Positions 1-38,473 of a DNA stretch of 38,473 nucleotides are shown one piece after another. Below the pieces are notes generated by a model. It was given only the letters and a program-made list of their open reading frames with translations. It had not been told where the DNA came from and searched no databases. Each line of letters begins with the position of its first letter. The stretch's first letter is position 1. The position numbers and the translations under genes are program-made. Source of the DNA: Brevundimonas sp. (GTDB lineage Bacteria > Pseudomonadota > Alphaproteobacteria > Caulobacterales > Caulobacteraceae); the NCBI RefSeq assembly GCF_013912005.1, contig NZ_JACESB010000025.1, forward strand, positions 1-38,473, read 5' to 3'.

Positions 1-67
1 GGCGTAAGGGAGGCCGTCGGCCGCGGGCGGGCTTCCAAATCGCGCCGCAGACGTTAGACCCGGGCCC

Positions 68-1009
68 ATGTCCGACCTGCTCTCCCCCCTGAACCAGGCC
101 GTCGCCGCCGGCCGCGAGGCCGCGAGCCTCGACGTGGCCATGGTCGCCAAGCTGACCGACATGGCCGGCGACCTGGCGGTCAACCTGCTGATCGCCCTGC
201 TTATCCTCGCCGTCACCATCATCGCCTCGCGCTGGGCGGCGCGGGTGGCGAAGCGGGTGCTGGGGCGCATCCGCGGCTTCCGCGAGGATCCCACGGTGCT
301 CAGCTTCGCGTCCCAGGTGGCGCGGGTGCTGGTGCTGATCGTGGGCCTGATCGCGGTGCTGCAGCGGCTGGGGGTGCAGACCACCTCGATCATCGCCGTG
401 CTCGGGGCCGCCTCCCTCGCGGTGGGCCTGGCCCTGCAGGGGACGCTGTCGAACGTCGCGGCCGGGGTCATGCTGCTGATCCTGCGCCCCTACCGGGTCG
501 GCGACGTGATCGACCTGAACGGCGTCGCCGGCACGGTGCAGCGGCTGGACCTGTTCACCACCCAGATGTCGAACGCCAACAATCACAAGATCGTGGTGCC
601 CAATTCGAAGGTGCTGAGCGACGTGGTGGTCAACCTCACCGGGCAGAAGACGCGGCGCATCGAGATCAACTTCACCGTCGGCTACGGCGAGGATCTGGCG
701 GCGGCGCGCGAGGTGCTGGCCGGGGTGGCGGCCGGGCACGGCAAGGTGCTCGACGACCCGGCCCCGTGGACCGGGGTCACCGGCCTGCTGGACAGCTCGG
801 TCCAGATCACCCTGCACGCCTGGGTCCACTCCGAGGACTGGTGGCAGACCCAGGCCGACCTGATGCAGGGCGGCAAGGAGGCCCTCGACCGGGCGGGGAT
901 CGAGATTCCGTTCCCGCACCAGGTCGCCGTGCCCTACGGCGACGAGCGGGACGTGATGCCGGTGGTCCGCGTCCGGCGGGAAGTGGTCGACGCGGCGGAG
1001 GAAGGCTGA
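68..1009 (+). CDS. MscS-family small-conductance mechanosensitive channel
   Basis: Inner-membrane channel of 313 residues that would release small solutes when membrane tension rises on hypo-osmotic shock. Three hydrophobic segments lie at about residues 33-53, 84-102 and 108-138. The third carries the MscS pore-helix pattern of alternating Gly and Ala (AVLGAASLAVGLALQG), closely matching the E. coli MscS pore helix. A beta-type domain follows (RPYRVGDVIDLNGVAGTV, then VPNSKVLSDVVVN), then the C-terminal alpha/beta vestibule domain. Length fits the short MscS class (about 280-320 residues), not the large MscK/YbdG types. The threonine-aldolase-like gene begins 3 bases after its stop, so the two are probably co-transcribed. 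The family call is firm; the gating stimulus is inferred from the family. Confidence 0.93.
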   Translation: MSDLLSPLNQAVAAGREAASLDVAMVAKLTDMAGDLAVNLLIALLILAVTIIASRWAARVAKRVLGRIRGFREDPTVLSFASQVARVLVLIVGLIAVLQRLGVQTTSIIAVLGAASLAVGLALQGTLSNVAAGVMLLILRPYRVGDVIDLNGVAGTVQRLDLFTTQMSNANNHKIVVPNSKVLSDVVVNLTGQKTRRIEINFTVGYGEDLAAAREVLAGVAAGHGKVLDDPAPWTGVTGLLDSSVQITLHAWVHSEDWWQTQADLMQGGKEALDRAGIEIPFPHQVAVPYGDERDVMPVVRVRREVVDAAEEG

Positions 1010-1012
1010 GAC

Positions 1013-2032
1013 ATGCGCTACGACTTCGGCTCGGACAACACCGCCGGCATGGCCCCGGCCGCCCTCCAGGCGCTGGTCGAGGCCAACGCCGGGTTCGCCC
1101 GCGCCTACGGCTCCGACGACCTGACGGCGCGCGCCGCCGACCTGATCCGCCAGCGCCTCGACGCGGACGCGGAGGTGCGTTTCGTCTTCTCCGGCACCGC
1201 CGCCAACGCCATCGCCCTGTCGATGCTGGCCTGGCCGCACGAGGCGGTGATCGCCCACCACGCCGCCCACGTCTGCACCGACGAGACCGGCGCGCCCGGC
1301 TTCTTCGGCCACGGCGTCGGCCTGATCGGCCTGCCGGGGTTCTCGGGCAAGATCGACCGGCTGGCCCTCGAGGCGGCGCTGGACGAGCCGGAGGTCGGCC
1401 ATCGCCAGCCGCCGGCGGCCCTGAGCCTGACCCAGTCGACGGAGTATGGGGCGGTCTACACCGAGGAGGAGCTGCGCCACCTGATCGAGCCGGTGAAGCT
1501 GCGCGGCTACGGCGTGCACATGGACGGGGCGCGCCTGGCCAATGCGGCGGCGGCGGGCTTCGACCTTCCGTCGATCGCGCGGCTGGGGGTCGACGTGCTG
1601 GTGTTCGGCGGCGCCAAGGCGGGGGCCCTTTGCGCCGAGGCGATCGTCATGTTCGACCGCTCGCTGGCGCGCCGCATCGACAACCGGCTGAAGCAGGCGG
1701 GGCAGACGGCGTCCAAGGCACGCTTCCTGGCGGCGCCCTTCGTGGGCCTTCTCGAGAGCGACGCCTGGCTGACCGGCGCGGCCCACGCCAACCTGATGGC
1801 GCAGCGGCTGGCGGAGGGCGTCGCCCTGCGCAGTCCGTTCATCCTCGCCCATCCGGTGGAGGCGAACGCCGTGTTCGTCCGCATGCCCGCCGAGGCGCAC
1901 CGGCGGCTGAACGAACTGGGCTGGGCCTGCTACCGGTTCGACGACGGCTCCGTCCGCTTCGTGTGCTCGTGGGCGACCACCGAGGCGGCCGTGGACGAGC
2001 TGCTGGCCGACGTGGCCTCGCTTTCGGCGTGA
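1013..2032 (+). CDS. Low-specificity L-threonine aldolase / beta-eliminating lyase family PLP enzyme
   Basis: Fold-type I PLP enzyme of 339 residues that would cleave L-threonine or allo-threonine to glycine and acetaldehyde. The start MRYDFGSDNTAG is the family's usual N-terminus. SGTAANAIAL binds the cofactor phosphate, HMDGARLANA holds the Asp that pairs with the pyridine nitrogen, and the Schiff-base lysine is K202 in FGGAKAG. The FGG-x-K context is that of the proteobacterial low-specificity subgroup rather than the E. coli LtaE context (LSKGLG). It follows the MscS gene by 3 bases. Family members differ in stereospecificity and some act on other beta-hydroxy amino acids, so the substrate is an inference. 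Confidence 0.9.
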   Translation: MRYDFGSDNTAGMAPAALQALVEANAGFARAYGSDDLTARAADLIRQRLDADAEVRFVFSGTAANAIALSMLAWPHEAVIAHHAAHVCTDETGAPGFFGHGVGLIGLPGFSGKIDRLALEAALDEPEVGHRQPPAALSLTQSTEYGAVYTEEELRHLIEPVKLRGYGVHMDGARLANAAAAGFDLPSIARLGVDVLVFGGAKAGALCAEAIVMFDRSLARRIDNRLKQAGQTASKARFLAAPFVGLLESDAWLTGAAHANLMAQRLAEGVALRSPFILAHPVEANAVFVRMPAEAHRRLNELGWACYRFDDGSVRFVCSWATTEAAVDELLADVASLSA

Positions 2033-2063
2033 GCCGGGCGGGCCCCGCGCGCATGGCGGCCCG

Positions 2064-2222
2064 ATGACGAAGCGCGATCCCGGCCGCCCCGGCGATGCGG
2101 CCCGCGTGGATGCGGCGCTGCGCGCGGCCTACCGCCGCATCGAGGCCGAGCCGGCGCCGGAACGTCTGCAGGCGCACCTCGACGCCCTGGCTCCCGCCGC
2201 CCGCAAGGACCGGCGCGCCTGA
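2064..2222 (+). CDS. NepR-like small anti-sigma factor (52 aa)
   Basis: Small ORF, ATG at 2064, 52 residues, charged and Ala/Arg-rich. Residues from about 19 on (ALRAAYRRIEAEPAPERL, then QAHLDAL) follow the NepR pattern LR-x2-Y-x-(3-4)-EP-x-P-x-R-(F/L)-x3-L-x-L. NepR proteins bind EcfG sigma factors in alphaproteobacteria and release them when the response regulator PhyR is phosphorylated. The neighbour supports this: the ORF converges on an EcfG-type sigma gene, with 3 bases between the two stop codons. No good Shine-Dalgarno sequence is visible, and the gene may be read with the aldolase gene 31 bases upstream. The usual order is nepR-ecfG on one strand, so this arrangement is unusual. The short, less conserved sequence keeps confidence moderate. 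Confidence 0.6.
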   Translation: MTKRDPGRPGDAARVDAALRAAYRRIEAEPAPERLQAHLDALAPAARKDRRA

Positions 2223-2225
2223 CCG

Positions 2226-2798
2226 TCAGCCGTCGCCGCGCGGCATGTCCATCACCTCGGCGAGGCGGTTGCGGGCGCGGTTGACGCGGCTCTTGATGGT
2301 GCCCAGGGCGCAGCCGGCGATCTCGGCCGCCTCCTCGTAGGACAGGCCCGCGGCGCCGACGAGGACGATCGCCTCCCGATGCGCCGGCGGCAGGTCGTCC
2401 ATGGCCGACCGGAGCCGGCCCAGCTCGACCGTCCACTCCTGGGCGCCCTCGGCGGAGAGTCCCGCCGCATGGCGTCCTTCCTCGTCGGCCACCTCGCGCT
2501 GCCGCCGGGAGAGGGCGGAGTACCAGGAGTTGCGCAGGATGGTGAACAGCCAGGCCCGCAGATTGGTGCCGCCCTCGAACCGGTCGCGGTAGGTCCAGGC
2601 CTTGGTCAGGGTCTCCTGCACCAGGTCGTCGGCGTCGGCGGCGTTGCGCGAAAGGGACCAGGCGAAGGCGCGCAGGGACGGGATCAGGACCGTCACCGCC
2701 TCCCGCCAGCGGCGGGGCTCCACGATGCCCTGCCGGGCTCCGGCGGTGGCTTCGGTCGCGTCGGCGGCGCCCGCGAACGGCGCAAGATCGGTCGGCAT
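2226..2798 (-). CDS. EcfG-type ECF sigma factor (general stress response)
   Basis: ECF sigma factor of 190 residues. Region 2 is at about 32-100 (SLRAFAWSLSRNAADADDLV, then the hallmark GTNLRAWLFTILRN of the EcfG/ECF15 group). Region 4 is at about 125-180 (LPPAHREAIVLVGAAGLSYE, then GTIKSRVNRARNRLAE). The EcfG group directs the alphaproteobacterial general stress response and recognises GGAAC-N16/17-CGTT. A perfect match to that promoter lies upstream on this strand (-35 at 2880-2876, -10 at 2859-2856), so autoregulation is likely. A NepR-like ORF converges from the other side, but no phyR or sensor kinase is in the window. Whether this is the main EcfG (SigT in Caulobacter) or a paralogue cannot be decided here. 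No strong ribosome-binding site precedes the ATG. Confidence 0.88.
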   Translation of the reverse strand: MPTDLAPFAGAADATEATAGARQGIVEPRRWREAVTVLIPSLRAFAWSLSRNAADADDLVQETLTKAWTYRDRFEGGTNLRAWLFTILRNSWYSALSRRQREVADEEGRHAAGLSAEGAQEWTVELGRLRSAMDDLPPAHREAIVLVGAAGLSYEEAAEIAGCALGTIKSRVNRARNRLAEVMDMPRGDG

Positions 2799-2853
2799 CC
2801 AGCGATCCCGTGACTGTCACACGTCGCCCGCAGGAGCGCCCGGCGACCCTGGC

Positions 2854-2880
2854 GGAACGTCACCCCCGATGGCCCGTTCC
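2854..2880. promoter_or_regulatory. Symmetric (two-way) EcfG-type promoter between the sigma gene and egtBD
   Basis: Plus strand: GGAAC at 2854-2858, 16-base spacer, CGTT at 2875-2878, directed at the egtB-egtD gene (start 2968). Minus strand: GGAAC at 2880-2876, 16-base spacer, CGTT at 2859-2856, directed at the sigma gene (start 2798). Both match the EcfG consensus exactly, because the outer GGAACG and CGTTCC are reverse complements. Predicted leaders are roughly 50 bases for the sigma gene and 80 for egtBD. Promoter activity is inferred from the motif. Confidence 0.75.
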
Positions 2881-2967
2881 TTTGTCGGACCGGCGACATT
2901 GCCCGCGACGGTGGCGGTCTGGACCCCGCCGCCCCATCTGACCGACGAGCCGAAGGGGGATCGCCGT

Positions 2968-5121
2968 ATGAACACCTGCAGCCGGATTTCGACCCCGGCC
3001 GACGCCGATCTGGCCCGGTTCCGCGAGGTGAGGGCGGCCCTCCCGGCGCTCGCCCGAGGATTGTCCGCGGAAGACCTCGCCGCGCAGTCGATGCCGGATT
3101 GCAGCCCCGGCAAATGGCATCTGGCGCACTCCACCTGGTTCTGGGAGGCGATGCTCCTGTCCGGGGAGCCGGGCTATGCGCCGGTCGACCCGGCGTGGGG
3201 CCGGCTGTTCAACAGCTATTACGAAGCCCTCGGCGACCGCGTCCCGCGCACCGAGCGCGGCCTGATGACCCGGCCGGGCCTCGACGAGGTGCTCGCCTAC
3301 CGGCGCGAGATCGACCGGCGGATGGCGGCGTGGCTGGGCGAGGGCCGGACCGACGGCCGGACCCGCTATCTCGTGGAGCTCGGCCTGCACCATGAACAGC
3401 AGCACCAGGAGCTGTTCCTGATGGACCTGCTGCACCTGATGTCGCGCTCGCCGCTGGAGCCGGCCGCCTATGCGGGCGAGCCGGGGGCCGCGCCGGCGGC
3501 GGACCGCCGGGACGGGTGGATCGCGCTGGAGGGCGGGCTGGTCGGGATCGGCCACGACGGCGGCGGCTTCGCCTTCGACAACGAGGGGCCTGCCCACCGG
3601 GTGTGGCTGGAGCCGTACGCGATGGCCGCGGGCCTGGTCGCCAACGACGACTGGATCGCCTTCATCGAGGACGGCGGCTACCGCCGGCCCGAGCTCTGGA
3701 CCTCCGACGGCTGGGCGACGGTCCGCGCCGAGGGCTGGACCGCGCCGCTGTACTGGCAGCGGGAGGACGCGGCGTGGACGGCCATGACCCTGGCCGGGCG
3801 CCGGCCGCTGGAGCCGGACGCCCCGGTGCGCCACGTCAGCTGGTACGAGGCCGACGCCTTCGCGCGCTGGGCCGGCGCGCGCCTCCCCACCGAGGCCGAA
3901 TGGGAGCACGCGGTGCGGACGAAGCCGGAGGCCTTCGCCGACGCCTTGGGCGCGCTGTGGCAGTGGACCGCCTCGCCCTACACCCCCTATCCGGGATTCC
4001 GCCCGACCGAGGGGACGGCCGCGGAGTACAACGGCAAGTTCATGGCCAACCAGCTGGTGCTGCGGGGCTCCAGCTTCGCGACCCCGGAGGGGCACGCGCG
4101 CGTCAGCTACCGCAACTTCTTCTATCCCCACCAGCGCTGGGCCTTCGCCGGGCTGCGGCTGGCGCGGGACGCCGAGCCCGGCGACGGCGCCCGGGCCGGG
4201 GCGGACGGCGACTTCGCCGCGGCCCTGCTGGACGGCCTTTCGGCCTCGCCGAAACGGATGTCGCCGAAGTGGTTCTACGACGCCGAGGGCTCGCGCCTGT
4301 TCGAGGACATCACCCGCCTGCCGGAATACTATCCGACCCGGCAGGAGGCGGAGCTGCTGCGCCGCGTCGCCCCCGACTGGGCGGGGCGGTTCGGGCCCGG
4401 CGCGGTGCTGGTCGAGTTCGGCTCGGGCGCCAGCGAGAAGACCCGCATCGTGCTGGACGCCGCGCCGGACCTCGCCGCCTATGTGCCGATCGACATCAGC
4501 CCCGACGCGCTCGAGGCCGCCGCCGACCGGATCGAGGCCGGGTATCCGGCGCTGAAGGTGCGGCCGATGGTCGGGGACTTCCTCGCGCTCGACGCCCTGC
4601 CGGAAGACGTCGGGCCCGGGCGGCACGTGGGCTTCTTCCCCGGCTCCACCATCGGCAATCTCGAACCCGGGGAGGCCGTCGCCTTCCTGAAGGCGGCGCG
4701 CGACCTGCTGGGGGAGGGGGCGCTGTTCATCCTGGGCGTCGACCTGGTCAAGGACCCGGCGGTGCTGGTGGCCGCCTATGACGATGCGGCGGGGGTCACT
4801 GCGGCGTTCAACCGCAACCTGCTGGTGCGCGCCAATCGCGAGGCGGGCGCGGATTTTCCGGTGGACGAGTTCCGCCACCGGGCGCTGTGGAACCCGGAGG
4901 CCTCGGCGATCGAGATGCATCTGGAGGCGGGGCGCGACATGACCGTCGGGATCGGAGGCCGCCGGCTCGGCTTCGCCCGGGGCGAGACCATCCACACCGA
5001 GAGCTCCCGCAAGTTCACGCGGACGGCGGTCGACCGGCTCGCGGCGGCGTCCGGATGGCGGCTGTCGGATTTCCGCGAGTCCGTCGCGCCCGCGGTGGCG
5101 CTGGCCCTGCTCGAAACCTGA
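2968..5121 (+). CDS. egtBD: Ergothioneine biosynthesis EgtB-EgtD fusion (sulfoxide synthase + histidine trimethylase)
   Basis: One uninterrupted ORF of 717 residues carries two enzymes. Residues about 10-170 are the DinB-like EgtB domain with iron ligands H51 (GKWHLAH) and the HX3HXE motif (H142, H146, E148). Residues about 180-403 are the FGE-sulfatase (C-type-lectin-like) domain, ending FAGLRLARD. A short Gly/Ala/Asp-rich linker follows. Residues about 413-717 are EgtD, the SAM-dependent histidine N-alpha-trimethyltransferase: SPKRMSPKWFYDAEGSRLFE, SAM motif VEFGSGASEKTR near 482, FPGSTIGNLEP, and ESSRKFT near the end. EgtD would make hercynine and EgtB would add the sulfur, so both committed steps sit on one chain. 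Start ATG 2968 has GGGGGA just upstream; the longer reading to 2602 runs into the sigma promoter. No egtA, egtC or egtE is visible. Expression is probably EcfG-driven. Confidence 0.92.
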   Translation: MNTCSRISTPADADLARFREVRAALPALARGLSAEDLAAQSMPDCSPGKWHLAHSTWFWEAMLLSGEPGYAPVDPAWGRLFNSYYEALGDRVPRTERGLMTRPGLDEVLAYRREIDRRMAAWLGEGRTDGRTRYLVELGLHHEQQHQELFLMDLLHLMSRSPLEPAAYAGEPGAAPAADRRDGWIALEGGLVGIGHDGGGFAFDNEGPAHRVWLEPYAMAAGLVANDDWIAFIEDGGYRRPELWTSDGWATVRAEGWTAPLYWQREDAAWTAMTLAGRRPLEPDAPVRHVSWYEADAFARWAGARLPTEAEWEHAVRTKPEAFADALGALWQWTASPYTPYPGFRPTEGTAAEYNGKFMANQLVLRGSSFATPEGHARVSYRNFFYPHQRWAFAGLRLARDAEPGDGARAGADGDFAAALLDGLSASPKRMSPKWFYDAEGSRLFEDITRLPEYYPTRQEAELLRRVAPDWAGRFGPGAVLVEFGSGASEKTRIVLDAAPDLAAYVPIDISPDALEAAADRIEAGYPALKVRPMVGDFLALDALPEDVGPGRHVGFFPGSTIGNLEPGEAVAFLKAARDLLGEGALFILGVDLVKDPAVLVAAYDDAAGVTAAFNRNLLVRANREAGADFPVDEFRHRALWNPEASAIEMHLEAGRDMTVGIGGRRLGFARGETIHTESSRKFTRTAVDRLAAASGWRLSDFRESVAPAVALALLET

Positions 5122-5134
5122 GCGGAAAGAAAAA

Positions 5135-5159
5135 GGGGCGGCTCCGTCGGAGCCGCCCC
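5135..5159 (-). terminator. Intrinsic terminator of the KGG-protein gene
   Basis: Perfect 11-bp stem (GGGGCGGCTCC / GGAGCCGCCCC) with a 3-base loop. On the minus strand it is followed by TTTTTCTTT, so it terminates the leftward KGG gene ending at 5178. It also lies 14 bases after the egtBD stop, but the plus strand has no T-tract there. Confidence 0.8.
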
Positions 5160-5177
5160 CTGTCGCCGCTTGTGCGC

Positions 5178-5402
5178 CTACTCTGCGGCGGGAGCGCGCT
5201 CCCGGTTGCGGGAGCCGTGGGAGGCCTCGCCGCCCTTGCGGCCGGCCTGTGCGGCCAGGCTGCGGTCCTGCGAGAAGCTCCGCTTCTCGCTCGGCACGCT
5301 GGCGCCGCCCTTGCGGGCGATCTCGCGTTGGCGTTCCGGATCCATCGAGGCGAAGCCCCGCTTGGAGACGCCGGAGGCTCGCGGGGGCTGACTCTGAGCC
5401 AT
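5178..5402 (-). CDS. KGG-repeat general stress protein
   Basis: Small hydrophilic protein of 74 residues from the stress-induced KGG family (Con-10/GsiB-like). Two KGG repeats are visible: [18 protein letters not shown] and [16 protein letters not shown]. It is rich in Ser, Arg, Gly and Ala, with no membrane segment, so it should be cytosolic and largely disordered. Family members accumulate in stationary phase, desiccation and osmotic stress; a molecular activity is not established. The start has AAAGGAA about 9 bases upstream. A near-consensus EcfG promoter (GGAAC-N16-GGTT) lies at 5467-5443 on the same strand, and the gene ends at a strong terminator. It sits among other putative EcfG targets. 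Confidence 0.85.
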
Positions 5403-5442
5403 CGGGGGTTCCTTTCGTGGCGCTTGTGACGGTCGCCGATTG

Positions 5443-5467
5443 AACCCCCGGGCCCCGCTCAGGTTCC
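5443..5467 (-). promoter_or_regulatory. Near-consensus EcfG promoter of the KGG gene
   Basis: Minus strand: GGAAC at 5467-5463, 16-base spacer, GGTT at 5446-5443 (consensus CGTT, one mismatch). It is about 40 bases upstream of the KGG start codon. On the plus strand the same DNA reads TGAAC-N16-GGTT, so it is nearly symmetric, but no gene follows on that side. Confidence 0.55.
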
Positions 5468-5529
5468 GGCGGCGCGGTCACAGAAATGCGAACGAATCAC
5501 AGGGCTTGGACGAGAGGCGGCGCGGACGC

Positions 5530-5712
5530 TCATCCGCCGGCCTCCGGGGGCGTCCCGCCCGGATCGATGTCCGGACCCGGCGTGTCCGGCGGGACGACGT
5601 CCGGCGGTCCGCCCGGCTCGAAGTCCGGCGGGGGAACGGGGTCGATGTCCGGCCCCGGCGTGTCGGGCGGGGTGATCTCGGGCTGGGCGGGGACGGGTTC
5701 TATCCAGGTCAT
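5530..5712 (-). CDS. Small proline-rich repeat peptide
   Basis: Peptide of 60 residues, more than one third proline, starting [16 protein letters not shown]. The segment [11 protein letters not shown] occurs twice, spaced by [16 protein letters not shown]. At DNA level a 30-base unit recurs at 5564-5593 and 5642-5671 with two differences, suggesting internal duplication. The chosen ATG at 5712 has AAGGAG 9 bases upstream; a longer reading from 5763 lacks this. There is no signal peptide, membrane helix or cysteine. Aspartates make it acidic, and it should be extended (polyproline-like). I do not recognise a function. It lies between two putative EcfG-controlled genes and may share the element at 5770-5796, whose minus strand reads TGAAC-N16-GGTT. 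Confidence 0.6.
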
Positions 5713-5769
5713 GGTCGGCTCCTTGCGTCCCGGACCAACACGCCGCAGCCCGCGCCGTTGCATGGGCCG

Positions 5770-5794
5770 GGAACCGCGGCCGACGGTCGTGGTT
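5770..5794 (+). promoter_or_regulatory. Near-consensus EcfG promoter of the YqjD-like gene
   Basis: Plus strand: GGAAC at 5770-5774, 16-base spacer, GGTT at 5791-5794, 33 bases before the ATG at 5828. It has the same one-base departure from consensus as the KGG promoter. The minus strand reads TGAAC-N16-GGTT (5796-5772), which could serve the proline-rich peptide gene. Confidence 0.55.
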
Positions 5795-5827
5795 CATCCG
5801 GCTCACCCCCCGCCCGAGGATACCGAG

Positions 5828-6121
5828 ATGAGCGACACCGCCCCTGGACCGAACTCCGAAGAAGACATCGTGGACGCCATCGACACGGACACAACGCGCC
5901 TCGAGCGGGCGGCGGACGACATCCTCGCCGGCGGCGAGGCGGACGGGACGGCGGAGGCCCGGCCGCTGCGATCCGCCCTGCGCGAGGACGCCGGCCTGGT
6001 CGGCGGCTGGGGACGGGAGCGGGCCCGGCGGCTTCGCGGCGCCGTCGAACAGGAGCCGATGCGGGCCTCGATCTACGCCCTCGGCCTGGGCGTGATCATC
6101 GGTCTGCTGGTCGCCCGCTAG
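5828..6121 (+). CDS. Small membrane-anchored protein, DUF883/ElaB-YqjD-like
   Basis: Protein of 97 residues. The first 70 are hydrophilic and acidic then basic ([34 protein letters not shown]). The last 20 form one transmembrane helix ending in Arg ([18 protein letters not shown]). This layout, with Glu-x-Pro before a Gly-rich C-terminal helix and a final Arg, is that of the DUF883/ElaB/YqjD family: inner-membrane proteins, some ribosome-associated, made in stationary phase. The N-terminal part is not clearly the family domain, so similarity rests mainly on the tail. ATG 5828 has GAGGA 8 bases upstream, with an EcfG-like promoter further up. Its stop overlaps the stop of the convergent hydrolase gene within the tetranucleotide CTAG. 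Confidence 0.65.
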
Positions 6122-6819
6122 GACGGCCCGCTCGCCGGACGGGCGATCGGCGCGCGCTTCAGCGCCTCGTCCGAGACGAAGGGGTTGCTCCGGCGTTCGG
6201 CGCCGAAGGTCGATCCGGGGCCGTGGCCCGGCACGAAGGCGACGTCGTCGCCCAGCGGCCAGAGCCTGGTGACGATGGCGTTCAGCAGGCTGGCGTGATC
6301 GCTGCGCGGGAAGTCGGTGCGGCCGATCGACCCCTGGAACAGCACGTCGCCGACCTGGGCGAACCGCGCCTCGCGGTTGAAGAAGATCACGTGCCCGGGC
6401 GTGTGGCCCGGGCAGTGGTAGACCTCCCACGCCGCCTCGCCGAGCGTCAGCCGGTCGCCGTCCGCCAGCCAGCGGGTGGGCATGAACGCCCGCGCCTCGG
6501 GCAGGCCGTACATCTGGCCCTGGGCCGGGATGCCGTCGATCCAGAACTGGTCGTCGGGGTGCGGGCCGATGATGTCGAGACCGGTCTTCTCCTGCATCTC
6601 CGCCGCGCCGCCGGCGTGGTCCAGGTGGCCGTGGGTGATCCAGATGGCCTCCAGCGTCACCCCCTGTCTCGCCACGCCCGCGAGCAGGGCGTCGACGGAT
6701 CCCCCCGGATCGATGATCGCTCCCTTCAGGGTCTTCCGGCACCAGACGAGGGTGCAGTTCTGCTGCAGGGGCGTGACCGGGAAGACGGCGACGCCGATGG
6801 GGGGAGGGGACTGGGTCAT
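6118..6819 (-). CDS. MBL-fold metallo-hydrolase, glyoxalase-II-like
   Basis: Metallo-beta-lactamase-fold hydrolase of 233 residues. The THGHLDH motif (H63, H65, D67, H68) binds two metal ions. Further ligands are in CPGHTPGH, in GDVLF (the bridging Asp) and in PGHGPGS near the C-terminus. The N-terminal [13 protein letters not shown] is typical of the YcbL/GloB-like subgroup of small cytosolic thioester hydrolases; YcbL proteins hydrolyse S-lactoylglutathione in vitro. It lacks the C-terminal domain of classical glyoxalase II. The ATG at 6819 matches the family N-terminus; longer readings run into the tig leader. No clear ribosome-binding site is seen. The substrate is uncertain; the fold and metal site are clear. 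Confidence 0.88.
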
Positions 6820-6868
6820 CCGGGCTGGATAGCCGAGGCCGGGCCGCGCCGAAACCGCCGGGCTCACG

Positions 6869-6897
6869 TTGACCTTTCGGGCGGTGATCGACATAAG
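6869..6897 (+). promoter_or_regulatory. Candidate housekeeping promoter of tig
   Basis: TTGACC at 6869-6874 and CATAAG at 6892-6897 with a 17-base spacer, about 100 bases upstream of the trigger-factor ATG in the divergent gap. Matches are 5 of 6 and 4 of 6 to the sigma-70 hexamers. Confidence 0.45.
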
Positions 6898-7002
6898 GGC
6901 GGGCTTCAAAGGCGCCGCCTCGCAAGGGCGGCCCTTGTTGCTTTCCCACACCGCGCAGCGCCTGCCGATCCGGCGCCGCCCCAGAGCGTCAGAATCCCGA
7001 CC

Positions 7003-8346
7003 ATGCAAGTCGTCGAAAAGTCCTCCGAAGGCCTGAGCCGCGTGATCGCGGTGACCATCCCCGCCGCCGAGCTGAACGCGAAGCTGGACGCCCGCCTGAA
7101 GGAAGTGGCGCCGCAGATGAAGCTGAAGGGCTTCCGTCCGGGCAAGGTGCCGGTGGCGCACGTGAAGAAGACCTTCGGCCGCGACCTGATGGGCGAGATC
7201 GTCAACACCGCCCTGAACGAGACCAGCCAGAAGGCGCTGGACGAGGCCAAGGTGCGGCCGGCCGCCCCGGCCGAGATGAAGCTGACCTCGGACATGGACA
7301 AGGTCCTGACCGGCGGCGAGGACCTCGCCTACGAGATGGAGCTCGAGGTGATGCCGGACTTCACCCCGGTGGATCCGAAGACGCTGAAGCTGAACCGCCC
7401 GACCTACGAGGCCTCGGACGAGGACCTGGACGAGGCGCTGAAGGAACTGGCCGGACAGGCCAAGACCTACGAGGACAAGAAGGGCAAGACGGTCAAGGCC
7501 GCCGACGGCGACCAGCTGACCATCGACTTCGTCGGCAAGATCGACGGCGAGGCCTTCGAGGGCGGCTCGGCCACCGACGCCGACCTGGTGATCGGCTCCA
7601 ACCGCTTCATCCCCGGCTTCGAGGAGCAGCTGAAGGGCGCCAAGGTCGGCGAGGAGAAGACCATCGAGGTCACCTTCCCCGAGGACTACCAGGCGAAGCA
7701 CCTCGCCGGTAAGGCCGCGACCTTCGACGTCACCGTCAAGGCCATCAAGGCCGAGGCCGAGACCAAGGTCGACGACGACTTCGCCCAGCGCATCGGCATC
7801 GAGTCGCTGGACAAGCTGAAGGAGCTGCTGCGGCAGAACCTGAACCAGCAGTACGCCGGCGCCGCCCGCTTCAAGCTGAAGCGCGCCCTGCTGGACGAGC
7901 TGGACAAGGCCCACGACTTCCCGCTGCCGCCGAAGATGGTCGAGGCCGAGTTCGACGGCATCTGGCAGCAGGTGCAGGCCGACAAGGACGCCGGCCGCCT
8001 GCCGCCCGAGGACGCCAAGAAGTCCGAGAAGAAGCTCAAGGAAGAGTACCGCAAGATCGCCGAGCGCCGCGTGCGCCTCGGGCTCGTGCTGGCCGAGATC
8101 GGCCGCGCCAACAACGTGCAGGTCACCGACCAGGAGCTGAACAACGCCATCATGAACGAGGCCCGCAACTATCCGGGCCAGGAACGCCAGGTGCTGGACT
8201 TCTACCGCCAGAACCCCAACGCCGCCGCCCAGATGCGCGCGCCGATCTACGAGGAGAAGGTCTGCGACCTGATCTTCAACACCGCCGAGGTGACGGACGC
8301 GCCGATCACCAAGGAAGAGCTGCTGAAGGAAGACGACGAGGCCTGA
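7003..8346 (+). CDS. tig: Trigger factor (ribosome-associated chaperone / peptidyl-prolyl isomerase)
   Basis: Protein of 447 residues that binds ribosomal protein L23 at the exit tunnel and shelters nascent chains. The N-terminal ribosome-binding domain has the signature GFRPGKVP at about residues 43-50. The FKBP-type isomerase domain (about 155-245) includes [20 protein letters not shown] and [13 protein letters not shown]. The C-terminal helical chaperone domain is rich in Lys and Glu. The length is normal. The start ([17 protein letters not shown]) matches the family; upstream in-frame sequence is GC-rich leader. It opens the proteostasis cluster tig-clpP-clpX-lon, as in many alphaproteobacteria, and has its own terminator. 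Confidence 0.97.
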
Positions 8347-8370
8347 TCCACGCCGTCCGTCTGTGACAAG

Positions 8371-8401
8371 GGCCCGCCGGCTGCGCCGCGCGGGCCTTTT
8401 T
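8371..8401 (+). terminator. Intrinsic terminator after tig
   Basis: Stem GGCCCGC (8371-8377) with GCGGGCC (8390-8396), loop of 12 bases that can pair further, followed by TTTTT. It begins 24 bases after the tig stop. Confidence 0.8.
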
Positions 8402-8495
8402 GTCGACCGCGACCGGTCCGGCGCGCCTCTTCGCTGCGGGGGGACTGGCGCGAAGCCCCGAGAGGGCGCAATCGTGCGCGACGGGGAGGATTTCG

Positions 8496-9410
8496 ATGAG
8501 CATGATTGCAGCAGTTCTGGCGGCCGCGCTGGCGGCCTCGGCGCCGCAGGATCCGCCGGGAGGCGTCGTCGCCGCCCCGCAGGAGGCGGCGACGGAACTG
8601 GACGCGATCACGGTTCGCGGCCGCCTCGAAGACAGATCGCGCGCCTTCGTCGAGGAAGTCAGCCGCGCGCCGGGCCGCCGCCCGCTGGCCCGCTGGAACA
8701 GCCCGATCTGCGCCGGCGTGATGAACATGCAGGCCGACTCCGCCCAGTTCCTGATCGATCGTATCGCGACGGTGGCTGCCGTCCTCGGCGTGGAGTCCGG
8801 CGAGCCCGGCTGCGATCCCAATCTGATGATCCTCATGGCCCGCTCGGAAAACGCCACCGAGGTGATGCGCGAGGCGGTGCGGGAGAGGGTTCTCGCCTTC
8901 AGTCCGTCGCGGAACGGCACCGACCTGGGGCGGGAAAAACTCGACGAATTCGTCAACTCCGACGCGCCGGTCCGCTGGTGGCACATAGCCCTGCCGGTGA
9001 GCGCCGAAACCGGAGCGCCGGCGATCGCGCTGGACGGCGAGGATCCGCCCGACGTGGTCTCGCCGGGCATCTCGCGCCTGCATCCCCCGATCCGCAACGA
9101 CCTGGTCCGCGTCTTCGTCGTCATCGACGCGGACAGGGTGGCGGGCGTCTCTCTCGCGGCCCTGTCCAACTACGTCGCCATGGTGGCGCTCGCCCAGGTC
9201 GACCCCGAAACGGACATGAGCGAGTCCGACACCATTCTCAACCTGTTCAATCCCTCCCGCCCCGGCGGAGGGCGCATGACCGACTGGGACGCGGCCTTCC
9301 TGCTGGCCCTTTACGATGGCCGTTCGAACCCGGTCGGACGGGCCGCGCAGCAGCGGGAACTGGCCCGCGACATGGTGTCCGAGCTGACCGGATCCGGCCG
9401 CGGCGGATAG
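8496..9410 (+). CDS. Exported protein of unknown function
   Basis: Protein of 304 residues that I cannot assign to a family. It begins with a short hydrophobic signal-like segment (MSMIAAVLAAALAASA), then a Pro/Ala-rich stretch. The body opens with ITVRGRLEDRSRAFVEEV and RPLARWNSPICAGVMNM. Two cysteines (SPIC, EPGC) about 44 residues apart could form a periplasmic disulfide. The chosen ATG 8496 has GGGGAGGA 5 bases upstream and removes an unlikely leader. It lies between the tig terminator and clpP on the same strand and has no visible active-site motif. Proteins of this general look occur in Caulobacterales and sphingomonads, but I would not name a function. Confidence 0.75.
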   Translation: MSMIAAVLAAALAASAPQDPPGGVVAAPQEAATELDAITVRGRLEDRSRAFVEEVSRAPGRRPLARWNSPICAGVMNMQADSAQFLIDRIATVAAVLGVESGEPGCDPNLMILMARSENATEVMREAVRERVLAFSPSRNGTDLGREKLDEFVNSDAPVRWWHIALPVSAETGAPAIALDGEDPPDVVSPGISRLHPPIRNDLVRVFVVIDADRVAGVSLAALSNYVAMVALAQVDPETDMSESDTILNLFNPSRPGGGRMTDWDAAFLLALYDGRSNPVGRAAQQRELARDMVSELTGSGRGG

Positions 9411-9512
9411 AGCCGGAGGCCGGGCGTCTTGCGCCGACGCCCCGCCGGGGCGATATCCCGAAAGAGGCTGACGACCGCCGAGTCGCGCCCATAGCATCCC
9501 GAGAAGGCCTGA

Positions 9513-10160
9513 ATGCGCGATCCGATCGAACTGATGAACATGAACCTCGTCCCCATGGTGGTGGAGCAGTCCAGCCGGGGCGAGCGGGCCTTCGACATCT
9601 TCTCGCGCCTGCTGCGCGAGCGGATCATCTTCCTGACCGGGCCCTTCGAGGACGGCATGGCCTCGCTGATCTGCGCCCAGCTGCTGTTCCTCGAGTCGGA
9701 GAACCCGAAGAAGGAAATCAGCATGTACATCAACAGCCCGGGCGGACAGGTCCACTCGGCGCTCGCGATCTACGACACCATGCAATACATCCGCTCGCCG
9801 GTGTCGACGGTGTGCATGGGCATGGCCGCCTCGGCCGGCTCGCTGATCCTCACCGCCGGCGCCGCCGGCCAGCGCGTCGCCCTGCCGAACGCGCGGATCA
9901 TGGTGCACCAGCCCTCGGGCGGCTTCCGCGGCCAGGCCTCGGACATCGAGCGTCACGCCGAGGACATCCGCTACACCAAGCGCCGGCTGAACGAGATCTA
10001 CGTCCACCACACCGGCCGCACCTACGAGGAGGTCGAGCGCACCCTCGACCGCGACCACTTCATGAACGCCGAGGAGGCCAAGGCCTGGGGCATCGTCGAC
10101 CACGTCTACGACCGTCGCGAGCAGGCGGACTCGGACGGGGTGAAGACTCCCGGCTCCTGA
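9513..10160 (+). CDS. clpP: ATP-dependent Clp protease proteolytic subunit
   Basis: Serine protease of 215 residues that forms the two-ring tetradecamer working with ClpX and ClpA. The catalytic triad is visible: S107 in GMAASAGS, H132 in MVHQPSGG and D181 in LDRDHF. The N-terminus ([19 protein letters not shown]) includes the usual short propeptide and the start of the axial loops. IYINSP-type sequence ([12 protein letters not shown]) is present. GAGAAGG lies 5 bases before the ATG. In Caulobacter ClpXP is needed to degrade CtrA and other cell-cycle regulators; the same role here is inferred from family and clade. It is separated from clpX by a small unknown gene and cicA. Confidence 0.97.
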
Positions 10161-10182
10161 GCCGGCCCGGAGCTTGAACCGC

Positions 10183-10215
10183 GGAAAAGGCGCGCCCCGG
10201 GGGCGCGCCTTTTCC
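10183..10215. terminator. Symmetric terminator hairpin after clpP
   Basis: Perfect 15-bp inverted repeat (GGAAAAGGCGCGCCC / GGGCGCGCCTTTTCC) with a 3-base loop. The A-run on one side and T-run on the other make it usable in both directions. It ends 20 bases before the next ATG, so that gene must have a promoter overlapping the hairpin or depend on read-through. Confidence 0.8.
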
Positions 10216-10235
10216 TGTTGTGCTATCAGGCGGCG

Positions 10236-10553
10236 ATGCAGACGCGAGACACCCGCGGAACCGTCGAGGTCGACGGCGACGTCTATCACTGGGAGCTTCG
10301 CCGCCAGCCGCGGCCGACCTCGGGCGGCCGGTGGGAGGGCATCGCCGTCACGCTGCGGCTGCAGGACTTCAGGCGCGAGGCCGTGGTCCAGTTTCCGCCG
10401 CCGCTCCGGCCCAACGGGCGTCCGGACGTCGAGAAGCAGTTCGTCAACGTGGAGCACGTGCGCAACGCCGTGGCGGCGGTGATCGAGGCCGGCTGGAATC
10501 CGACCTCCCGCGGCAAGCCGGTCGCCTTCGACGTCGACGCCGAGGGGCGCTGA
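10236..10553 (+). CDS. Small conserved protein of unknown function
   Basis: Protein of 105 residues, basic, with no signal peptide or membrane helix. The sequence alternates short beta-like segments: RGTVEVDGDVYHWELRR, GIAVTLRLQDFRREAVVQFP, then a helix-like FVNVEHVRNAVAAVIEAGW and a C-terminal strand KPVAFDVD. It resembles small conserved alphaproteobacterial proteins of unknown function known only from genomes. ATG 10236 (MQTRDTRG) is preferred to an upstream ATG at 10218 that lies almost inside the clpP terminator. It converges on cicA with 3 bases between the stops. I do not propose a function. Confidence 0.72.
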   Translation: MQTRDTRGTVEVDGDVYHWELRRQPRPTSGGRWEGIAVTLRLQDFRREAVVQFPPPLRPNGRPDVEKQFVNVEHVRNAVAAVIEAGWNPTSRGKPVAFDVDAEGR

Positions 10554-10556
10554 GAG

Positions 10557-11204
10557 CTACGGCCGGCCGGTGAAGACCCGGAAGCCGGGCTGGTCCGCGA
10601 TCGCCAGCATCTCCGTGTCGCCCGACGTGTCCCCGTAGGCCGCCGCCAGCCGCACATCGTCGCCATAGGCCGCGCACAGACGCCGCACCTTCTCCTCGCC
10701 GCGACAATTGGGCCCGGCGAAGGCGCCGGTGACGCGGTCGTCGGCGTCGAACACCAGCGGCGTGCCGAGCAGGGCCTCGGCCCCCAGGCGACGCGCGAAG
10801 GGGGCGACGGTGGTCTCCGGGCTGGCGGTCACGATCACGCGATGGGCGCCGCGCGCGCCCCAGTCGTTCCAGACCGCCAGGGCGTCGGGGCGCATGAAGC
10901 GATCCCAGACACGGTCGGCGAAGCGCTCGGCCTCCGCCTCCAGGTCCCGGCGGGCCGCGCCGCCGAGAAACTCCCGCGCCGCCGCCGCCTTGATCCGTCC
11001 GCGGTCGCGGTCGCGGGCGTAGCCCGCCACCGCCGGGGCCAGCTTCACCAGGCCGAGCGCCCAGCCGCCGCGGCCGGCGCGCCAGCGCAGGAATTCGGTG
11101 AAGCTGTCACGGATCGTCAGGGTGCCGTCAAAATCGAACGCGACGATGGCCTGATCCTTGCGAGGGGACTGGCCGACGGGGGCGCGGCTTCCCATGTCAG
11201 ACAT
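10557..11204 (-). CDS. cicA: HAD-superfamily phosphatase, CicA-like
   Basis: HAD-IB phosphotransferase of 215 residues related to phosphoserine phosphatase. Motif I is FDFDGTLT with nucleophile D24 and acid/base D26. Motif II is VTASPE, and motif III is GDTSGDTEML, giving the Mg-binding acidic pair. In Caulobacter a gene of this type, cicA, lies between clpP and clpX and its dosage affects cell shape and growth. The same position here supports the name. The substrate is unknown; family relatives act on phosphoserine, phospholipid head groups or other small phosphates. Starts at 11204 (MSDMGSR) or 11195 (MGSR) are both possible; no strong ribosome-binding site separates them. Confidence 0.85.
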   Translation of the reverse strand: MSDMGSRAPVGQSPRKDQAIVAFDFDGTLTIRDSFTEFLRWRAGRGGWALGLVKLAPAVAGYARDRDRGRIKAAAAREFLGGAARRDLEAEAERFADRVWDRFMRPDALAVWNDWGARGAHRVIVTASPETTVAPFARRLGAEALLGTPLVFDADDRVTGAFAGPNCRGEEKVRRLCAAYGDDVRLAAAYGDTSGDTEMLAIADQPGFRVFTGRP

Positions 11205-11394
11205 TCGCCGCGATCCCCATCAACAGTGAACGCTCCGATTCCGTCTTCGACCACGCTTCGGCGGGGTTGTGGCGGCGGCGGGGATGGGTGATTGTCAATT
11301 TTTGAAGACCTTCGCGCCCAATGTTCGGGAATCAAACGCGGAGGAAGCGCGTTCGGCCCCATATCGGATCGAACGTCGAGAGTGAGAAGGGTCT

Positions 11395-12669
11395 ATGACC
11401 AAGGCAGCCGGCACCGACGCTAAAAGCACGCTCTACTGCTCGTTCTGCGGGAAGAGCCAGCACGAGGTGCGCAAGCTCATCGCCGGACCGACCGTGTTCA
11501 TCTGCGATGAATGCGTCGAACTGTGCATGGACATCATCCGCGAGGAGCACAAGATCAGCTTCTCCAAGGCGAAGGACGGCGTGCCGTCGCCGAAGGAGAT
11601 CCGAGAGGTCCTCGACGACTATGTGATCGGCCAGAGCCACGCCAAGAAGGTGCTGAGCGTCGCCGTCCACAACCACTACAAGCGCCTGAACCACGCGACG
11701 AAGAACAACGACGTCGAGCTGGCCAAGTCGAACATCATGCTGATCGGGCCGACCGGCTCGGGCAAGACGCTGCTGGCCCAGACGCTGGCGCGGATCATCG
11801 ACGTGCCCTTCACCATGGCCGACGCCACGACGCTGACCGAGGCCGGTTACGTCGGGGAAGACGTCGAGAACATCATCCTGAAGCTGCTCCAGGCCTCGGA
11901 CTACAACGTCGAGCGGGCCCAGCGCGGCATCGTCTACATCGACGAGATCGACAAGATCTCGCGCAAGTCCGACAACCCCTCGATCACCCGCGACGTCTCG
12001 GGCGAGGGCGTGCAGCAGGCCCTGCTGAAGATCATGGAAGGCACCGTCGCCTCCGTGCCCCCGCAGGGCGGCCGCAAGCACCCGCAGCAGGAGTTCCTGC
12101 AGGTCGACACCGCCAACATCCTGTTCATCGTCGGCGGCGCCTTCGCCGGCCTCGAGAAGGTCATCGCCGCCCGCGGCGACAGCGTCTCGATCGGCTTCGG
12201 GGCCAAGGTCAAGGAAGTCGACGAGCGCCGCACCGGCGACATCCTCAAGGAGGTCGAGCCGGACGACCTGATGCGCTTCGGCCTGATCCCGGAGTTCATC
12301 GGCCGACTGCCGGTGCTGGCCACGCTGGAGGACCTCGACGAGGAAGCCCTGGTCAAGATCCTGACCGAGCCCAAGAACGCCCTGGTCAAGCAGTACAAGC
12401 GGCTGTTCGAGATGGAGAACGTCGAGCTGACGTTCACCGACGACGCCCTGTCGGCGGTGGCCCGCAAGGCCATCACCCGCAAGACCGGCGCCCGCGGCCT
12501 GCGCTCGATCCTCGAGGGCATCCTGCTGGAGACCATGTTCGAACTGCCGACCTTCGAGGGCGTCGAGGAGGTGGTGGTCAACGCCGAGGTCATCGAGGGC
12601 AAGGCCCAGCCGCTGCTGATCTACGCCGAAACCAAGGGCAAGAAGGCCGCGCCCGACAGCGCCGCCTGA
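11395..12669 (+). CDS. clpX: ATP-dependent Clp protease ATP-binding subunit ClpX
   Basis: Hexameric AAA+ unfoldase of 424 residues that feeds substrates to ClpP. The N-terminal zinc-binding domain has C15, C18, C37 and C40 (CSFCGKS ... CDECVELC). Walker A is GPTGSGKT at 118-125, Walker B is IVYIDEID, and the ClpP-docking loop appears as the family IGF-type motif (SIGFGAKV). Sensor 2 is in KTGARGLRS. The start is set by AGAAGGG 5 bases upstream and the match to the family N-terminus. A terminator follows within 25 bases. The 190-base gap to cicA holds its promoter, but I see no confident hexamers there. Confidence 0.97.
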
Positions 12670-12690
12670 TCCGGCCCGGGAACGACAGGG

Positions 12691-12720
12691 AAGGGCGGTC
12701 CGGCGCGGGCCGCCCTTCTT
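12691..12720 (+). terminator. Intrinsic terminator after clpX
   Basis: Stem AAGGGCGG (12691-12698) with CCGCCCTT (12710-12717), 11-base loop, followed by CTT. It lies 22 bases after the clpX stop. The T-tract is short. Confidence 0.7.
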
Positions 12721-12883
12721 CGTGACCGCCGGGGCGTGGCGCGCCGGCCACAGCACGGCCGGGGCGGAATTCTCCCCGAAGCGGTGGGCCGCAATCCGGG
12801 CCGGGCGCGATCCGCCGATGCGGCGCACGATCCGTGCAGCCTGGCCGCCGCCCATTGGTCCCCAGTCGCGCAGGGCGGCCACG

Positions 12884-12913
12884 CTTGAACGCCGCAACCG
12901 CGCAACCACATAC
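12884..12913 (+). promoter_or_regulatory. Heat-shock (RpoH/sigma-32) promoter of lon
   Basis: CTTGAAC at 12884-12890, a 15-base spacer, then CCACATAC at 12906-12913. This compares with the sigma-32 consensus CTTGAAA-N13/15-CCCCATNT. It is about 107 bases upstream of the lon ATG. Lon is a classic heat-shock gene in proteobacteria, which supports the reading. Confidence 0.6.
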
Positions 12914-13019
12914 TCATTCAAAGGCCGTCGAAGACGGGCCGAGTCGAACCGGTCGGGCATTTCGCTCCGGCCGCCGGCCCGGCGGGTCCACGATCCACAA
13001 GGGCCCCGGAGTACGCATC

Positions 13020-15416
<2,397 letters not shown>

Positions 15417-15423
15417 CGAACGG

Positions 15424-15456
15424 AACCCCGCCGGGATCGCTCCCGGCGGGGTTTTC
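15424..15456 (+). terminator. Intrinsic terminator after lon
   Basis: Perfect 13-bp stem (AACCCCGCCGGGA / TCCCGGCGGGGTT) with a 4-base loop TCGC, then TTC. It begins 8 bases after the lon stop. Confidence 0.85.
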
Positions 15457-15550
15457 GCATCGGCCGGAGGCCGTCAGATCCGGTCGGATTGACAGGTCTG
15501 GGCGCCCCCCACAACCTGCCGCGGACGTGTAACGCGCTGTGGAGGCTGAC

Positions 15551-15967
15551 ATGTTGTTGATCCCCTCTCTGGCTGTGGCGCTCCTCGCCGGCGGGGCCCA
15601 GACGCCGCCGGGGGAAGCGGCGGCGCACATCTATTTCGAGCGCGGCTCGGACCGGCTGAATGTGGCGGGGCTGGAGATTGTGGAGGCGCTGGCGAGCTTG
15701 CCGGCCGCCAGCCGGGGGATGCTGATCGTGGAGGGCCACACCTCCACCATCGGCGAGGCTGCGGACAATCTCGCGCTGTCCCAGCGCCGCGCGAACGCGG
15801 TGCGCGACGCGCTCGTGGCCACGGGAATCCCGGCGGACCGGATCACCACCATGGCCTTCGGCGAAAGCGCACCGGTGCGCGCGGAGAAGGACATGCGTGA
15901 GCCGCTCAACGACCGGGTGCTGGTGGCCATCTCCGCACCGGAGTCCGCCGGGACGAGCGGCAAGTGA
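15551..15967 (+). CDS. OmpA-like domain periplasmic protein with altered peptidoglycan-binding site
   Basis: Protein of 138 residues: a short signal-like N-terminus (LLIPSLAVALLAGGAQ) without a lipobox cysteine, then one OmpA C-terminal-like domain. IYFERGSDRL is the first strand, and the core is VEGHTSTIGEAADNLALSQ followed by RRANAVRDAL. In OmpA domains the motif GHTD-x2-G ... LSx2RA provides the Asp and Arg that hold diaminopimelate of peptidoglycan. Here the Asp position is S65, while the Arg (R80) is kept. The C-terminus has NDRVLVAIS in place of the usual NRRVEI. ATG 15551 has GGAGG 5 bases upstream; the alternative start at 15539 does not. Binding to peptidoglycan may be weak or lost. 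Confidence 0.82.
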   Translation: MLLIPSLAVALLAGGAQTPPGEAAAHIYFERGSDRLNVAGLEIVEALASLPAASRGMLIVEGHTSTIGEAADNLALSQRRANAVRDALVATGIPADRITTMAFGESAPVRAEKDMREPLNDRVLVAISAPESAGTSGK

Positions 15968-16009
15968 CGGCTCCGGCTCCCCTCGGGAAAGCCGGAGCCG
16001 CCTTCAGCC

Positions 16010-16705
16010 TCAGCGGCTGTCGACCATCACCAGCTCGGCGTCGGCCTTCGCCGTGATCCTCACCGTCGCCTCGTCGACGATGGCGGCGGCGTCGCGCGCG
16101 TTCAGCGTCTCGCCGTTCACCTCGACCTCGCCGACGGCGGGCACCAGATAGGCGCGGCGGCCCGGCCCGAGGTCGTAGTCCAGGCTCTCGCCGGCCTTCA
16201 GCGTGGCCCCCAGCACCTTCGCGTCGGCGTTGATGGGCAGGGCCCCGTCGGCCGGGTCGCCCGAGGCCATCACCGTGAAACGGCCCGAGCGGTCGCTCTT
16301 CGGAAAGTCGCGCTGGCCCCACGCGGGCGGGGCGCCCGGCCGGTCGGTCTCGATCCAGATCTGGAACAGGGTGGTGGTCTCGTCCTCGAGGTTGAACTCG
16401 GCGTGGCGCACCCCCGTGCCGGCGCTCATCACCTGCACGTCTCCGGCGGCGGTGCGGCCGCGGTTGCCCATGGAGTCCTCGTGGGTGATCGCCCCGGTGC
16501 GGACGTAGGTGATGATCTCCATGTCGGCGTGCGGGTGGGGCGGGAAGCCCGACTTCGCCGCGATCTCGTCGTCGTTCCACACCCGCAGCCGGCCCCAGCC
16601 CATGCGGCGCGGGTCGTAGTAGCCGGCGAACGAGAAGTGGTGGCGGGCCTTGAGCCAGCCGTGGTCGGCGCCTCCGAGGCTGTCGAAGCGGCGTACGTCG
16701 ATCAT
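16010..16705 (-). CDS. Pirin-family protein (YhhW-like bicupin)
   Basis: Bicupin protein of 231 residues. The N-terminal cupin has a full pirin metal site: H57 and H59 in PPHPHADMEI, H101 and E103 in RHAEFN. Bacterial pirins such as YhhW show quercetin 2,3-dioxygenase activity in vitro; physiological roles vary. ATG 16705 has AAGGGAG about 8 bases upstream, which rules against a longer start at 16735. The 63-base gap to aroC, upstream on this strand, contains an AT-rich tract (16756-16776, TATATA and ACTAGT) that stands out in this GC-rich DNA and may hold the promoter. The substrate is unknown. Confidence 0.9.
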   Translation of the reverse strand: MIDVRRFDSLGGADHGWLKARHHFSFAGYYDPRRMGWGRLRVWNDDEIAAKSGFPPHPHADMEIITYVRTGAITHEDSMGNRGRTAAGDVQVMSAGTGVRHAEFNLEDETTTLFQIWIETDRPGAPPAWGQRDFPKSDRSGRFTVMASGDPADGALPINADAKVLGATLKAGESLDYDLGPGRRAYLVPAVGEVEVNGETLNARDAAAIVDEATVRITAKADAELVMVDSR

Positions 16706-16768
16706 GACGCGATACTCCCTTGCAGGGCGCGCCACGGGCGGCGCGCCGGTCAGGCGCTATATAGGTAA

Positions 16769-17875
16769 CTAGTACTGTTGCGGAAAGGGGGCGCCCGTCT
16801 GCGCCCGGTGCCTGAGCAGGGCGTCGGTCAGCACGCAGGCGGCCATGGCCTCCACCACCGGCACGCCGCGCAGGGCCACGCACGGGTCGTGCCGCCCCTT
16901 GGTGCGCAGCTCGGTCTCCTCGCCGTCGCGGGTGATGCTCCGCCGGGGCGTCAGGATGGAGGAGGTCGGCTTGAAGGCCACCCGGGCGGTGACCGGCTGG
17001 CCAGTGGAGAGGCCGCCCAGCACGCCGCCGGCGTGGTTGGACAGGAAGACCGGCCGGCCGTCCTCGCCCAGCTGCATCTCGTCGGCGTTGTCCTCGCCCG
17101 ACAGCTCGGCCGCGCCGAAGCCCGCCCCGATCTCGACGCCCTTGACCGCGTTGATCGACATCAGGGCGGCGGCCAGTTCGGCGTCCAGCTTGCCGTAGAG
17201 CGGCGCGCCCCAGCCGGGCGGGACGCCGGTGGCCTCCAGCGCGACCACCGCGCCGATGGAGGAGCCGGCCTTGCGCACCTCGTCCAGGTACGCCTCCCAC
17301 GCGGGGACCACCTCCGCCGAGGCGGCGAACAGCGGGTTTTCGTACACGGCGTCGAAATCGACCGCCCCGGGCGGGATGCGATGCGGGCCGATCTGAACCC
17401 CCCCGGCGCGGATGCGGACCGCCTCGCCCAGCACCTTGCGGGCGATCGCCCCCGCCGCCACCCGCGCCGCCGTCTCGCGCGCCGAGCTGCGCCCGCCGCC
17501 GCGCGGATCGCGGACGCCGTACTTGGCCTGGTAGGTGTAGTCGGCGTGGCCGGGGCGGAAGGCGCGGGCGATCTCGCCATAGTCCTTCGAGCGGGCGTCC
17601 TCGTTCTCGATCAGGATCGAGATCGGCGTCCCCGTCGTCACCGGCCCGGCGCCGTCGTCGTACGTGCCCGACAGGATCCTGGCCGTGTCGCTCTCCCTGC
17701 GCTGGGTGACGAAGCGGCTGCCGCCGGGCTTCCTCCGGTCCAGCCACGGCTGCAGGTCGGCCTCGCTCAGCGGAATCCCCGGCGGGCAGCCGTCGACCAC
17801 GCAGCCGATCGCCGGCCCGTGGCTCTCACCCCAGGTGGTCACGCGGAACAGATGGCCGAAGGTGTTGTGGGACAT
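16769..17875 (-). CDS. aroC: Chorismate synthase
   Basis: Enzyme of 368 residues for the last shikimate step, making chorismate from EPSP with reduced FMN. The three family signatures are present: [18 protein letters not shown] near the N-terminus, the [18 protein letters not shown] segment, and the C-terminal [18 protein letters not shown]. The Arg/His residues that bind the substrate phosphate ([13 protein letters not shown]) are kept. The length is normal. It starts 1 base after the vapC stop on the same strand, so it may receive some transcription from the vapBC promoter, which would be an odd control for a biosynthetic gene. Confidence 0.97.
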
Positions 17876-17876
17876 G

Positions 17877-18254
17877 TCAGTGGTGTAGCCGCGCGGCGCG
17901 GCCGTAGCGAGCCGCGGCTGCGTTCAGCCGGCGGTCGCGGGTCCAGAGATCCACATCTTCGCGCAACAGGACCGCGGCCAGAAGGTGCATGTCGACCCAG
18001 CTCAGACCCGCCCCGTAGTGCCCGCCAGTCTCGATGAGGCTCAACACTTCGCTGTCGCTCGCGGCGCCCACGCGATGCAGGGCGTCAAGCTCTGCCAGCG
18101 TGCGTCCTCGCTGCGGCAGGTTGCCCATCGCCAGCTCGCCGATGACGAAGGGGTGCATCCGAACGCGCTTCGCCCTCAGGCAGAGTTCGAGAAGGCCGTC
18201 GCCGACGCGGAAATGCTCGGCCCAGACCGAGGAGTCCACGAGGATCAGCCTCAT
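17877..18254 (-). CDS. vapC: VapC-type PIN-domain ribonuclease toxin
   Basis: PIN-domain protein of 125 residues. The acidic metal-binding set is complete: D7 in LVDSSVW, E40 in IGELAMG, D88 in WVDMHLL and D107 in TRDRRL. VapC toxins cut tRNA or rRNA when the antitoxin is lost. The context is typical: its ATG overlaps the end of vapB by 4 bases, so the two are translationally coupled. The subgroup with [11 protein letters not shown] and [12 protein letters not shown] is widespread in proteobacteria. The RNA target cannot be read from the sequence. Confidence 0.92.
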
Positions 18255-18457
18255 TCGTCTTCGGCGACGAAGTGGCGCTTCCGGGGCGCGGGCTCGAAAT
18301 CCGGCATGGAGCCGCCCATGGCGGCCAGTCGTCGCGCAGCCTCTCCGCTCACATAATCGCGCAGGGCGAAGCGGATGATGGCCGACGGCTCGGTCAGGCC
18401 GCTGTACTCGGCCGCCCGGGCAAGAAGCTCGTCGTCGATCGTGACGGTGGTTCGCAT
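18251..18457 (-). CDS. vapB: VapB-type antitoxin (ribbon-helix-helix)
   Basis: Antitoxin of 68 residues. The N-terminal strand and two helices (MRTTVTIDDELLARAAEYSG, then PSAIIRFALRDYV) form a ribbon-helix-helix DNA-binding fold. The C-terminal part ([17 protein letters not shown]) is the likely VapC-binding tail; residues such as the Phe and Arg typically enter the toxin active site. A symmetric set of four GCATCA half-sites lies immediately upstream, fitting autorepression by the VapBC complex. Confidence 0.9.
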   Translation of the reverse strand: MRTTVTIDDELLARAAEYSGLTEPSAIIRFALRDYVSGEAARRLAAMGGSMPDFEPAPRKRHFVAEDE

Positions 18458-18467
18458 GCCCGTGCTC

Positions 18468-18504
18468 GCATCAATTGGTGCATCAATGATGCGCTTTCTG
18501 ATGC
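18468..18504. promoter_or_regulatory. vapBC operator: four nested half-sites
   Basis: GCATCA at 18468-18473 and 18480-18485, then TGATGC at 18487-18492 and 18499-18504. The four sites are mirror-symmetric about A18486, with 6-base gaps between like sites. The inner pair forms the perfect 13-base palindrome GCATCAATGATGC. It starts 11 bases upstream of the vapB ATG, so bound protein would block the promoter. Confidence 0.75.
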
Positions 18505-18516
18505 GCTACGGCAAGC

Positions 18517-19242
18517 TCAGGCCGCCATCCGCTCCGGCGTCCAGACGCGGGTGAAACGGACCAGCAGGTCCTCGGCGGAGGAGGGGGCGTCGGCCGAGGG
18601 CTCCAGCGTCACGAACAGGTGGCCTTGCGGGCGCGATCCGCGGGCGGGGAGGCCCAGTCCCTTCAGCCGCACCCGCAGCGTCTCCTGCTCGGCCACGATC
18701 CACGCCGAGCGCGGACCGGCCCAGGTGTCGATCTCGACCCGGCCGCCGTCCTCGATCAGCCGCGGCGGCGTCGGCCAGCCCATGTACAGGTCGTCGCCCA
18801 GCGCGCTCAGCCCCTCGGCGGCGCGGATCAGCACCGGCAGGTGCAGGTCGGCGCCGTCGGCGCCGCCCCGGCGCAGGCGCAGGTGCTCGCCGGAGCGCAT
18901 TCCGGCCGGGACGCGCACGCGCAGGGTCCGGCCGCCGATCTCCACCGTCGCGCGACCGCCGCGCAGGGCCTCGAGCGGCGTGATCGAGACCACCGGCGGC
19001 GGGGCCGGCCGGACCGGCGGCGGCTCCAGCGCCGGCCCCCGCGCCTCGCCCTGCAGCAGCCGCCAGGCGGCGATCACCTTGCGGAAGCGGGTCTCGTCGC
19101 CGCCCGGCTGGTCGGGCCGCGCCGCCTTGACCGCCGCGCGGAAGGCCGCGGTCAGGGCCGCGCCCTCGGTCGGGCCGGTCAGGCCGAGCAGGGCGAGGGC
19201 CTCGCGGGTCGAGGCGACTTCGGGGTGGGAGCGGGCGCGCAT
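18517..19242 (-). CDS. DnaJ-like protein with degenerate J-domain
   Basis: Protein of 241 residues. The N-terminal about 65 residues have the helical pattern of a J-domain (REALALLGL ... [14 protein letters not shown]), but the essential HPD tripeptide is R42-P43-D44 (ARPDQPGGD). The rest is the DnaJ C-terminal substrate-binding domain: [40 protein letters not shown] and a second sandwich with [14 protein letters not shown]. There is no Gly/Phe-rich linker of typical length and no zinc-finger domain. With His lost it should not stimulate DnaK, so it may bind clients without Hsp70 or act as a competitor. It is divergent from pdxH. Confidence 0.82.
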
Positions 19243-19329
19243 GCCGCCACTACAGCGCCGGATATGGTCAAGGCCGGGTTAACCGTGAAGCCCCTCCCCA
19301 AGGTCGCCGGCAGGGTCTATCTGCAGGCC

Positions 19330-20004
19330 ATGACCGCGCCTGTGATCCCGCCCAGCCCCACCCGCGAGGAATACGCGGAGCACTACGCCGCCGCCCTGGC
19401 CGCCAACGGCGACGAGAGCATCTTCGACCGGGACGACCCGGTCGGGCTGTTCGTCGAATGGCTGGCCGACGCGCGGGGGACCGAGCCGAACGACGCCAAC
19501 GCCATGGCCCTGGCCACGGTCGACGCCGACGGCCAGCCGGACGCCCGCATGGTGCTGCTCAAGGACGTCGATGCGCGGGGCTTCACCTTCTACTCCAACC
19601 GCGAAAGCGCCAAGGGTCTGGCGCTGGCGGCCCATCCCCGCGCCGGCCTGCTGTTCCACTGGAAGACCCTGCGCCGGCAGGTGCGGGTGCGGGGGGCGGT
19701 GGAGCCGGTGAGCGCGGCCGAGGCCGACGCCTACTTCGCCAGCCGGGCGCGCGAGAGCCGCATCGGAGCCTGGGCCTCGGAGCAGTCGCGCCCGCTGGAG
19801 AGCCGCGACGCCCTGGAGCTGGCCGTGGCGCGGGAGACGGCCCGTTTCGAAGGTCGCGAGGTGCCGCGGCCGGAGCGCTGGACCGGCTGGCGCGTGATCC
19901 CGGAGAGCGTCGAGTTCTGGCGCGACCGGCCCTTCCGCCTCCACGACCGGCTGCGGTTCGACCGCGCCGGCGACGGCTGGACGCGCACCCGCCTCCAGCC
20001 CTGA
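19330..20004 (+). CDS. pdxH: Pyridoxamine/pyridoxine 5'-phosphate oxidase
   Basis: FMN enzyme of 224 residues that makes pyridoxal 5'-phosphate. FMN-contact segments are visible: [18 protein letters not shown] and [15 protein letters not shown]. The substrate region is [19 protein letters not shown]. The C-terminal PNP-oxidase domain has [14 protein letters not shown] and FRLHDRLRF, ending RLQP as usual. ATG 19330 gives the normal family length; an in-frame ATG at 19264 would add 22 residues unlike the family. The ribosome-binding site is weak. The stop lies 4 bases from the convergent kinase gene. Confidence 0.95.
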
Positions 20005-20008
20005 GGCC

Positions 20009-20656
20009 TCAGCGGCCGACCAGCGGCGCCAGCAGGGGGTGGGCGAGAACCGGCGCCGCCAGCCGCACCACGACCTGCGGATCCTCGAGCCGCACGGCGG
20101 CGGTGGCGTCGGCGACGATGAAGTCGGCGGCGACCCGCGACGGCTCCGTCAGGCGCTCGTGCCCCGGGCGAACGGTGGCCAGATACTGGGCGATCACCGA
20201 GTCCGCCGTGCGGCCGCGCTCCGCCTGGTCGCGCAGCAGCCGACGGATGAAGCGGATGTCGGCGGGGGTGTCGACGAAGACGCGGATGTCGAACAGCTCG
20301 ACGAGGGCGGGCGTGCACAGCACGTGGGTGCCCTCGACCACCACCACCTCGGCGGCGCGGACCGGCTCGCCCCCCGGTTCGCGGCTGTGGTGGATGAAGG
20401 AATAGACGGGGGCGACCACGTCCTCGCCCGCCTTCAGGGAGGTCAGGTCCCGGATCAGCAGGTCGTGATCGCGCGCGGCGACGTCGTCGAAGTCGAAGGT
20501 GGCGGGATCGAAGTCCGGCAGGCCGGCGGCGTCGCGGTAGTAGGAGTCCTCGCGCAGCAGCACCGCCGCGCCGGCCGGAAGGGCGGCGACCAGCGCCTCG
20601 GCGAGGGTGCTCTTGCCGGAGCCGGAGCCGCCGGTGATGGCGATGAGGACGGTCAT
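20009..20656 (-). CDS. udk: Uridine kinase-like P-loop kinase
   Basis: Kinase of 215 residues that would phosphorylate uridine or cytidine for pyrimidine salvage. Walker A is GGSGSGKST at residues about 9-17. REDSYYRD and FDFDDVAARDHDLL match the uridine-binding part, VVVVEGTHVL is the Walker-B-like strand, and FVDTPADIRFIRRLLRD is the lid. The similar phosphoribulokinase-type family cannot be excluded, but size and the DSYYRD segment favour uridine kinase. The start at 20656 (MTVLIAITGGSGSG) leaves the usual short N-terminus. Confidence 0.85.
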   Translation of the reverse strand: MTVLIAITGGSGSGKSTLAEALVAALPAGAAVLLREDSYYRDAAGLPDFDPATFDFDDVAARDHDLLIRDLTSLKAGEDVVAPVYSFIHHSREPGGEPVRAAEVVVVEGTHVLCTPALVELFDIRVFVDTPADIRFIRRLLRDQAERGRTADSVIAQYLATVRPGHERLTEPSRVAADFIVADATAAVRLEDPQVVVRLAAPVLAHPLLAPLVGR

Positions 20657-20790
20657 GGCCGCCTTCTAGGGCGGCCGACCGGCTTTCGCCAGCCGCCCAG
20701 GGCGCCGTTACGTCACGTTGCCTGTTGCGGATCGAGCCGATAGCGTGACGGCCAAGCGCCCCGGAAAGCAGGCGCAGGCAAGGGACGACA

Positions 20791-22425
<1,635 letters not shown>

Positions 22426-22428
22426 CCC

Positions 22429-23121
22429 GTGGCGCGCGGGCCGTCAGGGGGCCGGGGGCTCGTGCAGGCGCTGCTCGTGGCGGCGGCGCTCGCGCCGCTG
22501 CTGGTCCTGCTCGCGGCCCTGGGGGTCCGGGCCGGCCTGCTGTCGCTGGAGACCGGCTGGTCCCTGCTGACGCTGGAGGTCGCCTGGCGGCTGTCCTGGC
22601 TGGGCGCGGCGGCGGCGCTGCTCGCCGTGGTCCTGGCGCTGAAGGACGTCCGCCGCTCCGGCCTCTTCGCCCTCGGCGCGGTGCTGATCGCCGGCGCCGC
22701 CCTCGGGGGCTTCATCTGGCAGAAGGGCCGGCTGGCCGACGGGCCGGTCGAGCACGTCAGCACCGACCTTGAGGAAGTCCCCGGCTTCGGGGCGCTGGAC
22801 GACCGTCGGGGCGGTCCCGGGCCGGGGCGGCCGGTCGGCCCCGAGGCCTGTCCGGGGGCGCAGCCGGTGATGCGCCAGGTCGCGCCCCAGGTCGCCGGCT
22901 GGGCCCTGGAGCAGGCCGGCTTCCGGGTGCACGGCTTCGGGGTGCAGCGGGCCGACGGCACGCGCACCGGCTACTGGTTCGGCGTCACCCACGACGCGGT
23001 GGTCCGCATCCGTCCGGGCCGCACCGACATCCGCGTCGCCGCCCGCGACAGCCTGCCCCACGGCGGCGAGGCCTGCCGGCTGGCGACGCAGATCAGCGAG
23101 GCCCTGCGCAGCGGGCGCTAG
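22429..23121 (+). CDS. DUF1499-domain membrane protein
   Basis: Protein of 230 residues starting at GTG 22429. Three hydrophobic helices occupy about residues 10-30, 38-66 and 75-95. The remaining part is a DUF1499-like domain ending TGYWFGVTHDAVVRIRPGRT, then DIRVAARDSLPHGGEACR. In the usual family the final motif is DVRSxSRxGxxDxGxNxxR; here it is clearly divergent (no SRxG, His-Gly-Gly-Glu-Ala instead). A Gly/Pro-rich linker separates the two parts. No function is established for the family. The gap to the ligase stop is 3 bases, so co-translation is likely. Confidence 0.8.
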   Translation: MARGPSGGRGLVQALLVAAALAPLLVLLAALGVRAGLLSLETGWSLLTLEVAWRLSWLGAAAALLAVVLALKDVRRSGLFALGAVLIAGAALGGFIWQKGRLADGPVEHVSTDLEEVPGFGALDDRRGGPGPGRPVGPEACPGAQPVMRQVAPQVAGWALEQAGFRVHGFGVQRADGTRTGYWFGVTHDAVVRIRPGRTDIRVAARDSLPHGGEACRLATQISEALRSGR

Positions 23122-23122
23122 C

Positions 23123-24025
23123 TCAGCGCAGCGTCCAGGCCGCGTCGAGCGTCGGCGCCGGGTCGGCCGTCGCCTGACCGGCGCGCTCCAGCGCGATGAG
23201 ATGGGCCCAGACCGAGAGGGCGGCGGCGGGCCAGAGCCGCTCGTCGACGGCCGCATACAGCCGGGCCACGATCTCGCGGATGCGCCGGTCGCCGGCCGCC
23301 AGCCGCTCCAGGATCTGCGCCTCCCGCTCCAGCCGGTGGGCGCGATAGGCGGCGAGGAACGGCCCCGGCTCGCGGACGGGCGGGCCGTGGGTCGGCCAGA
23401 CGGTGTCGAACTCCCGCGCGATCACCGCCTCGAGGCTGGCCATGTAGGCCGTCATGTCGCCGTCGGGCGGCGCCACCACAGTGGTCGACCAGCCCATGAT
23501 GTGGTCGCCGCTGAACAGGGCGTTCTCCTCCCGCAGCACGAAGGCCATGTGGTTGGACGCGTGACCCGGGGTCGGCAGGGCCTCGATCGTCCAGTCCTCG
23601 CCGCCAAGCCGTTCGCCGCCCTCCAGCACCCTGTCCGGGAAGAAGTCGTCGTCGTGGTCCTCGTCGAGCGCGGTCGAGACGTGAACCGTGCGCGCCGGCG
23701 GCCGCGCCGCCAGCACCGGCGCGCCCACCGCCGCGGCGAAGGGGCGGGCGAGGGGGGCGTGGTCGCGGTGCGTGTGCGTGACCAGCACGTGCGTCACCCG
23801 CCGGCCCTCGACCGCGGCCAGCAGAGCCTGCAGGTGGCGCTCGTCCGCCGGCCCCGGATCGATGACCGCCGCCGGCGCGCCCGGCGCGTCGCGGCCCACG
23901 ATGTAGGTGCCGGTGCCGGTGAAGGTGAACGGGCCGGGATTCTCCGCCACCACCCGGCGGATCAGCGGCGATACGGCGTCGCAGCGGCCCCAGGCGAAGT
24001 CGAACGCGCGGACGAACGGGATCAT
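23123..24025 (-). CDS. MBL-fold hydrolase, LACTB2-like
   Basis: Metallo-beta-lactamase-fold protein of 300 residues. The metal-binding motif is THTHRDH, with further ligands in PTPGHASNH, in SGDHIMGW (bridging Asp) and in PTHGPPV. After the hydrolase domain (about 1-225) comes a helical winged-helix-like tail (YRAHRLEREAQILERLAAGD, then IREIVARLYAAV), the arrangement of the LACTB2/BLACT_WH group. Human LACTB2 is an endoribonuclease; bacterial members are mostly unassigned. The activity here is therefore only given as hydrolase. It converges on the DUF1499 gene with 1 base between stops. Confidence 0.88.
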   Translation of the reverse strand: MIPFVRAFDFAWGRCDAVSPLIRRVVAENPGPFTFTGTGTYIVGRDAPGAPAAVIDPGPADERHLQALLAAVEGRRVTHVLVTHTHRDHAPLARPFAAAVGAPVLAARPPARTVHVSTALDEDHDDDFFPDRVLEGGERLGGEDWTIEALPTPGHASNHMAFVLREENALFSGDHIMGWSTTVVAPPDGDMTAYMASLEAVIAREFDTVWPTHGPPVREPGPFLAAYRAHRLEREAQILERLAAGDRRIREIVARLYAAVDERLWPAAALSVWAHLIALERAGQATADPAPTLDAAWTLR

Positions 24026-24094
24026 GCGCCCGCGGCCCCGGCGCGGCCCGCCGCTTGCGTCAACCTTCCGGTAACCTTCCGGGGAGTGCCGAAG

Positions 24095-24241
24095 ATGGCC
24101 GTTTCCATGGCGCTGGCTGTATCAGATCGGCTCAGACCCGTCGCCGCGGCCTTTCTGTGTCTCATGGCGGCCCAGCTGGTGGTCGCGTCGTGCACGCCGG
24201 AACCGGCGCCCTACGCTGCGCGCGCCGCCGTGATCCGCTGA
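24095..24241 (+). CDS. Candidate tiny lipoprotein
   Basis: ORF of 48 residues. A basic start (SDRLRP) precedes a hydrophobic stretch (VAAAFLCLMAAQLVVASC) that ends in a plausible lipobox, VAS|C, leaving a mature tail of only about 15 residues. GGGGAG lies 8 bases before the ATG at 24095. The stop is 4 bases from the convergent DUF442 gene. Small entericidin-like lipoproteins share this size, but there is no specific similarity. It could be a chance ORF. Confidence 0.4.
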   Translation: MAVSMALAVSDRLRPVAAAFLCLMAAQLVVASCTPEPAPYAARAAVIR

Positions 24242-24245
24242 GGCC

Positions 24246-24638
24246 TCACAGCGGCAGGCGGCTGAGGTCGTAGCCGGCCGCCGCCGCCGCGCTGCGCACC
24301 TCGGCGGGATCGGCCCCCTGCGCGCAGCAGGCCATCGCCCAGGCCGCCGCCGAGCGGCCGCCGGACCGGCAGTACAGCAGGGTCGGCGCGCCATCCGCCA
24401 GGGCGGAGCAGATCCGCTCCACCGCCGCCGCGTCGGGCAGGCCGCGGACGGGAACCCAGCAGTAGTCCAGCCCCGCGGCGCGCGCCGCCGCCTCCATCTC
24501 GTCCGAGGTCGGCTGCCCCGGGTCCTCGCCGTCCGGGCGATTGTTGATCACGCGCCGGACGCCGGCCCCCGCGGCGGCGGTCAGCTGTTCGGGCGATACC
24601 TGCGGAGAGGCCCAGACCCCGGGCGCCAGTTTGCGCAT
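24246..24638 (-). CDS. TIGR01244/DUF442 phosphatase-like protein
   Basis: Protein of 130 residues with the fold of cysteine-dependent phosphatases. The active-site loop is YCRSGGRSAAAWA (the C-x5-R-S motif), preceded by RRVINNRPDGEDPGQPTSDE. This is the domain that in other bacteria is fused to a persulfide dioxygenase-like hydrolase (Blh) and linked to sulfide handling; here it is a stand-alone protein. The substrate is unknown. The stop of the next gene on this strand lies 3 bases upstream of its ATG, so the two are probably one operon. Confidence 0.85.
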   Translation of the reverse strand: MRKLAPGVWASPQVSPEQLTAAAGAGVRRVINNRPDGEDPGQPTSDEMEAAARAAGLDYCWVPVRGLPDAAAVERICSALADGAPTLLYCRSGGRSAAAWAMACCAQGADPAEVRSAAAAAGYDLSRLPL

Positions 24639-24641
24639 GTT

Positions 24642-25145
24642 CTACTGCCTCCGTACGCGGACGGCGCGGCTGCCGCCGATGGTCATCAGATAGCTGCCGA
24701 GGCTGGCGCGTCGCACGCGCACCTCCTGTCCCGGACGGTTCCGGAAGCGGAACGGGTCGCTGTCGACCTGCCGCCAGGCGCTGCCGTCCGCGAGACGGAA
24801 GACCCAGCGATTCTCGCCCGTCTGGACGGCGCTCGCGAGCGTGGTCTCGATCGCCTCCAGCTCCGCGTCCTCGCCGCCGCCCAGCAGACGGGGAAGGGTG
24901 GGGAGTTCGAAGCCGAACAGCTGGCGGCGGGTCTCCTCCACCGCCACGCGGTCGATGACCACCAGCTCGCCCTGACGTTCGGCGGCGTCGAGGGCGGCCG
25001 CGGCCGCGTCGTAGCAGGCGAGGCGCGCCGCATCCTCCGCCACCGCCCGGCAGGCGGTCAGGCGTTCCAGCATCTCCGGACGGGACTGCGGCGGCGTCTG
25101 CGTGGCGACGAGGGTGATGGCCGCGAGGGCGGGAAGAAGAGCCAT
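24642..25145 (-). CDS. Exported protein of unknown function
   Basis: Protein of 167 residues with a signal-like start (MALLPALAAITLVATQ). A pair of cysteines (LTACRAVAEDAARLACYDAA) recalls the C-x-(8-12)-RLACYD segment of VasI-like and related periplasmic proteins. The C-terminal half looks beta-rich (ENRWVFRLADGSAWRQVDS, VRVRRASLGSYLMTIGG). I chose ATG 25145, since the longer reading from 25211 places basic residues before the signal; its ribosome-binding site is weak. It lies directly upstream of the DUF442 gene. No function can be given. Confidence 0.68.
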   Translation of the reverse strand: MALLPALAAITLVATQTPPQSRPEMLERLTACRAVAEDAARLACYDAAAAALDAAERQGELVVIDRVAVEETRRQLFGFELPTLPRLLGGGEDAELEAIETTLASAVQTGENRWVFRLADGSAWRQVDSDPFRFRNRPGQEVRVRRASLGSYLMTIGGSRAVRVRRQ

Positions 25146-25286
25146 GCCTGGATTCCAGCGACCCCGATCGCGGGGCTTCCGATCAGTCCGCCAGACGGTC
25201 CCGCAGGTCAACCGCGTGCCTTGTAACCGTGACCGTGACGATATCGTGGCCCAAATGCGACAGTGGCGCTTCGGAAGGATTACAAG

Positions 25287-25300
25287 ACCGTAATTACGGT
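25287..25300. promoter_or_regulatory. 14-bp palindrome upstream of the TonB receptor gene
   Basis: ACCGTAATTACGGT is a perfect palindrome, AT-centred, 134 bases before the receptor start codon. It stands out in the GC-rich gap. It may be an operator for a dimeric repressor; the regulator is unknown. Confidence 0.45.
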
Positions 25301-25433
25301 GGCGAAAACAGCGCGACGGGGCCTAACCTCCCATAACTGCGGTCGGGAGTCTGGCCGCGGGGGAAGGGACCCACTCGTTCCAAGGCCGCGGCGGCGCGCT
25401 TCAACGTGACCGCCGAACATCAGGAGACGACCT

Positions 25434-28421
25434 TTGAGAAATCAGAAAACCCGCTTGCTGGCGACGACGATGATCGGCGGTTTCGCCGCCCTCGCCTTCG
25501 CTGCGCCCGCCATGGCGCAAGATGCGCCTGCTCCGCAGCAGGAGACCCAACTCGGCGAGGTCGTCGTCACCGGTTCGCGTATTCCGCAGACCAATCTGGT
25601 GACCACCAGCCCGGTGACCCAGGTGACCGGCGAGGACATCGACGTCGCCGGCGTGACCCGCGTCGAGGATCTGGTGGCCCAGCTGCCGCAGGCCTTCGCC
25701 GCGCAGAACTCCACCGTGTCGAACGGCGCCTCGGGCACCGCCACCGTGTCGCTCCGCAACCTCGGTTCGTCCCGCACCCTGGTGCTGATCGACGGCCGCC
25801 GCATGGGCTACGGCTCGCCGAACGACGACGCCGCCGACCTGAACCAGATCCCGGAACAGCTGGTCGAGCGCGTTGAGGTCCTGACCGGCGGCGCCTCGGC
25901 CGTCTACGGTTCGGACGCCGTCGCCGGCGTCGTGAACTTCATCATGAAGAAGGACTTCGAGGGCATCCAGATCGACGCCCAGTACGCCTTCTACCAGCAC
26001 AACAACGACTATGACGGCCCGGGCAACCTGCGTGACGTCATCGCCGGCCGCGCCGCCACCAACCCGGCGCAGTTCCGGCTGCCCGACGACAATCAGATCG
26101 ACGGCGAAAGCCGCTCGGTCAACATCACCATGGGCGTCGCCACCGAAGACGGCCGCGGCAACCTGATGGCCTACGCCGGCTATCGCAACAACAACTATGT
26201 GCTCGGCGCCTACCGCGACTACTCCGCCTGCGCCCTCGGCGGCGAGGCCGCCGGCAGCTTCACCTGCGGCGGCTCCAGCACGGCCTTCCCGGGCCGCTTC
26301 ATCTCGCTGGCGAACGGCGCCGACGTGACGGTCGCCGGCGGCGCCGGCACCGGCAACGGCACCTTCGTGCCGTTCAACGCCGCCACCGGCCAGTACAACT
26401 ACGGCCCGCTGAACTACTTCCAGCGTCCTGACGAGCGGTACACGCTCGGCGCCTTCGGCCGCTACCAGGTCAACGACAAGGTCGAGGCCTTCGCCCAGCT
26501 GATGTTCTCCGACTATGAGTCGGTCGCCCAGATCGCGCCCTCGGGCGCCTTCCTCGGCCCGATCATCGAGGTGAGCTGCGCGAACCCGCTGCTCTCGGCC
26601 CAGCAGGCCAACGAGATCGGCTGTACCGCTCCGGGCGACACGATCGACATGCTGATCGGCCGCCGCAACGCGGAAGGCGGCGGGCGTCAGGACTCGATCA
26701 ACTACACCTCCTATCGGGGCGTGGTCGGGGTCCGCGGCGAGTTCATGGCGGGCTGGAACTATGACGTCGCGGCCCAGTTCTCGCGCGTCCGTCTGGCCCG
26801 TACCTATATGAACGACTTCTCCAACACCCGCCTCGGCCGGGCGCTGGACGTCGTCGACGTGGGCGGCACCCCGACCTGCCGTTCGGTGGTCGACCGCACC
26901 GACGAGAACTGCGTGCCCTACGACATCTTCTCGCCCGGCGGCGTGACCCCGGAAGCGCTGGAGTACCTGCAGATCCCGCTGATGCAGAACGGCGAGACGA
27001 CCCAGCAGGTCATCACCGCCGCGATCACCGGCGACACCGGCTGGTCGATGCCGACCGCCTCGCGCACGCTGCAGGTCGCGTTCGGCGCCGAGTATCGTCG
27101 CGACGCCCTGGACTCGGTCACCGACAACGCCTTCGCCACCGGCGACGGCGCCGGTCAGGGCGGCCCGACCATCGGCTTCAGCGGCGACACCGACGTGGCG
27201 GAAGTGTTCGGCGAGTTCCAGCTGCCGCTGGCCGACGACCAGCCGTGGGCCTACTCGGCCTCGATCGACGGCGCCTATCGCCGGTCGGAGTACGAGAACT
27301 TCGGCGCCGACACCTACAAGATCGGGGTGGACTATGCGCCGGTCGAGGACGTCCGCTTCCGCGCCAGCTATTCGCGCGCGGTGCGGGCCCCGAACGTGAT
27401 CGAGCTGTTCACCGCCCAGGGCTTCAACCTGTTCGACATGGACTTCGATCCCTGCTCGGCTCCGGGTCGCGCGGCGAACAACGCCGGTCCGGTCCCCGCC
27501 AGCTGCATCGGGACGAACCCGTGGCAGGTCTCGCCGGGTGAATCGGCGGGCGGCCTGCTGGACAGCCCGGCCGGCCAGTACAACTTCCTGCAGGGCGGCA
27601 ACCCCGACCTCGAGCCGGAAGAGGCCGATACCTACACCTTCGGCGTGGTCTTCACGCCGTCGTTCCTGCCGCGCTTCAACCTGTCGGTCGACTACTACGA
27701 CATCAAGGTGGACAACCTGATCGACACCATCGATCCGCTGAACACCCTTGACGCCTGCTACACGGCCGGCAACGCCCAGGCCTGCTCGCTCATCGTGCGC
27801 GACGGTCCGACCGGCGCCCTGTGGCTGAACGACGGCAACGTCATCGACACCAACGTCAACATCGGCGGCCTGCGCACGTCCGGCGTCGACTTCAACGCCA
27901 ACTACGGCGTCGATCTCGAGGACTGGGGCGCGCCGTCCTACGGCTCGCTGCAGTTCGCCTTCGTCGGCACCTGGCTGGAGTCGCTGGAGACCGACACCGG
28001 TCTCGGCTTCGGCAACAGCGTCTACGACTGCGCCGGCTTCTTCGCGAACCAGTGCGGCGTTCCGAACCCGGAATGGCGTCACCGCGCGCGGGTCACCTGG
28101 GTGTCGCCCTGGGAGGTCGATGTCTCGGCCACCTGGCGTCACTACAGCGAGGTCGAGATCGGCGTGCTCGGACCGGACGGCAGCCTGAACAACAGCCCGG
28201 ACCGTCTGGACCGCTTCCTCGACGCCCAGAACTACCTGGACTTCGCGGCGACCTGGCAGGTGCGCGACACCATCACGGTGCGGGCGGGCGTGAACAACGT
28301 CCTGGATAGCGATCCGCCGCTGTCCTACAGCGTCGGCACCACCGGCAACAACAACACCTACCCGCAACTCTATGACGCTCTGGGTCGGTACTTCTTCTTC
28401 GGCATCACGGCCAACTTCTAG
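25434..28421 (+). CDS. TonB-dependent outer-membrane receptor
   Basis: Receptor of 995 residues starting at TTG 25434, with AGGAG 7 bases upstream. The signal peptide ends AAPAMAQD. The plug domain follows (LGEVVVTGSRIPQTNLVTTS as TonB-box region, then TRVEDLVAQLPQ, SLRNLGSSRTLVLIDGRRMG and GGASAVYGSDAVAGVVNFI). The rest is the 22-strand barrel, ending in an aromatic residue (FFFGITANF). Size and the RIPxTNL / LxxLPQ style match the large Caulobacterales and sphingomonad TonB receptors for plant-derived oligosaccharides or peptides; ligands cannot be read from sequence. Paired cysteines in extracellular loops are frequent (SACALG, FTCGG, CADPLL-type). No transporter or hydrolase gene is adjacent. 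Confidence 0.93.
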   Translation: MRNQKTRLLATTMIGGFAALAFAAPAMAQDAPAPQQETQLGEVVVTGSRIPQTNLVTTSPVTQVTGEDIDVAGVTRVEDLVAQLPQAFAAQNSTVSNGASGTATVSLRNLGSSRTLVLIDGRRMGYGSPNDDAADLNQIPEQLVERVEVLTGGASAVYGSDAVAGVVNFIMKKDFEGIQIDAQYAFYQHNNDYDGPGNLRDVIAGRAATNPAQFRLPDDNQIDGESRSVNITMGVATEDGRGNLMAYAGYRNNNYVLGAYRDYSACALGGEAAGSFTCGGSSTAFPGRFISLANGADVTVAGGAGTGNGTFVPFNAATGQYNYGPLNYFQRPDERYTLGAFGRYQVNDKVEAFAQLMFSDYESVAQIAPSGAFLGPIIEVSCANPLLSAQQANEIGCTAPGDTIDMLIGRRNAEGGGRQDSINYTSYRGVVGVRGEFMAGWNYDVAAQFSRVRLARTYMNDFSNTRLGRALDVVDVGGTPTCRSVVDRTDENCVPYDIFSPGGVTPEALEYLQIPLMQNGETTQQVITAAITGDTGWSMPTASRTLQVAFGAEYRRDALDSVTDNAFATGDGAGQGGPTIGFSGDTDVAEVFGEFQLPLADDQPWAYSASIDGAYRRSEYENFGADTYKIGVDYAPVEDVRFRASYSRAVRAPNVIELFTAQGFNLFDMDFDPCSAPGRAANNAGPVPASCIGTNPWQVSPGESAGGLLDSPAGQYNFLQGGNPDLEPEEADTYTFGVVFTPSFLPRFNLSVDYYDIKVDNLIDTIDPLNTLDACYTAGNAQACSLIVRDGPTGALWLNDGNVIDTNVNIGGLRTSGVDFNANYGVDLEDWGAPSYGSLQFAFVGTWLESLETDTGLGFGNSVYDCAGFFANQCGVPNPEWRHRARVTWVSPWEVDVSATWRHYSEVEIGVLGPDGSLNNSPDRLDRFLDAQNYLDFAATWQVRDTITVRAGVNNVLDSDPPLSYSVGTTGNNNTYPQLYDALGRYFFFGITANF

Positions 28422-28442
28422 GCCTGAAGCCTGAGGCAAGCG

Positions 28443-28475
28443 GGGCGGCGGATCTTCGGGTCCGCCGCCCTTTTT
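28443..28475 (+). terminator. Intrinsic terminator after the TonB receptor
   Basis: Perfect 10-bp stem (GGGCGGCGGA / TCCGCCGCCC) with an 8-base loop and TTTTT directly after. It begins 21 bases after the stop codon. Confidence 0.9.
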
Positions 28476-28578
28476 GCTGCCCGCCGCCTTTGTGCGCGCC
28501 GCAGAAAAACCATCTGCCGATTCAAGCGTTGCTGCGTCCTGCCGGGGCGCCCACGCGCCCGTCCGTTCCGGAGCCTCC

Positions 28579-29130
28579 ATGTTCGCCAGCCTCGCCGCCG
28601 CCCTTCTGCTCTCCCAGACCCCCGCCCAGACGCCGGCCCCCGTCCCCGCCTCCCAGGAGGGGCCGATCGCCACCGCCAACACGGCCGAGACCGCCGAGGC
28701 GCTGCGCCTGCGCGAGGCGGTCGCCTACGCCAATCCGCTGCCGCGCGGCGCGCCCGAGGCGGACTATCCGCTGGTGGCCTGGTGCGAGGCGCTGGTGAAC
28801 GGGCATGTCGCGCTGGGCGAGACCCTGACAGACGCGGATCCGCTGGATCGGGAGATCATGCGCCTCGGCCGCCTCGAGGCCGCCGATTTCCGCAGCGCCC
28901 TGGAGGCGGCCCGCCCGCGGCAGAGCGCCGCCGTCCTGGCGGCGGCCCGCGCCGCCGCCGCCGAGGCGACGGCCAAGTGGGCGCCGCTGGAGGGTCAGGA
29001 GGAGGCGGTGCGCAGCCAGGCCTTCGGCCTGTTCTTCGGCCTCCCGGGCCGCTGCGAGCACGCCGCCCGCCGGCTGCGCGAGAACATCACCACCCCGCCC
29101 GCGACGCCGGCCGAGGTGGGGCTGGAGTAG
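28579..29130 (+). CDS. Exported Ala-rich protein of unknown function
   Basis: Protein of 183 residues with a signal-like start (MFASLAAALLLSQTPAQ), then a Pro/Ala-rich spacer. The body is helical and Ala/Glu-rich. It contains PLVAWCEALVNGHVALGE and GLPGRCEHAARRLRE, whose two cysteines could pair. Seen around it: ATG 28579 has GGAG 5 bases upstream, and the TonB-receptor terminator separates it from that gene. I do not recognise the family; proteins of this type seem limited to Caulobacterales-like genomes, which is an impression, not a search result. Confidence 0.68.
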   Translation: MFASLAAALLLSQTPAQTPAPVPASQEGPIATANTAETAEALRLREAVAYANPLPRGAPEADYPLVAWCEALVNGHVALGETLTDADPLDREIMRLGRLEAADFRSALEAARPRQSAAVLAAARAAAAEATAKWAPLEGQEEAVRSQAFGLFFGLPGRCEHAARRLRENITTPPATPAEVGLE

Positions 29131-29140
29131 GCGGCCGGCC

Positions 29141-30085
29141 TCACGGCTTCGCCAGGGCCAGGCGCCACCCGACCAGCGCGCCCCGGGCGTCATGCTCGGG
29201 CCCGCGCTCCACCGGCTCCAGGCCTGCGGCGACGGCGCGGGCGACAAAGGCCTCGAGGCCGGCCGCATCCAGCGCGGCCCGGATCTGACAGGTCTGCCGA
29301 CGACGCCATGCGGCGCTGCCGGTCTCGACCTCGTCCAGTCGGGCCAGGGCGCTGGCCGGCTCGTAGGCGTCCGCGCGGGCAGCGAGATCCGTCAGGTAGT
29401 CGACGAGGTAGCGGGCGGGGCCGTAGGCGGGATCGGGCTTCAGCCGGGCGGCCGCGCGCTCGACGGCGTGGCGAAAACCGGCGTCGGCGGCGGCCCGGGC
29501 GGCCGCGGACGCGCCCCCGGCGCGGGCGGCGAAGGCCCGGCGCGCCTGACGAAAGGCGGCGCCGCCGCCCAGCACCCGGTCATGGGCGGCGACCTGGTCG
29601 GCCGTCTGTCGGCTGATGACGCTGTCGGCATGGTGCATCAGCATGAGCGCCCGGCCGCCCGGTTTCAGCACCCGGAACAACTCGGCCAGGGCCGGGCGTG
29701 GATCGGCGTACTCGATGCCGAACTGCGACGAGGCGCCGTCGAAATGCTCCGGCGGGAGCGGCATCCGCTCCAGCGCCACGCCGCTCAGAAGGGTGCAGCC
29801 GGCGAGCGGCGGCGCCTCGGCGTAGTCCACTCCGACGATCTCGAAGCTCTTCCCGGCCGTCGCGGCGGCCTCGAGCGCGTAGCCGGCGATGCGACCGCCA
29901 CCGGTCGCGAGGTCGAGCAGGCGCGCTCCGGCGGGGAAGGCGGCGAACCAGCCGCGCCAGAGAGCGCCGGAGTCGAGGCCTTCCGCGCCGGCCGGCGTTC
30001 CGAAGGTCACCGCCGCCTCACGGCCGGCCCGCCAGTAGTCGGTCCAGTGCCAGCCGCGCCGGGCTTTCGAAGGGGAACGATCCAT
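29141..30085 (-). CDS. Class I SAM-dependent methyltransferase
   Basis: Protein of 314 residues. The Rossmann-fold SAM motif I is RLLDLATGGGRIAGYAL, with IVGVDYAEAP as motif post-I and FRVLKPGGRALMLMHH as motif III, so it belongs to the Methyltransf_11/25 type. The N-terminal WTDYWRAGREAAVTF and a long Ala-rich helical C-terminus are not diagnostic. ATG 30085 has GGAAG 8 bases upstream, preferred over 30130. The substrate is unknown. It lies 89 bases downstream of metH(C) on the same strand, so it might be the last gene of the methionine operon, but spacing does not prove this. Confidence 0.82.
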   Translation of the reverse strand: MDRSPSKARRGWHWTDYWRAGREAAVTFGTPAGAEGLDSGALWRGWFAAFPAGARLLDLATGGGRIAGYALEAAATAGKSFEIVGVDYAEAPPLAGCTLLSGVALERMPLPPEHFDGASSQFGIEYADPRPALAELFRVLKPGGRALMLMHHADSVISRQTADQVAAHDRVLGGGAAFRQARRAFAARAGGASAAARAAADAGFRHAVERAAARLKPDPAYGPARYLVDYLTDLAARADAYEPASALARLDEVETGSAAWRRRQTCQIRAALDAAGLEAFVARAVAAGLEPVERGPEHDARGALVGWRLALAKP

Positions 30086-30174
30086 GGCGGCTTCCTGCCC
30101 CCGCGCCGGGGTCCGCAGCCGGCCGGCCATGCTCTCTGTGGTACGGGGGGCAGGTCAAGCCCGCGCGGAACGGC

Positions 30175-32838
<2,664 letters not shown>

Positions 32839-32847
32839 TCTAGAGGC

Positions 32848-32991
32848 CCTTCTCCCGGAGGGAGAAGGAGGGGCCCGCGCCGTCAGGCGTGGGAGGATGA
32901 GGGGGCGCGGAGCCCGTCTGGCGCGGGCGTACGCCCACACCCTCCCGCCGCTTCGCGGCGGGCCCCTCCCTCTCCCTGCGGGAGAGGGGGA
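32848..32991. repeat. REPIN-like inverted repeat element between the two metH genes
   Basis: Two similar arms in opposite orientation, about 32848-32881 and 32955-32991. Each has a CTCCC..GGGAG-type hairpin next to GAGGGGCCCG(C) and a second hairpin (left GCGCCGTCAGGCGT, right CCCGCCGCTTCGCGGCGGG). The middle is about 70 bases. This is the architecture of REP doublets (REPINs) seen in many proteobacteria, which are scattered in intergenic DNA and mobilised by RAYT transposases. No RAYT gene is in the window, and the window has no second copy that I found. Confidence 0.7.
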
Positions 32992-33006
32992 TCGCGCGGC
33001 GCCCCG

Positions 33007-34074
33007 TCACGCGACCAACTCAAACGGTTCCAGCCCGGCCAGCCGCAGCGCCCGCGGCCGCTCGGGGATCGCCCGCGGCGTCACCCCGGCCACGCCTTCG
33101 GCGACGCATCGGATGTGCTCCGGCGTCGTGCCGCAGCAGCCGCCGACGATGTTCACCAGGCCCGAGCGCGCCCACTCCTCGATGAAGCGGGCCGTCTCGT
33201 GCGGCTGCTCGTCGTACTGGCCCATGGCGTTGGGCAGGCCGGCGTTGGGATAGGCGGCGACGAGGGTGTCGGCGACGCGGCTCAGCTCGGCGATGAACGG
33301 CCGCATCAGTTCGCCGCCCAGGGCGCAGTTGAAGCCGACGGCGAACGGCCGGGCGTGGCGCACGCTGTTCCAGAAGGCCTCCGCCGTCTGGCCCGACAGG
33401 GTGCGGCCCGAGCGGTCGGTGATGGTGCCGGAGATCCAGATCGGCAGGGGCTCCAGCCCCTCGTCCTCGAGATCCTTGATGGCCTTGATCGCCGCCTTGC
33501 AGTTGAGCGTGTCGGTGATCGTCTCGATCAGATACAGGTGCACCCCGCCCTCGTTCAGGGCCTGCGCCTGCTGCCGGTAGGCCTCATAGACCTGGTCGAA
33601 GGTGACGCTGCGCGCCCCGGGATCGTTCACGTCCGAGGACATCGACAGCATCTTGTTGAGCGGCCCGATCGAGCCCGCCGCGAAGCGCGGCCTGGCCGGC
33701 TCCTGCGCGGTCCAGCGGTCGGCCGCCGCCCGCGCCAGCTGCGCGCCCTCCAGATTGATGTCGCGCACCGCCTGCGCGTCGAGGCCGTAGTCGTCCTGGG
33801 CGATGACGGTGGCCGAGAAGGTGTTGGTCTCGCTGATGTCGGCCCCGGCGGCGAAATAGCGGTCATGCAGGTCCGCGATCACGTCCGGCCGGGTCAGGCA
33901 CAGGATGTCGTTGTTCCCCTTCATCTGGCCGGCGTGGGCGGCGAAGCGGTCGCCGCGGAAGTCGTCTTCCGCCAGCCCGAGGTGCTGGATCATCACCCCC
34001 CAGGCGCCGTCGAGCACCAGGACGCGCTCGCGCGCGGCGGCGTGCAGGGCGGCGATGCGACCTTCGCGGCTCAT
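33007..34074 (-). CDS. metH: Methionine synthase, homocysteine-binding part
   Basis: Protein of 355 residues equal to the N-terminal homocysteine S-methyltransferase barrel of MetH. The zinc site is visible: the first Cys in FNCALGG and the CC pair in VGGCCGTTPEH near the C-terminus. The N-terminus (RVLVLDGAWGVMIQ) is the family start, and ETNTFSATVIAQDDYGL follows. It works on the same reaction as the C-terminal half, so the two proteins must associate. Its ATG overlaps the metF stop in ATGA (34071-34074). A split metH of this kind is known in Caulobacter and other alphaproteobacteria. Confidence 0.95.
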   Translation of the reverse strand: MSREGRIAALHAAARERVLVLDGAWGVMIQHLGLAEDDFRGDRFAAHAGQMKGNNDILCLTRPDVIADLHDRYFAAGADISETNTFSATVIAQDDYGLDAQAVRDINLEGAQLARAAADRWTAQEPARPRFAAGSIGPLNKMLSMSSDVNDPGARSVTFDQVYEAYRQQAQALNEGGVHLYLIETITDTLNCKAAIKAIKDLEDEGLEPLPIWISGTITDRSGRTLSGQTAEAFWNSVRHARPFAVGFNCALGGELMRPFIAELSRVADTLVAAYPNAGLPNAMGQYDEQPHETARFIEEWARSGLVNIVGGCCGTTPEHIRCVAEGVAGVTPRAIPERPRALRLAGLEPFELVA

Positions 34075-35030
34075 GACGTCGGCTCCGCCGCGACTTCCCG
34101 CACGCCCAGCACCCGGCAGATGGCGTAGACCAGGTCCGGCCGGTTGAGGGTGTAGAAGTGGACGTCCGGAAAGCCCTCTTCCTGCAGCCGGGCGCACATC
34201 TCGGCGGCCACCGAGGCGGCGACCAGCCGGCGCGTCTCCGGATCCTCGTCGAGGCCGTCGAAGTGGGCCGCCAGCCAGGAGGGCACCGTCGCGCCGCAGG
34301 CCGCCGACATCCGGCGCAGGGCGGCGAAGTTGGTCACCGGCATCACCCCCGGCACCAGCGGGATTTCGACGCCCGCCGCCCGGACCCGGTCGCGGAAGCG
34401 GAGAAAGGCGTCGAGGTCGAAGAAGAACTGGCTGATCGCCCGCGTCGCCCCGGCGTCGACCTTGGCCTTCAGCACCTCGATGTCGTGGTCGAGCGAAGGG
34501 CTCTCCGGATGCCCCTCCGGATAGCAGCCGACGCTGATCTCGAAATCGCCCCGTCGGGCGACGGCGGCGGTCAGCTCGGTGGCGTTGGCGTAGCCGTCGG
34601 GCCGCGGCTCATAGCGGCCGCCGATGCCGGCGGCCCCGGGCGGATCGCCGCGCAGGGCCACGATGTGCCGGACGCCGGCGGCGCGGTACGCGTCGATGAC
34701 CGCGTCCACCTCGTCGCGGCTGGCTTCGACGCAGGTCAGGTGGGCGGCCGGCGCCAGCGCCGTCTCGGCGAGGATGCGCTGCACCGTCCGGTGGGTCCGC
34801 TCCCGGGTCGAGCCGCCGGCGCCGTAGGTCACCGAAACGAAGTCCGGCTGCAGCGGCGCCAGCCGCGTGATCGCCCGCCACAGGGTCGCCTCGGCCTCGT
34901 CGGTGCGCGGCGGGAAGAATTCGAACGAGACCCGCGGCCGCGAGGCGGCGTCGCCGGCGCGGGCGACGGGTCCCAGCGGGGAGAGCAGCAGGGCGCGGGC
35001 GTGGGCGAGGCTGAGCGGGGCGGGGGTCAC
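34071..35030 (-). CDS. metF: 5,10-methylenetetrahydrofolate reductase
   Basis: Flavoprotein of 319 residues that makes 5-methyltetrahydrofolate, the methyl donor for MetH. VSFEFFPPRTDEAE is the N-terminal signature with the catalytic Glu, and FVSVTYGAGGSTRERT and RGDPPG are the conserved FAD/folate segments. The start is GTG at 35030, overlapping the TGA of the regulator gene by 4 bases (GTGA). Translation of three consecutive genes is therefore coupled by 4-base overlaps. No internal ATG gives the usual N-terminus. Confidence 0.95.
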   Translation of the reverse strand: MTPAPLSLAHARALLLSPLGPVARAGDAASRPRVSFEFFPPRTDEAEATLWRAITRLAPLQPDFVSVTYGAGGSTRERTHRTVQRILAETALAPAAHLTCVEASRDEVDAVIDAYRAAGVRHIVALRGDPPGAAGIGGRYEPRPDGYANATELTAAVARRGDFEISVGCYPEGHPESPSLDHDIEVLKAKVDAGATRAISQFFFDLDAFLRFRDRVRAAGVEIPLVPGVMPVTNFAALRRMSAACGATVPSWLAAHFDGLDEDPETRRLVAASVAAEMCARLQEEGFPDVHFYTLNRPDLVYAICRVLGVREVAAEPTS

Positions 35031-35986
35031 GCGGCGCTCGCCCGGGCCGCCGCCCGCTCGGCCGTCCAGATCAGCACGGTCAGGCCCTCGGTGTCGGGGG
35101 GGAGGGCGATCGGCGCCAGCGGCGTCAGCCCGGCTGCGGCCAGCCAGCGGCGCATCTCCTCGTCGCCGAAGCCCAGCCGCCGGTGCTGGTGCTCGTCGCG
35201 CAGGTGTTCGAGCGTATGCGGGGCGAAGTCCACGATCAGCAGCCGCCCGCCCGGGGCCACCAGCCGGGCCGCCTCGGCCACCGCCGCCGCCGGATCGGCG
35301 AGGTAGTGCAGCACCTGGTGGATGATCACCAGATCGGCGCTCTGCTCCGGCAGGCGGGTGGAGAAGATGTCGCCGTGGCGCAGCTCCACCCGGTCCAGAC
35401 CGGCCCGCGCCACATTGCTGCGCGCGATGTTGAGCATGTTCTGGCTGAGGTCGAGGCCCACCGCCATGCGCGCCCGGCCGCCCAGCAGGGTCAGCATCCG
35501 GCCTGAGCCGGTGCCGAGGTCCACGACGCGCTCGAACGGGCCGTCGCCCACCGCCCGGAGGATGGCCGCCTCGACCGTGGTGTCGCACACGTACAGCGAG
35601 CGGATCCGGTCCCACTGCGGGGCGATGCGCTCGAAGTAGGCGCCGGCGGCGGCCTCGCGCTCGCGCCGCACCTCCTCCAGCCGGCGGTCGTCGGCCTCGT
35701 TCTCCGAGGCGTCGAGCAGGTCCAGCACCGTATCGATGAGGCGGCGGGCTGCGGGGTCGGACGAGAGCCGGTAGAACACCCGCGCCCCGTCCGGGAACCG
35801 TTCGATCAGCCCGGCGTCGGCCATCAGCTTCAGGTGGCGGGAGACGCGCGGCTGGCTCTGGTCCAGGATGCGCGACAGCTCCATCACCGACAGCTCCTCC
35901 CCGGCCAGCAGGGACAGGACGCGCAGCCGCGTCGGCTCCCCGGCGGCGCGCAGGCTTTCGACGATCTGGTCGGCGGACAGGAGCAT
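35027..35986 (-). CDS. sahR: SahR-type regulator: ArsR HTH fused to SAM-methyltransferase domain
   Basis: Protein of 319 residues. Residues about 1-85 are an ArsR-type winged helix (RLRVLSLLAGEELSVMELSR, then QPRVSRHLKLMADAGLIE). Residues about 110-310 form a class I methyltransferase fold (RVVDLGTGSGRMLTLLGG, VIIHQVLHYLADP, RLVAPGGRLLIVDFAPH). In proteobacteria this fusion, called SahR, responds to S-adenosylhomocysteine and represses methionine-cycle genes. The position at the head of metF-metH agrees. The DNA palindrome just upstream is a likely operator. The metal-binding cysteines of true ArsR/SmtB sensors are absent. Whether the methyltransferase domain still has enzyme activity is unknown. 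Confidence 0.9.
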   Translation of the reverse strand: MLLSADQIVESLRAAGEPTRLRVLSLLAGEELSVMELSRILDQSQPRVSRHLKLMADAGLIERFPDGARVFYRLSSDPAARRLIDTVLDLLDASENEADDRRLEEVRREREAAAGAYFERIAPQWDRIRSLYVCDTTVEAAILRAVGDGPFERVVDLGTGSGRMLTLLGGRARMAVGLDLSQNMLNIARSNVARAGLDRVELRHGDIFSTRLPEQSADLVIIHQVLHYLADPAAAVAEAARLVAPGGRLLIVDFAPHTLEHLRDEHQHRRLGFGDEEMRRWLAAAGLTPLAPIALPPDTEGLTVLIWTAERAAARASAA

Positions 35987-35993
35987 GACCGAG

Positions 35994-36023
35994 ATATAAA
36001 GATATCCTTATATGATTATGCAA
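35994..36023 (-). promoter_or_regulatory. SahR operator and overlapping promoter
   Basis: ATATAAAGATATCCTTATAT (35994-36013) is an imperfect palindrome with 9 of 10 pairs, in an otherwise GC-rich genome. On the minus strand TTGCAT (36023-36018), a 17-base spacer and TTTATA (36000-35995) form a promoter whose core lies inside the palindrome. Eight bases separate the -10 from the ATG, with no ribosome-binding site between, so the mRNA may be leaderless. Confidence 0.65.
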
Positions 36024-36089
36024 GCGAAAATTCTGGCGCATCGGCGCCGTCGGGGACAGTCTGGGCCCGCTGCTTTCGAGGAGACTCCG

Positions 36090-36566
36090 ATGAACCCGCG
36101 TCTTCCCGCCTTCGCCCTCGCGACGGCCGCGGCCCTCGCCGCCGGCCCGGTTGCGGCCCAGACCGCGGCTCCCGCCGGCCCCGGCATGATGATGGGGCCG
36201 CCGCGCGAGGCGGCCGCGGTCGCCGCCTGGGCCGATCGCCTGTTCGCCCGCCTCGACGCCGACGCCGACGGGGTCATCACCGGCCGCGAGCTGGTGGTCC
36301 TCGGCCGGGGCGAGATCGCCGCCCGCGGCGGCTCCCGCCTTCGCGCCATGGTCTCCCAGTCCGACGCCAGCAACGACGCCCGCGTGACCCCCGAGGAGCT
36401 GCAGGCCGGCGCCCTGCGCTGGTTCACCCGCCTCGACGCCGACGGCGACGGCCGCCTGTCCGACGCGGAGCTGCCGCGCCCGCCGGCCCCGCCGCGCGCC
36501 GCCGCCCCGGCCGGGGGGATGGCCGGGCCCGCGCCCATGCCCGGCATGGACGGGGAGGAGGACTGA
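36090..36566 (+). CDS. Exported EF-hand calcium-binding protein
   Basis: Protein of 158 residues with a signal peptide ending near AGPVAAQ (residue 24). Three EF-hand loops are seen: 56-67 (DADADGVITGRE, complete), 92-103 (DASNDARVTPEE, Ala at the usual Gly) and 116-127 (DADGDGRLSDAE, complete). The odd number leaves one loop without a pairing partner unless it dimerises. The tail is Pro/Met-rich (GGMAGPAPMPGMDG). ATG 36090 has GAGGAGA 5 bases upstream. It is divergent from sahR. Periplasmic calcium binding is likely; a partner is unknown. Confidence 0.85.
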   Translation: MNPRLPAFALATAAALAAGPVAAQTAAPAGPGMMMGPPREAAAVAAWADRLFARLDADADGVITGRELVVLGRGEIAARGGSRLRAMVSQSDASNDARVTPEELQAGALRWFTRLDADGDGRLSDAELPRPPAPPRAAAPAGGMAGPAPMPGMDGEED

Positions 36567-37478
36567 TCAGGCCTTCGGCCCGCCGCCGAGGTTCAGCCCG
36601 GTGTAGTCGATGGCCCCGAAGGCCGGCGCCGGCCGCGGCTCCGGTCGCGGCGGCTCCGGCGCAGCCCCCTCCGGCAGGGCGGCCAGCCGCCGCTTGTTGA
36701 CGTGCGCCTCCGGCCGCGGCGCCGCCGCGTCCGGGAACTCGCCGCGGAAATAGTAGCGCTGCCACGCCTGCTTGGCCGCCTCCGGATCCCCGGCGGCCAG
36801 GCGGTCGTTGAACTCGCCCCGCACCGTCTTCCACGTCTCGTACTGGCGGCCCAGGTCGCTGTCGGCCTCCAGCGGCGCCCCCACCGGCTGGAACGCCTCC
36901 ACCGCCCGGTGCTGCAGCGGCTGGATGAAGCAGAACGGCTCGTCCTTCTCGAACCGCACCCGGCCGGGGGCGGTGAAGCGCCAGTTCATGGTGAAGGGGT
37001 AGGGCAGCCAGTCGGTCTCCACCAGGCCCTCCAGCGGGGCGATGCCGTGCTTGAACCGGTTCGGGCTGCCCGAGCAGCGCAGCGCCCAGCCCGGCGGCGT
37101 CCGGAACAGCCAGCCGAGGTGGAAGGTCAGCACCCCGTGGGAGAAGTGCGACACCGCGAAATGCTCGAACAGGGTGGCGTCGGCGTCGGGAAAGAAGCGG
37201 ATCGCCTCCGCCCCCAGCCCGCCGTCCCACTCGGCCTCGAAGCCGAACGGGCACAGCAGGTCCCACCCCGTGGTGTTGGCCATGCTCAGCGGCAGGCAGC
37301 GGTAGGGGTGGCGGGCGGCGAAGGCGTCCATCCAGTCGCGGTCCGGCCGTCCCGGGACCAGCCGCGGCGGGTCCGGCCGCACGGGATAGCACTCCAGCGT
37401 CGGCGCCTCGGTCGCCGTCGCTGCGGGGGTCTCGGTCTCGGTCTGGCTCAAGCCGGGCCTCGCTGTCGGGGAATCCAC
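36567..37478 (-). CDS. DUF6065-like protein of unknown function
   Basis: Protein of up to 303 residues. Recognisable segments are PDRDWMDAFAARHPYRCLPL, ANTTGWDLLCPFGFEAEWDG, FHLGWLFRTPPGWALRC and FTMNWRFTAPGRVRFEK. These fit the DUF6065 family as I recall it. The C-terminal 60 residues are Pro/Ala/Arg-rich. The first 25 residues contain a Thr/Glu-rich repeat (TETETPAATATEAP), and the start is GTG 37478 without a Shine-Dalgarno sequence, so translation may begin later (for example TTG near 37451). Family members occur near peptide/secondary-metabolite and tailoring genes in some genomes, but none are here. Function unknown. Confidence 0.7.
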   Translation of the reverse strand: MDSPTARPGLSQTETETPAATATEAPTLECYPVRPDPPRLVPGRPDRDWMDAFAARHPYRCLPLSMANTTGWDLLCPFGFEAEWDGGLGAEAIRFFPDADATLFEHFAVSHFSHGVLTFHLGWLFRTPPGWALRCSGSPNRFKHGIAPLEGLVETDWLPYPFTMNWRFTAPGRVRFEKDEPFCFIQPLQHRAVEAFQPVGAPLEADSDLGRQYETWKTVRGEFNDRLAAGDPEAAKQAWQRYYFRGEFPDAAAPRPEAHVNKRRLAALPEGAAPEPPRPEPRPAPAFGAIDYTGLNLGGGPKA

Positions 37479-37524
37479 GGCCGCATCACACCGCAGAACG
37501 CCGCCCCCCGCCAGCCGGAAACGC

Positions 37525-38457
37525 TCAGGCGTCAGGAACCGGCGTCTTCAGCGGCGCCCCGGCGAAGGCCGCCTGCAGGTTCTCCAGCAGCAGCCCCAGC
37601 ATGCCCTGCACCGCCTCGGTGGTGGCCCCGCCGGTGTGCGGCGTCAGCACCGTATTGGGCACGCCCGCCCAGCGCGCGGCGTCGGTCGGCTCGTCCTCGA
37701 ACACGTCCAGCGCCGCCTGGCCCAGCCGCCCGGTCTTCAGCGCCGCGATCAGGGCGTCCTCGTCGACCAGCTGGCCGCGCGCCACATTGACCAGCAGCCC
37801 CTGCGGCCCCAGCGCCTCGATCACCTCGGCCGAGACCAGGCCGCGGTTGCTCTCGTCGGCCCGGCAGGCGACCACCAGGATGTCGCTGTCGCGTGCCAGC
37901 TCGAGCAGCGAGCCGGCCCGCGGCCACGGCGCATCCTTCTCCCGCGGCCCCCACCAGCGCACCGTCATGCGCAGGGCCTCGGCCCGCCGCGCCACCGCCT
38001 CGCCGATGGCTCCCAGGCCGACGATCCCGACCCTCTGCCCCTTCAGCGAATGGGTGATGGTCTTCGACTCCGCCGTCCAGCCGCCGGCCCGCAGCGCCCG
38101 GTCGCCGGCGACGAGGCCCCGCCGCGCGGCGATGATCAGCCCCAGCGCATGGTCGGCGACGTCCTCGTGATTGACCCCCGGCGCATGGCTGACCGCCAGC
38201 CCCCGCGCCCGGCACCAGGCCACGTCGACGCCGTCGTAGCCGGAGGTGAAACAGGCCACCAGCTTCAGGTTGGGCAGGCTCTCGACCAGCCGCGGATCCA
38301 GCGGAAACTCCCCCGCCACCACCAGCGCCCCGACATCCTGCGCCGCCTCCACCGGCGGCCCCTCCCACAGCCGATAGACGTCGTAGCTCCCCTCCAGAAA
38401 GGCGGTCAGCGGCGCGAGGTGACGCTGCACGATCAGCACGGCGGGACGCTGGGTCAT
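37525..38457 (-). CDS. D-isomer-specific 2-hydroxyacid dehydrogenase
   Basis: NAD(P)-dependent oxidoreductase of 310 residues that would interconvert a 2-keto acid and a D-2-hydroxy acid; glyoxylate/hydroxypyruvate reductase type (GhrB-like) is most likely. Catalytic Arg is in ACRADESNRG, Glu in FEDEPTDAARW and His in TPHTGGAT. The nucleotide-binding motif is VGIVGLGAIGEAVAR, and SGYDGVDVAWC precedes it. After GLGAIG a Trp-Gly-Pro-Arg stretch (RWWGPREK) suggests NADP preference. The start MTQRPAVLIV lies at the window edge; 16 bases upstream remain. The stop is followed by a 46-base gap. Confidence 0.9.
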   Translation of the reverse strand: MTQRPAVLIVQRHLAPLTAFLEGSYDVYRLWEGPPVEAAQDVGALVVAGEFPLDPRLVESLPNLKLVACFTSGYDGVDVAWCRARGLAVSHAPGVNHEDVADHALGLIIAARRGLVAGDRALRAGGWTAESKTITHSLKGQRVGIVGLGAIGEAVARRAEALRMTVRWWGPREKDAPWPRAGSLLELARDSDILVVACRADESNRGLVSAEVIEALGPQGLLVNVARGQLVDEDALIAALKTGRLGQAALDVFEDEPTDAARWAGVPNTVLTPHTGGATTEAVQGMLGLLLENLQAAFAGAPLKTPVPDA

Positions 38458-38473
38458 GGGGGCAGACTAGCGC

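Follow-up and report, generated by a model that had tools for sequence, protein, structure and literature searches.

Can a single DNA site serve as the stress promoter of two divergently transcribed genes, and if so, how did it come to replace two separate ones? This question is raised by a 27-bp palindrome located between a sigma factor gene and an ergothioneine synthesis gene in a Brevundimonas genome of 2.89 Mb. The analyzed stretch of 38,473 bases (hereinafter, the window) is contig C18 of this genome, and the palindrome, GGAACGTCACCCCCGATGGCCCGTTCC, occupies positions 2854-2880. It has the form GGAACG-N15-CGTTCC, and the EcfG-type promoter motif GGAAC-N16-CGTT is exact on both the plus and the minus strand, as the first-pass annotation had claimed and a motif scan confirmed. 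The two strand matches, 2854-2878 (plus) and 2856-2880 (minus), are the only ones in the 38,473 bases, and the variant with a 17-base spacer, GGAAC-N17-CGTT, has no match there. In 100 shuffled versions of the window, the mean number of GGAAC-N16-CGTT strand matches was 0.14, and a single shuffle reached 2. Genome-wide, GGAAC-N16/17-CGTT accounts for 51 strand-sites compared to 9 for the reversed pattern, and for this reason we consider the EcfG motif to be real in this genome.

The predicted two-way promoter thus combines, on each strand, a GGAAC -35 box, a CGTT -10 box and a spacer within the 16-17 base range, and its prediction is based on the exact motif match and on conservation in a clade of related genomes. 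Toward the ergothioneine gene (egtBD), the -35 box is at 2854-2858 and the -10 box at 2875-2878, on the plus strand, 89 nt from the ATG; toward the sigma gene, on the minus strand, the -35 box is an exact GGAAC at 2876-2880 and the -10 box is at 2856-2859, 57 nt from the ATG. The boxes of the two directions overlap, the egtBD -35 box with the sigma -10 box at 2856-2858 and the egtBD -10 box with the sigma -35 box at 2876-2878. Given that each -10 box overlaps the opposite -35 box, two polymerases, judging by the geometry, could not sit on 2854-2880 together. The site lies at promoter distance upstream of stress genes and, in the sigma direction, is retained in orthologs. A scan of positions 2750-3000 for sigma-70 sites of the E. 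coli type gave no match that could drive egtBD.

The identities of the flanking genes given in the first-pass annotation were borne out by Pfam and TIGR matches, which also showed egtB and egtD to be fused. The minus-strand gene 2226-2798 encodes an EcfG-type sigma factor, a paralog that constitutes the second ecfG of the genome. The protein scores above the Pfam cut-offs for Sigma70_r2, Sigma70_r4_2 and PhyR_sigma2, that is, it contains ECF regions 2 and 4 along with a PhyR/EcfG-like signature, and shows 47% identity over 153 residues (residues 31-183) to the product of the core ecfG, which is located on contig C12 beside nepR and phyR; the assignment is also supported by orthologs. The plus-strand ORF 2968-5121 encodes a 717-aa EgtB-EgtD fusion for ergothioneine synthesis and passes the cut-offs of both equivalogs, TIGR03440 (518.2 bits, cut-off 360) and TIGR03438 (358 bits, cut-off 290.9). 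Among the best 80 of at least 591 relatives, the nearest named relatives of the EgtB part belong to Brevundimonas. A single match to egtBD over almost its whole length is present in about 114 of the 124 Brevundimonas genomes with a match (rows counted by eye), and egtB and egtD appear as two separate matches in G034, G058, G060 and G122.

Convergent with the sigma gene is a small plus-strand ORF, 2064-2222, with a weak NepR-like match (PF18557, E=0.02, below the cut-off). The E-values are 6.6e-6 and 2.1e-4 in two genomes of the same clade and 1.2e-7 in the related genome G025, with one clade member (G095) and G025 above the Pfam cut-off. The ORF was found by motif in G000, G044 and G095 and by reading in G129, and is also present in G025; the motif search was negative beside the other 30 sigma orthologs, some of which have short downstream sequence, and gave one unrelated-looking match in G030. 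This ORF possibly encodes a private anti-sigma factor for the second EcfG. Downstream of egtBD, two EcfG-like sites of the form GGAAC-N16-GGTT were read from the sequence, one at 5443-5467 on the minus strand, directed at a KGG-motif stress gene (5178-5402, PF10685), and the other at 5770-5794 on the plus strand, directed at a small gene without a Pfam match (5828-6121); together, this block has the appearance of a general stress gene cluster. The first-pass annotation had located near-symmetric copies of the palindrome at 5443-5467 and 5770-5796; the positions hold, and the idea that these are further two-way sites was rejected, the other strand being TGAAC-N16-GGTT, so that neither reading is consensus and both sites are best read as one-way.

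Comparison of the junction across the genus provides the principal, if indirect, evidence on the role of the palindrome. Orthologs of the sigma factor (at least 61% identity) were found in 34 of the 131 Brevundimonas genomes, the copy in G057 being partial and containing a stop. The sigma-direction site, GGAAC-N16/17-CGTT, is exact in all 34, which suggests that the second ecfG belongs to its own regulon or to that of the core factor. In 32 of the 34 genomes, egtBD is divergent from and adjacent to the sigma gene, and in 28 of these 32 junctions, there is a separate EcfG-like site in the egtBD direction (GGAAC, N16/17 and a -10 box of CGTT, GGTT, TGTT or CATT). The split is complete: 28 of 28 junctions outside the clade of the window have the separate site and none of the four within it does (Fisher p 2.8e-5, a statistic that ignores shared ancestry). 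On this comparative evidence, two separate promoters would be the usual state of the junction in Brevundimonas. The distance between the separate site and the sigma site is 47-50 bp in 19 junctions and 39-44 or 71-72 bp in the other 9 of the 28, which may reflect a constraint on the spacing of back-to-back polymerases.

Promoters of this type are also common where egtBD has a different neighbor. Among the 93 egt upstream regions that are not beside the sigma gene, 83 contain an EcfG-like site (GGAAC or GCAAC) in the egt direction, compared to 6 in the opposite direction. These regions come from 92 genomes (G090 contributes two) and include that of G025 as well as those of G026 and G094, where the sigma gene is elsewhere; for matches that begin past residue 1 (for example, in G038, G057, G058, G060 and G110), the egt start was placed approximately. 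A one-mismatch site is lacking in 32 egt regions, of which 29 have GCAAC as the -35 variant combined with a TGTT or CATT -10 box.

The four genomes of the clade to which the window belongs (G000, G129, G044 and G095) formed one group on two quick trees computed without bootstraps (SH-aLRT 100 and 99; in the former, the G057 sigma fragment was entered as 110 residues, with the stop as X). None of the four has a separate egt site; the palindrome alone points in the egt direction, so that, in these sequences, it appears to have taken over from the separate egtBD promoter that is kept elsewhere in the genus. The palindrome is present in all four genomes of the clade, and 28 of the 34 sigma orthologs lack it in exact form. 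In the alignment of the four junctions, the palindrome ends are invariant in 12 of 12 columns, compared to 5 of 15 in the spacer and 66 of 149 in the rest of the junction. A two-way site requires only three bases beyond those of a one-way site, namely, G after GGAAC and CC after CGTT, and conservation of three bases in four related genomes could be due to chance, with a probability of about 0.09 at 44% background identity, and is by itself weak evidence.

The genome G025, whose placement as the sister of the clade on the tree lacks support, has an upstream region that aligns with those of the clade and has no ortholog of the sigma factor. It retains an exact site aimed at where the sigma gene would be, a relic that, when read in the egt direction, has CAAAC instead of GGAAC; the -35 box of its separate egt site aligns with a 9-base gap in the clade. 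At this locus (L306, G025:C2:27500-31500), the sigma gene was apparently lost, and the NepR-like gene and the exact sigma-direction promoter remain.

The palindromic form by itself also invites a different interpretation, that GGAACG-N15-CGTTCC is the binding site of a dimeric regulator, instead of or besides being a promoter. Dimer operators typically have inverted half-sites, and the palindrome does have this arrangement. The 28 of 34 sigma orthologs that lack the exact palindrome nevertheless have a sigma-direction site of the form GGAAC-N16/17-CGTT, and therefore, the palindrome seems to have been derived from a promoter; moreover, no regulator gene was seen next to it besides the sigma gene and the NepR-like ORF. 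We accordingly rejected an operator as the main reading and regard it as highly improbable in any form.

Beyond Brevundimonas, we compared gene coordinates in 28 genomes from 14 other Caulobacteraceae genera, hand-picked from a longer list. In 24 of these, egtBD or egtB is divergent from and adjacent to the sigma gene (in G177, G178 and G179, only egtB, with egtD on another contig), the exceptions being G174, G175, G280 and G388; judging by this distribution, the pairing of the sigma gene with egtBD is older than the genus Brevundimonas. Nine junctions, those with both genes among 10 loci examined, were searched with the same pattern: the sigma-direction site is present in 7 and absent in 2, the egt-direction site is absent in 5, and none of the 9 has a two-way site. 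Therefore, egtBD can do without a recognizable EcfG site, and without a replacement.

This last observation bears on an alternative, namely, that the palindrome is a one-way sigma promoter whose symmetry is accidental, with egtBD in this clade transcribed from something else or no longer part of the stress regulon: the five junctions in other genera that lack an egt-direction site are not two-way either. Some Brevundimonas junctions point the same way. G009 and G036 contain the exact palindrome together with a separate egt site, and therefore, in these genomes, the palindrome is not needed for egtBD; G010 has a near-palindrome and a separate egt site; and in G115 and G122, the site is nearly symmetric even though the sigma ortholog is missing. 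Accidental symmetry is also compatible with the overall frequency of two-way sites. GGAAC is complementary to GTTCC, and so all that an N16 site needs to turn from one-way to two-way is G after the -35 box and CC after the -10 box. In the 131 Brevundimonas genomes, 94 of 4069 N16 EcfG strand-sites (2.3%) are two-way, compared to the 2.9-3.0% expected from the base frequencies at the relevant positions in 70 one-way sites, which were drawn from the first 30 loci of each of three genomes, with N17 and two-way sites excluded (56 of the 70 are intergenic, 10 coding and 4 at an edge). Thus, about one in 40 EcfG sites is two-way, in line with base composition, as the EcfG motif is nearly self-complementary, and symmetry alone proves nothing.

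Enrichment of exact two-way sites as a class was likewise rejected, with 47 such sites compared to 69 sites of the reversed pattern in the 131 genomes. Their location is nonetheless the one expected of promoters: according to a home-made gene caller, 45 of the 47 lie outside genes, in contrast to 3 of 29 non-edge sites of the reversed-pattern control (30 of the 69 control loci were examined). A preference for divergent gene pairs was rejected as well, given that the difference from one-way sites is not significant: 30 of the 45 two-way sites lie between divergent genes compared to 31 of the 56 intergenic one-way sites (p 0.31), and after merging of orthologs by eye, the fraction is 16 of 26 (p 0.64). 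Individual sites include an exact two-way one at L161 1501-1527 (G041:C2:446077-446103), between the genes for a PAS-domain protein and a ferritin-like, possibly Dps, protein. Another EcfG-like palindrome, GGAACGTTCGCCGTCGCCGAACGTTCC or its reverse, occurs between divergent genes at L153, L154, L156, L172, L331 and L344, in five genomes; at L153, the flanking genes encode a DUF305 protein and a LysR-type regulator.

Three lines of evidence nevertheless weigh against accidental symmetry at 2854-2880. First, an EcfG-like site is kept by most Brevundimonas egtBD genes, non-adjacent (83 of 93) and adjacent (28 of 28) alike. Second, the clade that lacks the separate site is the one in which the exact palindrome stands alone. 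Third, the plus-strand reading has full consensus boxes, and within given promoters of Sphingopyxis, a change of the -10 box to CGTT raised transcription in vitro (PMC7083833). Taken together, these observations make accidental symmetry unlikely, albeit still a serious contender. What is unusual about 2854-2880, as judged from the sequence comparison, is this comparative pattern and not the two-way form as such.

On balance, we favor the explanation that the 27-bp palindrome acts as a single EcfG-type promoter, can be bound either way and, replacing two promoters, serves both the second ecfG and egtBD; we consider this explanation probable. Under this scenario, the EcfG-type stress holoenzyme would bind 2854-2880 in either orientation, one of which would lead to transcription of the second ecfG, through direct auto-activation or through activation by the core EcfG, and the other to transcription of the egtB-egtD fusion. 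From the sequence, positions and conservation of the site and from the presence or absence of separate sites, all of which were observed directly, we infer sigma dependence, start sites on the two sides and use in both directions. The ancestral layout would have consisted of two back-to-back EcfG promoters, which, in the clade, were replaced by the shared site; the G and CC that flank the sigma-direction site would have made it readable backwards, and the egtBD site of its own would have disappeared, the order of gain and loss being part of the same reconstruction. The more specific proposition of promoter merging, in which, within one clade, two divergent stress promoters gave rise to one fully palindromic ECF promoter whose boxes serve both strands, is plausible, and we put it at slightly short of an even chance.

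Because the same kind of sigma factor would act in both directions, the sigma gene and egtBD are expected to be co-activated under stress, and appreciable steric competition would arise only near saturation. The first-pass annotation had proposed that the sigma factor and ergothioneine outputs compete for the site, and this claim did not find support, given that the basal activity of bidirectional promoters in E. coli argues against it. Five such promoters of E. coli were tested in the published work; the basal activity of each was too weak for polymerases to compete, and competition arose upon strong activation of one direction (PMC12825309). By default, the two outputs at 2854-2880 would therefore be expected to rise together and to compete, if at all, only under full stress. 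A stronger version of the competition idea, in which high occupancy would make the sigma factor and egtBD outputs trade off, derives some plausibility from the full consensus boxes in both directions, with which occupancy could become high, and from the E. coli case of one strongly activated direction; the weakness of all five tested promoters counts against it, and occupancy is not derivable from sequence, so we deem such a trade-off quite improbable.

If the favored explanation is correct, one binding site ties the production of a stress sigma factor to that of a protective thiol, and the idea of bidirectional promoters extends from the housekeeping sigma factor of E. coli to an ECF sigma factor. 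The -35 and -10 boxes of this sigma factor are near mirror images, and a one-way site is therefore only a few point changes away from a two-way site. The Brevundimonas junctions form a natural series, from two separate promoters, through a two-way site along with a separate one and a two-way site alone, to an apparently lost sigma gene with a relic site, which lets promoter gain and loss be tested directly.

The locus resembles several known systems, each in a different respect. A literature search, thin in subscription journals, yielded no description of a two-way EcfG or ECF promoter, which does not amount to proof of novelty. As in the phyR/nepR-ecfG region of Alphaproteobacteria, described in PMC4814048, divergent stress genes, one of them a sigma factor operon, are preceded by EcfG-type promoters on both sides; in the same genome as the window, the phyR/nepR-ecfG gap has this similar layout but with two separate sites, in contrast to the single shared site at 2854-2880. 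The nepR2-ecfG1/ecfG2 junction of Sphingopyxis granuli likewise involves paralogous ecfG genes, one of them with an EcfG-type promoter, and the general stress response (GSR) regulon of this bacterium includes egtB and egtD, but there, only the nepR2-ecfG1 side is said to have the consensus site and the locus tags of egtB and egtD are distant (PMC7083833). According to the same source, CGTT, TGTT, CATT and GGTT occur most often as -10 boxes in the GSR promoters of Sphingopyxis, the same four that are found in the separate egt sites of Brevundimonas, and within given promoters in vitro, changing the -10 box away from CGTT lowers transcription and changing it to CGTT raises it (PMC7083833).

A parallel in mechanism is with the bidirectional promoters described by Warman, Forrest, Stringer, Wade and Grainger, where, as would be the case here, symmetric DNA lets polymerase bind in two mutually exclusive orientations and produce two divergent RNAs (PMC12825309). 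In the promoters described there, from E. coli and other prokaryotes, both directions use a single pseudo-symmetric -10 element, and the distance between the divergent starts is most often 18 bp (PMC12825309). Unlike these, the site at 2854-2880 has no shared pseudo-symmetric -10 element but two -10 boxes at opposite ends, 2875-2878 on the plus strand and 2856-2859 on the minus strand, and the sigma factor is of the ECF (EcfG) type. Thus, the palindrome would work like a bidirectional promoter and yet, by the lack of a shared -10 element, would fall outside that class, as its ECF-class variant.
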